Source: an uncultured bacterium
Lineage (GTDB): Bacteria; Patescibacteriota; Minisyncoccia; Moranbacterales; GWC2-37-73
Direction: 5' to 3'
Length of the DNA stretch: 41,630 nt
Assembly: GCA_903861715.1 (NCBI GenBank)
Contig: CAIOVI010000040.1
Location: 1-41,630 of the forward strand
Below are positions 1 to 41,630 of the stretch, one piece after another. Below the pieces are notes generated by a model. It worked only from the letters and a program-made list of their open reading frames with translations. It made no database searches and was not told the DNA's origin. The stretch's first letter is position 1, and each line of letters opens with the position of its first letter. Position numbers and translations under genes: made by a program.

Positions 1-54
1 AAGGGCCTCGTCCAGCCCAGTTTTTACTCTCAGCCTCTGCTGCGTAGTGTGTGA

Positions 55-630
55 TTACGCTGTGAATTTTTCCATCGCCTTGGCGACTTTTTTTTGAATT
101 TCAAGCTTTTTCTTTTCATCCAAAGAGCGGCAACCCCCAATCAACACGCTCTGCGTCTTGAGGCCGCAAAATTCAAGTGTGTCACTGGTTGTAACTTTGA
201 TTGATCGAGTGCCTCTCACAAGCTTTTGATAAAAAGCGGGACCGCCAGTTGTGGTGAAAACCAAAGCCCTTTTTCCTTTCAGCAGACCTTCTGGCAAGCC
301 ATTTTTCTGATATCGAAAAGCAAACCCCGCCGCAAGCACGCGGTCATAAAAACCTTTCAGCATTGCTGGCACATTGTTCCACCAAGTTGGATAAATGAAA
401 ATGAATTCCTGCTCCTGCAGGATTTTCTCCTGAAGGCTGCGGATTTTTTCATCACTGGAAAATTTTTCTCGACTCAACATATCCTGATTGGTGAGAATTG
501 GATCAAAATCAATTTGATAAAGATCCAAGATTTCATAAGGATGCACTTTCTCCTTGAGAAACTTTTCAACTTCACTCAAGACCTGTCCATTGTGTCCGCT
601 GCGACTAAAATGCGCATAAATAATCAACAT
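55..630 (-). CDS. NAD(P)H dehydrogenase (quinone)/flavodoxin-fold oxidoreductase
   Basis: A flavodoxin_2-family protein of the KefF/MdaB/YwrO type, expected to bind FMN or FAD and reduce quinones or similar acceptors in the cytoplasm with NAD(P)H. Seen in the sequence: a first beta strand and phosphate loop (IIYAHFSRSGHNG, about residues 7-19 of the track ORF), the family signature YPTWWNNVPAMLKGFYDRV (about 84-102) and a TTGGP flavin loop (131-135). About 190 residues is a normal length. The track ORF begins four codons earlier at a TTG; I prefer the internal ATG because the next strand starts right after it and no ribosome site supports the TTG. The exact substrate cannot be told. It ends about 50 bases from the window edge, so its downstream neighbour is unknown. 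Confidence 0.85.
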   Translation of the reverse strand: MLIIYAHFSRSGHNGQVLSEVEKFLKEKVHPYEILDLYQIDFDPILTNQDMLSREKFSSDEKIRSLQEKILQEQEFIFIYPTWWNNVPAMLKGFYDRVLAAGFAFRYQKNGLPEGLLKGKRALVFTTTGGPAFYQKLVRGTRSIKVTTSDTLEFCGLKTQSVLIGGCRSLDEKKKLEIQKKVAKAMEKFTA

Positions 631-706
631 AATGTTTTTCAAAAATTATTAACTCGACTGCTATGGTGCTACAATTGCCATTGAAAAAAATTGCACCCCG
701 AAAAAC

Positions 707-883
707 CTAAGCTTTGATTTTTGCCAATTCTTCTTTGGGCACATTCTCTTTAATTCGTTTGATGATTTGCTCAACTCGAGTGGCAGAAATTTTGACCTGC
801 TTGGCAATATCCCTCGGATCCATACCTTCAATATGAAGTCGATAAATTTTCTTTCTTTGAGTTGTGAAATTGTAAGCGCGCAT
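707..883 (-). CDS. Small helix-turn-helix protein (58 aa)
   Basis: Too short for the ORF track. Translating the minus strand from an ATG gives 58 residues, nearly all predicted helical and very basic: it begins MRAYNFTTQRKKIYRLHIEG, then GMDPRDIAKQVKISATRVEQ, then a lysine-rich tail ending in TAG. The pattern (helix, turn after the glycine, recognition helix with SATRVEQIIKRI) resembles a sigma-70 region 4 or resolvase-type HTH, so a DNA-binding role is inferred. It lies between the oxidoreductase and the 170-residue hypothetical gene, on the same strand, with 40 bp on its upstream side and about 75 bp downstream. It may be a stand-alone regulator. No family name can be given with confidence. 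Confidence 0.6.
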   Translation of the reverse strand: MRAYNFTTQRKKIYRLHIEGMDPRDIAKQVKISATRVEQIIKRIKENVPKEELAKIKA

Positions 884-923
884 AGTTTATTTTTTATGAA
901 TTATTTATAACTAAAATATTGCG

Positions 924-1436
924 TTATATTTTCCGACTATCATAGGCCCAATGCAGCAGGGCTTGGCGTTGGCGACTGCGACAAGACAAATCACGTGGCC
1001 AGCAATTGTTTTTCACTGACATCAAGTGACGCTTGAAAGCTTTCCATCTTTTGATTTGCCGTCCGTCATCCGCATGTCTTCTGCCGAGATAATAGCGACA
1101 ATACCACTGGAACCAACCCCTTGGATCATCAGGGTGGATCCAACCTTTCCTTTGCCACTCCGCCAAAGGCTGCGAGGCCTGGACTCCGAAAAAATTCAAA
1201 TTCTTGTCATGCCCTTTTGGGCCTTGCGGAAACAGTTTGGCTTTTGCAAACCAATCAGCCGGAAACTCTCGCCGGCAATCACGCAAATATCTGCCACCAA
1301 AAACTCCCAGCACCAGCATTTGTTTGGGCGTGAGCTCAGGCTTGAACTCAGAATCAAAATTCTTCCCCATCGGCTCAGTCAGCTCATAGCAGTATCCTTT
1401 CTGCATTTTGTCATTGACCACAATTTTCTTGCCCAT
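924..1436 (-). CDS. Conserved hypothetical protein, aromatic-rich (170 aa)
   Basis: Unknown function. The protein is full of Trp, Tyr, Arg and Cys in its C-terminal half: DPRGWFQWYCRYYLGRR (about 104-120), QIKRWKAFKRH, then CWPRDLSCRSRQRQALLHWA near the end. From memory this arrangement is shared by uncharacterised proteins scattered in bacteria and fungi, but I cannot confirm this without a search. The ELTPKQMLVLGVFGGRYL stretch (about 34-51) looks like a helix-turn segment. There are no transmembrane segments or signal peptide. The high basic and aromatic content would suit nucleic-acid binding, which is only a guess. The ATG start is used. Upstream lies the repeat array. Confidence 0.65.
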   Translation of the reverse strand: MGKKIVVNDKMQKGYCYELTEPMGKNFDSEFKPELTPKQMLVLGVFGGRYLRDCRREFPADWFAKAKLFPQGPKGHDKNLNFFGVQASQPLAEWQRKGWIHPDDPRGWFQWYCRYYLGRRHADDGRQIKRWKAFKRHLMSVKNNCWPRDLSCRSRQRQALLHWAYDSRKI

Positions 1437-1533
1437 ATTGACTTTGCTAGTTTATAGTAAAAAATATAATCCTTAGAGCTTCATTTATTTGCAACTTTAT
1501 CAATATTGCATTTTTACTACACAATTAGAAAGG

Positions 1534-1767
1534 CTAATTGAAATTTATTGCGATAGCTAGAATTTTCAACTCTTTGGGTTCGTGCTTCTTTTTTGAGAGA
1601 ATTGAAAATAATTGCGATAGCTAGAATTTTCAACTCTTTGGGTTCGTGCTTCTTTTTTGAGAGAATTGAAAATAATTGCGATAGCTAGAATTTTCAACTC
1701 TTGGATTTTATAATTTCTTATTTCAGAAGAGTTGAAAGTTTTTGCGATAGCTAAAATTTTCAATTCT
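1534..1767. repeat. Downstream palindromic repeat cluster R1-R4 of the PaaX/Cas2-like gene
   Basis: Four copies of a 41-42 nt unit: about 1534-1573 (left arm degenerate), 1596-1637, 1660-1701 and 1727-1767. Each has a left arm AGA[A/G]TTGAAA, an invariant core TTGCGATAGCTA, and a right arm ATTTTCAA[C/T]TCT, so it can fold back on itself. Units are separated by 22-25 nt spacers: 1574-1595 and 1638-1659 are identical (start TTGGGTTCGTG), and 1702-1726 is a different AT-rich spacer (start TGGATTTTATAA). The last repeat overlaps the stop codon of the adjacent gene, whose TGA lies inside the arm. The ORF called across this array in the track (1566-1763) is repeat translation and not a gene. Confidence 0.95.
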
Positions 1768-2386
1768 TGCTTTTCAGGTTGAAAAATGTGATCAGTTCTT
1801 TTTCCTTTTCAATTTCACTCGCAATTATAACTGTCATTTCTTCTTTGCTGAAACCAAAGAAATTTTTCAAAATTTCAACTTCCTCCTGGAAATGATAAGG
1901 ACAAACCCAAACACTTTTTTGCAATTGATACAGCCCGAGATCTTTCAACTTCCCTCGGAGCATTTCCCGTTTCGAACGATATCTTTCTTCAATATCAAAA
2001 ATCAAGATCCGCCATTTCTTGTCCCAATGTTTCGGCTTTTTTATTTTAAGATCATCAATTGAATATCTTTTCGCCAGAACTTTTCCTTCAGCGCTCAAAG
2101 AAACATGGAGCTGCTTGCCACGGTATTCCATTCTTAATAAGCCTTTTCTGCGAAGATAATAAAAAGAATTATAAAATTTATCCAGTTCCTCTTGCCTTCT
2201 TTTTCTTTTTTGTTCAAATTCAAAATCCTTGATCAAAGCTGGAATCAACTTTCTGGCAAAAATAGGAGACGTTGAAGCCACAGCAAAAGCACCGCCAATC
2301 AAAATGCCTTTCAAAATCTTTTTGGAAATATTTTTTGTATCAACACTCACAATTTTGTTTTCTTTTTTATGCCTCAATTCTATCAC
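1760..2386 (-). CDS. PaaX-like protein with Cas2-like domain
   Basis: A 208-residue protein in three parts. Residues 22-45 form a hydrophobic segment (GILIGGAFAVASTS) that may anchor it in the membrane. Residues 67-110 look like a winged helix (FYNSFYYLRRKGLLRMEYRG then a beta wing). Residues 122-205 match the Cas2-like ferredoxin fold of PaaX-family repressors: a strand WRILIFDI with an Asp at 131 where Cas2 nucleases hold their metal-binding Asp, then KSVWVCPY (157-164). Such proteins are often annotated Cas2 in CPR genomes, but there is no Cas1 or effector here. The start is GTG at 2384-2386, lying just at the edge of repeat R5, and the stop lies in repeat R4, so the gene is enclosed by repeats with almost no free flank. 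A -35-like TTGAAA and a TATTTT 17 nt later sit within R5, so the repeat may carry its promoter. Function is probably sequence-specific DNA or RNA binding, perhaps cleavage; unproven. Confidence 0.8.
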   Translation of the reverse strand: MIELRHKKENKIVSVDTKNISKKILKGILIGGAFAVASTSPIFARKLIPALIKDFEFEQKRKRRQEELDKFYNSFYYLRRKGLLRMEYRGKQLHVSLSAEGKVLAKRYSIDDLKIKKPKHWDKKWRILIFDIEERYRSKREMLRGKLKDLGLYQLQKSVWVCPYHFQEEVEILKNFFGFSKEEMTVIIASEIEKEKELITFFNLKSKN

Positions 2387-2554
2387 AATTGAAAATAATT
2401 GCGATAGCTAGAATTTTCAACTCTTGGATTTTATAATTTCTTATTTCACAAGAGTTGAAAGTTTTTGCGATAGCTAGAATTTTCAATTCTTTGGGTTTGT
2501 GTTTCTTTCTTGAGGGAGTTGAAAGTTTTTGCGATAGCTAAAATTTTCAATTCT
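2384..2554. repeat. Upstream palindromic repeat cluster R5-R7 of the PaaX/Cas2-like gene
   Basis: Three more copies of the same repeat at about 2384-2424, 2450-2490 and 2513-2554, all keeping the core TTGCGATAGCTA in the same orientation as R1-R4. The spacer 2425-2449 is the AT-rich type seen at 1702-1726 (one or two differences) and 2491-2512 is a variant of the TTGGGTTCGTG type. The order of spacers is therefore mirrored around the gene: A, A, B, gene, B, A'. Immediately after R7 comes a run of eight T and eight G. Confidence 0.95.
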
Positions 2555-2596
2555 TTTTTTTGGGGGGGGTTAATTGTGCCAGACTATTTCCAATCG

Positions 2597-3337
2597 CTAA
2601 TGATTATCTTTTTGTGTAATATTTTTGATATATTTGCATTTTGGATAGTTCGAGCAACCATAAAAATTGTGACCAGTATTAGATCCCTTCTTTGCAGTTC
2701 TCAAAACCAACTGAGCGCCACACCAAGGACATTTTTCTGAAATAGCCGATCCAAAAACCGGACGGCTTGAATCAGCAACTTTAATTCCAGACAATTTCAC
2801 AAGCTCCATCAACTTTTTTCCGTCAATTAATTCAATTGGTTTTCCTTCGGCAAATTTTTCAGCTTCCAACGTGAAAACATTAGTAGTGATGAAGAAAGCC
2901 TTGGCATCTGAAAGTTTATCAGTAACAGCTCCATAAAAATCCCGCATTGCACCAACCGAAACCTGCTGAGTGATGAATTTTTTGCATTGGATATAGTGCT
3001 TGATTGCATCCTTCTCCGCAATCACATCAATCCCGCCGTCATTAGGTCCCCCAACTCTCTCAGTGCTATAACCCAATTTTTCAAACAGATGAGCAATAAA
3101 ATCCTCAAATTCATTTGGGCTCAAACTCTTTATTTTTTCCAACGTATTTTTACTATTGAAAAATTTTCCCTTTCGATACTTCAAAAAAAGAATGAAGGTA
3201 GCAACCAAAGGAAGAACTATTGCAAAAGTCCCAATCACTGCTACATATATGTCCATAGTTTTTCTAAGCATCACAAAAAATACGATGAAAAACAACACAC
3301 CAAGAGCCGATTCGAAAGGAGATTCTTTTTTTGCCAT
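2597..3337 (-). CDS. Membrane-anchored Mrr-like restriction endonuclease with C4 zinc finger
   Basis: A 246-residue protein with three parts. Residues 11-25 and 30-53 are two hydrophobic membrane helices. Residues about 70-190 are an Mrr_cat/PD-(D/E)XK nuclease domain: LSPNEFEDFIAHLFEKLGY, GGPNDGGIDVIAE with catalytic Asp near 104, and YIQCKK (115-120), the Q-x-K form of the motif. Residues 203-234 form a topoisomerase-type C4 zinc finger (CPWC ... CSNYPKC). Mrr-like nucleases typically cut modified or foreign DNA. The membrane anchor suggests action on DNA near the envelope, such as entering DNA; this is inference. It stands next to the helicase and the restriction-modification operon, in line with a defence role. 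Start is an ATG. Confidence 0.88.
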   Translation of the reverse strand: MAKKESPFESALGVLFFIVFFVMLRKTMDIYVAVIGTFAIVLPLVATFILFLKYRKGKFFNSKNTLEKIKSLSPNEFEDFIAHLFEKLGYSTERVGGPNDGGIDVIAEKDAIKHYIQCKKFITQQVSVGAMRDFYGAVTDKLSDAKAFFITTNVFTLEAEKFAEGKPIELIDGKKLMELVKLSGIKVADSSRPVFGSAISEKCPWCGAQLVLRTAKKGSNTGHNFYGCSNYPKCKYIKNITQKDNH

Positions 3338-3378
3338 AATTTAATTCAAAATTATTAATTTCAATTTGAAATTTTTAG

Positions 3379-3412
3379 AACATTCTCATATTCTCAAGAA
3401 TGTGAGAATGTT
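3379..3412. repeat. 34-bp near-perfect palindrome
   Basis: Outer arms AACATTCTCA and TGAGAATGTT are perfectly complementary, and an inner ATTCT/AGAAT pair continues the symmetry with one mismatch pair. It lies between the end of the AbrB-like gene and the start of the Mrr gene. There is no T-run on either side, so an operator or a structural site for the Mrr gene fits better than a terminator. Confidence 0.8.
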
Positions 3413-3464
3413 GTTTGGTTATGGAGTTATTATTGGGTAACTATTGAGTAGCTATAAGATAAGT

Positions 3465-3629
3465 CTATTTCCAATCAGAAATTATGATTTTTTTTCTTTC
3501 AACCTTGAAAACCATTTTTTGTCTTTCTTTGATTCCCAACTCGGTGACGATTTCGGATGGTATAACAACAGCTAAACTTCTCTTCCCCACCCTTGTAACT
3601 TTTCTAACCAATTCTTCTGTTTTTTTCAT
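3465..3629 (-). CDS. AbrB/SpoVT-type swapped-hairpin DNA-binding protein (54 aa)
   Basis: Below the ORF-track limit. Minus-strand translation from ATG gives 54 residues containing VTRVGKRSLAVVIPSEIVTE, the standard SpoVT-AbrB/MazE signature (beta strand, small-residue strand, VIPSEIV helix, LGI loop), then FKVERKKIIISDWK. AbrB-like domains dimerise by swapping beta hairpins and bind DNA as transition-state regulators or antitoxins. No toxin gene is adjacent. Its own upstream region carries a tandem motif that recurs before two other genes at 9.6 and 10.6 kb, so it may be an autoregulated regulator with a small regulon. The start is the ATG 29 bp from that motif. Confidence 0.82.
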   Translation of the reverse strand: MKKTEELVRKVTRVGKRSLAVVIPSEIVTELGIKERQKMVFKVERKKIIISDWK

Positions 3630-3657
3630 ATTATTTATTTTAGTTTTATTTTTATTT

Positions 3658-3684
3658 TGTTACGTAGCATGTTACGTAGCAAAG
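3658..3684 (-). promoter_or_regulatory. Tandem operator-like motif upstream of abrB-like gene
   Basis: Read in the direction of the gene, this is CTTTGCTACGTAACA followed by TGCTACGTAACA: two direct 12-bp copies, each containing the palindrome TACGTA. It ends about 28 bp before the ATG. The same double motif occurs at 9615-9641 and 10582-10608. Probable operator or shared leader element. Confidence 0.7.
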
Positions 3685-3741
3685 TCACTTAATAATTTTC
3701 TCCAGAAAACCGTCCTCTGAAAAGTTTTACTTATTTTTTAG

Positions 3742-6456
3742 TTATAAATTAAACTTATCCCTTAATAGGTATACATCTCTTTTATTAAACTTCTCTTCCA
3801 GATTTCCTAATATCTTTTTCTCCGTTTCTGGTGTCCAGTAAATTTTTAATTTTTTCTTTGCCCTTGTAATAGCAGTATAAAAGATATTATGCGAAATTCT
3901 TTCCTCAGCTTCATTTGTGATAACGATCTTAACAGAATCATACTCCAAGCCTTGCGCCTTATGTATGGAAACGGCATAAGCAACCTGAAATGGCACAATA
4001 TCCGACGCAGAATCATCATCATCTTCATCTTTACTCCTAAGCTCATTGACACTGAACCGAATAACGGATTTAGTCTCTTCCGGACTATCTAATAACTCTA
4101 TGCCATTACAACCCAAGATATCTAGCCCAGAAATCGGTTTATCAATTTGAATATCAAATTGAATACTTTTTTCATGAGTTTGAATGCCTACTATCTTTCC
4201 TTTGAGGTTGTTATGAATTGCTGAGCCAAATCTATTGGATTCATTGAATAAAATAGGATCCTCAACTTTATACGTATGAACTCCCCATATTACTGATATA
4301 TTTTTATTGCCCTCTTGTAGGAATCTATTGATGTTGTTAATTCCATAAAAACCATCATAATTTAGACATAAAATTATTTCATCATTTTCAGAATGTTCAA
4401 AAATCGAGTCATCCAATCTAGTAGAATACTTATTTTGTATAAGATGCTCAACAATATTCTCTTCAAGATTTCGAACTTTATTCCATAACACCAGTAAATC
4501 ATTATTGTCTTTTGCGCGCCACGGAGTAGTTAATTCTATGACAGATGATTTAGATACAAAGCTTTTTGCAATGTAAAACCAATTTCCAAATCGAATTGAT
4601 TCTATTTGATATACATCCCCAACTAGAATTAGCACTCCAAAAGATGCCTTCCTGAGTATATCGCGCATATCCGTATTACTCACAACACTGCATTCATCAA
4701 TAATTAGGATATCAAATGCTGTATTTTGACTGTTCCCATACAAAAAACTTTTTATTGTTCTAAATTCAGTATTTTGAGCTTTCATTCTGCCTCTTAGATT
4801 ACTGACTGCTGAGTGCGTATTTGCTAAATAGAGTTTGGATCCTTGGTTGTGATATTTTGAGATATGCTCTATTAACCTTGTTTTGCCAGTTCCGGCAGCC
4901 CCATAGATTAACGACACTTTTGATGATATAAACATCTCTTTAAGTGCATTTTTTTTCTGTTCGCAATCAACATTTGAGTCTGGTGAAGATAACCATGCCT
5001 TAATTGAATTTGAATAATTTTTTATACCTGCTGTTGATAAATTCCTTAGCTTCTCAACAATTTCAAAGACAGCATTTTCATATCCAGTAATATAAATGTG
5101 GTTATTGTACATTTCTAGCTTGCGATCTCTCTGTGTTCCAGTGCCCTGATAAAGTAAACCGTTAAATTTGGACATGAGACCATCAACGTCTTCGAATTTA
5201 TTAAGATCTTCCAGCGGCGTATAAAGCCATCCCTTGGTTTCCGCGTTGCTTGTTATATGCCTAGCAAACAATTCATGTTCTCTGCCAGTAGCATCTATGC
5301 AATCTAGTAAATCAGAAATAACAGGGGTGTGCCTTACAGGAAAACTAGCAAATGGCATTTCATCAAATGGAATACACTCATACAAAAGATTTAAATTTGA
5401 TAATTTAAAATTATTTCCTCTATTATATTGCTCTTTTATAATCCTATTGTTGAGATTGTAAAGTAAATATCTAAGCATATTTCCTCCAGGAGAATTTCTT
5501 CGCAAAAATTCACGACTTTGATCCAATAAACTAAGTATTCTAACTATTGTAGCCCGCTGAGTGATTCTAAGTTTAAACTTATTGTAATAATTATCTGGAA
5601 AGTCCATTATTTCAACCAAATTCAAACCAGTCTCTGTCAAAAAAGACATTATTTCGTCGTATTCCTTATTTCTATTATATGTTTTAGCATCAAGATTAAA
5701 AATTTTTTCAAAGTTTTTAAATTCACAAGGGCGAATTGAAACTTTCCAACCATCAATAATTTTAATCGGCATCTTTTTATTTGACACTTCTATATAATCT
5801 TCACTCATTAAAAAACTCACTGCGTAGTTTTCAGTTATTTCTAATTTCGTAAAAGCAATAAGTCGATCAAATTTCCGGATTTTATCATCGGCAATTCTAA
5901 AGGTTACTTCATAGAAAACTTCCTGCTTAACAAAAAATGGCTTTACTTTCTGCACATAAAATCCGACGGCGTGCTCACTCTTTTTCCTTGTTGACTCGGG
6001 CTCTTTTATCTTTTTGGCTATTTTTTCATAATATTCATTAAGGGTTTGGTCCGTGTCTAATGGAAACTTGTCGATATTTTTTAAGACATCAAGATTATAT
6101 GCTGTCTTTAAGAATAATTTTATTTTAAGAAGATATTCATAGTATTTCAACATTAATCTTTCTGAGGCTTCTTCATCAGTTGCGTAGTGCGACTTCGAGT
6201 GTTGAAGATGTTTATGAAATTTACTTAGAAATCTTAACTCAGCCCTTGATGCAACATAGTTTTTTGCTTTATTCTTAAAAATCTCATAACTATATTCAGT
6301 TTCACCAATTGCTTTAACAGAAATAGCTTCAACAAAAGTTCTGAGTTTATCAAGAATAATTTGCGACAAAAGTCCTCTTTCTTTTGTTTCGAATTGATCG
6401 ATCAACTTACATATTGCTTCATCTAAAATATTTATTTGCTCATCTACTTTTCTCAT
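3742..6456 (-). CDS. RecD-like superfamily 1 DNA helicase with large unknown N-terminal region
   Basis: The last 390 residues are a superfamily 1 helicase core: Walker A GAAGTGKTR (547-555 in track numbering), NTHSAVSNL (motif Ia region), Walker B IIDECS (613-618), GDVYQIESI (motif III), SIHKAQGLEYD (motif V) and YTAITRAKKK (motif VI). This is the RecD2/viral-helicase-1 style. The first 500 residues are not recognised, are mostly charged and helical, and may be a substrate-binding or nuclease-like part. The track ORF starts at a TTG (6540); the first ATG is at residue 29 (MRKVDEQ, nt 6456) and I use it, although the upstream 28 codons cannot be excluded. Such long helicase fusions are frequent in defence islands, and it sits between the Mrr gene and a restriction-modification operon. 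An unwinding role in DNA defence or repair is inferred. Confidence 0.85.
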   Translation of the reverse strand: MRKVDEQINILDEAICKLIDQFETKERGLLSQIILDKLRTFVEAISVKAIGETEYSYEIFKNKAKNYVASRAELRFLSKFHKHLQHSKSHYATDEEASERLMLKYYEYLLKIKLFLKTAYNLDVLKNIDKFPLDTDQTLNEYYEKIAKKIKEPESTRKKSEHAVGFYVQKVKPFFVKQEVFYEVTFRIADDKIRKFDRLIAFTKLEITENYAVSFLMSEDYIEVSNKKMPIKIIDGWKVSIRPCEFKNFEKIFNLDAKTYNRNKEYDEIMSFLTETGLNLVEIMDFPDNYYNKFKLRITQRATIVRILSLLDQSREFLRRNSPGGNMLRYLLYNLNNRIIKEQYNRGNNFKLSNLNLLYECIPFDEMPFASFPVRHTPVISDLLDCIDATGREHELFARHITSNAETKGWLYTPLEDLNKFEDVDGLMSKFNGLLYQGTGTQRDRKLEMYNNHIYITGYENAVFEIVEKLRNLSTAGIKNYSNSIKAWLSSPDSNVDCEQKKNALKEMFISSKVSLIYGAAGTGKTRLIEHISKYHNQGSKLYLANTHSAVSNLRGRMKAQNTEFRTIKSFLYGNSQNTAFDILIIDECSVVSNTDMRDILRKASFGVLILVGDVYQIESIRFGNWFYIAKSFVSKSSVIELTTPWRAKDNNDLLVLWNKVRNLEENIVEHLIQNKYSTRLDDSIFEHSENDEIILCLNYDGFYGINNINRFLQEGNKNISVIWGVHTYKVEDPILFNESNRFGSAIHNNLKGKIVGIQTHEKSIQFDIQIDKPISGLDILGCNGIELLDSPEETKSVIRFSVNELRSKDEDDDDSASDIVPFQVAYAVSIHKAQGLEYDSVKIVITNEAEERISHNIFYTAITRAKKKLKIYWTPETEKKILGNLEEKFNKRDVYLLRDKFNL

Positions 6457-6575
6457 AATTTTTTTGGATTTGGTGCAATTATTTTTCTCCGGAAGACAGT
6501 CATCTGGGAAGCTTCCATTATTCCTTCCAAGGTTTAGCAACAGTGACTTTGTTTTTTGCTAGTAAATTTCGATGA

Positions 6576-7328
6576 TTATTTCTGAAAGATGAAGATATGC
6601 TCGTGCATAATTAGGAGGAAGTTACTTTTTTGAGAACGTTCAACCCAGAAACCAGTGGCTTTGCAGTTGTGTTGTCTTTTAATAATATCTTCCTTGAGCA
6701 CAAAGCCTTGTTTTAAAAATCTTTCCATCACTTTGAAAGCCAGTGGTTGATACATTTTGTTTCTTCTGGTATCACCCATCAGGATTGCGCAAAATTTTCC
6801 TTTTTTCAGGACGCGATAAAGTTCGCTGGCGACTTTTTCAATTTCATCGCAAAATTTATCAAGGTCATGAATGCCGGACAAATCCTCATCAATTTTCCCT
6901 TCGCTATATTTCACGATGTCAGCATAGGGTGGATGTGTCAGCACAAAATCAATTTCTTCATTTTTAATAAAAGTCATGTTTCGGGCATCACATTTGATAA
7001 TTCTTTGTTTTGATTTGTTTTCAACTTCAAATTCTAAAGATTTTTTTGTTCGTTCCAAGGCCTCTTCATTCACATCCACGCAGGTTATGTGACGATTCAA
7101 GATTTTTGCCTCAATAGCGGTTGTGCCACCACCAATCATGCAATCAAGAATGTGATCATTTTCTTTTGAATATCGCAAGATTAAATTTCTCACCACTTCT
7201 GGCGCCCAGTTTCCTCGCCAATCAGATTTATGTGTCGCCCAATTTCCCCGCCTCGGAAAAGACCACACCGTCGTGCATTCCAGTTCAAATTCATCAGGAT
7301 GAAGTTTTATTTCTTTTTTGTTTGACAT
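6576..7328 (-). CDS. DNA methyltransferase (N4-cytosine/N6-adenine type)
   Basis: A 250-residue amino-methyltransferase. Motif order is X (RGNWAPEVVRNLI, about 38-50), I (LDCMIGGGTTAIEA, 61-74, the SAM-binding loop), then IV THPPYADIVKYS (131-142), the catalytic S/D/T-PPY motif with THPP in place of TSPP. It is the last gene of a three-gene operon; its ATG is 9 bp after the end of the endonuclease gene. It probably protects the host site recognised by the neighbouring endonuclease, or methylates a related form such as the opposite strand. Its sequence specificity cannot be read from the sequence. Length is normal for this class. Start ATG is clear. Confidence 0.88.
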   Translation of the reverse strand: MSNKKEIKLHPDEFELECTTVWSFPRRGNWATHKSDWRGNWAPEVVRNLILRYSKENDHILDCMIGGGTTAIEAKILNRHITCVDVNEEALERTKKSLEFEVENKSKQRIIKCDARNMTFIKNEEIDFVLTHPPYADIVKYSEGKIDEDLSGIHDLDKFCDEIEKVASELYRVLKKGKFCAILMGDTRRNKMYQPLAFKVMERFLKQGFVLKEDIIKRQHNCKATGFWVERSQKSNFLLIMHEHIFIFQK

Positions 7329-7337
7329 CTTTAAAAC

Positions 7338-8096
7338 TTAAACTATTTTATATTTTTTTGACTTAACTAATAGTATGGAATTATAATCATTATTATCCGT
7401 GAATGTATATTGCCAAATTAAATATTCATTTTTTCTTTTTTCAAAAAATAATAAGAACACATCCTTTTTTGTGTGCTCCGACCATTGTCTAAAAGGATAA
7501 TATAATTGTCTTATGATGGTATTTCTCGTTTGAGAATTCTTTGCTTCTATAAGAACCACCTTATCCTTACCCTCATAACCAGCATCGACTTCTGTTTGCA
7601 CTCCCTCTGTTTCAATTATATTTTTACCAATTTTATAACTAAATTTAGGCGTATATTTTCTTCCTCTAATTGTAAGGACAAGGGAAGGATCTTCCATGAA
7701 TGTCCTAATAAGACTTGAAGCATAAGCAAAATCAAGATGTTGCATTTCAGAATTTCCAATTTTTGAAGTATCTAAATCAAAATCTAATTTGGTATTATAA
7801 ACTTCCGCTACCCCTTCTATCTCAGGAATATCAACATACCCATCATTTTTAACAAGCACGTAGTATTTATTTTTTACTGGCAATAAAAACAAGCCATGTT
7901 CTCTCATTATATTTGGGAGATTTTTCCTGCTGTCCATTTTGCACAAACAACGAACCTCCTTTTCACTTGTTTTGGCAAATTTCTGGACAGACTTCTTTAT
8001 CATTTCCGCAGATAAATAAAAGGGTTCTTTGGAAAAATCGTGCTCCAATATATTATAATCTTTAAATATTTTTTCCCAAGAATTATTATTTGCCAT
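7338..8096 (-). CDS. Probable type II restriction endonuclease, PD-(D/E)XK fold
   Basis: A 252-residue protein between two methyltransferase genes. A PD-(D/E)XK active site can be seen: E169/D171 in VQTEVDAGYE followed by VVLIEAKN (E184, K186). The N-terminal 60 residues look like a DNA-binding helical part (SAEMIKKSVQKFAK). From memory this resembles the DUF6996/6997 group of predicted restriction enzymes, but I cannot confirm it. The gene is separated by 10 bp from the Dam-like gene before it and by 9 bp from the methylase after it, so all three are probably made from one message. It would cut unmodified DNA entering the cell. The target site is not known. Confidence 0.78.
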   Translation of the reverse strand: MANNNSWEKIFKDYNILEHDFSKEPFYLSAEMIKKSVQKFAKTSEKEVRCLCKMDSRKNLPNIMREHGLFLLPVKNKYYVLVKNDGYVDIPEIEGVAEVYNTKLDFDLDTSKIGNSEMQHLDFAYASSLIRTFMEDPSLVLTIRGRKYTPKFSYKIGKNIIETEGVQTEVDAGYEGKDKVVLIEAKNSQTRNTIIRQLYYPFRQWSEHTKKDVFLLFFEKRKNEYLIWQYTFTDNNDYNSILLVKSKKYKIV

Positions 8097-8106
8097 ATTA
8101 ACGTTA

Positions 8107-9084
8107 TTAATAATTTATCACAACAACCTCCTTAACTTTCCCCCGCCCTGAACCTTTCGAATTAATCGATCTTCCTGCATAAACTTTTTCAATCCTTATT
8201 TTCCCACCCAAATTTGAATATAATTTATTAATAAAAGGTGTGTCAGAATTTGAAAGCATCACAAAGCATCCTTTTTTACTAAGCCCCACAAAAACATCTC
8301 GCAGTTTTTCCTGTTCTTTTTTCAAAAATCCATCTTTAGTGTAACTCGTGAAACTTGCAGTCTTGCTAACTGGATAATATGGCGGATCAAAATAAATAAA
8401 ATCTCCTTTCTTGGCTTTTTCCAAAACTTTTGAGTAATCTTGATGAAAAATCTTAGTGTTTTTCATTGCCACGTGAGCTTTTTGCAGATTTTCTTCGTCG
8501 CAAATAAGCGGATTTTTGTTGGCAGCATATGGCACATTAAATTTTCCACTTCCATTAACTCGATACAAACCATTAAAACCAGTTCGGTTAAGATAAATAA
8601 AGCGAGCAGCAATATTCACCTCTGAAAGTTTTTCAACATCAAGCGCGCGAACTTTCAGAAAATATTCTTTGCTATCATTTTTTTTGTGAAGCTTTAATTT
8701 CCTAATCAATCCATCAACATCGTTCTTAATGACATTATAGGTTGTCACCAATTCCTTATTCATGTCAGACAAATAAGCTTTTTTGGGAAGTAAATCAAAA
8801 AACATTGCCCCACCGCCAACAAAAGGCTCAAAATAGGTTGCAGTTTTTAAATCAAAACCTTCTGGCGGATACAAGTCGTCCTCTCTGAATTGTCGAATGA
8901 GTTGTCTTTTTCCTCCAACCCATTTTACAAATGGCCTTGGATTCTTTTCCGCTTGTTTTCTATATTCTGATTCCACATTATCAATTGAAACATTTTTCGA
9001 ACTCGCCAAAAAAACTTTCAAATGAATTTGATGAACATTTAACCGAAGCGCAATATCTTTTAATGTTTCTTTGTTTGCTATCAT
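8107..9084 (-). CDS. Dam-family N6-adenine DNA methyltransferase
   Basis: A class-alpha adenine methyltransferase (MethyltransfD12/Dam family). Motifs: KWVGGKRQL (motif X, about 54-62), YFEPFVGGGAMFFDL (motif I), YLNRTGFNGLYRVN (target recognition region, as in Dam and M.DpnII) and the catalytic DPPYYP (motif IV). Before motif X there are about 50 extra residues with a helix-turn-helix look (LKDIALRLNVHQIHLKVFLA), not usual in Dam and perhaps used to regulate the operon, as control domains do in some type II methylases. It is the first gene of the methylase-endonuclease-methylase operon, which means the protective enzyme is made first. GATC recognition is plausible from the family but not proven. 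Confidence 0.92.
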   Translation of the reverse strand: MIANKETLKDIALRLNVHQIHLKVFLASSKNVSIDNVESEYRKQAEKNPRPFVKWVGGKRQLIRQFREDDLYPPEGFDLKTATYFEPFVGGGAMFFDLLPKKAYLSDMNKELVTTYNVIKNDVDGLIRKLKLHKKNDSKEYFLKVRALDVEKLSEVNIAARFIYLNRTGFNGLYRVNGSGKFNVPYAANKNPLICDEENLQKAHVAMKNTKIFHQDYSKVLEKAKKGDFIYFDPPYYPVSKTASFTSYTKDGFLKKEQEKLRDVFVGLSKKGCFVMLSNSDTPFINKLYSNLGGKIRIEKVYAGRSINSKGSGRGKVKEVVVINY

Positions 9085-9112
9085 TTTTTTTATTTTTCTT
9101 TGTTATAGTGAT

Positions 9113-9141
9113 ATAATATCATTTATACTATTTTCTCGCAA
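9113..9141 (-). promoter_or_regulatory. Sigma-70-type promoter of the restriction-modification operon
   Basis: On the minus strand TTGCGA (9136-9141) is followed after exactly 17 bp by TATTAT (9113-9118), about 28 bp before the ATG of the Dam-like gene. A second AT-rich hexamer TATAAC lies slightly closer. The transcript would carry a leader of about 22 nt without a clear Shine-Dalgarno site. Confidence 0.6.
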
Positions 9142-9170
9142 CTGTGGATAAGTTACTTTCAAAAAAATAT

Positions 9171-9575
9171 TTATTCTCCTTTATTTATCTTAAGTCTTCT
9201 AAAATCTTCTCTGGCACCTCTTGTCTTTGGAACGACAGGGATTTTCATTTTGAGGGCCAATGCAATTTCCTGTTTCATTCCGTTAGAAATACGATCCCCA
9301 AACAGCCAAAGTTCATCCACGAATCTGCGACGAAAACATTCCAGATTTGATTGGATGCCCATTTCTCGATCCTGTTTGACCTCATCTTCCAGATATCGCA
9401 GGGAAGCAAGATATGGCACGCAAGGAATGACTTGCTTATTGTGAATTTTCTTGCAAATTTTAAAGATTTTTTCAACGTTCCCCTTTACGTCTCCACTGAT
9501 GGCATGGCCAATAAAAACAACCTTTTTAACATTGTTTTTTCTTTTTTTATCAAGTTCCTCACATGTATGTTTCAT
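9171..9575 (-). CDS. DUF7768/nucleoside 2-deoxyribosyltransferase-fold protein
   Basis: A 134-residue protein with the flavodoxin-like/NDT-type fold signs: VVFIGHAISGDVKGNV (strand and glycine loop, about 19-34), CVPYLASLRYL, a conserved arginine-rich FRRRFVDELWLFGDRISNG (about 81-99) and the helix EIALALKMKIPVV. The GDRISNGM loop fits what I remember of the DUF7768 family, related to DUF4406. Members are found in phages and mobile elements and are probably nucleotide or NAD-like ligand binders; the reaction is not known. It is one of three NDT-fold genes in this window. Its upstream region carries the AbrB-linked tandem motif and a longer leader shared with the DUF3800 gene. Confidence 0.7.
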   Translation of the reverse strand: MKHTCEELDKKRKNNVKKVVFIGHAISGDVKGNVEKIFKICKKIHNKQVIPCVPYLASLRYLEDEVKQDREMGIQSNLECFRRRFVDELWLFGDRISNGMKQEIALALKMKIPVVPKTRGAREDFRRLKINKGE

Positions 9576-9605
9576 ATTTCTATTTCCATGACAAGCAACA
9601 ATTTC

Positions 9606-9685
9606 TCAAAAGCTTGTTACGTAACCTGTTACGCAGCAAAGATGTTTAACCCACATCCCCAGCATACTCCCATTTTTGCCCCAAA
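9606..9685 (-). promoter_or_regulatory. Shared leader with tandem TACGTA motif (copy before DUF7768 gene)
   Basis: The tandem motif (9615-9641) plus about 40 further bases match the region 10573-10650: in gene direction both read GGGATGTGGGTTAA, then ATCTTTGCTGCGTAACA and GTTACGTAACA or its variant, then GCTTTTGA. Conservation over some 75 bp, far beyond a binding site, suggests a duplicated promoter region or an RNA leader. Confidence 0.7.
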
Positions 9686-9769
9686 GCAAGGCATTTTTGA
9701 GTGCTTTTCAGCCTTTTGCAAGGGGGGGGGTTGAAAGAATTGGCAAGCTGTGGTAGTATTTAAATATAG

Positions 9770-9798
9770 AAACAGGGACTGCGTAGCGGGCCCTGTTT
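9770..9798 (-). terminator. Terminator after the DUF3800 gene
   Basis: Stem AAACAGGG/CCCTGTTT around a 13-nt loop that begins immediately after the stop codon of the DUF3800 gene; T-rich sequence follows on the minus strand and five T on the plus strand, so it can act both ways. Confidence 0.75.
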
Positions 9799-10533
9799 TT
9801 ACTTGGGAAAAATAATCATCCCGTGTCCAATAATATGACCGGAGTTATTCTTTCTAAATTTCTTTTTGATTGTTCGAAAATCTTCTTTTGATTTCTTTTT
9901 CATAACACTTCTTCCAATTGGAGAAGCCACTAGGTCAGCAACTTCCAAACCCTCCACCCCCTTGCTTTTTGCAACAATCTTAAAATCAGTTATTTTCTCT
10001 GAAATTCTAACGGGCTCAATAAACCTCGTTCCCCTCACTTTCAAGTTGAGCCAAGCTATTTCTAATTGATTGTCCAACTGATTCCCTCGACTTTCTGCCA
10101 CGATTATGCCCTTTTCACCGCATTCATCCAATGAAAAAATAAATCTCTCCACAATAAATTCAAGCGAAAGTAAGTAGGGGTCAACTGCAGAAATTCCATA
10201 TCTGGCAAAATGCTTGTTTTTGTGAATTCCAGAGGCGATGATATTAAAATTCAAATCATCAATTAACTTGTTCAATTCAAAATAAAATTTTTCTCTAAAT
10301 TTAGGATTTTTCAACTCTTCAAATCCATTTCTGTTACGATAAATATCAGCTGTATGTAAAATTATTTTTTCATTTTCAAAAAGCTTTTTCTTAGATTTCC
10401 CAATTCGTTGTTTTGCATTTTTAGTATAATATTCACTTTCAAAAATTACTCCGGCCAAAACGAAAACTGGATATTTAGAATCTATTTTTTCCATATTATG
10501 ATCACCTGATTCATCTAAAAACAAAATTTTCAT
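9799..10533 (-). CDS. DUF3800 domain protein
   Basis: A 244-residue protein opening with KILFLDESGDHN, the invariant DESGD-type start of DUF3800, with further family acidic residues in LEVADLVASPIGR (about 197-209) near the C-terminus. The family has an RNase H-like fold and is common in mobile elements and defence islands; catalytic activity is suspected but not shown. Here HTADIYRNRNGFEEL and FIVERFIFSLDECGEKG are also typical. It is transcribed alone: a terminator directly follows and the tandem TACGTA leader precedes it. Being under the same leader as the DUF7768 gene and the AbrB-like gene suggests shared control. Confidence 0.88.
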   Translation of the reverse strand: MKILFLDESGDHNMEKIDSKYPVFVLAGVIFESEYYTKNAKQRIGKSKKKLFENEKIILHTADIYRNRNGFEELKNPKFREKFYFELNKLIDDLNFNIIASGIHKNKHFARYGISAVDPYLLSLEFIVERFIFSLDECGEKGIIVAESRGNQLDNQLEIAWLNLKVRGTRFIEPVRISEKITDFKIVAKSKGVEGLEVADLVASPIGRSVMKKKSKEDFRTIKKKFRKNNSGHIIGHGMIIFPK

Positions 10534-10572
10534 ATAAATTTATTTCTGAACTTGCTTTTTGCCATAAGATTA

Positions 10573-10650
10573 TTCAAAAGCTGTTACGTAGCATGTTACG
10601 CAGCAAAGATTATTAACCCACATCCCAATTTTACTCCCATTTTTGCTATA
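10573..10650 (-). promoter_or_regulatory. Shared leader with tandem TACGTA motif (copy before DUF3800 gene)
   Basis: The third copy of the double motif (10582-10608), about 48 bp upstream of the ATG, together with the same extended flank as at 9606-9685. A possible -10 (TTAATAAT) lies just before the motif in gene direction, which would place the motif at or just after the transcription start. Confidence 0.7.
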
Positions 10651-10690
10651 ATTCAAGACATAGATACCGAATTAACTTTTCTTTTCTTCA

Positions 10691-10880
10691 CCCAAGGTGG
10701 ACAGGTGCAAACTCGGGATTAACTTTTCTTTTTTCCTCCAAAGGCGGACAGGTGCAAAGAAGAAGTTACAAAAGCTTTTGTTTCCACATTTCTTTTTCTC
10801 CTCCAAAGGCGGACAGGCGCAAAAGAAACCTGGAGGAAAGAAAAACTCGCACCGAGCTTCCTCCCAAGGCGGACGCGTGT
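10691..10880. repeat. Four direct repeats CCAAAGGCGGACAGGTGCAA
   Basis: Copies at about 10691-10712, 10735-10759, 10801-10823 and a shorter one at 10861-10880, spaced 45-65 bp. They are GC-rich within an AT-rich genome. The ORFs through this segment on both strands are repeat translations. Together with 10900-11250 this is a gene-free stretch of some 600 bases, also holding short GCAAAATACGGG-like repeats. Confidence 0.85.
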
Positions 10881-11110
10881 TGCTGGGGCAAAGACTTCAT
10901 TCTTCACTTCACCCTCCGGGTATATATTGTCTGGACAAAATCAAAGATTTTGAAAGCCAATTAAAGTTCCCGTTGCGCTTCTTCTGCTGAAGAAGCTCAC
11001 TGAAAACTTCTTAACGCTCATCAATCGTCTTTTACCTACGCACTGCGCAATGGTGCAAGAGAAATGCAGAATGCGGGATGCAAAATATGGGTATGCAAAA
11101 TACGGGTCTG

Positions 11111-11135
11111 GATCCCGGATCAAGTCCGGGATGAC
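11111..11135. repeat. Dispersed hairpin repeat ATCCCGG...CCGGGAT
   Basis: Perfect arms ATCCCGG and CCGGGAT around ATCAAGT/ TCAAGT, followed by GAC. This type of short palindrome is widespread in bacterial intergenic DNA, notably Rickettsiales, and here lies in a repeat-dense spacer. Confidence 0.7.
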
Positions 11136-11165
11136 ACTATTCTGATTTCTTCTCTCTATTCACGC

Positions 11166-11223
11166 TTTTTTGTCAATATTTAGTGAATATTGACAAAAAA
11201 TCATCCATATTCACTAATTTTTT
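11166..11223. terminator. Two overlapping mutually exclusive hairpins downstream of radC
   Basis: A 15-bp perfect stem (11166-11180 with 11186-11200, loop TAGTG) overlaps a second 11-bp stem TTAGTGAATAT/ATATTCACTAA (11180-11190 with 11207-11217) which is followed by six T on the plus strand. On the minus strand it lies just after radC and may end that transcript; on the plus strand it looks like an antiterminator/terminator pair, though no plus gene follows. Confidence 0.5.
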
Positions 11224-11252
11224 GCTTGAAACGTTGTTTCTGAGGAAAGTTC

Positions 11253-11903
11253 TTATTTTATGCTTAAAAAAGTTGTTTTTGTGACAACGACGTGGTCGAG
11301 GACTTCAATGCCGAGGATTTTGCCGGCCTCCTGGAGACGCCGGGTGATGGCCAGGTCCTCATCGGAGGGCTCGGGATTGCCGGAAGGATGATTGTGGCAG
11401 ACGATAATTTGAGCGGCATTGTGCAAAATTGCCGGCTCAAAAACTTCGCGCGGGTGAACCAGATTGGCATTGAGCGTGCCAATGGAAATGATTTCCCGCT
11501 GGATTTGTTGATTGCGCGTGTCCAAAAAGAAAACCACAAAATGTTCTTTTTTGTGATCACGAATGTCTTGGCAATTTTCCCAAACATCTTTGGGCGATAA
11601 AATTAAAGTTGATTTTTTGCCTTTCAGAATCCGTTTGCCAAGTTCCAAACAAGCGATGATTTCGCAAGCTTTGACTTTGCCCAGCCCGTGGATTTCGCTC
11701 AACTCTTTGATGCTTGCATTGAGCAGTTTTTCAGTTGGAAATTTTTGGAGAATTTTTTTGGAAAGTTCGAGCACGTTGCAATCCTTGGTGCCAGTGCGCA
11801 ACAAAATTGCCAGCAGTTCCGGGCTGGTCAATTTTTCGGGTCCGTATTTTTCCAATTTTTCTCTGGGCCTGTCCACTTTTGAAATGTCTTTTAATTTTGG
11901 CAT
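11253..11903 (-). CDS. radC: RadC-like JAB/MPN domain protein
   Basis: A full-length RadC (216 residues). Residues 1-90 hold the RadC N-terminal part with SPELLAILLRTGT and a helix-hairpin-helix IHGLGKVKACEI (71-82). The JAMM metalloprotease-like site is intact: E120, then HNHPSGNPEPSDED (170-183) with both zinc His and Asp. Once thought to be a DNA repair protein, RadC has no settled biochemical role; it is often linked to mobile DNA and competence. Transcribed alone, with a gap of about 100 bp to the small membrane protein gene upstream. Confidence 0.95.
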   Translation of the reverse strand: MPKLKDISKVDRPREKLEKYGPEKLTSPELLAILLRTGTKDCNVLELSKKILQKFPTEKLLNASIKELSEIHGLGKVKACEIIACLELGKRILKGKKSTLILSPKDVWENCQDIRDHKKEHFVVFFLDTRNQQIQREIISIGTLNANLVHPREVFEPAILHNAAQIIVCHNHPSGNPEPSDEDLAITRRLQEAGKILGIEVLDHVVVTKTTFLSIK

Positions 11904-12007
11904 GGAAGTTTGTTTGTATGTTTTTATTTTATGCTTGTTTTTATTTTTTGGAAATAGCGGAGTTGATAAAGTTATAAAATTTGTAAAGTGGAAAGTAATA
12001 AAGTTGA

Positions 12008-12031
12008 AGCCCCGTTTTGGAAGACGGGGCT
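12008..12031 (-). terminator. GC-rich hairpin after small membrane protein gene
   Basis: Perfect 8-bp stem AGCCCCGT/ACGGGGCT, loop of 8. It follows the stop of the 88-residue gene in its direction; the U-tract is weak (TTCAACTTTATT). Confidence 0.6.
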
Positions 12032-12060
12032 AGGGTTGGTTAGCAAATTAATGCTGAAAT

Positions 12061-12327
12061 TTATCTGAACGGTGAGGTGAAGTTTTCAAAATAGTCCAAG
12101 ATTTTCCTTGGATTATTTATCCTGGAAAGAGCAACTACTGAGACAATAAAAGCAGCAAGGCTAATAAAAAAAATAATGCCAATAACTGTTTCGCTGAATG
12201 GCCCAATCCCAAGAGTAGAATTTGTCATTTTTATCAGACCTCCAAAGATAATCATGACGAGTGCACCTGCTGATAAGGACGCTACCACAATGAGAATTCC
12301 ATTCAAACATTTTTTACCCATATTCAT
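12061..12327 (-). CDS. Small two-helix membrane protein (88 aa)
   Basis: Two hydrophobic helices can be seen, ILIVVASLSAGALVMIIFGG and VIGIIFFISLAAFIVSVVAL, with a short polar connection and a basic C-terminal tail. Function unknown. The start decides here: the track ORF begins at an ATG that is itself part of a good Shine-Dalgarno sequence (ATGGAGGTGTCT). GGAGG stands 5 nt before the next in-frame ATG (MNMGKKC), so I place the start there, four codons later. This is one of few clear ribosome sites in the window. A hairpin follows the stop. Confidence 0.65.
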   Translation of the reverse strand: MNMGKKCLNGILIVVASLSAGALVMIIFGGLIKMTNSTLGIGPFSETVIGIIFFISLAAFIVSVVALSRINNPRKILDYFENFTSPFR

Positions 12328-12419
12328 AGACACCTCCATTTCAAAGAAGCTAGGTTTTTAAGAATGCTACTTATTTGCCTTTATCATAGCGCAAAAAAAG
12401 AAAAAAGCAAGCAAAAGTA

Positions 12420-12446
12420 AAAGCCCCGGCGCGGGGCTGGGGCTTT
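12420..12446. terminator. Terminator downstream of hpf
   Basis: Stem AAAGCCCC/GGGGCTTT with an inner GC-rich loop; seven T follow on the plus strand and T-rich sequence on the minus. It lies 24 bp after the hpf stop. Confidence 0.8.
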
Positions 12447-12469
12447 GAGTTTTTTTGATTTTTGAAAAA

Positions 12470-12835
12470 CTAGAAACGGGCGTCCTTGTCGACCACCAGT
12501 TTTTTCTTGAGCGAAACAGCGCCACGCTTTTTGATCGTTCGAAATTTGTCTTTCTGATGCACAATTTGCTCTTCCAATTCGTCCACCGTCAAATCAATTG
12601 AGGCTTCCACACTTTCAGTGGTGTTTTCGCTGCGAAAAAGATTGCGAGGGGTTGCGATCATCACTTCCACGCGAAACTTTCCTTTTTTGTCCAAATCAAC
12701 TTCAACTTCAGTGTGAGTGACTGTCTCCATGAATTTTTTGTCCAAACTGCTCAAACGTTTTTCAATGTAGGCTTGGGTGCGCCCATCAATTTCAATGCCC
12801 TTGAACAAAAACTTCAGATTGTCTGTGGTGCTCAT
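12470..12835 (-). CDS. hpf: Ribosome hibernation promoting factor (short HPF/RaiA family)
   Basis: A 121-residue S30AE/RaiA-family protein that binds the small ribosomal subunit at the A and P sites under stress and stops translation. Family features: FLFKGIEIDGRTQAYIEKRL near the N-terminus, the strand pattern TEVEVDLDKKGKFRVEVMI, and SVEASIDLTVDELEEQI (about 75-91). It lacks the C-terminal dimerisation domain of long HPF, so it is the short form. Single-gene unit with a strong terminator. Confidence 0.9.
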   Translation of the reverse strand: MSTTDNLKFLFKGIEIDGRTQAYIEKRLSSLDKKFMETVTHTEVEVDLDKKGKFRVEVMIATPRNLFRSENTTESVEASIDLTVDELEEQIVHQKDKFRTIKKRGAVSLKKKLVVDKDARF

Positions 12836-13030
12836 AGATTTTTTATTAAAATGTTATGCTAATTATGCGAATAGATGCCAATCCAATAATTGCTAATAAA
12901 TAAAAAAATGTGATACTAAATCAATTTACAATTTACATTTCACAATTTTCATTTAATTTTCAATGCCTTAATTTTCATTTTCTGAGTTACTCACTGGAAA
13001 TTTTTTAAATGGAAATTATTCGAAAATTGA

Positions 13031-13960
13031 CTAGAACCCGAGATAGTTCACTTCCTCCACCAATTGAATGCCGAATTGATCGCGCACTTGTTGCTTGACG
13101 AGGCTTACTAGCATTATAACATTTTCTGCCGTGGCGTCACCAGTGTTGATGATATAGTTGGTGTGTTCCTCGCTGACTTGGGCGCCGCCAATTTTTTTGC
13201 CACGCAGTCCCGCCTTGTCGATGATCCAACCAGCTGGCACCACCCCATTTCGAGCCGGCACCCCTTTTTCGGTTTCAAATTCTTTCAGCAATTCCTGACT
13301 GTTGATTTTTGGATTCATGAAATAAGAACCTGCACTTTTGGCTCCTTGCAAGCCTTTTTTGGTTCGACCCATCACGGTTTCCATAACCTTAGCTTTGCAA
13401 GTCGCAATGTCAGCCGGAGTCAGTTTTAAAGTGGCCGAAAGCACAATCAAATTTTGGTTTTTCTTGAAAACGCTGGAGCGATAGGAAAAATCACACTCGT
13501 CTTTTTTGAATTTCACAATTTCGCCCGTGTTGGCATCCAGCGCAGTCACCTCGTCAACATGATTGCCAATTTCCGTCCCAAAAGCTCCGGCATTGCCTCG
13601 AATTGCGCCTCCAAAGCTGCCTGGCACGCCAGCCAAAGCTTCAATGTCGGCAAAACCATTTTCAGCCGAAAAATTCACCACCTTGATCAAGGGAGTGCCG
13701 GCACTGATTTCCACCAAACCATCTCTGACCTGCGCTTGGCTGATTTTCATGCGAATGATGAGACCATCGAAACCCGCGTCGCTGATGAGCAAATTGGTCC
13801 CGCCCGCCATGACATAAAATTCCACCGCTTTTTCCTTGGCAAAGGCCACAGCTTCTTGCAATTCTTCCAGGGTTTTGACATCCACAAAATATCTCGCTTC
13901 CCCACCCAGCCGGAAAGAAGTTAAAGGAGCCAGAAGAACTTTTTCTTGAACATCTATCAT
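13031..13960 (-). CDS. murB: UDP-N-acetylenolpyruvoylglucosamine reductase
   Basis: MurB reduces the enolpyruvyl group of UDP-GlcNAc-enolpyruvate to give UDP-MurNAc, using FAD and NADPH, in the cytoplasm. Seen: TSFRLGGEARYF near the N-terminus, FAD-binding MAGGTNLLISDAGFDG (51-66), GVPGSFGGAIRGNAGA (111-126), SYRSSVFK with the conserved Arg (161), AGSYFMNP with the catalytic Ser (212), and a final Glu in VEEVNYLG (about 302-303). Its 309 residues are a usual length. It is separated from murC and murG by the ATPase, the hypothetical pair and the glycosyltransferase. A GGGAGGTGA lies 30 nt before the ATG, too far to serve it. Confidence 0.97.
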   Translation of the reverse strand: MIDVQEKVLLAPLTSFRLGGEARYFVDVKTLEELQEAVAFAKEKAVEFYVMAGGTNLLISDAGFDGLIIRMKISQAQVRDGLVEISAGTPLIKVVNFSAENGFADIEALAGVPGSFGGAIRGNAGAFGTEIGNHVDEVTALDANTGEIVKFKKDECDFSYRSSVFKKNQNLIVLSATLKLTPADIATCKAKVMETVMGRTKKGLQGAKSAGSYFMNPKINSQELLKEFETEKGVPARNGVVPAGWIIDKAGLRGKKIGGAQVSEEHTNYIINTGDATAENVIMLVSLVKQQVRDQFGIQLVEEVNYLGF

Positions 13961-14009
13961 AGTTATTTTCGATTATAAAATTAAATTTCTCACCTCCCAA
14001 CTAAAATAC

Positions 14010-14105
14010 TAATCCTGTACGAATATACTAATGGAGTTTTTAAATTCGTATATTAGTAAGAGATTAGCCCGCCTGCAAAGATATTGCATTTCGGGCAGGT
14101 AATTT
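14010..14105. repeat. Palindromic spacer repeat between ATPase and murB
   Basis: TACGAATATACTAAT faces ATTCGTATATTAGTA as an inverted pair, followed by a second hairpin with GCCCG/CGGGC and GCAA/TTGC stems. The same 'tacgaat...' family occurs at 25575, 25793 and 30913, and the 'cccgcctgc' type at 22970. Confidence 0.7.
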
Positions 14106-14138
14106 AGTGGGGTTTTTTGATCGATTCCTTCTTAATCA

Positions 14139-16874
14139 TTACTGATTACTTTTTTTATTCTCCTCCGACTTGCGGGCTTCTTCGAAGATGAAGACTGCCA
14201 GCACTGAGATTATCACCACCAGCCAATCTTGCCAATCTATCTTGGCCATATGCAGATATTGTTGCAATAAAGGCACATACATCAAAGCCAGCAGCATGAG
14301 AACCGAGATGACAATGGCTCCCAGGGCATAGAGATTTTTGAAAAAGCCAATGGTGAAAACCGAGAGTTTTTCACTGCGAGCTTGGAGCAAATTGGCCATC
14401 TGAGTCATGGCCAGCACCGCATAGGCCGCCGTGGTGGATTTCATATATACTACGCTATCAAAAGCAATTTTATTGCCAAAGTCCCAACCGCCCCTTTTCA
14501 TGGACAAAATGAAAGCGATCACCGCCCCAGTGGCCATCAAAAGTCCCACTCTGATGAGCCGGAAAATGCCGGCCTTGTCGATGACTTTTTCTTTGGATTT
14601 GAAAGGTTTGCGCTGCATGATGTCAGGCTCAGATGGCTCCAGACTGAGCGAAAAAGATGGAAAAATGTCCGTGCCCAAATCAATGGCCAAAATCTGAACC
14701 GCCGCAATCGGCGCCGGAATGCCAAGCAGCACCCCAATGACAACCGTGAAAAATTCGCTCACGTTGGAAGTGAAAACATAATAAACAAATTTTCGCAAAT
14801 TTTGATAAATCGTGCGACCTTCTTTGATGGCCTCGACAATCGAAGCAAAATCATCATTAAGCAAAATCATGTCCGAAGCATTTTTGGCCACATCGGTGCC
14901 AATTTTGCCCATCGCAATGCCAATGTCAGCTCTTTTGAGGGCTGGCGCATCGTTTACTCCATCACCCGTCATGGCAATCACATAGCCATTTTTTTTGAGC
15001 GCGGTGGCGATGCGCAATTTTTGCTCAGGTGCGATGCGGGCAAACGCCAATTCTTTGCTTTTGATTTTGGCAATCAATTCTTCATCTGACAAAGTGTCAA
15101 GCGTTTTGCCGTTAATCACTTCGCTGGAACTTGAACTGAGCAAGCCAACTTTTCTGGCAATTGCTCTGGCCGTGATTTCATAGTCCCCTGTGATCATAAT
15201 CACCTTGATGCCACTTTGAGTGCATTGGGCAATAGCCTTGCGGACATCCAAACGCGGCGGATCAATCATGCCCATGGTGCCAAGCCAAATCAAATCTTTT
15301 TCTGCTTCGCCGGCATATTTTTCTTTTGGAACATCCGACAAATCTCGCACCGCAAAAGCCAAGACGCGCAAGGCTTGCTCGGACATGGCATTGAAACTGT
15401 TTCGAGCTCGTTGCCGATCCTCAACCGTGAAGGGCAAAATTTTTCCGCCAACTTTTTTTTGCGTGCACAAATCAATCAACACATCGGGCGAACCTTTCAC
15501 AAAAGCAGTTACGGCTGAATTTTTTTGATCCTTGAAAATCACGCTCATGCGCATTCTTTCTGAAGAAAATGGATTTTCATCAATTTTTTCCAAACCCCTG
15601 CGAAAAAAATTCAAATCAGTTTGAAACTTTTTGGCCACCACCAACAGTGCGCCTTCGGTTGGATCGCCGGCAATCGAGCACATTCCATTTTTTTCCACCA
15701 CATCAGCATCATTGCAAAGCACTCCGACTTGCAACAACTCTTGCAATTGCAAATTGGCAGTTGGCTCAATTTTGCGACCAAAAGCAAGAAAACTGCCCTT
15801 GATGGCATAGCCTTCACCATCCACCGTGAGTTCTTCATCGCCACATAAGATGTTTGTCACCATCAGTTCATTGCGAGTGATGGTGCCGGTCTTGTCGGTG
15901 CAGATGATGTCCACTGAAGCCAGGGTTTCCACTGAGTTGAGTTTCTTGGCCAACACATTGCGCTTGAGCAAACGCTTCATGCCCAAAGAAAGCGCCACTG
16001 AAATGGCCGCCGGCAAACCTTCTGGCACCACGGAAACAGCCAAAGCCAAAGCAAACAAAAAATTGTCATAAAGTGAAGTTTTGGAATAAAACCCAGCAAT
16101 CATCACCAAAGTTCCGATTGAAACCGCTGCAATGGTGACATCTCGACCCAGCACGCGCATTTGCTTTTGCAAAGGTGTTTCCTCTTCTTTGACTTCTGCG
16201 ACCAAGTTGGCAATGTTTCCAAGTTGCGTGCCCATGCCTGTTTGCACAACCACGGCCACCGCCGTGCCACGTGTCAATGAAGTTCCCATGAAAACCATGT
16301 TATCAATATCAACCAAAGACAATCCCTCCTGTGCAATCGGCTCCACAATTTTTCTGCCCGCTCTTGATTCGCCCGTAAAAATAAACTCATTAGCATAAAC
16401 GTCATAACCTTCCAGCAAATAACCGTCCGCTGCAACCGTGTCTCCAGCTGCAATAAAAATAATATCCCCAGGGACCAAAAATTTGGCGTCAATTTCCTTC
16501 CGCTCACCATCGCGCAAAACCACCGCCTTGTCGCTAGCCAGCTGCCTGATATTTTCCAAAGTTTTTTCCGCTTTATATTCTTGAAAAAAGCCAATGAAGG
16601 CATTGATGCCAACAATCAGCAAAATGATGGTTGTGTCTCGATATTCGTGAAAAAGAAAAGACAAACCGCCGGCCACCAGCAAAATCCAAACCAGAGCGTC
16701 GTTAAATTGATTGATGAGCAACGAAAACCAACTCCAAGTTTGTTTTTTTTGGACTTCGTTAAATCCGGCCTGTTTGAGCCTCTCCCGCGCCTGCTGGCTT
16801 GTCAAGCCAGTCAAGCTTGTCTGGAATTTTTCCAAAACCTCCGCTTTGGTCAGATTGTATGTTTGTTTTTGCAT
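14139..16874 (-). CDS. P-type cation-transporting ATPase (P2 type, calcium-pump-like)
   Basis: A full 911-residue P2-type ATPase. In order: N-terminal cation-ATPase domain, membrane helices M1-M2 (about 60-100), actuator domain with TGES (167-170), M3-M4 with PEGLPA (284-289) typical of Ca2+ and Na+/K+-type pumps, phosphorylation site DKTGT (327-331), KGSPD nucleotide-domain motif, TGDGVNDAPAL hinge, and six C-terminal helices ending in EEARK. It pumps a cation across the cell membrane at the cost of ATP; Ca2+ is the usual guess for SERCA/PMCA-like bacterial members, not proven. Start ATG; an extended -10 promoter lies about 60 bp upstream. Confidence 0.93.
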   Translation of the reverse strand: MQKQTYNLTKAEVLEKFQTSLTGLTSQQARERLKQAGFNEVQKKQTWSWFSLLINQFNDALVWILLVAGGLSFLFHEYRDTTIILLIVGINAFIGFFQEYKAEKTLENIRQLASDKAVVLRDGERKEIDAKFLVPGDIIFIAAGDTVAADGYLLEGYDVYANEFIFTGESRAGRKIVEPIAQEGLSLVDIDNMVFMGTSLTRGTAVAVVVQTGMGTQLGNIANLVAEVKEEETPLQKQMRVLGRDVTIAAVSIGTLVMIAGFYSKTSLYDNFLFALALAVSVVPEGLPAAISVALSLGMKRLLKRNVLAKKLNSVETLASVDIICTDKTGTITRNELMVTNILCGDEELTVDGEGYAIKGSFLAFGRKIEPTANLQLQELLQVGVLCNDADVVEKNGMCSIAGDPTEGALLVVAKKFQTDLNFFRRGLEKIDENPFSSERMRMSVIFKDQKNSAVTAFVKGSPDVLIDLCTQKKVGGKILPFTVEDRQRARNSFNAMSEQALRVLAFAVRDLSDVPKEKYAGEAEKDLIWLGTMGMIDPPRLDVRKAIAQCTQSGIKVIMITGDYEITARAIARKVGLLSSSSSEVINGKTLDTLSDEELIAKIKSKELAFARIAPEQKLRIATALKKNGYVIAMTGDGVNDAPALKRADIGIAMGKIGTDVAKNASDMILLNDDFASIVEAIKEGRTIYQNLRKFVYYVFTSNVSEFFTVVIGVLLGIPAPIAAVQILAIDLGTDIFPSFSLSLEPSEPDIMQRKPFKSKEKVIDKAGIFRLIRVGLLMATGAVIAFILSMKRGGWDFGNKIAFDSVVYMKSTTAAYAVLAMTQMANLLQARSEKLSVFTIGFFKNLYALGAIVISVLMLLALMYVPLLQQYLHMAKIDWQDWLVVIISVLAVFIFEEARKSEENKKSNQ

Positions 16875-16934
16875 TGGTTGAAATGAGTTTATTGTTCACT
16901 TTTCATGCTTTTTTGATTACTAATTGTTTTTTCC

Positions 16935-16943
16935 ATTATAGCA
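16935..16943 (-). promoter_or_regulatory. Extended -10 promoter of the P-type ATPase gene
   Basis: TATGCTATAATGG on the minus strand: TG-n-TATAAT, an extended -10 that needs no strong -35, about 60 bp upstream of the ATG. Confidence 0.55.
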
Positions 16944-17036
16944 TAACTCGACGCCACTGCTAAGCTTTGATAACTCATTAAGTTCTCAAAAAACTTTCCG
17001 CTCAAAGGAATGGTTGGTATGTCTATTTTTACAAAT

Positions 17037-17068
17037 AAGCAGCTTATCCGAAAAGGTAAGCTGCTTTT
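17037..17068. terminator. Bidirectional terminator after the 237-aa hypothetical gene
   Basis: Stem AAGCAGCTTA/TAAGCTGCTT, 10 bp, loop TCCGAAAAGG, with T-rich sequence on either side. Confidence 0.75.
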
Positions 17069-17149
17069 AAATTGGTGGAATAAATTAAGCTTGTTTAATT
17101 TATTAAAATATACATGTTGCTACTTTACTTTTGATTTGATTAAGTCATT

Positions 17150-17863
17150 TCATAATTTTGGTAACAGGTTATCCGTAAAAACAAATTTTCTCAACAACTC
17201 TCTCTGCTCACTATTTAAAACAATTAAACTTTTTGAAACCAAATGTGCATCCTCATCCATGTGCGGATAAGGCAATATCGAAAGATTTTTTCCAGGAGTT
17301 CCTTCATTCTCTGACTGACTTTCAGCCAAAAGAGCAATCGCCAGCTTTCTAATATCATAGGTAAGGTTCTCAAAATCGCTACCTTGTTCTGTTTGTAAAA
17401 TAACTCGCTGATTCGGAGTCCATTTAGCGGCGAAATTATCTGCCTGTCTAAAATCCCGAACACCCCCTTGCTCCAATGGAGCCGCAATTGTCATTTTTTT
17501 ATAATCACTAACTTCTTGAAGATTTTGAACAAGTATATTTTTTTGCGAATCTTTTTTAATGAATTGACTCATTGGTGGCACCCTATAATTCAAAGATTCT
17601 TTCTTAACAGTTTCTAAATCCTGCTTAAATACGGCCTTAAGATAGGTTGTTTCTTCTCTTTTCATAAAAGCCATCTTGTCTGGGTAAGTGTCAGTCTTTT
17701 TAATTGGTGTGCCAGCCTCAGCTGCAGAATACCTATAAGAGTTATCGTACAAGGCTTTCCTATAAGATTCCACAAAATAACCTTCCTCTTTATCTCTTTT
17801 AAAGAAAGTTTTAAGCTCTGAATCACTTGATTGATTTTTATTATTTTCAAAAGAATTTCCCAT
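17150..17863 (-). CDS. Hypothetical protein (237 aa), paired with next gene
   Basis: No family recognised. The protein is charged and soluble, with an early low-complexity part (ENNKNQSSDSE), then FKRDKEEGYFVESYRKAL, a middle part with PMSQFIKKDSQKN, and a C-terminal helical stretch YDIRKLAIALLAESQSENEG followed by SLIVLNSEQRELLRKFVFTD. The track start is a TTG; I use the ATG six codons later (MGNSF). It lies 27 bp after the 552-residue gene and probably shares its message. The pair may form one complex, but this is only contextual. Confidence 0.6.
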   Translation of the reverse strand: MGNSFENNKNQSSDSELKTFFKRDKEEGYFVESYRKALYDNSYRYSAAEAGTPIKKTDTYPDKMAFMKREETTYLKAVFKQDLETVKKESLNYRVPPMSQFIKKDSQKNILVQNLQEVSDYKKMTIAAPLEQGGVRDFRQADNFAAKWTPNQRVILQTEQGSDFENLTYDIRKLAIALLAESQSENEGTPGKNLSILPYPHMDEDAHLVSKSLIVLNSEQRELLRKFVFTDNLLPKL

Positions 17864-17890
17864 GTTTTTAGTTTCCCTCAAACTTATAAA

Positions 17891-19549
17891 TCATTTTTTA
17901 TGTTTGAAAACCTCAACCCCTGCTGGTTTTATTGACTTTCTAAGCACTTGATATTTGTCAATCCATATCTTCCCTTCTTCGTATTGCTTGTCAAAATCTT
18001 CTCTGGAAACTTTATCTTTCAAGACTATTAGTTTGTCATTTATTTCTTTCTTTTTTTTGCCAAACCATTCCTGATAATAGTCAAAAAGCTTATCATTGAC
18101 TTTATACCCAGGACTAAGCACTGCTTTTATTTTCATATCAAGCAGATAGTTTGGCGTCTCCACTGTTTTTACGGCTCTTGCTTTTTTACTATCAAGAACT
18201 TCGCCGTCATCTGGACGATAAGTTTCAATCCCAAAAACATCTTTCAAATAGCTCATAATCCTGCTTCGAAAATCAGCTTGCCTTTCTTGTGAAGTAGTGT
18301 TCCATTGATTGAGTTCACTTCGAAAATCCAAAATGGGTTGCAAAATCTCCTTATTTTCCTCAGCAATTTCAATTTTTGCATTTTCTGAATATTCCACATC
18401 ACTCCGATACAAAACCTGGGATAGTTCATCTTTAATTGACTCAAAATCTTCTGCACTAGTGATACCTTTGTCAAAACTTTTAATAAAAAGGATTAAATTT
18501 TCTTGCAAATCTTTTGCTAGTGGATTTGCATTATTTTCAATCTGGGCTTGAAATAATTTCTCGCCTTCCAATGTTTCCTTCTTTTCGCTGGTTTCATTTT
18601 GGGTTGCGTCTTTTTTGTTTTCTTCGGAAGACTGCTTTTCTTTTTTGCTCATTTCAGATTTTAAAAATCTTCGGTAATTTCTCAATTTTATCAAGTCACC
18701 ATTAACCGCTGGCATAAAATCTTCGCCGTATCTTTCCTTAAGTATCTCTTCAGCAACGTTTTTGGAATCTTTATTCTTTCTATTCTCTAATAACTCTTGG
18801 ATGTTGCCAATTTCAAAATCTAGCTCCCTCAAAGCAGCGCCATAATCTCCAATGTCAAAACCCGCAAAAACTTTTCCATAAAGCTCGTCAAGATATTCCT
18901 TACTGGTGCTAGCTTTACCTTTACTGTCTTCGACCCATGAATTATGACGTTTCTCAAAATCTTGCAAAGTCTTTTTAACTTCATCTAACTCAATCTTATT
19001 TTTCGACCTATCCTTGTATAGTTCCGCTGACAATCTCTCCGCAAGTTTCCTCAGCCGTGCACTTTCTTGATCATTAACGTCAAGATTTTGATAAATTCTT
19101 AATTCAAGATCGGCCAGAGGTATTCCCAAATTACTACCGTTCAGCCCATTGAGTGAATCTGAAATTTTATCATGTTTTTTCGCATTTTTTACATCATATT
19201 CTTGCTGATATCCAGCATCTACAGCAATTTGTTCATTATCCAGAGCCTTGATTGATTTCTCATGTTCATTTTCAAAAAATGTATTCACTTCTTCCATGGT
19301 GGCACCGCCATACAAAGTTCTCTCCAATGCATCTTTCATGGTTTTTTTATTCAAAAGAACTGGCCCACCAATTAACCTGAAGTCCTGCGGAACATATTTG
19401 TCAAAATTTCTAAACAACTCCTCTGGGTCATTAGGTAGTTCATTTTTGGTATGATATCCAAGCGCTCGTTTTATTGATTCAAAATCCCATTCTTGATTTT
19501 GAATAGCCTCTTGATTGTTTGTGATTTTTTCCTCCCATGGATTGCTCAT
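17891..19549 (-). CDS. Hypothetical coiled-coil protein with possible GrpE-like segment
   Basis: A 552-residue soluble, highly charged protein. Residues 1-100 are mixed; 100-330 are rich in Lys/Glu/Asp helices typical of coiled coils (RKLAERLSAELYKDRSKNKI, EVKKTLQDFEKRH); 330-360 form a low-complexity linker (KKEKQSSEENKKDATQ). Residues about 440-488 (GIETYRPDDGEVLD ... RAVKTVETPNYLLD ... VLSPGYKVNDKLF) recall the C-terminal beta domain of the nucleotide exchange factor GrpE (G-x-x-x-x-P-x-D...A-V-x-T-V-E-T...GY-x-x-x-D). This is my own pattern comparison and is moderately weak. No signal peptide. It opens a two-gene unit with the 237-residue gene. Confidence 0.55.
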   Translation of the reverse strand: MSNPWEEKITNNQEAIQNQEWDFESIKRALGYHTKNELPNDPEELFRNFDKYVPQDFRLIGGPVLLNKKTMKDALERTLYGGATMEEVNTFFENEHEKSIKALDNEQIAVDAGYQQEYDVKNAKKHDKISDSLNGLNGSNLGIPLADLELRIYQNLDVNDQESARLRKLAERLSAELYKDRSKNKIELDEVKKTLQDFEKRHNSWVEDSKGKASTSKEYLDELYGKVFAGFDIGDYGAALRELDFEIGNIQELLENRKNKDSKNVAEEILKERYGEDFMPAVNGDLIKLRNYRRFLKSEMSKKEKQSSEENKKDATQNETSEKKETLEGEKLFQAQIENNANPLAKDLQENLILFIKSFDKGITSAEDFESIKDELSQVLYRSDVEYSENAKIEIAEENKEILQPILDFRSELNQWNTTSQERQADFRSRIMSYLKDVFGIETYRPDDGEVLDSKKARAVKTVETPNYLLDMKIKAVLSPGYKVNDKLFDYYQEWFGKKKKEINDKLIVLKDKVSREDFDKQYEEGKIWIDKYQVLRKSIKPAGVEVFKHKK

Positions 19550-19576
19550 ATTTTTATTATAAATATATTAAGTGAC

Positions 19577-21118
19577 TTAATTTTTCTCAAACTTATAAAT
19601 CAAGATATTGCTATATTTGTCCACCAAGACCAGGCCTTGGGTGCTGAAATATTGATTGTCACGATTGAGCGCTTTGTTGGAAATGATAAGCGCCTTGGGA
19701 TCATTGCGCAGATCCTCATAGTCTTCCGTGCGTTTAAGCTCAGGTCCAACGGCGGCCCAATAAGCTGGATTGTACTGCGGCCAATCATAGTTGTAGAGCG
19801 TCAAACGATTGGCTCCCAGATAATATTTGGTGATGACATAATCGAAAGCATTCAAAATGTAAAAATTATTATCCTTGTATTTGTCCATGTGCAAAATCAT
19901 TTCGTTGTAGCCTTTTGAATTGGCCAAGGGAACTGTCAGTGAAATGAGGCCCAGATAAATCGCAATAACCAAAACCACTACCCAAGTTCGCAGTCTGGAA
20001 AACCAAAGCCCAATAAAAAGAAAAATGAAATAAGCCGCCGGCAACAAATAGCGGGCCACGAAATATTGCTGATCTGGCAAAGTGGCTGAAAGACCATAGA
20101 TGATGAGCATGAAACCCGTCGAAAAAATGAGCAGACTCACCACTTTTTCTTTTTTTTCTTTGCGCATCAGATAAACAATCCCAATGCCAAAGAGCATCGC
20201 CAAAGTCATGCGAATTGAAAGATGCGAAATGCCAACAAGTTCATTGGGTTGCGGCATGCCTGAAGACATCTCCCCCAAGGGCGTGCCGAACAAAAACATT
20301 TGGATGTTCACCACGATATCACCAAAACTGGCCGGCTTGACCCAGCTCAAATTGTTGCCTTTGATGGAAATGTGATGCAAAAACATCTTGAGCCATGGCA
20401 AGAAAACCAAAAAGGTCACGCCATAGCCCAACAAAATTTCTTTGGTTGGCCAAATTTTTCCAATAATTGCTTTGGTTTTTTGGGTAGTGGAGCTAAATTC
20501 GCTCCAATCAAGACCGAGAATTCCCCACACCACAAAAACTCCGTAATAAGTGGCTGAAAAGATGATTCCCATGTAGTGCGTGAGCATTGAGAGGCCCGTG
20601 CAAAAACCCCAAAGCGCAAAATATTTTCTTTCTTTGGTTTGCAGACCTTTCACGAAAAAATAAGCGCTGATCAAAATCAAAAAAACAAGCATCATATACA
20701 TCCTGGCCTCTTGCGAATATTGAATCGCAAACGGCGAAATTGTGGCCACCAGCGCTGCATAGAGTCCAACTTTGCGACTGAATAGTTCCTTGGCTAGCAA
20801 ATAGAGCGCCCAAACAGCGAGCACCCCAAAAATTGCCGAGAAAAGTCGGATGCCAAACACGCTGTAATTAAAGAAGGATGAAAAAACTTTCAATGCTGCA
20901 TAATAAAGCGGTGGATGCACATCATTAATGATCATGCTGATCATGCTGCGAAAATCTTCCTTCACCGCCACGCCGGTGAATGCTTCATCATACCAAAAAT
21001 CTCGTCGAACCAAACCCGTGAAGCGATTTGCCACCGCCAACGCCAAAATCAGCCAGATATAATGGCGCTGATATTTAATGTTAAATTTTTTTAATTCTTC
21101 CTTGAACCTTTGAAGCAT
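19577..21118 (-). CDS. GT39-type (dolichyl-phosphate-mannose) glycosyltransferase
   Basis: A 513-residue polytopic membrane protein of the GT-C/PMT_2 (ArnT-like) class, which moves a sugar from a lipid-linked donor to an acceptor outside the membrane. Catalytic acidic pair in the first outside loop: FWYDEAFTG (D44/E45). The second conserved loop, NDVHPPLYY (65-73), follows. About ten hydrophobic helices are seen, then a C-terminal soluble part (YDYVITKYYLG...). The donor and acceptor are unknown; protein or surface-glycan mannosylation is possible. It lies 28 bp from the 552-residue gene. Confidence 0.88.
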   Translation of the reverse strand: MLQRFKEELKKFNIKYQRHYIWLILALAVANRFTGLVRRDFWYDEAFTGVAVKEDFRSMISMIINDVHPPLYYAALKVFSSFFNYSVFGIRLFSAIFGVLAVWALYLLAKELFSRKVGLYAALVATISPFAIQYSQEARMYMMLVFLILISAYFFVKGLQTKERKYFALWGFCTGLSMLTHYMGIIFSATYYGVFVVWGILGLDWSEFSSTTQKTKAIIGKIWPTKEILLGYGVTFLVFLPWLKMFLHHISIKGNNLSWVKPASFGDIVVNIQMFLFGTPLGEMSSGMPQPNELVGISHLSIRMTLAMLFGIGIVYLMRKEKKEKVVSLLIFSTGFMLIIYGLSATLPDQQYFVARYLLPAAYFIFLFIGLWFSRLRTWVVVLVIAIYLGLISLTVPLANSKGYNEMILHMDKYKDNNFYILNAFDYVITKYYLGANRLTLYNYDWPQYNPAYWAAVGPELKRTEDYEDLRNDPKALIISNKALNRDNQYFSTQGLVLVDKYSNILIYKFEKN

Positions 21119-21220
21119 ATTGTTTTACTTTATATTATCATGCCCCCACAAATCTTAAAATTTACTACAAATATACAAATAATAACACTAGGATTTAATC
21201 GTTTTTGCATTTTGTATTTA

Positions 21221-21350
21221 TTCCTCCCTTTAGAAAAGGGAGGTTAGGAGGGATTTGAAAAACTTTCTTTGTCTAAGCTAATCTTTCAAATTCCCCTCGC
21301 AAATGCTGCACTCGCTCGCATTTGCCATTTTTCTAAAAGGGGAAGAAAAA
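21221..21350. repeat. Composite inverted-repeat element (CCTCCCTTT family, copy 1)
   Basis: Left half: CCTCCCTTTAGAAAAGGGAGG, TTAGGAGGGATTTGAAA. Right half is the inverted form, CTTTCAAATTCCCC then TTTTTCTAAAAGGGGAAG, with an inserted hairpin GCAAATG/CATTTGC. Fills most of the 270-bp gap between murC and the glycosyltransferase gene. Confidence 0.75.
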
Positions 21351-21388
21351 CATTAGTATTTTCGTGGGGAAATTAACAATGTAGCAAT

Positions 21389-22819
21389 TTAGCAATTTAA
21401 CAATTTTTGAGCCACTTTCCACACATCTCCCGCTCCCATGGTAATAAGCACCTCAAATTCTCCAGCGTGCTGTTTGAGATATTCAACCGCCTGCTCAATC
21501 GTTGCGATATGCTCAGCTTTATCATGATTATACTTGTTAATCAAGGCAACCAATTGAGCTGAAGAAACGCCGCCCTGTTGTTCACGAGCGCTGCCATAAA
21601 TATCAATCACCACAACCCTATCCGTGTCGTCGAAACTTTGCGCAAATTCTTGCAGCAAGGCTTTGGTGCGAGTGAAAGTGTGCGGATGAAAAACTGTCCA
21701 AATTTTCTGATCGCCATAGCGCTGCCGAGCGCCACTGAGTGTGGCCTTGATTTCATCCGGATGATGCGCATAATCATCAATCAGAATGGCGTTTTTGAAA
21801 GTCCCGATTTGTTCAAATCTCCTGGAAGTTCCCTTAAATTCTTGTAGCGCCAATCCAACTTTTTCCAAATCAATCCCAAGTTTGTGACAAAGTGCAATCA
21901 CAGATGTGCAATTGAGCACATTATGCTTGCCAGCCAGCGGCGTGCGAAAAATTCCCAAACTTTTTTCCCTGAAAAAAACTTCAAAAACTTGTGTCATTTT
22001 ATTTTCCGCATCTTGCATTTTAGGCTCCACGTTTTGCGCTCCACGTTTTGCGTCCCAAGCTCCATGCTCCATGACTCTGTATTCATTATCCTCCCCAAAA
22101 CCATAGGTTGCAACTTGGCAATTGGCAGCCTTGGCAACTTCCAAAGTGTCCACACTATCGCCCCAAACCACCAAGTGACCGGCCTTGGGAATTTTGACCA
22201 CAAAATCTTTGAAAACTTTTTTGTATGATTCAAAATCTGGAAAAAAATCCGGATGATCCCAATCCACACTCGTCAAAATGGCCGACCAAGGTTCATAAAA
22301 TTTCAATTTATTTTGATATTCATCCGATTCAGCCACGAAATATTGTCCTTGACCCGAAAGAGCACTGCTGCCCCAATCCAGAACCTGACTGCCCACAATA
22401 GCTGATGGATCAGCACCTGCAACCAAAAGCGCTTGCGCCAAAATCGCCGAGGTAGTGGTTTTGCCATGCGTGCCGCAAACAGCCAAGCCCATTTTTTCAG
22501 CAAAAAGCAGTCCCAACATTTCTGGATAACTCAGCAGTGTAATTTTTTTCTCACTAGCGGTTTTGAGTTCAATATTGGTCTCTGCGCTGTAGGCTGTTGA
22601 AAAGACCACCACATCCGCATCATTTGGAACATGCTCAGCCTCAAAAGTTTCAAAAAAAGCAATGCCGGCTCTTTTCAAAATAGCATCCGTGTAGAAAACC
22701 TCGCTCGTGTCTGAGCCAGAAATTTCAATTCCGCGCGCCTTCAAAATCTCCGCCACCGCCGTTATCCCAGCGCCTTTGATTCCAATGCAATATACTTTTT
22801 TGAAATCCTTAATCTCCAT
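21389..22819 (-). CDS. murC: UDP-N-acetylmuramate--L-alanine ligase
   Basis: MurC joins L-Ala to UDP-MurNAc with ATP in the cytoplasm. Seen: N-terminal Rossmann part CIGIKGAGITAVAEIL (11-26), P-loop CGTHGKTTTSA (115-125), ESDEYQNKLKFY (164-175), DDYAHHPDEIKATL (family hallmark) and VFHPHTFTRTKALL. 476 residues is usual, but residues about 249-276 (MEHGAWDAKRGAQNVEPKM) are not MurC-like: they come from a repeat-derived DNA insert (21992-22075) that keeps the frame. Upstream on the same strand are murG and ftsW, so it belongs to a dispersed dcw-type set. The gene ends in a T-poor AT-rich tail with no clear terminator. Confidence 0.97.
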   Translation of the reverse strand: MEIKDFKKVYCIGIKGAGITAVAEILKARGIEISGSDTSEVFYTDAILKRAGIAFFETFEAEHVPNDADVVVFSTAYSAETNIELKTASEKKITLLSYPEMLGLLFAEKMGLAVCGTHGKTTTSAILAQALLVAGADPSAIVGSQVLDWGSSALSGQGQYFVAESDEYQNKLKFYEPWSAILTSVDWDHPDFFPDFESYKKVFKDFVVKIPKAGHLVVWGDSVDTLEVAKAANCQVATYGFGEDNEYRVMEHGAWDAKRGAQNVEPKMQDAENKMTQVFEVFFREKSLGIFRTPLAGKHNVLNCTSVIALCHKLGIDLEKVGLALQEFKGTSRRFEQIGTFKNAILIDDYAHHPDEIKATLSGARQRYGDQKIWTVFHPHTFTRTKALLQEFAQSFDDTDRVVVIDIYGSAREQQGGVSSAQLVALINKYNHDKAEHIATIEQAVEYLKQHAGEFEVLITMGAGDVWKVAQKLLNC

Positions 22820-22859
22820 AATGCTTATTAAAATTGATGATATTTATAACGACTATACC

Positions 22860-23000
22860 CACAAATTTACAAATTGGCTACAAATCTACAAATCGATACG
22901 TGTCCTACTGACTGACAGGATAACAGTTCTTTTTTATACATTCGTAGATTCGTATTTAATTCGCCCGCCTGCCGTCGAGGCAGGTAGTTTCGCATCGGTT
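22860..23000. repeat. Repeat-rich spacer between murG and murC
   Basis: ACAAATTTACAAATTGGCTACAAATCTAC-type short tandem units, a TCCT...AGGA hairpin, a 'tacattcgtagattcgta' unit and a GCCTGCC/GGCAGG hairpin in about 140 bp. No gene seen. Confidence 0.6.
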
Positions 23001-23026
23001 AAAGCTAGAAGCTAATTAAGCTACCC

Positions 23027-24136
23027 TTACATCCTGGCCAACTCAATCACGCCATTGGCAATCACATCGGCGGCGTTGGCATGATAAAAAGTTTTGATTT
23101 TAGCAGACATTTGCTGTTTGAGATTTTCATTTGAAAGAATTTCTTCAATTTTTTCCAAAAACAAATGCTGACCGAGATTTTGTTCTTCCAGCACCAGCGC
23201 GGCTCCAATTTTCGCTAGTGCGAAAGCGTTCATGCGTTGATGATCATTAGCGCTATTTTCCAAAGGAATCAAAATGGCTGGTTTTCCATTGGCAGCTATT
23301 TCGGAAATGAAACTGGCGCCCGCTCGACTGATGACCAACTCACTCAAGGCAAATGCATCCCTGAGCTGGTTAGCATTAAGGAAAGCCACAGCGAAATAGC
23401 CATCATGCCCGGCTTTCACTCCTTGCTGCGCAGCCTCGGCAGTCACTTGCTGAAAATTTTGCTCGCCCGTTTGATGAATAATTTGATAACTGCGCAGCAA
23501 CTGCGGCAAAATTGTCACAATGGCTTTGTTGATGACTTGCGAACCTTGACTGCCACCCAACACCAGCAAAGTCTTTTTGGAAGCAGTGAAACCCAATTGC
23601 GTTCGCAGCATAACCGCATCACCATCGGTGACTTCAAATCTGACTGGATTGCCGGTCAGCGCCAATTTTTCAGCTGGAAAATATTTCTCCGCTGAAGGAT
23701 AAGCCACCGCCACTCGATTGGCAAGTTTGGCCAAAAATTGATTGGCCAGTCCCGGAATCGAATCGGATTCATGAATCAAAATCGGAATCCGATAAAGCCA
23801 AGCCGCCAAAACAACCGGCACAGCCACATAGCCGCCTTTGGAAAAGATAGCGTCCGGCATAAAACGCAGCAAAATCCAAAGTGATTGCAAAAATCCCAAA
23901 GGAATTTTGAAAAAATCCGTGAAATTTTGCAAAGAAAAATAGCGTCGCATTTTGCCGCTGAGCACGTGCCGAGTGAGAATGCCATATTCAGCCATGATGT
24001 TTTTTTCCATTGCCAATCCACTGCCGACATAAAGAAACTCAACTTCTGGGCCAAGCTTTTCTTTGATTTTTTTGGCCACCGCCACCAGCGGAAACAAATG
24101 CCCACCAGTGCCGCCGCCTGTTAAGATTATACGCAT
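23027..24136 (-). CDS. murG: UDP-GlcNAc:lipid I GlcNAc transferase
   Basis: MurG adds GlcNAc to lipid I to make lipid II at the inner face of the membrane. Seen: RIILTGGGTGGHLFPLVAVA at the N-terminus (the glycine-rich acceptor loop), SKGGYVAVPVVLAAW (about 105-119), HESDSIPGLANQFLA, LGGSQGSQVINKA, and the donor site ELVISRAGASFISEIAANGKP with ILIPLENSANDHQRMNA. The track ORF begins four codons early; I use the ATG directly before RIILTGG. Together with murC, murB and ftsW it completes a cell-wall set. The FtsW gene is about 320 bp upstream. Confidence 0.97.
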   Translation of the reverse strand: MRIILTGGGTGGHLFPLVAVAKKIKEKLGPEVEFLYVGSGLAMEKNIMAEYGILTRHVLSGKMRRYFSLQNFTDFFKIPLGFLQSLWILLRFMPDAIFSKGGYVAVPVVLAAWLYRIPILIHESDSIPGLANQFLAKLANRVAVAYPSAEKYFPAEKLALTGNPVRFEVTDGDAVMLRTQLGFTASKKTLLVLGGSQGSQVINKAIVTILPQLLRSYQIIHQTGEQNFQQVTAEAAQQGVKAGHDGYFAVAFLNANQLRDAFALSELVISRAGASFISEIAANGKPAILIPLENSANDHQRMNAFALAKIGAALVLEEQNLGQHLFLEKIEEILSNENLKQQMSAKIKTFYHANAADVIANGVIELARM

Positions 24137-24179
24137 AAGCTTAAACAAATTTAAATTTTAATCAATTAATATCTGAAAA

Positions 24180-24340
24180 AACAAAGAGTTTGTTTTAATA
24201 ACCAAGAAACAAGAAACAATAACCAATAACCAAATAAGATTCAATAATCAAAATTCGAATTACAAAATGTTTGATTATTGTTTTTTTGAATTTGAAATTT
24301 GTTTGATGTTTGTATCTTGGTTATTGTCTCTTAATTAAAA
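24180..24340. repeat. Inverted and tandem repeats between ftsW and murG
   Basis: AACCAAGAAACAAGAAACAATAACC-type short tandem units at 24198-24230 face TCTTGGTTATTGTCTC at about 24315-24330. The middle has ATTCGAATT and a TTTGAAATTTG stretch. About 310 bp here have no gene. Confidence 0.6.
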
Positions 24341-24458
24341 TATCTTAGTGCTTACATCTTTTTATTTTATGCAAACATTTCCCCTTTTTACTCATTCCTA
24401 GGCCACATTTTATATCTCTATCCTACCAGAAATCATCTCAAAAATCCACCCCCTTGGT

Positions 24459-25571
24459 CTATTTATCACTTAAATCGGAAAACTTGGAAATGTTGAGCAA
24501 AATTCCGACTGCCGCCATCAAGAAAATGATGGAGGTGCCACCATAGCTGATGAATGGCAGTGGGATGCCCGTGAATGGCACCAGGGCAATGTTGGCCCCA
24601 ATGTTGATGAATGCTTGCATAACAATCCAAGTGGTGATGCCCGTGGCAACCAAGCGACCAAAAACATCAGGCGCATTTTTGGCCACTCTGAAACCGCGCA
24701 TGGCAAAAAGCACAAACAAAACAATCAGCGCCACGCCCCCAAGCAAACCCAACTCTTCTCCAATCACCGCAAAAATCGAATCGCCCACTGGTTCTGGCAG
24801 ATAGTTGAATTTCTGACGACTGTGACCCAGCCCAAGTCCAAAAAATCCGCCGCTGCCAACAGCTAGCAAGGCTTGACTAATTTGATAACCAATGCCTTTC
24901 GGATCTGCGCCAGGATCCAAAAAAGAAGAGATACGATCAAAACGATAAGGTTCCAATTTGATCAAAATCCAAAGCGCCAAAGTCCCCAGTGATCCCATCA
25001 CCGCCAAATGTTTCAACTCAGCGCCAGAAACGAAAAAAATTGCAAAAGAAGTCAGAATGATCACAAACAGCGTTCCCATGTCTGGCTGCTTGATGATCAA
25101 AAAGCCAATCAAGCCCATGATGCCCAAGAAAGGCAGTAAACCTTCAAAAAAATCCTTAATTTTTTGGGTGCCTTTGCCTTCAAACCAAGCAGCAAGATAA
25201 ATGATAATAGCCAGTTTCGCCATTTCCGAAGGTTGAAAAGAAAAGGGTCCAAGTTGAATCCAGCGACTGGCACCATAAACTCTTGATCCCACGCCTGGCA
25301 CAAACACAAACATCAAAAGGATTATAGCTGCCAAAAAAAATGGCACCGCAAATTTTTTCCAAAAACGATAGTCCACCTTTTGAAAAAAATAAAGCACTGC
25401 CAGACCAGGCAGCACCCCGAAGAAAAGTTGATGTTTGAAAAAATAATAGCCATCACCAAAACGCGTCTGCGAATAAATCACGCCTGCGCTGGCAATCATC
25501 ACCAACCCAAAAGCCAACAGCGCCAGGACAGTGAACAGCAAAGTTTTATCTGGTTGTTTCTCGTTATGCAT
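24459..25571 (-). CDS. ftsW: FtsW/RodA-type SEDS peptidoglycan polymerase
   Basis: A 370-residue SEDS protein with about ten membrane helices; it polymerises lipid II into glycan strands. Hallmarks: GYYFFKHQLFFG near the N-terminus, GVGSRVYGASRWIQLGPFSFQPSE (shown in part), the helix pattern IKQPDMGTLFVIIL, and GLGLGHSRQKFNYLPEPVGDS, then GIPLPFISYGGTS near the C-terminus. The neighbour murG and murC favours FtsW over RodA, but sequence alone does not settle this. The reading frame starts at an ATG after MHNEKQPDKT. It is the first of the ftsW-murG-murC line of genes. Confidence 0.9.
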   Translation of the reverse strand: MHNEKQPDKTLLFTVLALLAFGLVMIASAGVIYSQTRFGDGYYFFKHQLFFGVLPGLAVLYFFQKVDYRFWKKFAVPFFLAAIILLMFVFVPGVGSRVYGASRWIQLGPFSFQPSEMAKLAIIIYLAAWFEGKGTQKIKDFFEGLLPFLGIMGLIGFLIIKQPDMGTLFVIILTSFAIFFVSGAELKHLAVMGSLGTLALWILIKLEPYRFDRISSFLDPGADPKGIGYQISQALLAVGSGGFFGLGLGHSRQKFNYLPEPVGDSIFAVIGEELGLLGGVALIVLFVLFAMRGFRVAKNAPDVFGRLVATGITTWIVMQAFINIGANIALVPFTGIPLPFISYGGTSIIFLMAAVGILLNISKFSDLSDK

Positions 25572-25574
25572 AGA

Positions 25575-25822
25575 CCTACGAATTACGAATTTATACGAAT
25601 GTACGAATTTTTAGTCTCCACTAAATTACTAATCTTTTACTAATATACCAATGCGTTATCTTCATACTTTAGAAAAGTAGCAAATGCAAGCAAGCACAGT
25701 ATTCGCGAGGTGAATTTGAAAAATTGACTTAACTAGAAAGTTTTTCGAATCCCTCCTAACCTCCCTTTTCCAAAGGGAGGAATAATTCTGTTCGTACATT
25801 CGTACTTTTCGTAATTCGTAAT
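25575..25822. repeat. Inverted 'tacgaattacgaat' repeats and CCTCCCTTT element (copy 2)
   Basis: ACGAATTACGAATTTATACG (25577 on) reappears inverted as CGTACATTCGTACTTTTCG (25796 on), so the two ends of this gene-free 260-bp gap face one another. Between them lies CGAATCCCTCCTAACCTCCC plus AAAGGGAGG (25746-25783), a half of the composite element seen at 21221 and 34838. Confidence 0.75.
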
Positions 25823-25834
25823 GAGTACCACAAC

Positions 25835-26503
25835 CTACTTCCTGCCTCCGGCATTTTCTTCCCGCCATTTTTCGATTTTCTTGTGATTACCACTAAGCAA
25901 AACTTCGGGAACTTTCCAACCGTTAAATTCTTCTGGCTTGGTGTATTGAGCATGTTCAAGATAGCCATCTTCACTGTGCGATTCGTGCACGGCGCTTTGA
26001 TCATTTCCCAACACGCCAGGCAGCAAGCGAGTCACACTGTCCACCACCAACATCGCCGGAATTTCGCCCCCAGTCAGCACAAAGTCGCCAATGGAAATTT
26101 CCTCGTCCACCAAATGCTGCGCCACCCTTTCATCCACCCCTTCATAGCGACCGCAAATCAAAATCAAGCGATCATACTGCGCCAATCTTTCCGCATCTTT
26201 TTGGGTGTATCTTTTGCCCTTGGCCGAAAAGAGTATCGTTCGTATGGATGACTGATTACTGATTACCGATGACTTTTTAATTGCATTTATGCAATTAAAG
26301 ATAGGCTCGACAGTCATCACCATGCCCGCTCCTCCGCCATAAGGCGTGTCATCCACGTTGCGATGTTTGTTTTCGGTGTGATCTCGCAAGTTGTGCGCCT
26401 GAATTTCAATGGCCCCACTTTCTTGAGCGCGTTTAACAATCGACTCACCAAAATAGCTGTCAAAAATTTCTGGAAAAATTGTAATTATATCAAATCTTTT
26501 CAT
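25835..26503 (-). CDS. trmD: tRNA (guanine-N1)-methyltransferase
   Basis: TrmD methylates G37 next to the anticodon in several tRNAs, keeping the reading frame. A SPOUT methyltransferase: [17 protein letters not shown] start, [23 protein letters not shown] (shown in part), [12 protein letters not shown] with the knot loop, [15 protein letters not shown] and [10 protein letters not shown]. The long track ORF (to 26803) includes nearly 100 junk codons; the true start is the ATG at 26501-26503. At 222 residues it lacks some of the C-terminal tail of E. coli TrmD. A segment [14 protein letters not shown] replaces the normal linker and looks repeat-derived. Confidence 0.96.
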
Positions 26504-26575
26504 ATTGATAACTTTAACACGTTTTATTAAATAAAAAAAGGGCTTTGAGTTGTCTTTTTGGGTGTTATACGTTAC

Positions 26576-26590
26576 TATAATCAAACTATG
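26576..26590 (+). promoter_or_regulatory. -10 promoter giving a leaderless folC transcript
   Basis: ACGTTACTATAAT ends 6 nt before the folC ATG (26588). With the usual 6-7 nt from -10 to transcription start, the message would begin at or within a base of the ATG. A TTGTCT 20 bp upstream is a weak -35. Confidence 0.55.
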
Positions 26591-27976
26591 CAAATCAAAA
26601 CTTTGGCCCAATTTGAAGCCTTTTTGAAGACCCGCATTCCGACCCGGGAGGCTTTGTTTGTGGGCGAAATTGGCCTCAAGAGAGCCAAACATTTCATGAA
26701 GCTCTTGGGAAATCCCCAAAACCAAATCAAAGTCATTCACGTGGCTGGCACTTCCGGCAAAGGCTCGACTGCTCATTTGACCAGTCGCCTTTTGCAAAGC
26801 CAAGGTTTTCGCGTTGGCCTTTCAATTTCCCCTCACATTTTTGACATCCGCGAGCGCATTCAAATTGACAATCAACTGCCCAGCGAAAAATTGCTTTTGA
26901 AATATTTCAATCAAATTTTGCCCGTCATCCAAAAAATGGAAACTTGTCGCTATGGCGGACCAACTTATTTTGAAATTCTGGTGGGCTTGGCCTATCACAT
27001 TTTCGCTCAAGAAAAAATGGACTACGCCGTCATTGAAACTGGTCTTGGAGGTAGACTCGATGGCACCAACACAGTTTCCAGCAAAAACAAAATTTGCTTG
27101 CTCACCAAAATCGGTCTTGATCACACGGAGATTTTGGGAAACACAATTCCTGAAATTACTAAGGAAAAAGTTGGGATCATTCAGAGTCAGAATACAGTAA
27201 TCAGCAACGGGCAATCAGTAACCAGTAATCAAATAATTATTGAAAGATGCAAAGAAAAAAATGCTTTGTTATATTTTATTAAGCCTGAAAAAAATTACAA
27301 ACTAAGTTCATCCACCAAAACAACAACGGTTTTTGATTTCAAATTCAATTTCAATCAAAATAAAAAAGGTGCTTGGCACCAACTTCCGACGACCGCATTT
27401 TTTTGGTGCCACTTTGAAAAAATAAAGCTAGGACTAATCGGCGCACATCAAATTGAAAACTGCTGCCTGGCGCTGGCCTGCCTTTCGATTTTGGCTGATC
27501 GTGATAAATTCAAAATTGACGAATCAAAAATGCGCAGCGCTTTGCAAAAAATTTCCATTCCGGGCCGCCTCGAAATTCGCAAAGTTGGCAACAAATTTCT
27601 CATCATCGACGGTGCCCACAATTTGCAAAAAATGACCGCTTTTGTGACTAGCTTGAAAATAATCTTTCCTCAACAAAAGTTTGATTTTATTCTCGCTTTC
27701 AAAAAAGGCAAAGATTTCCAAAAAATGTCCAGACTGATTTTGCCAATTGCCAACCACGTCTTTTTGACTGGCTTTTCAACTTCCAACCAGGATGGGCCTT
27801 GGAATTCAATTGCTAGCGCTGAAATTGCAAAACATTTCAAAAAAGAAAAATTTGCAAATTTTTCTATCGTCAAAAATAACCAAAAGGAAATTCACTCCAT
27901 AATCAAACAATCCAAAAAGTCCGTCGTTCTGACTGGCTCACTCTATCTAATTGGTTCGGTTTACAAATACTTGTAA
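26588..27976 (+). CDS. folC: Folylpolyglutamate synthase / dihydrofolate synthase
   Basis: A Mur-ligase-family enzyme that adds glutamate to folates using ATP. Seen: [20 protein letters not shown] (P-loop), [60 protein letters not shown]. It is the only plus-strand protein gene here. The track ORF starts ten codons early; I use the ATG at 26588 because the -10 box lies inside the earlier segment and family homology begins at [10 protein letters not shown]. Two inserts break the central region: [16 protein letters not shown] (from 'cagtaatca' repeats) and [16 protein letters not shown] (from a palindrome). CPR often lack folate genes, so a related substrate such as a murein-like ligase cannot be wholly excluded. 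Confidence 0.9.
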
Positions 27977-27980
27977 GTAT

Positions 27981-28011
27981 AAAAAGACATTTCGCATGGA
28001 AATGTCTTTTT
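27981..28011. terminator. Bidirectional terminator between folC and tRNA-like gene
   Basis: AAAAAGACATTT/AAATGTCTTTTT, 12-bp stem with loop CGCATGG. It ends folC on the plus strand and, 4 nt after the 3' end of the tRNA-like RNA, that transcript on the minus strand. Confidence 0.9.
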
Positions 28012-28015
28012 ATTG

Positions 28016-28155
28016 CAGGCCCGATTGGATTCGAACCAACTTTCGGAATTCTCAAACTAAGAAAACGTTGACTGACCAAAATCTTTCAATGATAACAAAT
28101 CAATGTTTTCCAGCGTCACCCGTGAGAATTGCTTTTGCCCTTAAGCTACGGACCT
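28016..28155 (-). tRNA. tRNA-like RNA with about 66-nt insertion in the anticodon arm
   Basis: Read on the minus strand: acceptor arms AGGTCCG and CGGGCCT pair over 7 bp (one G-U), then TA, a D-arm GCTT-AAGGGCAA-AAGC, and a perfect T-arm GTTGG-TTCGAAT-CCAAT, with discriminator G. A1-U72 with G73 is typical of tRNA-Trp. The anticodon arm is replaced by AATTCTCA/TGAGAATT holding about 66 extra nucleotides, which fold further (GAAAACATTGA with TCAACGTTTTC). I find no 5-bp/7-nt anticodon loop with U33, so the amino acid is not assigned. It could be a tRNA with an unusually small intron, or a tRNA-like regulatory RNA. CCA is not encoded. A terminator follows at once. Confidence 0.6.
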
Positions 28156-28182
28156 ACTTAGTAATACATGTTTAGAGAAGAA

Positions 28183-28599
28183 TTATTTCAGCTTCTCTTT
28201 TGCCAAAAGTGATGATTTAAAGATGTCACGCTTGTATGATTTCAATCTGATTATTTTGGTTTTTTCCAAACCAAATTCCTGCAATTTTTTCTCCAAATTT
28301 TCAATGAAAAATTCTTGGTCATAGCCCAAGCAGATTATTTCAGGCGCAATTTTCTTCACCACGGCATATTTGTCTTTCAAATTTCCCAAAATAACTTCAT
28401 CGGACAATCCACTTTTTTCCACCTGCACTAATCGCTGCTTTTCATTGTGCAAAGGTTTTTTGCGTTTGACTTTGAAAACTGTTTCATCTCTGGCCACCAC
28501 CACCCGCAAAAAATCCCCCTGCTTTTTGGCTTGCCTTAAAAAATAGCGATGACCCTCATGAAAAATATCAAAGGTCCCAAAAACCAAAACTTTTTTCAT
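28183..28599 (-). CDS. Cytidylyltransferase-like nucleotidyltransferase
   Basis: A 138-residue HIGH-superfamily nucleotidyltransferase: KVLVFGTFDIFHEGHRYFLR at the N-terminus holds the HxGH site (here HEGH), and IKRLK... is replaced by IIRLKSYKRDIFKSS at the end (a SSS/KRS-type loop), with CLGYDQEFF in the middle. Such short forms are glycerol-3-phosphate cytidylyltransferases, HldE C-terminal-type enzymes or archaeal-type FAD synthases; GYDQ is like FAD synthase RibL. The substrate is not certain. Gene is followed within 30 bp by the tRNA-like RNA. Confidence 0.85.
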   Translation of the reverse strand: MKKVLVFGTFDIFHEGHRYFLRQAKKQGDFLRVVVARDETVFKVKRKKPLHNEKQRLVQVEKSGLSDEVILGNLKDKYAVVKKIAPEIICLGYDQEFFIENLEKKLQEFGLEKTKIIRLKSYKRDIFKSSLLAKEKLK

Positions 28600-28697
28600 A
28601 ATTATTCCTTTATAATATAATAAACTTTTTTTATAACTTTCCCACCCACAAATTTTAACTCAAAATTTTAACTCAATACTACTCAATATATTCATTC

Positions 28698-28723
28698 GTT
28701 ACCATATGTAGTTGTATAGTAAC
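28698..28723. repeat. TrpR-linked palindrome, copy 1
   Basis: Arms TTACCATA and TATAGTAA (one mismatch from the other copies' TATGGTAA) around the constant loop TGTAGTTG. It lies about 40 bp downstream of the TrpR-like gene. Confidence 0.9.
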
Positions 28724-28762
28724 AGAGCAAAAACATGCCACAAAAATTTAAATTAAAAAAAG

Positions 28763-29164
28763 TTATTTAAATAAATTTTTCATAAAACGATGATGCGCAT
28801 ATTTGTCCAGCAAACTTGTGGAATATTCCCTGCCTCCAATTTGCTCCGCCTTTTCAAGTTGCTTTAGTTTTTTCAACAAAAAATCCCGTTTCTCTTCCTT
28901 TTCAAGCCAATGCTCTATGGTGTTAATTGTTTGATAGCTGACTCCAAGTTTTTTGCGAATAATATCAAAGCTATCTCCACTAGCCAGCATCTTGGCAATT
29001 TGAATTCTTCGCGCAACCATCAGGGTTTCGCTTGCTGTGAAAAGTCCAATCAAAAAATCAACAGCTTCTTGCTTAGTTTTCAAACTTGCAACAATCTCAA
29101 ACAACTCACCTATAATTTTATATCTTTTATTTTTCTCAACTGAATAAAATTTAACCTTTGGCAT
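28763..29164 (-). CDS. TrpR/YerC/YecD-type DNA-binding protein
   Basis: A 133-residue Trp-repressor-superfamily protein: YKIIGELFEIVASLKTKQEA, FLIGLFTASETLMVARRIQIAK, then the helix-turn-helix GDSFDIIRKKLGVSYQTINTI (63-83, the first Gly-Asp often seen in this family) and a basic tail. Many CPR genomes carry such stand-alone forms; they likely bind DNA as dimers, ligand unknown. The gene is set between four copies of one palindrome, three upstream and one downstream, so the palindromes may be its binding sites and it may control itself or bind repeats elsewhere. ATG start. Confidence 0.88.
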   Translation of the reverse strand: MPKVKFYSVEKNKRYKIIGELFEIVASLKTKQEAVDFLIGLFTASETLMVARRIQIAKMLASGDSFDIIRKKLGVSYQTINTIEHWLEKEEKRDFLLKKLKQLEKAEQIGGREYSTSLLDKYAHHRFMKNLFK

Positions 29165-29248
29165 ATTTTTATAAATTCTGAAATTTTAAAATCTTAAAAT
29201 CCAAAATTAAACTAAAATTAGCTAAAGAATCTCTCACATTCACCCACC

Positions 29249-29415
29249 ATTACCATATGTAGTTGTATGGTAACAAATAAACACTAGAGAAGTAACGACA
29301 TTCATCCATTACCATATTTAGTTGTATGGTAACAGATGAACACAAAAATAAGAACTGCTGGTATCGCACTATCAATCTTACAGCGTTACCATATGTAGTT
29401 GTATGGTAACGCTGT
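29249..29415. repeat. TrpR-linked palindromes, copies 2-4
   Basis: Copies at 29249-29274, 29308-29333 and 29385-29410, all in one orientation, with core TTACCATA, loop TGTAGTTG (TTTAGTTG in copy 3) and TATGGTAA. Copy 4 is extended by ACAGCG/CGCTGT to a perfect 14-bp stem (29380-29393 with 29402-29415). Copy 3 is extended by TTCATC/GATGAA beyond a 2-nt mismatch. The outer arms differ between copies but stay complementary. Confidence 0.93.
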
Positions 29416-29425
29416 ATTAAAATTC

Positions 29426-29614
29426 TTACTCAAATATTTTTGTTCTGAATTTTTCAACCGCCTCCCTGCTTTCAATCACCTCAGCTTTGTGCAACTTTTG
29501 CAAAAGCAAGGGCGCGCCGCAACTTCGGCATCTTCCCCAAGCGCAACCACCTTTTTCTTTGTACATTTTTTGGCACATTGAAATTTCAGTGTCAAAGGTT
29601 TCTTTTGAAATCAT
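29426..29614 (-). CDS. Small cysteine-rich protein (62 aa)
   Basis: Residues GGCAWGRCRSCGAPLLL carry a C-x4-C-x2-C cluster which, with the Cys of MCQKMY, could bind a metal ion. The rest is helical (HKAEVIESREAVEKFR). I remember similar short proteins in CPR genomes but know no function. The start ATG is 2 nt after the DUF3850 stop, so the two are co-translated. Ends next to the palindromes. Confidence 0.65.
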   Translation of the reverse strand: MISKETFDTEISMCQKMYKEKGGCAWGRCRSCGAPLLLQKLHKAEVIESREAVEKFRTKIFE

Positions 29615-29616
29615 AA

Positions 29617-29877
29617 CTATTTGAAAGATATTATTTGATAACCATATTTTTCAACTTCTTTATCACTCCAAAACTTCACATCTTTTGTTTTTTCGACATA
29701 TGTGATTTCTTTTTCTAAAATTCTTCCAGTGTAGTCTTCTGTTTTAGGATTCCATTCCTTCAGAACTAAGACATCTCCCGCTTGGCAGTCCCAATCTGCG
29801 AGTCGAAGTTCATATTTTTTATCACCGTCAAGTATTTTCTGAAAAGACTGCGGCAAAACTTTTTTCTCAATACGCAT
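29617..29877 (-). CDS. DUF3850/ASCH-like PUA-fold protein
   Basis: 86 residues with KVLPQSFQKILDGDKKYELR, then DWDCQAGDVLVLKEWNP, YTGR and EITYVE: the layout of DUF3850 (a PUA/ASCH-like RNA-binding fold; KxYELR and GDxLxLxEW are the hallmarks). ASCH-type proteins bind RNA or modified nucleosides; one group is an amidohydrolase on N4-acetylcytidine. It lies in a tight line with the Maf-like gene before it (8 bp) and the Cys-rich gene after it (2 bp). Confidence 0.85.
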   Translation of the reverse strand: MRIEKKVLPQSFQKILDGDKKYELRLADWDCQAGDVLVLKEWNPKTEDYTGRILEKEITYVEKTKDVKFWSDKEVEKYGYQIISFK

Positions 29878-29885
29878 AAATGTTA

Positions 29886-30473
29886 TTATCTTATTTCAAC
29901 ACCTGCTTCTTTAAGCATTTCAATTATATGTTCGGTTGGAATACCACGAAGAAAGTTATTATAACTACCAACAATATCTATTGCAAATGTAGAGCTGTAA
30001 TGACCCAATGGATCAAAACCCACAGCGTATGTTTTAAATTTATCATCCTGTTTAAGATATTTTTTAATTTCATCATCTGTGATATTTCGCATGTTAACTT
30101 TTGTAACTACACTAGCTTGTGTTATTTTTTTCTCAACAACATCAATCAAATAAATTCCAGTAAAAAACTCAAAAGAATTTCCAGAGAGAGCTTGCATTCT
30201 CAATACTGCTTCTTCTTCTGATTGAGGTTTTTCCAGAATTTCACCATTAAACCAACCAACTGAATCAAAACCAACCACAACACCTTCTTTGAATTTCTCG
30301 GCCACCGCTAATGCTTTTTGCTTTGCAAGTTCACAAACCAGCTCATTGGGATTATTTGGTCGTCCTTCAAATTTTTCTTCAACATTACTTCCAACTGCTT
30401 CAAATTCAACTCCAGCCAATTGAAATGCTTCTTGTCGATAAGGCGAAGTTGTTGCTAGAATAATTTTTTTCAT
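29886..30473 (-). CDS. Maf-like nucleotide pyrophosphatase
   Basis: A 195-residue Maf/ITPase-superfamily enzyme, thought to hydrolyse noncanonical or modified nucleoside triphosphates. Seen: IILATTSPYRQEAFQLAGV (normal Maf has S-x-S-P-R-R; here TTSPYRQ), KALAVAEKFKEGVVVGFDSV (with the conserved acidic residue), GNSFEFFTGIYLID, and FAIDIVGSYNNFLRGIPTEHI (G-x-N-x-x-G-x-P). The changed first loop suggests a shifted substrate. Member of a five-gene line with two NDT-fold genes, which fits nucleotide handling. Confidence 0.88.
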   Translation of the reverse strand: MKKIILATTSPYRQEAFQLAGVEFEAVGSNVEEKFEGRPNNPNELVCELAKQKALAVAEKFKEGVVVGFDSVGWFNGEILEKPQSEEEAVLRMQALSGNSFEFFTGIYLIDVVEKKITQASVVTKVNMRNITDDEIKKYLKQDDKFKTYAVGFDPLGHYSSTFAIDIVGSYNNFLRGIPTEHIIEMLKEAGVEIR

Positions 30474-30478
30474 ATTTT

Positions 30479-30904
30479 TTATTTTACTTTATTTAGGTCA
30501 CCAGCCAAAACAACGTCCACCATGGCCTTGATTTCATCGGCATAGGAAAGTTCTTCCGGCACTGGATTGAAAAGAAAAATTTTCTTGTCATTCACGTGCG
30601 CAAAACCAATTTCCATCAGCGTGTTGCCACCGATATAATTCCTGATCCCATTTTTGTCGAAATTTCCAACCACGATGGCATCGCCGCTAACGATGAGATT
30701 ATACCAATATTTGATAAAATTGTGCCTGCGCTTTACTTCGGCATGATTTTTTCCGGATTCAGCAACGAGAGCTTGAGCATTTCCACTTGCAATATCAAAC
30801 ATAAGCGGATGCATCTGTGGCTGATGTCCGAGCTTTTCTAATTCTCGATAAATATCCACTAAATTTTGAGCATTCTTGATGCTCCCACAAACTGTGATTT
30901 TCAT
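30479..30904 (-). CDS. NDT-fold (nucleoside 2-deoxyribosyltransferase-like) protein A
   Basis: 141 residues: KITVCGSIKNAQNLVDIYREL (strand plus glycine loop), SGDAIVVGNFDKNGI and GGNTLMEIGFAHVNDKKIFLFN. The ME-x-G-x-A motif matches the catalytic-Glu helix of the nucleoside 2-deoxyribosyltransferase/DUF4406 superfamily. The middle NHAEVKRRHNFIKYWYN may be a lid. Paralogous to the next gene, 55 bp away. Substrate unknown. Confidence 0.72.
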   Translation of the reverse strand: MKITVCGSIKNAQNLVDIYRELEKLGHQPQMHPLMFDIASGNAQALVAESGKNHAEVKRRHNFIKYWYNLIVSGDAIVVGNFDKNGIRNYIGGNTLMEIGFAHVNDKKIFLFNPVPEELSYADEIKAMVDVVLAGDLNKVK

Positions 30905-30909
30905 ATGGT

Positions 30910-30945
30910 TTTCTCTACGAATTACAAATTGTACGAATGTACGAA
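30910..30945. repeat. 'tacgaattacaaattgtacgaatg' repeat
   Basis: Copy of the family seen at 14010, 25577 and 25793, here in the 55-bp gap between the two NDT-fold paralogues. Confidence 0.6.
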
Positions 30946-30959
30946 ATATATTTTAAAAA

Positions 30960-31373
30960 TTATTTAATAAACTTTAGGTCACCCTTTAAAACCACTGGCT
31001 GCATCGCAATCAATTCATCCTTAAAAGAAGTTTGCGGAATTTGATTGAGCAAAAATATTTTTTTGTTCAAGACATGCGCAAATCCCATCTCCAAAAAAGA
31101 ATTTCCACCAACATAGCCGGTCACTCCATTCAAATCACAATTGACCACCAAGATTGCATCACTGGCTTTAATTTTTTCGTAATAATCTCGAATTAAATCA
31201 TTGTTGATTTTATTTTTCACCGATTCGTTGTGAATGTGGTCAGAAGTTTTCATTTCTGCATATTCCTGCGTATGTCGTGGCAAAACGACCTCATGCCCAA
31301 ATTTTTGAAGTTCATCCCTGACTTCCAGCATTTTCACTGAAACTTTCATGCTGCCACAAATCACAATTTTCAT
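30960..31373 (-). CDS. NDT-fold (nucleoside 2-deoxyribosyltransferase-like) protein B
   Basis: 137 residues, a paralogue of the gene after it: KIVICGSMKVSVKMLEV, DYYEKIKASDAILVVNCDLN, GGNSFLEMGFAHVLNKKIFLLN, and the same C-terminal ending (VVLKGDLKFIK vs VVLAGDLNKVK). The same catalytic-type Glu (LEMG) is kept. A tandem duplication that then diverged in the middle. First gene of the line that runs to the Maf, DUF3850 and Cys-rich genes. Confidence 0.72.
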   Translation of the reverse strand: MKIVICGSMKVSVKMLEVRDELQKFGHEVVLPRHTQEYAEMKTSDHIHNESVKNKINNDLIRDYYEKIKASDAILVVNCDLNGVTGYVGGNSFLEMGFAHVLNKKIFLLNQIPQTSFKDELIAMQPVVLKGDLKFIK

Positions 31374-31426
31374 AAAAATACTTTTCTAGAAATATTGTAG
31401 ATTATATTTTGACTTTTAATTGCTGT

Positions 31427-32899
31427 TTATTGTTCCTTCTCTTTCATCGGTGGGAAAATCACACATTCGCGAACTGATTTGTTGACCAGGAAGGCAAAAA
31501 AGCGTTCACTGAGGCCAAAACCGAAAGCTGGAGGCATGCCATATTCCAGGGCCTGGACGAAATCTTCGTCAATCATTTGCGCCTCAGCATCACCAGCCTC
31601 TCTCAGAGCCATCTGAGCCTCGAAACGGCTCCTTTGGTCAATAGAATCATTCAGCTCAGCAAACGCATTGCAAAGCTCGGCCGTGCCAGCCACCACCTGA
31701 AAACGCAAAACTTTGTTGGGATTGCTTGGATCTTTTTTGGCCAGCGGCGAAACTTCCAGCGGGTGCCCCACCAAAAAACAAGGCTGAATTAATTTTTGGC
31801 GCACAGTTTTCTTGTAAATCGTGTCAATCAAGCGGCCTTTGCCATAAGATTTTTCATATTTAATGCCAAGCTCATCAGCCTTGGCGCGCAAAGCTTCCAC
31901 GGAAATATCTTCTGCTAAATCTAAGCCCGTCTCTTGTTTGAAAGCTTCGAAATAGTCCACAACCGGAAAAGGTTTTTCCCAATCTATCAAAAATTCTTCA
32001 TATTTTGTGCTCAAACCACCTGTGACATTTTTCACCACCTCGCGATAAAGTTTTTCCGAAAATTCCATCCCCTTTTGCAAGTCCCAATAAGCCGCATAAA
32101 ATTCCATGTGATCAAATTCTTGCAAATGTTGTCGGTCAATTCCTTCATTGCGAAAAACCCGACCAATTTCAAAAACTTTTTCGAAGCCGCCAACCAAAAG
32201 ACGCTTCAGCGAAAGTTCCAGTGAAATGCGCATGAAAAAATCTTGATCCAGTGCATTGTGATGCGTGATGAAAGGTTCCGCCTCGGCTCCGCCAGGAATA
32301 TTTTCCAGCACCGGATTTTGCACTTCCAAAAATCCATCAGTTGCCAAAAAATTTCGCACGGTTTGCCAAAAAACATTTTTCTTGCGAAACAATTCTCGCG
32401 TGTCAGGGTTGGTCATCAAATCCAAATATCTCCGGCGCAAAAGTTCTTCTTCATCTTTGAGACCAAAATGCTCAGTCGGAATCGGGCGAATGTTTTTGCT
32501 CAGCATTTTCCAATCAGTCACTTTCAAAGATTTCTCCTCGGTCTTGGTCAAAAAAAGTTGGCCCGTGACTTGGACAAAATCTCCCAAATCAACGCTCTTG
32601 GTGAAAAGCTTGAACAGTTCTTCTGGCATATTGCCTTTGTTCAAAAAAAGCTGCATCTTGCCTGATTCATCTTCAATGTTCGCAAAAGCGCTGCCACCCA
32701 TCGGACGCATTGAACGCACCCGACCAACCAAAGTTATTTCTTTAGCAATGAGCTTGTCGCTTGCAATGAGATTGTCGAATTGTTCCAGAACCTGCCCATT
32801 GCAAAAATCCCGCTCGGTTTTTTCGGGATAAGCTTCCATGCCAAAATTTTTGATGTTTTCCAATTTCTCCAATTTAACTTGCAAAATGTCTTCTCGCAT
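31427..32899 (-). CDS. lysS: Lysyl-tRNA synthetase, class II
   Basis: 490 residues, normal for LysS. N-terminal OB-fold anticodon domain (LVGRVRSMRPMGGSAFANIE ... GDFVQVTGQL), class II motif 1 around VRNFLATDGFLEVQNPVLE, motif 2 FEIGRVFRNEGIDRQHLQEF, and motif 3 GMPPAFGFGLSERFF, where the usual GLGIGIDR is GFGLSER but the Arg remains. GGAEAEPFITHHNAL fits the Lys enzyme (usual GGAxARPFxTHHNAL). It charges tRNA-Lys, whose gene is at 41461. Followed by 50 bp to the NDT-fold gene. Confidence 0.97.
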   Translation of the reverse strand: MREDILQVKLEKLENIKNFGMEAYPEKTERDFCNGQVLEQFDNLIASDKLIAKEITLVGRVRSMRPMGGSAFANIEDESGKMQLFLNKGNMPEELFKLFTKSVDLGDFVQVTGQLFLTKTEEKSLKVTDWKMLSKNIRPIPTEHFGLKDEEELLRRRYLDLMTNPDTRELFRKKNVFWQTVRNFLATDGFLEVQNPVLENIPGGAEAEPFITHHNALDQDFFMRISLELSLKRLLVGGFEKVFEIGRVFRNEGIDRQHLQEFDHMEFYAAYWDLQKGMEFSEKLYREVVKNVTGGLSTKYEEFLIDWEKPFPVVDYFEAFKQETGLDLAEDISVEALRAKADELGIKYEKSYGKGRLIDTIYKKTVRQKLIQPCFLVGHPLEVSPLAKKDPSNPNKVLRFQVVAGTAELCNAFAELNDSIDQRSRFEAQMALREAGDAEAQMIDEDFVQALEYGMPPAFGFGLSERFFAFLVNKSVRECVIFPPMKEKEQ

Positions 32900-33017
32900 A
32901 ATAGTAATTTTTTAATTTTTTTAAAAAGTAAAATAAGAAATTAAAACTAATTTTGAATCAATACCCAGCAATACACAGTCATATCGTAGCCCATTTTGGC
33001 TTTTTTTGCAAACAAAA

Positions 33018-33040
33018 AACCCGCCAAGCAGGCGGATTTT
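33018..33040 (-). terminator. greA terminator
   Basis: CCGCC/GGCGG stem with loop, followed in minus direction by GGGTTTTTTG, 17 bp after the greA stop. Confidence 0.9.
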
Positions 33041-33056
33041 TGAAAGTGAAGAAAAA

Positions 33057-33515
33057 CTATTTTACTTCAATAATTTTATAGGCAAGCGTGTCACCCTTCG
33101 GAGTCAGCACACTGACACTGTCTCCACCACTATGTCCCATGAAAGCTTTGCCAAGGGGTGATTCGTTGGAAATTTTGAAATTGGCAGGATCGGCTTCATT
33201 GGAACCAACAATCGTGAAAGACATTTCAGCTCCGCTGGATTTGACTTTCACCACTGAACCAATTTGCGCCCCTTTCACTTTTTCATCCTTCTCAACCACT
33301 TGAGAATTTTTCACAATCATTTCCAATTCGCTAATGCGAGATTCATTTTCATTTTGTTGAGATTTGGCTTCCGCATATTCAGCGTTCTCGCTCAAATCCC
33401 CTTGCTCCTTGGCTTCTTTGATAGCCTGGGCAATTTCTTGCCTCAGTCTGATTTTGCGATCTTCCAACTCATCGTTGAGTTTCTTGAGGCCATCTTTAGT
33501 AATAAGTCTTACCAT
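33057..33515 (-). CDS. greA: Transcription elongation factor GreA
   Basis: 152 residues. N-terminal coiled coil 8-75 with the catalytic tip GDLSENAEYAEAK (acidic D/E pair at about 40-47), C-terminal FKBP-like domain (QIGSVVKVKSSGAE ... ISNESPLGKAFMGHSGGDSV). GreA rescues backtracked RNA polymerase by stimulating cleavage of the transcript end. It has its own terminator and a strong own promoter. Confidence 0.97.
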   Translation of the reverse strand: MVRLITKDGLKKLNDELEDRKIRLRQEIAQAIKEAKEQGDLSENAEYAEAKSQQNENESRISELEMIVKNSQVVEKDEKVKGAQIGSVVKVKSSGAEMSFTIVGSNEADPANFKISNESPLGKAFMGHSGGDSVSVLTPKGDTLAYKIIEVK

Positions 33516-33598
33516 AATTCTTTAGTTATGTTTTTAGTTATTATACATAGAACATCGCAACCAGGGCGACATTTGTGTCTATTTTTTACAGCCCAGCA

Positions 33599-33627
33599 AT
33601 GATACACAAAAACCTTGACCCTGTCAA
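33599..33627 (-). promoter_or_regulatory. Consensus sigma-70 promoter of greA
   Basis: Minus strand TTGACA (33622-33627), 17 bp, TATCAT (33599-33604), giving a leader of roughly 75 nt before the ATG. The best -35 in the window. Confidence 0.7.
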
Positions 33628-33686
33628 TAACCTCGCAAAGTGGCGTTTTTACTGGTCAAATTATTGCAAAGACTTTAAGTTTTGTT

Positions 33687-34814
33687 TTAAAAAATGCCTT
33701 TGATTTTGCTGAGCAGATCCATGCGAGCAAGATCAAAATAAGTGACCACGACCATCAGCGCGATGAGCGCAAAAAAACCAACTGTGTGAAAACCTTGTTC
33801 AATTTTTTGACTGACCGGACTGCCTTTGATTTTTTCAATCAACACAAAAAGCACGCGACCGCCATCCAAAGCTGGGAAAGGCAAAATGTTCACAATGCCA
33901 AGATTCACACTCAGAATGGCTGCAAAGCGAAGCAAGAATGAAAATCCCAACGGAATGATTTGACCAGTGTAAGAGGCAATGCCAACGATGCCAGTCACAG
34001 CCAAACCAGACTTGTTGCCAGTGAAAAGTTTTCGAAGCACTTCCAACATCATCAACATAATGGTGCCAATTTCGGTCAGTCCTTTCCAAAGCGCCTCAAA
34101 AAAAGAAAACTTGGTAGTGATGACTTCGCCCAAACCAGAAATTCCCAGCGCTCCCTGCCCGGTGCCAGTTTGCTCGCGTGGAATTCCATGCAGTTGAAGT
34201 TTGCTGTTTCCTCTCTGAATTTGGAGAGGAATTTCTTTGCCTTTGTTGACTTTGACATAATTTTGAACATCTTCCACGGTTGCAAAAGAACCGTTGGCTC
34301 CAGCAAGCAAGACATCGCCGATTTTCAAACCCATTTGCTGCGCTGGAGATTTGTCCTCGATGCCCTGAATGAGAATTTTGGCTCCAGCCACATGCTCACC
34401 CGTAACGTCTTGATAGGTCCCGAGCATGAAAGTGGTTGAAAGCAAAATCCAAGCAAAGAAAAAATTCATCAAAACGCCCGCCACCAAAACTGCAATGCGC
34501 TGCCAGGCAAATTTTGAAGCAAAACTATTCGCCTCATTTTTGCCCTCACCATCTTCGCCTTTGATTTTCACAAAGCCTCCAATCGGAAACCAGTTGAGCG
34601 AATAGATGGTGTTTTTTGAAACAATTTCCTCATTGCCTCTGACGAATTTCCATTTGCCATCTTCAGCTTTGACAATTCCAAGCGCTCTGGGCGGAAAACC
34701 AAGCCCAAATTCATCAGCCTTGATTCCATTAATCCTGGCCACCACAAAATGCCCCAATTCATGAACAAAAACGAGAACACCTAGGATTATGATAAAGACT
34801 ACTACTGTAAGCAT
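33687..34814 (-). CDS. rseP: Site-2 protease, RseP/M50 family
   Basis: 375-residue membrane zinc protease. HELGH (18-22) in the first membrane helix carries the zinc His pair and Glu; a PDZ domain follows (KIGDVLLAGANGSFATVEDV about 155-175); the second zinc motif is FPALDGGRVLF near residue 315-325. It cuts regulatory membrane proteins, for example anti-sigma factors. Its place between frr and greA is a usual one in bacteria (frr, then cdsA/dxr, then rseP); cdsA and dxr are missing here. Confidence 0.94.
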   Translation of the reverse strand: MLTVVVFIIILGVLVFVHELGHFVVARINGIKADEFGLGFPPRALGIVKAEDGKWKFVRGNEEIVSKNTIYSLNWFPIGGFVKIKGEDGEGKNEANSFASKFAWQRIAVLVAGVLMNFFFAWILLSTTFMLGTYQDVTGEHVAGAKILIQGIEDKSPAQQMGLKIGDVLLAGANGSFATVEDVQNYVKVNKGKEIPLQIQRGNSKLQLHGIPREQTGTGQGALGISGLGEVITTKFSFFEALWKGLTEIGTIMLMMLEVLRKLFTGNKSGLAVTGIVGIASYTGQIIPLGFSFLLRFAAILSVNLGIVNILPFPALDGGRVLFVLIEKIKGSPVSQKIEQGFHTVGFFALIALMVVVTYFDLARMDLLSKIKGIF

Positions 34815-34837
34815 AATATTTTTTAAAATAAAAAATG

Positions 34838-34951
34838 CATTTTCTTCCTCCTTTAGTAAAGGAGGATCGAGGTGGATTTGAAAGACAAACTTACACGAAG
34901 AAAACTTTTCGAATCCCTCCTAACCTCCCTTTTCCAAAGGGAGGAAAAATC
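34838..34951. repeat. Composite inverted-repeat element (CCTCCCTTT family, copy 3)
   Basis: Left TTCCTCCTTTAGTAAAGGAG then GGTGGATTTGAAAG; right CTTTTCGAATCCCTCC, CTAACCTCCC and TTTTCCAAAGGGAGGAA. The two halves are inverted copies of one another, each also having an inner hairpin. Mobile-MITE-like. Fills the rseP-frr gap. Confidence 0.8.
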
Positions 34952-34997
34952 TTTTTGATATTAGTCATTAGAAATTTAGATTTTGGATTTTCTGCAA

Positions 34998-35555
34998 TCA
35001 CACTGTCATAATTTCCTTCTCTTTGTTGATGCGGATTTCTTCGACTTTGCGATTGAATTCGTCCACCACTTCTTGCAGTTTTTCTTTGCCTTTAAATTTG
35101 TCGTCTTCGCTCATCCCACCGTCAGCTTCAATTTTTTGCAATTCTTTCCAAATGTCTTCGCGAACGGAGCGCAAAGAGATGCGAGCTTCTTCCGCTTTTT
35201 GATTCAAAACTTTCACCATTTCTTTGCGACGCTCTTCGGTCAACATCGGAATGTTGATGCGCACCAAAATTCCATCATTCATCGGATTGAGATTGAGTTG
35301 CGAATCTCGAATGGCGCCTTCAATGGCAGCAATGGCGCCTCGGTCCCAGGGTTGAATGACCAAGCTGCGTGGCTCTGGCGCAGAAATGCTGGCGATTTGT
35401 TTGAGTGGCGTTTGAGCGCCATAATAGTTGACCAACACGTCTTCCACCAAAGCCGGGGTAGCCCTGCCAGTTCTGACCTTGCTCGCTTCGCCCTTGAAAT
35501 GTTCAATGGCTTTTTCGAATTCCACTGTTTTTTCTTTGATAATTTCGCTGTACAT
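34998..35555 (-). CDS. frr: Ribosome recycling factor
   Basis: 185 residues, the normal RRF length. EKAIEHFKGEASKVRTGRATPALVE (shown in part), PLKQIASISAPEPRSLVIQPWD and KVEEIRINKEKEI at the end match the three-helix bundle. RRF works with EF-G to split the ribosome after termination. ATG start. Confidence 0.98.
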   Translation of the reverse strand: MYSEIIKEKTVEFEKAIEHFKGEASKVRTGRATPALVEDVLVNYYGAQTPLKQIASISAPEPRSLVIQPWDRGAIAAIEGAIRDSQLNLNPMNDGILVRINIPMLTEERRKEMVKVLNQKAEEARISLRSVREDIWKELQKIEADGGMSEDDKFKGKEKLQEVVDEFNRKVEEIRINKEKEIMTV

Positions 35556-35583
35556 ATTTTTTCAATAAATAGTTTAACTATTA

Positions 35584-35727
35584 AAATTTAGGGCTTATGC
35601 GTTTGATCGAAAATTACTTACAGCTGACTTACTTAGCGAGAAAGACTTGAAGTAGACAAGGGGCAGCTTTCTTAGTAAAGAGCATACGCGCTAGGAATTT
35701 GAGAGCATGCGCATAAGCCCTAAATTT
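35584..35727. mobile_element. 144-bp MITE-like element with 18-bp terminal inverted repeats
   Basis: Perfect 18-bp terminal inverted repeats AAATTTAGGGCTTATGCG at 35584-35601 and 35710-35727, flanked on both sides by ATTA (35580-35583 and 35728-35731), a probable target duplication. The 108-bp inside has no open reading frame. This is the structure of a non-autonomous transposon; the maker transposase is not in the window. Could also be read as one long hairpin. Confidence 0.75.
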
Positions 35728-35744
35728 ATTACATCTTTTTTGAC

Positions 35745-36803
35745 TTAAAATTTCCTCAACCCGGCATAAATTTTCGCAACATCACTTTTATCATATTTCA
35801 AAACACTAATTTCTTTGGCGGTGTCCAATTGAAAGGTCGCCCAAGTGTTGCCACCATCGCTGGATTTGTAAATCGCTTGAGAAGAAGCATAGATGATTTC
35901 TTTGGAATTGGCAGGGTTGATGGCAATCGCCCGAATGGCAAAAGCTCGGGAACTTTCGATGGTGTTGACTTGACTCCACAAATCCCCCGCGCCATTTTTG
36001 CGAAAAATTCCACTGCCCGTTCCGACATAAAAAATTCCGCCAGCATTTGGATCAGCCAGCAAGCTATACACACTGGTTGTGCGATGCGTCGCATCAATTT
36101 TGGGTGTGATGTTTTCCAGGGTTTTGCCACCATCTTTTGTTTCGAGCAAAGCCAATTGAAAAACCAAGAAAAAAATGTGATTGTCACTCGCTCTGTCAAA
36201 AACAATGCCAGTGACTGGCCCTTCCGCTTTTTTCAAATTGGTCCAAGTTGTTCCGCCATCTGTCGTTTTCACAATCACTCCCTCGCTAGTGCCTGCAAAA
36301 AGAATTTGCGAATTGACAGCGTCAATGGCAAGTGCAGAAATGACGGTGCCGTCAGCTGGTTCAGTGTAAATTTCTTTCCACTGTTCTCCTTCATTCAAGC
36401 GCTTGAAAATTTTGGCCCGACCGCTGAAAACCCCACTGGCATACATCACCTCGTGATTGCTCGGATCAAAAACCAGGCCATAAACTTTTTCAGGAAAAGC
36501 GCTCTGCGTCCAAGTCTCAGCGCCATCCTTGGAAACGAAAAGCCCATTGGCCTGTGTGCCAAGATAAATGATATTAGGATCAACAGGATCAATTGCCATT
36601 GAAAGCACATCAACTCCAGCAATTGTCTTGGTGGCATCCACCTTGATTTTTGGCTGCCAAGTTGCGCCACTATCCACAGATTTCAAAACTGTGGCATTTG
36701 CCATGGGATTACTGGAAGTTTTAACTGGCGATGAAAGCGTGCAACCAGAGAAAAGAAATGTCGCAAAAACCAACACAGTTGTCAAAAATATTTTTTTTAG
36801 CAT
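35745..36803 (-). CDS. BNR/sortilin-repeat lipoprotein
   Basis: 352 residues. A type II signal peptide (KKIFLTTVLVFATFLFSGC, lipobox Cys 21) anchors it to the outer face of the membrane. The rest is a beta-propeller of five or more BNR/Asp-box repeats: SVDSGATWQPK, SKDGAETWTQ, TTDGGTTWTNL, TKDGGKTLENI, SSDGGNTWATF. Such sortilin-like or YCF48-like propellers bind proteins or glycans on the cell surface; enzyme activity is not predicted. A role in surface contact with a host cell is tempting for CPR but unproven. Confidence 0.9.
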   Translation of the reverse strand: MLKKIFLTTVLVFATFLFSGCTLSSPVKTSSNPMANATVLKSVDSGATWQPKIKVDATKTIAGVDVLSMAIDPVDPNIIYLGTQANGLFVSKDGAETWTQSAFPEKVYGLVFDPSNHEVMYASGVFSGRAKIFKRLNEGEQWKEIYTEPADGTVISALAIDAVNSQILFAGTSEGVIVKTTDGGTTWTNLKKAEGPVTGIVFDRASDNHIFFLVFQLALLETKDGGKTLENITPKIDATHRTTSVYSLLADPNAGGIFYVGTGSGIFRKNGAGDLWSQVNTIESSRAFAIRAIAINPANSKEIIYASSQAIYKSSDGGNTWATFQLDTAKEISVLKYDKSDVAKIYAGLRKF

Positions 36804-36954
36804 TTACCCTGTTAAATAAGCTTGGATTCTCTTTTTATTTTAAAGCGAAACAAACTTATTGTGATAATTTTTTATTTTCTAAACCAAAATATAGGATATT
36901 TCAATTATAGCAAAAGAAAGCAAAAGAATCCAGGGGGTCGGGGTTTCGGGGAAA

Positions 36955-36993
36955 TAAAAAAACTCACCGCCTCGATTTCTCGATTTGGTGAGT
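36955..36993 (-). terminator. Terminator after the 76-aa gene
   Basis: ACTCACC/GGTGAGT outer stem with inner TCGA/TCGA pairing, then seven T and ATTT in minus direction. Ends 19 bp after the gene stop. Confidence 0.88.
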
Positions 36994-37012
36994 CTTTGGC
37001 AACAATTTGCCA

Positions 37013-37243
37013 CTACATAGTTTTTTTTCGACTGCACTTACGCCTGTCAGGACAGACTTCACATGGAAGTTCGTGGGAAACATCATCACTACCGACTTTT
37101 ATTAAAGCAATCTCCACACGAACTGGTTTGCCAGTAATTTCGGCACCGGCACCGAATATAGCACCAAGAAATTGCAATGCTGGCTCAAATTCAGCATCAT
37201 GATCACTTTTTGGCGTCCCTTTGCTACCATTTTCTTCTGCCAT
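37013..37243 (-). CDS. Small hypothetical protein (76 aa) with C-terminal Cys cluster
   Basis: No family recognised. The first 20 residues are polar (EENGSKGTPKSDHDAE), the middle has FLGAIFGAGAEITGKPVRVE, and the end has CEVCPDRRKC, which could bind a metal. The strong terminator after it and an ATG start support a real transcription unit. Confidence 0.55.
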   Translation of the reverse strand: MAEENGSKGTPKSDHDAEFEPALQFLGAIFGAGAEITGKPVRVEIALIKVGSDDVSHELPCEVCPDRRKCSRKKTM

Positions 37244-37328
37244 AACTCAAACATTTTACTTGATTTTGGAAAAATTAAGTCACAATCGAAAAATAATTAA
37301 ATCTTGTTTGAAAAAAACTGATTTTTAA

Positions 37329-37499
37329 TCATACATGAAATTGATTTTTTGTCAAGTTTAAATTTTTGTAATTAAAACAAAAAAGGCTTTCTATAGCCTT
37401 TTTTAAATCGTCAGCTGACTCAATACAATCAAATCTCCTTGCGTAATCCTCAGCAATAATATCATAAATTTTAATTGCTTTTTTATTCTTTTGGTCCAT
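37329..37499 (-). pseudogene. Methyltransferase N-terminal remnant
   Basis: Below the ORF-track limit. 56 residues from ATG: KKAIKIYDIIAEDYARRFD resembles the start of many SAM-dependent methyltransferases (xxYDxIAExYAxxFD), but the glycine-rich SAM loop is missing and the frame runs into a terminator hairpin (37379-37404) then AT-rich DNA. The ATG is 2 bp after the NIF3-like stop, so it may be translated as a short tail product. Broken fragment of a methyltransferase is my reading; a genuine short protein is possible. Confidence 0.45.
37379..37404 (-). terminator. Terminator inside the methyltransferase remnant
   Basis: AAAAAAGGC/GCCTTTTTT with loop TTTCTATA; six T follow in minus direction. 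It probably ends the ATPase-RloB-NIF3-like operon. Confidence 0.85.
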
Positions 37500-37501
37500 A
37501 G

Positions 37502-37825
37502 CTATAAAGTCTCTAATGGATAAACATCAAACGCCACTTCCTCATATGGATGCACGGCTTTCATTTTCTCAATAACTTCTTTCAAAATTTCTCTCGGCAT
37601 CACAACTTCAATTCTTTCCTCTTCAACCTCTTCAAATTGGCCCGCTTTTCCAATTGTTGGATTTGAATTTTCATTGCCACGAAAACGACCAGTTCCACGA
37701 GAAGAAAACGAGCAAAAATCATAATTACCCATTTTTCCTGCCCCAACTTCGCCAAGCACCTGCCTCACAATGTCGGCGTGTGAAACTGGAACAAAAACCA
37801 CTAATTTTACATTTTGTGTTTTCAT
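37502..37825 (-). CDS. YqfO/NIF3-associated (CutA-like) domain protein
   Basis: 107 residues with LVVFVPVSHADIVRQVLGEVGAGKMGNYDFCSF (shown in part), GRFRGNENSNPTIGKAGQFE and MKAVHPYEEVAFDVYPL, all hallmarks of the YqfO middle domain of NIF3 proteins in stand-alone form. Function unknown; a metal- or nucleotide-linked trimer is likely. It lies 14 bp after the RloB-like gene, in one operon. Confidence 0.88.
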   Translation of the reverse strand: MKTQNVKLVVFVPVSHADIVRQVLGEVGAGKMGNYDFCSFSSRGTGRFRGNENSNPTIGKAGQFEEVEEERIEVVMPREILKEVIEKMKAVHPYEEVAFDVYPLETL

Positions 37826-37839
37826 ATTTTTTAAAATTA

Positions 37840-38373
37840 CTACCCCTCCATCAATTTAATGATCATGTCTAATTCTTTAACCTTTTTCCTTTCCATATCT
37901 AGAACTTTTTTTGGAAACACTTTTTCATATTCTTCAATGTCACAACGCTTCTTTTTACAAATATGTTTTCTCTCAAATTCCTTTTTCAAATCTTGCGATT
38001 TTTTGTTTCCAAGTTTCTTCCCATAACTCAGAATCTCAAGCAACAATCTTTCAAGACAGGGATTATTCTCAATTAGGAGAACGCCATAGTCCTTTCCAAT
38101 TTTTCTTGCTCTTTCCATTTCAGCTTTCGGCTTGTCATTGTCCAACAATACGATCCTTTTACCAAAGGCTCCGAAATAGCAACTAGCTTTTTCAACAATA
38201 CCATCTGCCGTCCCACCTTGTCCGTTTCTAATCGTCACAGCCACCCCACTATTTCGAGCATAGACCTTTCTCAAATGTTTCAAAAAAACTTCTTCTGCGC
38301 TTCCTTCGCCATAAAAAAGAATTGTTTTCTTCGCTTTTCTTGGTGGTTTTTTATATGGATTAGTTCTGGCCAT
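37840..38373 (-). CDS. RloB-like TOPRIM nuclease
   Basis: 177 residues. KTILFYGEGSAEEVFLKHL carries the TOPRIM Glu (E23), and RIVLLDNDKPKAE the D-x-D (D78, D80). The pattern GEG...E then DxD, and a C-terminal part with ENNPCLERLLLEIL, fit RloB-family proteins (AbiLii in lactococci). Such proteins form two-gene phage-defence systems with AAA-type ATPases; the TOPRIM part is the likely toxin or nuclease. Here the ATPase gene is 11 bp upstream. The exact family is uncertain; PARIS AriB (DUF4435) is a relative by fold. Confidence 0.82.
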   Translation of the reverse strand: MARTNPYKKPPRKAKKTILFYGEGSAEEVFLKHLRKVYARNSGVAVTIRNGQGGTADGIVEKASCYFGAFGKRIVLLDNDKPKAEMERARKIGKDYGVLLIENNPCLERLLLEILSYGKKLGNKKSQDLKKEFERKHICKKKRCDIEEYEKVFPKKVLDMERKKVKELDMIIKLMEG

Positions 38374-38384
38374 AACAAAATATA

Positions 38385-39596
38385 TTAGTCAATATTAGGA
38401 TACGCTCCGTAAGCTCCCGCAACATATTTTGCATAATAGTTATCATCGGCTCGAACTCCAGACACCTCATCCAAGCGCCACGCCTCACTGCTTCCGTTTT
38501 CATTTTTCTCAACAAGCACAACTTGATATTTATCCAATTCATTCAAGATTTGGTGGCTATGCGTGCTGAAAATAATCTGCGCATTTTTTGGATTCGTGTC
38601 AGGCGAAACAAACAATTCATACAAAGCAGAAACCATCTCTGGATGCAAATTCGCATCAAGTTCATCCAACACAGCCACGCCTCCTTGATCCAAAACTTTT
38701 AAAATGCTTCGCAAAAGCGTGAACAATTGTTTCGTGCCAGAAGATTCATATTGAATTGGAAGTTTGTGAGATTGACCATTAAATAAATGTAACACCTGAG
38801 CATCAAGCGAAACACCTTGAGCTTTTTTATCCTTTTTCACACTAAAGGATTCCAGCCCAAGATCGAAACGAGATAAAAGTTTTTCAGCCTTTTCTTTTAA
38901 TGCAATATTTTCACTATAAAAATCAAGTGCCTGATAAAAATTAAAAGGTGCTGCGAAAAAAATCAACTCATCAACAAGTCCGATTTCAGAAACATTAGTT
39001 TCTAATTTTTGCCAAAATTCTCCGATGAGTTTGCTGCCCTGATGATTAAACTGATTTGCAGTCCCAATAATACTAGCATTGGATCGAATCAAATTTGAAA
39101 AATTATTCGGCAATTCAAAATTCTTATCAGTAAAGTCATACTTTTCTTTTTCCTTGTCCCATTTTCGAGAAAAAAGAATTTTCGTGGTAACCTTTTGCTT
39201 GGTTTTATTTTTTATTTTCAATTCTTCAGTGAGAACCCTTTTTCCATTCAAAGCCAGTGAGTAGATATAGACATTCTTTTTTATTTCAAATTCAACTGAC
39301 AATTCAATTGGCTTGTCTTTAAAATCATGAAATAGAAATGGTTTCACTGGAATTTCAGCTTCGGGCTTCATATTGAAAGATTCTAAAATGAACCACTTCA
39401 AAAAAGGCAAAATCTTGATCAGATTAGTTTTGCCGGAAGCATTAGGTCCAATAACAACAAGAGCTTTCGACAAACGATCGCCAGAAGGCGCACTGAAATA
39501 AGTCTCCTTATTAGGCGTTTTTTCATTAACTAGGAAGCTAATTTTGCTTTCATCTGCAAAAGAATAAAAATTCTTGCAGGAAAATGAACGTATCAT
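38385..39596 (-). CDS. AAA15/RloA-type ATPase
   Basis: 403 residues of an ABC/SMC-like AAA ATPase. Walker A VVIGPNASGKTN (48-58), Q-like loop, signature YESSGTKQLF, Walker B VAVLDELDANLHP (D-E pair) and an H-loop FSTHSHQIL. The N-terminal KNFYSFADESKISF is typical of the RloA/AAA_15 family. In AbiL, PARIS and related systems the ATPase senses phage signals and frees the TOPRIM partner. It opens the operon ATPase-RloB-NIF3-like. Confidence 0.88.
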   Translation of the reverse strand: MIRSFSCKNFYSFADESKISFLVNEKTPNKETYFSAPSGDRLSKALVVIGPNASGKTNLIKILPFLKWFILESFNMKPEAEIPVKPFLFHDFKDKPIELSVEFEIKKNVYIYSLALNGKRVLTEELKIKNKTKQKVTTKILFSRKWDKEKEKYDFTDKNFELPNNFSNLIRSNASIIGTANQFNHQGSKLIGEFWQKLETNVSEIGLVDELIFFAAPFNFYQALDFYSENIALKEKAEKLLSRFDLGLESFSVKKDKKAQGVSLDAQVLHLFNGQSHKLPIQYESSGTKQLFTLLRSILKVLDQGGVAVLDELDANLHPEMVSALYELFVSPDTNPKNAQIIFSTHSHQILNELDKYQVVLVEKNENGSSEAWRLDEVSGVRADDNYYAKYVAGAYGAYPNID

Positions 39597-39698
39597 AATT
39601 GTGAATAATTATTGATTACAAATGAATAGTAGCAAATATTAAAATATAAGTCAATATCTTACAAATTATTGTATAAAATAACATTATATTCATTTATT

Positions 39699-40466
39699 TT
39701 ACACATTTATTGAATCTAGTTGCTCCAAAACTTTTTCATTCACCAATTCAATTTCTTTTTCATTGAACCTATAATCATGTCCCATTCCTGGCATAATTGT
39801 GAAACTCTTGGGCTGATTGGCATTGTCAAATAATTCTTTCACATCTTCGGGAGCAACTGATTTATCCAATTCCCCAGCAATCAAAATGACTGGGCATTTA
39901 ATTTTTTTGATTTCCCCGACTGCATCATATCGATCCCTGTCCAAAACATGCGTAAACGGCACATGAAATTCTATCTTCTTGTCTTTTTCATTTGGCAAAT
40001 CTCTTCGGTCAATACCAAAACCAGCTTTTTCCCAAGTCTCACGACGCTTTCCTGATATTGCTCCAGACGATGGCATAATTCCCAAGACAAGCGAAATTCT
40101 TGGGTCGTTCGCAGCATACAGAATCGACATTTGTCCGCCACGACTATGCCCACCAAGCAAAATGTTTTTGTATTCATTTTTGCTCAGCATATATTCAAGC
40201 ACACTTTTGATATCCTCAAGATATTGAGTCATAGTATATGCCGAAATGTCACCCTCGCTTTCCCAGACGCCTATTGAATCAAACCTGACAACAACATATC
40301 CGCGCTCCGCCAATGCCTTCGCCAAACTTTCAAGGTGCCTGTAGTCTTTTGAATCCAAAAACCCAGCACAAAGAATCGCAAGCTTATCACTTTGTTTTTC
40401 TGGCTGATTGATCACTGCTGCCAGCTTTCCATTTTCTGTCGCGATTTTTATTTTTTGCGTTTTCAT
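39699..40466 (-). CDS. Alpha/beta hydrolase
   Basis: 255 residues with the full set: nucleophile elbow GGHSRGGQM (S108), acid in AGELDKSVAPED, His in GMGHDYRF. CAGFLDSKDYRHLESLAKAL and RFDSIGVWESEG are typical of the BAAT/peptidase S9-like esterase group. Cytoplasmic, no signal peptide. Substrate unknown; probably an ester or short acyl compound. Gene stands alone, with about 100 bp of AT-rich DNA between it and the ATPase gene. Confidence 0.9.
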   Translation of the reverse strand: MKTQKIKIATENGKLAAVINQPEKQSDKLAILCAGFLDSKDYRHLESLAKALAERGYVVVRFDSIGVWESEGDISAYTMTQYLEDIKSVLEYMLSKNEYKNILLGGHSRGGQMSILYAANDPRISLVLGIMPSSGAISGKRRETWEKAGFGIDRRDLPNEKDKKIEFHVPFTHVLDRDRYDAVGEIKKIKCPVILIAGELDKSVAPEDVKELFDNANQPKSFTIMPGMGHDYRFNEKEIELVNEKVLEQLDSINV

Positions 40467-40573
40467 AAATTTCCACTCACATTCTTAGAGCCTGTTTTAT
40501 GCCTTTATAGTATCACCAAGCAGTTAATTACTCAATGTCCTGGTGAATATTTGAAAAATAATTAGGAAATTAA

Positions 40574-40605
40574 AAAACTCCTCACAATGTTCCGTGAGGA
40601 GTTTT
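40574..40605 (-). terminator. Terminator after the 200-aa membrane protein gene
   Basis: AACTCCTCA/TGAGGAGTT, 9-bp stem, loop CAATGTTCCG, with six T in minus direction. Confidence 0.9.
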
Positions 40606-40620
40606 GGCAAACATGCATTC

Positions 40621-41223
40621 TTACCCTTTTTCATCGTCAACGATTTCAACGATTGGGCATATCTGCTGTTTTTTAGCCTTGAGAAACTCTTTGTAAAGCT
40701 CCAAAGCCTCTGAATGTTTAATTTTTTTCCAAATAGCAGCTACGATTTTGTAAATGATATACGCAATAACCATTCCACCGATAAGAGAAAATGTGGCAAT
40801 GGCATCTTTTGAAGAAATCTCATTCCACGCATCAGCTACAAACAAAAGCGCCCCTTTTTTTATTTTCGAAAAATCAACAACCACACAAACGACAAGTATA
40901 GCCCATATTGGAGAAATACGGCGACCCATGATCTCCGGCCAATGCTCAATTTCAGTAGTAATGGTTTTGATTCCTTTGTCAGAGTTTAGCATTGTTATGG
41001 TTGGCCGATGAGCAAAAAAAATAAAACCAATCACACAGAAAAACACATGCGCAGCAACCGTCACAATAAGACGAAGGGTAAGCACAATTGGCCATGCAAG
41101 CAGAAGCATCCCCAAAAAACGCCAAAAAAGTTTGCAAAGGCTTATGCTTTCTGGAATGTCGGAATTTTCATCCCTTAACCCATAAGCTACCTTATAAACA
41201 AAACCGCTTTTCTCGATCTTCAT
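40621..41223 (-). CDS. Membrane protein, unknown function (200 aa)
   Basis: Hydrophobic helices at about 27-50 (FWRFLGMLLLAWPIVLTLRL), 52-72 (AAHVFFCVIGFIFFAH), 103-120 (ISPIWAILVVCVVVDF) and 142-160 (ATFSLIGGMVIAYIIYKIVA), then a soluble charged C-terminal end. No family known. A clear AAGGAG sits 10 nt before the ATG. I recall similar proteins in CPR genomes but cannot name them. Confidence 0.75.
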   Translation of the reverse strand: MKIEKSGFVYKVAYGLRDENSDIPESISLCKLFWRFLGMLLLAWPIVLTLRLIVTVAAHVFFCVIGFIFFAHRPTITMLNSDKGIKTITTEIEHWPEIMGRRISPIWAILVVCVVVDFSKIKKGALLFVADAWNEISSKDAIATFSLIGGMVIAYIIYKIVAAIWKKIKHSEALELYKEFLKAKKQQICPIVEIVDDEKG

Positions 41224-41387
41224 TGTCTTCTTCTCCTTTTTGCCAGAGGCAATTTTATGATTGTAACTAAGCTAGAATGTAGGGGGTTGGCAATTTAAAT
41301 TTGGTCGTTAAAAAGCCTTTTAAAAGCCAGAAAATACATGAGTTAAGAAAAAATACCTTACTGAAAATTCTCTAGTTCGCTGCCAAC

Positions 41388-41406
41388 GGTTCGAATCCCT
41401 CTGTAC
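41388..41406 (+). repeat. Inverted 19-nt fragment of the tRNA-Lys 3' half
   Basis: GGTTCGAATCCCTCTGTAC equals the T-arm and acceptor start of tRNA-Lys (41463-41481 on the other strand). The rest of a tRNA is absent on this strand. It may be a relic of integration or a recombination product. Confidence 0.85.
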
Positions 41407-41424
41407 ACTTACATTAAAAAAAAT

Positions 41425-41446
41425 AAAACACCCTAAAGGGTGTTTT
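41425..41446. terminator. Bidirectional terminator after tRNA-Lys
   Basis: AAAACACCC/GGGTGTTTT with loop TAAA, T-runs on both strands. Confidence 0.9.
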
Positions 41447-41460
41447 ATTTTATCATTTGT

Positions 41461-41532
41461 GGGTACAGAGGGATTCGAACCCCCGACCATCGGCTTAAAA
41501 GGCCGTTGCTCTACCAACTGAGCTATGTACCC
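41461..41532 (-). tRNA. trnK: tRNA-Lys (anticodon TTT)
   Basis: Minus strand: acceptor GGGTACA/TGTACCC, D-arm GCTC...GAGC with AGTTGGTA loop, anticodon arm CGGC-CTTTTAA-GCCG with TTT, T-arm GGGGG-TTCGAAT-CCCTC. The 3' CCA is not encoded. The track ORF 41320-41517 (MVEQRPFKPMVGG...) is a shadow of this tRNA. Confidence 0.97.
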
Positions 41533-41565
41533 ATGAAAATATGCTAAAAGAATATAACGCTATTA

Positions 41566-41593
41566 ATTATATCTTAATCAAAAATTAAGTCAA
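41566..41593 (-). promoter_or_regulatory. Promoter of tRNA-Lys
   Basis: TTGACT (41588-41593), 16 bp, TATAAT (41566-41571) on the minus strand, about 33 bp before the tRNA 5' end. Confidence 0.75.
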
Positions 41594-41630
41594 CCCGTAA
41601 AAATTACTAATCATTACTTTTGTTGATGTA

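What the first reader, a model, noticed from the sequence alone, without database searches (positions are those of the whole stretch)
28016..28155. tRNA-like gene with about 66 extra nucleotides in place of a normal anticodon arm
Acceptor, D-arm and T-arm are perfect, and a terminator follows directly, so the gene looks alive. Yet no anticodon loop with U33 is present; an 8-bp helix opens into a further 11-bp hairpin. This is too short for a group I intron. Either a very small intron of unknown type, or a tRNA-like RNA with another role. End identity (A1-U72, G73) is tRNA-Trp-like.
Basis: partly seen in the sequence, partly recalled or inferred. Interest (0 to 1): 0.65.

Follow-up and report, generated by a model that had tools for sequence, protein, structure and literature searches.

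The report
tRNA-shaped noncoding RNA without anticodon
In one family of ultra-small bacteria (Moraniibacteriota) a conserved gene makes a tRNA-shaped RNA whose anticodon arm has been replaced by a long, conserved stem with a bulge, so it cannot read codons and very probably has another job, which is still unknown.

Summary
On the minus strand, 28155-28016, lies a 140-nt RNA with intact acceptor, D and T arms, an insert of about 66 nt where the anticodon loop should be, and a strong hairpin terminator directly behind it. Twelve more full-length copies exist, all in the same family (four genera). Their insert folds the same way with compensatory changes, has an invariant bulge GGGU, and sits behind a matching promoter-like region (TGAAA ... 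TGTAnTA, 13 of 13) that would start transcription at or next to the acceptor stem. No single excision gives a shared anticodon loop with U33 and a purine at 37. The 1:72 pair and base 73 vary between copies, and one genome has lost the normal D loop. No tRNA-splicing endonuclease was found in 18 genomes. Every amino acid has its own tRNA in this genome; tRNA-Asn is on another contig, interrupted by a genuine group I intron. tmRNA is separate. Best reading: a tRNA-derived regulatory or scaffold RNA, conserved in one family, that uses a tRNA-like body and a long arm with a conserved bulge. Partner and function are not shown.

The parts
28016..28155 (-). tRNA-like noncoding RNA, 140 nt; acceptor nt 1 at 28155, position 73 at 28016
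   Evidence: Rfam tRNA 34.5 bits; 12 further full-length homologues
28149..28155 (-). acceptor stem 5' strand AGGUCCG
   Evidence: fold; 7 pairs in 11 of 13 homologues
28131..28146 (-). D arm GCUU-AAGGGCAA-AAGC
   Evidence: degenerate only in G005
28123..28130 (-). helix P2 5' strand AAUUCUCA, in place of the anticodon stem
   Evidence: compensatory changes
28115..28121 (-). conserved asymmetric bulge region GGGUGAC (GGGU in all 13)
   Evidence: alignments
28105..28111 (-). helix P3 5' strand GGAAAAC
28098..28103 (-). helix P4 5' strand UUGAUU
   Evidence: 97% of cells paired, both-side changes
28092..28096 (-). conserved apical segment GUUAU
   Evidence: alignment
28068..28073 (-). helix P4 3' strand AGUCAA
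28060..28066 (-). helix P3 3' strand GUUUUCU
28047..28054 (-). helix P2 3' strand UGAGAAUU
28024..28040 (-). T arm GUUGG-UUCGAAU-CCAAU
28017..28023 (-). acceptor stem 3' strand CGGGCCU; position 73 (G) at 28016
27979..28013 (-). intrinsic-terminator-like hairpin with T run (symmetrical, could also serve the convergent folC-like gene)
   Evidence: fold z -8.4; a hairpin with T run also follows the RNA in relatives
28162..28168 (-). -10-like element TGTATTA, about 6 nt before the acceptor stem
   Evidence: TGTAnTA at the same place in 13 of 13; not reported by the generic scan
28185..28190 (-). -35-like element TGAAAT
   Evidence: TGAAA in 13 of 13
28183..28599 (-). neighbour upstream: cytidylyltransferase-like protein
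   Evidence: Pfam PF01467
26558..27976 (+). neighbour downstream, convergent: Mur-ligase family protein (folC-like)
   Evidence: Pfam PF08245, PF02875

Best explanation
It is a tRNA-derived noncoding RNA of one Moraniibacteriota family, made from its own promoter and terminator, that has left decoding. The tRNA-like body (acceptor, D and T arms) probably gives processing, stability and docking to proteins that bind the tRNA elbow. The former anticodon arm has become a long stem whose conserved asymmetric bulge (A)GGGUGAY and apical RUUAU segment are the likely contact sites for a partner protein or RNA. Shown: the architecture, its conservation, the absence of an anticodon, tRNAs for all 20 amino acids elsewhere, the separate tmRNA. 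Inferred: transcription start at the acceptor stem, stable accumulation, and any partner or regulatory act.
For: Thirteen full-length copies in four genera of one family. Insert pairing 90.4% of cells against 82.8% in shuffles, 27 both-side changes against 10.8, covariation score above all 500 shuffles and above every slid register. GGGU present in all 13. Promoter-like blocks TGAAA and TGTAnTA in 13 of 13, with terminator-like hairpins following. Within the genus, body and insert are about 80% identical against 50-61% for flanks. No shared anticodon loop possible. tRNAs for all 20 amino acids elsewhere: ARAGORN list plus tRNA-Asn with a group I intron on contig C12. tmRNA separate. lysS lies upstream on the same strand in both G000 and G008, which suggests vertical descent at one locus.
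Against: No expression data. One same-genus genome, G002, has the locus without the RNA, so it is dispensable at least there. G005 has lost the normal D arm and G012 the 5' half, so constraint on the tRNA body is not absolute. The shuffle control overstates significance for related sequences. Helix P3 is only 75% paired. Nothing identifies a partner.
Confidence: 0.76

Rival explanations
1. A translating tRNA with a very small intron of unknown type, removed by an unknown nuclease and a ligase.
For: The insert lies in the anticodon loop, the 5-bp anticodon stem is kept, a GUU or GUC sits near the 3' end of the insert in 12 of 13, and ARAGORN calls Asn(GUU) with intron in three relatives.
Against: No single excision yields U33 with a purine at 37 in 10 of 13, and the other three would give different anticodons. 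Five genomes with the RNA have an ordinary tRNA-Asn, and G000, G001 and G003 have tRNA-Asn with a real group I intron. PF01974 absent in 18 genomes. Pair 1:72 and base 73 vary. In the fold the GUU pairs with the conserved GAY.
Confidence: 0.05
2. A decaying tRNA pseudogene.
For: It lacks an anticodon; the G005 D arm and the G012 5' half are degraded; it is absent in G002.
Against: Compensatory changes in the insert helices, an invariant bulge, conserved promoter-like and terminator-like sites over four genera.
Confidence: 0.09
3. A ribosome-linked tRNA mimic: the bulge GGGUGAY pairs with the 16S rRNA 3' end (AUCACC) as a Shine-Dalgarno-like element. (A specific form of the best explanation.)
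For: GGUGA(U) is complementary to the usual bacterial 16S tail AUCACC (general knowledge, not read here); GGGUGAY is present in 11 of 13.
Against: G008 has GGGUAUA and G017 GGGUGGU. The 16S end of this genome was not read. No reading frame is kept. A seven-base complement is weak evidence.
Confidence: 0.1

Closest known systems
YrlA (bacterial Y RNA)
   Same: tRNA-like domain with D, T and acceptor-like arms joined to a long stem that binds a protein; 90-150 nt (PMC8394870)
   Different: In YrlA the 5' and 3' ends form the protein-binding stem; here they form the acceptor stem. No YrlA or Y RNA Rfam match up to E 10. A Ro/Rsr protein was not searched for.
tmRNA (ssrA)
   Same: acceptor and T arms of a tRNA; anticodon arm replaced by a longer helix
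   Different: 140 nt against about 400 nt; no conserved tag frame; a separate tmRNA gene exists in this genome
Pseudo-tRNAs such as Bacillus cereus tRNA-Other (PMC3399842)
   Same: tRNA-like element with a role outside translation
   Different: tRNA-Other keeps a Trp anticodon and lies in a much longer transcript; here the anticodon is gone, and promoter-like and terminator-like sites hug the RNA
Group I intron-bearing tRNA genes
   Same: insert in the anticodon loop; the real tRNA-Asn of this genome is one
   Different: insert of about 66 nt without any group I match; no shared spliced anticodon

Membership tests
translating tRNA | anticodon loop of 7 nt with U33 and purine 37 | tested here: not met
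   none in the precursor; no single excision gives it in 10 of 13, inconsistent anticodons in 3
translating tRNA | acceptor, D and T arms | tested here: met
   (D arm degenerate in G005)
translating tRNA | constant base 73 and 1:72 pair for one amino acid | tested here: not met
   A-U with G or A; A.C with G; U.G with U; C-G with U
protein-spliced (BHB) tRNA intron | tRNA-splicing endonuclease in the genome | tested here: not met
   PF01974 in 0 of 18 genomes, 4 of 4 archaeal controls positive
group I intron | match to the group I model | tested here: not met
   no RF00028 match at E up to 10 in 27900-28250, while the tRNA-Asn locus of the same genome scores 57 bits
tmRNA | match to the tmRNA model | tested here: not met
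   the tmRNA of this genome is at C37 with 124 bits; no tmRNA match here
YrlA / Y RNA | 5' and 3' ends paired in a protein-binding stem | tested here: not met
   ends pair in the acceptor stem; no Rfam Y RNA match
YrlA / Y RNA | Ro/Rsr partner protein in the genome | not tested
pseudo-tRNA with a role outside translation | tRNA fold kept, decoding lost, RNA expressed | tested here: inconclusive
   fold kept and decoding lost; expression not testable here

The most novel reading that the evidence does not exclude
A new class of tRNA mimic, specific to one lineage of ultra-small bacteria, in which the anticodon arm has become a binding platform and the tRNA body docks on the ribosome or on a tRNA-binding protein.
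Probability: 0.35. Interest if true: 0.72.

Novelty: new variant of a known kind. Interest (0 to 1): 0.55.

Why it matters
RNAs that reuse the tRNA fold outside decoding are few (tmRNA, YrlA, some pseudo-tRNAs), and noncoding RNAs of this group seem hardly described: a search of the open library for Moranbacteria together with noncoding RNA found nothing. This one has an alignment, a covariance model and natural absence in a sister genome, so genomes with and without it can be compared.

Tried and rejected
Missing tRNA-Asn: at first it looked as if this were the genome's only Asn tRNA, but the real one is split by a group I intron. BHB-type intron: the bulges come before, not after, the central helix on both strands, opposite to the archaeal arrangement (own reading of the fold). 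tmRNA substitute: tmRNA present. Cis-acting leader of serS: serS lies downstream in six of 13 genomes, but a terminator-like hairpin lies between and in genus g1 the neighbour is a convergent folC-like gene. Small open frame in the insert: by eye, not kept in length or frame. Parent tRNA: best matches differ between copies (Arg, Gln, Ala), no clear donor. Phage or plasmid origin: no match. Homologues elsewhere: none convincing in 131 genomes of the order or 380 sampled from the phylum; the weak hits in G047, G037 and G434 show no tRNA body.

Full report
Observation. The stretch 28155-28016 (minus strand) is matched by the Rfam tRNA model over its whole length with 34.5 bits, with about 66 extra nucleotides at the anticodon loop. 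The predicted fold has a 7-bp acceptor stem, a 4-bp D stem, a 5-bp T stem with UUCGAAU loop, and in place of the anticodon arm an 8-bp helix P2, a 5' bulge CGGGU, three pairs GAC/GUU, then helices P3 (7 bp) and P4 (6 bp). A 15-bp hairpin with a T run follows at 28013-27979. The fold energy by itself is unremarkable (z -1.1); the case rests on the match and the relatives.

Where it occurs. The genome is a Moraniibacteriota member: the same RNA pattern is found in named records of that group. BLAST and a covariance model find 12 more full-length copies, in genera g1, g4, g5 and g7 of the same family, plus a truncated one in G012. A model of the insert alone finds nothing convincing in the rest of the order (131 genomes) or in 380 genomes drawn from the phylum; these large searches used stricter filters, so weak relatives may be missed. 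No phage, plasmid or viral match. G002, of the same genus, has the folC-like locus without the RNA.

Conservation. On 13 inserts the structure pairs 90.4% of cells (shuffled mean 82.8), with 27 both-side changes (10.8) and a covariation score above all 500 shuffles and above all slid versions. The shuffles ignore relatedness, so this is support, not a probability. An alternative to the GAY/GUU pairs, extending P3 by two pairs, fits equally well. GGGU in the bulge is present in all 13. TGAAA and TGTAnTA stand at about the same distance upstream in all 13; the generic promoter scan does not report them, so the promoter is an inference from conservation. The generic scan also does not report the terminator, because its stem is rich in A-T pairs and the T run is inside the stem (own reading); the fold is given.

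Why it is not a working tRNA. (1) No anticodon loop exists and no single excision produces one with U33 and purine 37 in 10 of 13; three others give inconsistent anticodons. (2) The first pair and base 73 change between groups. (3) All 20 amino acids have their own tRNAs. ARAGORN lists every one but Asn, including Trp(CCA). tRNA-Asn was traced to contig C12, where a group I intron (57 bits, with a 108-aa reading frame that looks like an HNH nuclease by eye) splits it; G001 and G003 also have a split tRNA-Asn. G004, G005, G009, G015 and G018 have both the RNA and an ordinary tRNA-Asn. (4) No tRNA-splicing endonuclease family member in 18 genomes, while archaeal controls ring. (5) tmRNA is separate.

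Why it is probably not a pseudogene. A pseudogene would not be expected to keep compensatory pairs, an invariant bulge, and promoter-like and terminator-like sites over four genera. Within the genus, body and insert are about 80% identical and flanks 50-61%. Single losses (G002, the G005 D arm, G012) show it is not essential everywhere.

Mechanism. Committed reading: a noncoding RNA that uses the tRNA body for stability and protein docking and the long arm, with its bulge, for specific contact. The tRNA-body half is inferred from the tRNA-type D loop and T loop kept in 12 of 13; the contact is inferred from conservation of unpaired bases. No partner is known. A pairing of GGGUGAY with the 16S 3' end is possible but breaks in G008.

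Comparison. It works most like YrlA, whose tRNA-like domain and long stem bind two proteins (PMC8394870), but the ends are placed differently and no Rfam Y RNA match exists, so it is not filed there. It fails the tests for translating tRNA, group I intron, BHB intron and tmRNA. It is a new variant of the tRNA-mimic kind.

Noticed in passing
L146:531-798 (-), G000 contig C12; also L147:426-722 (-) and L148:845-1111 (+): tRNA-Asn(GUU) of this genome and of two congeners is split by a group I intron (57-67 bits); in L146 and L147 it carries a short HNH-like reading frame (by eye).
   Followed up: yes
L148 (G001:C27:15276-15731): Repeated 5' pieces of tRNA-Asn stand upstream of the intron-bearing copy, with a reading frame between them that looks like a GIY-YIG nuclease by eye; G003 has one such piece.
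   Followed up: no
L057, L060, L062, L061, just after the terminator: An inverted copy of the T-arm and acceptor 3' strand (16, 14, 11 and about 9 bases) lies beyond the terminator in four relatives; origin unknown.
   Followed up: no
L012:99-174 (-), G000:C16:7300-7372: A weak tRNA-like gene (27 bits) with an 8-nt anticodon loop GUUCAUUU; ARAGORN cannot name it.
   Followed up: no
L123:1057-1132 (-), G012: Truncated homologue: core and T arm kept, 5' half of the tRNA body missing, promoter-like TGAAAT still in front.
   Followed up: partly
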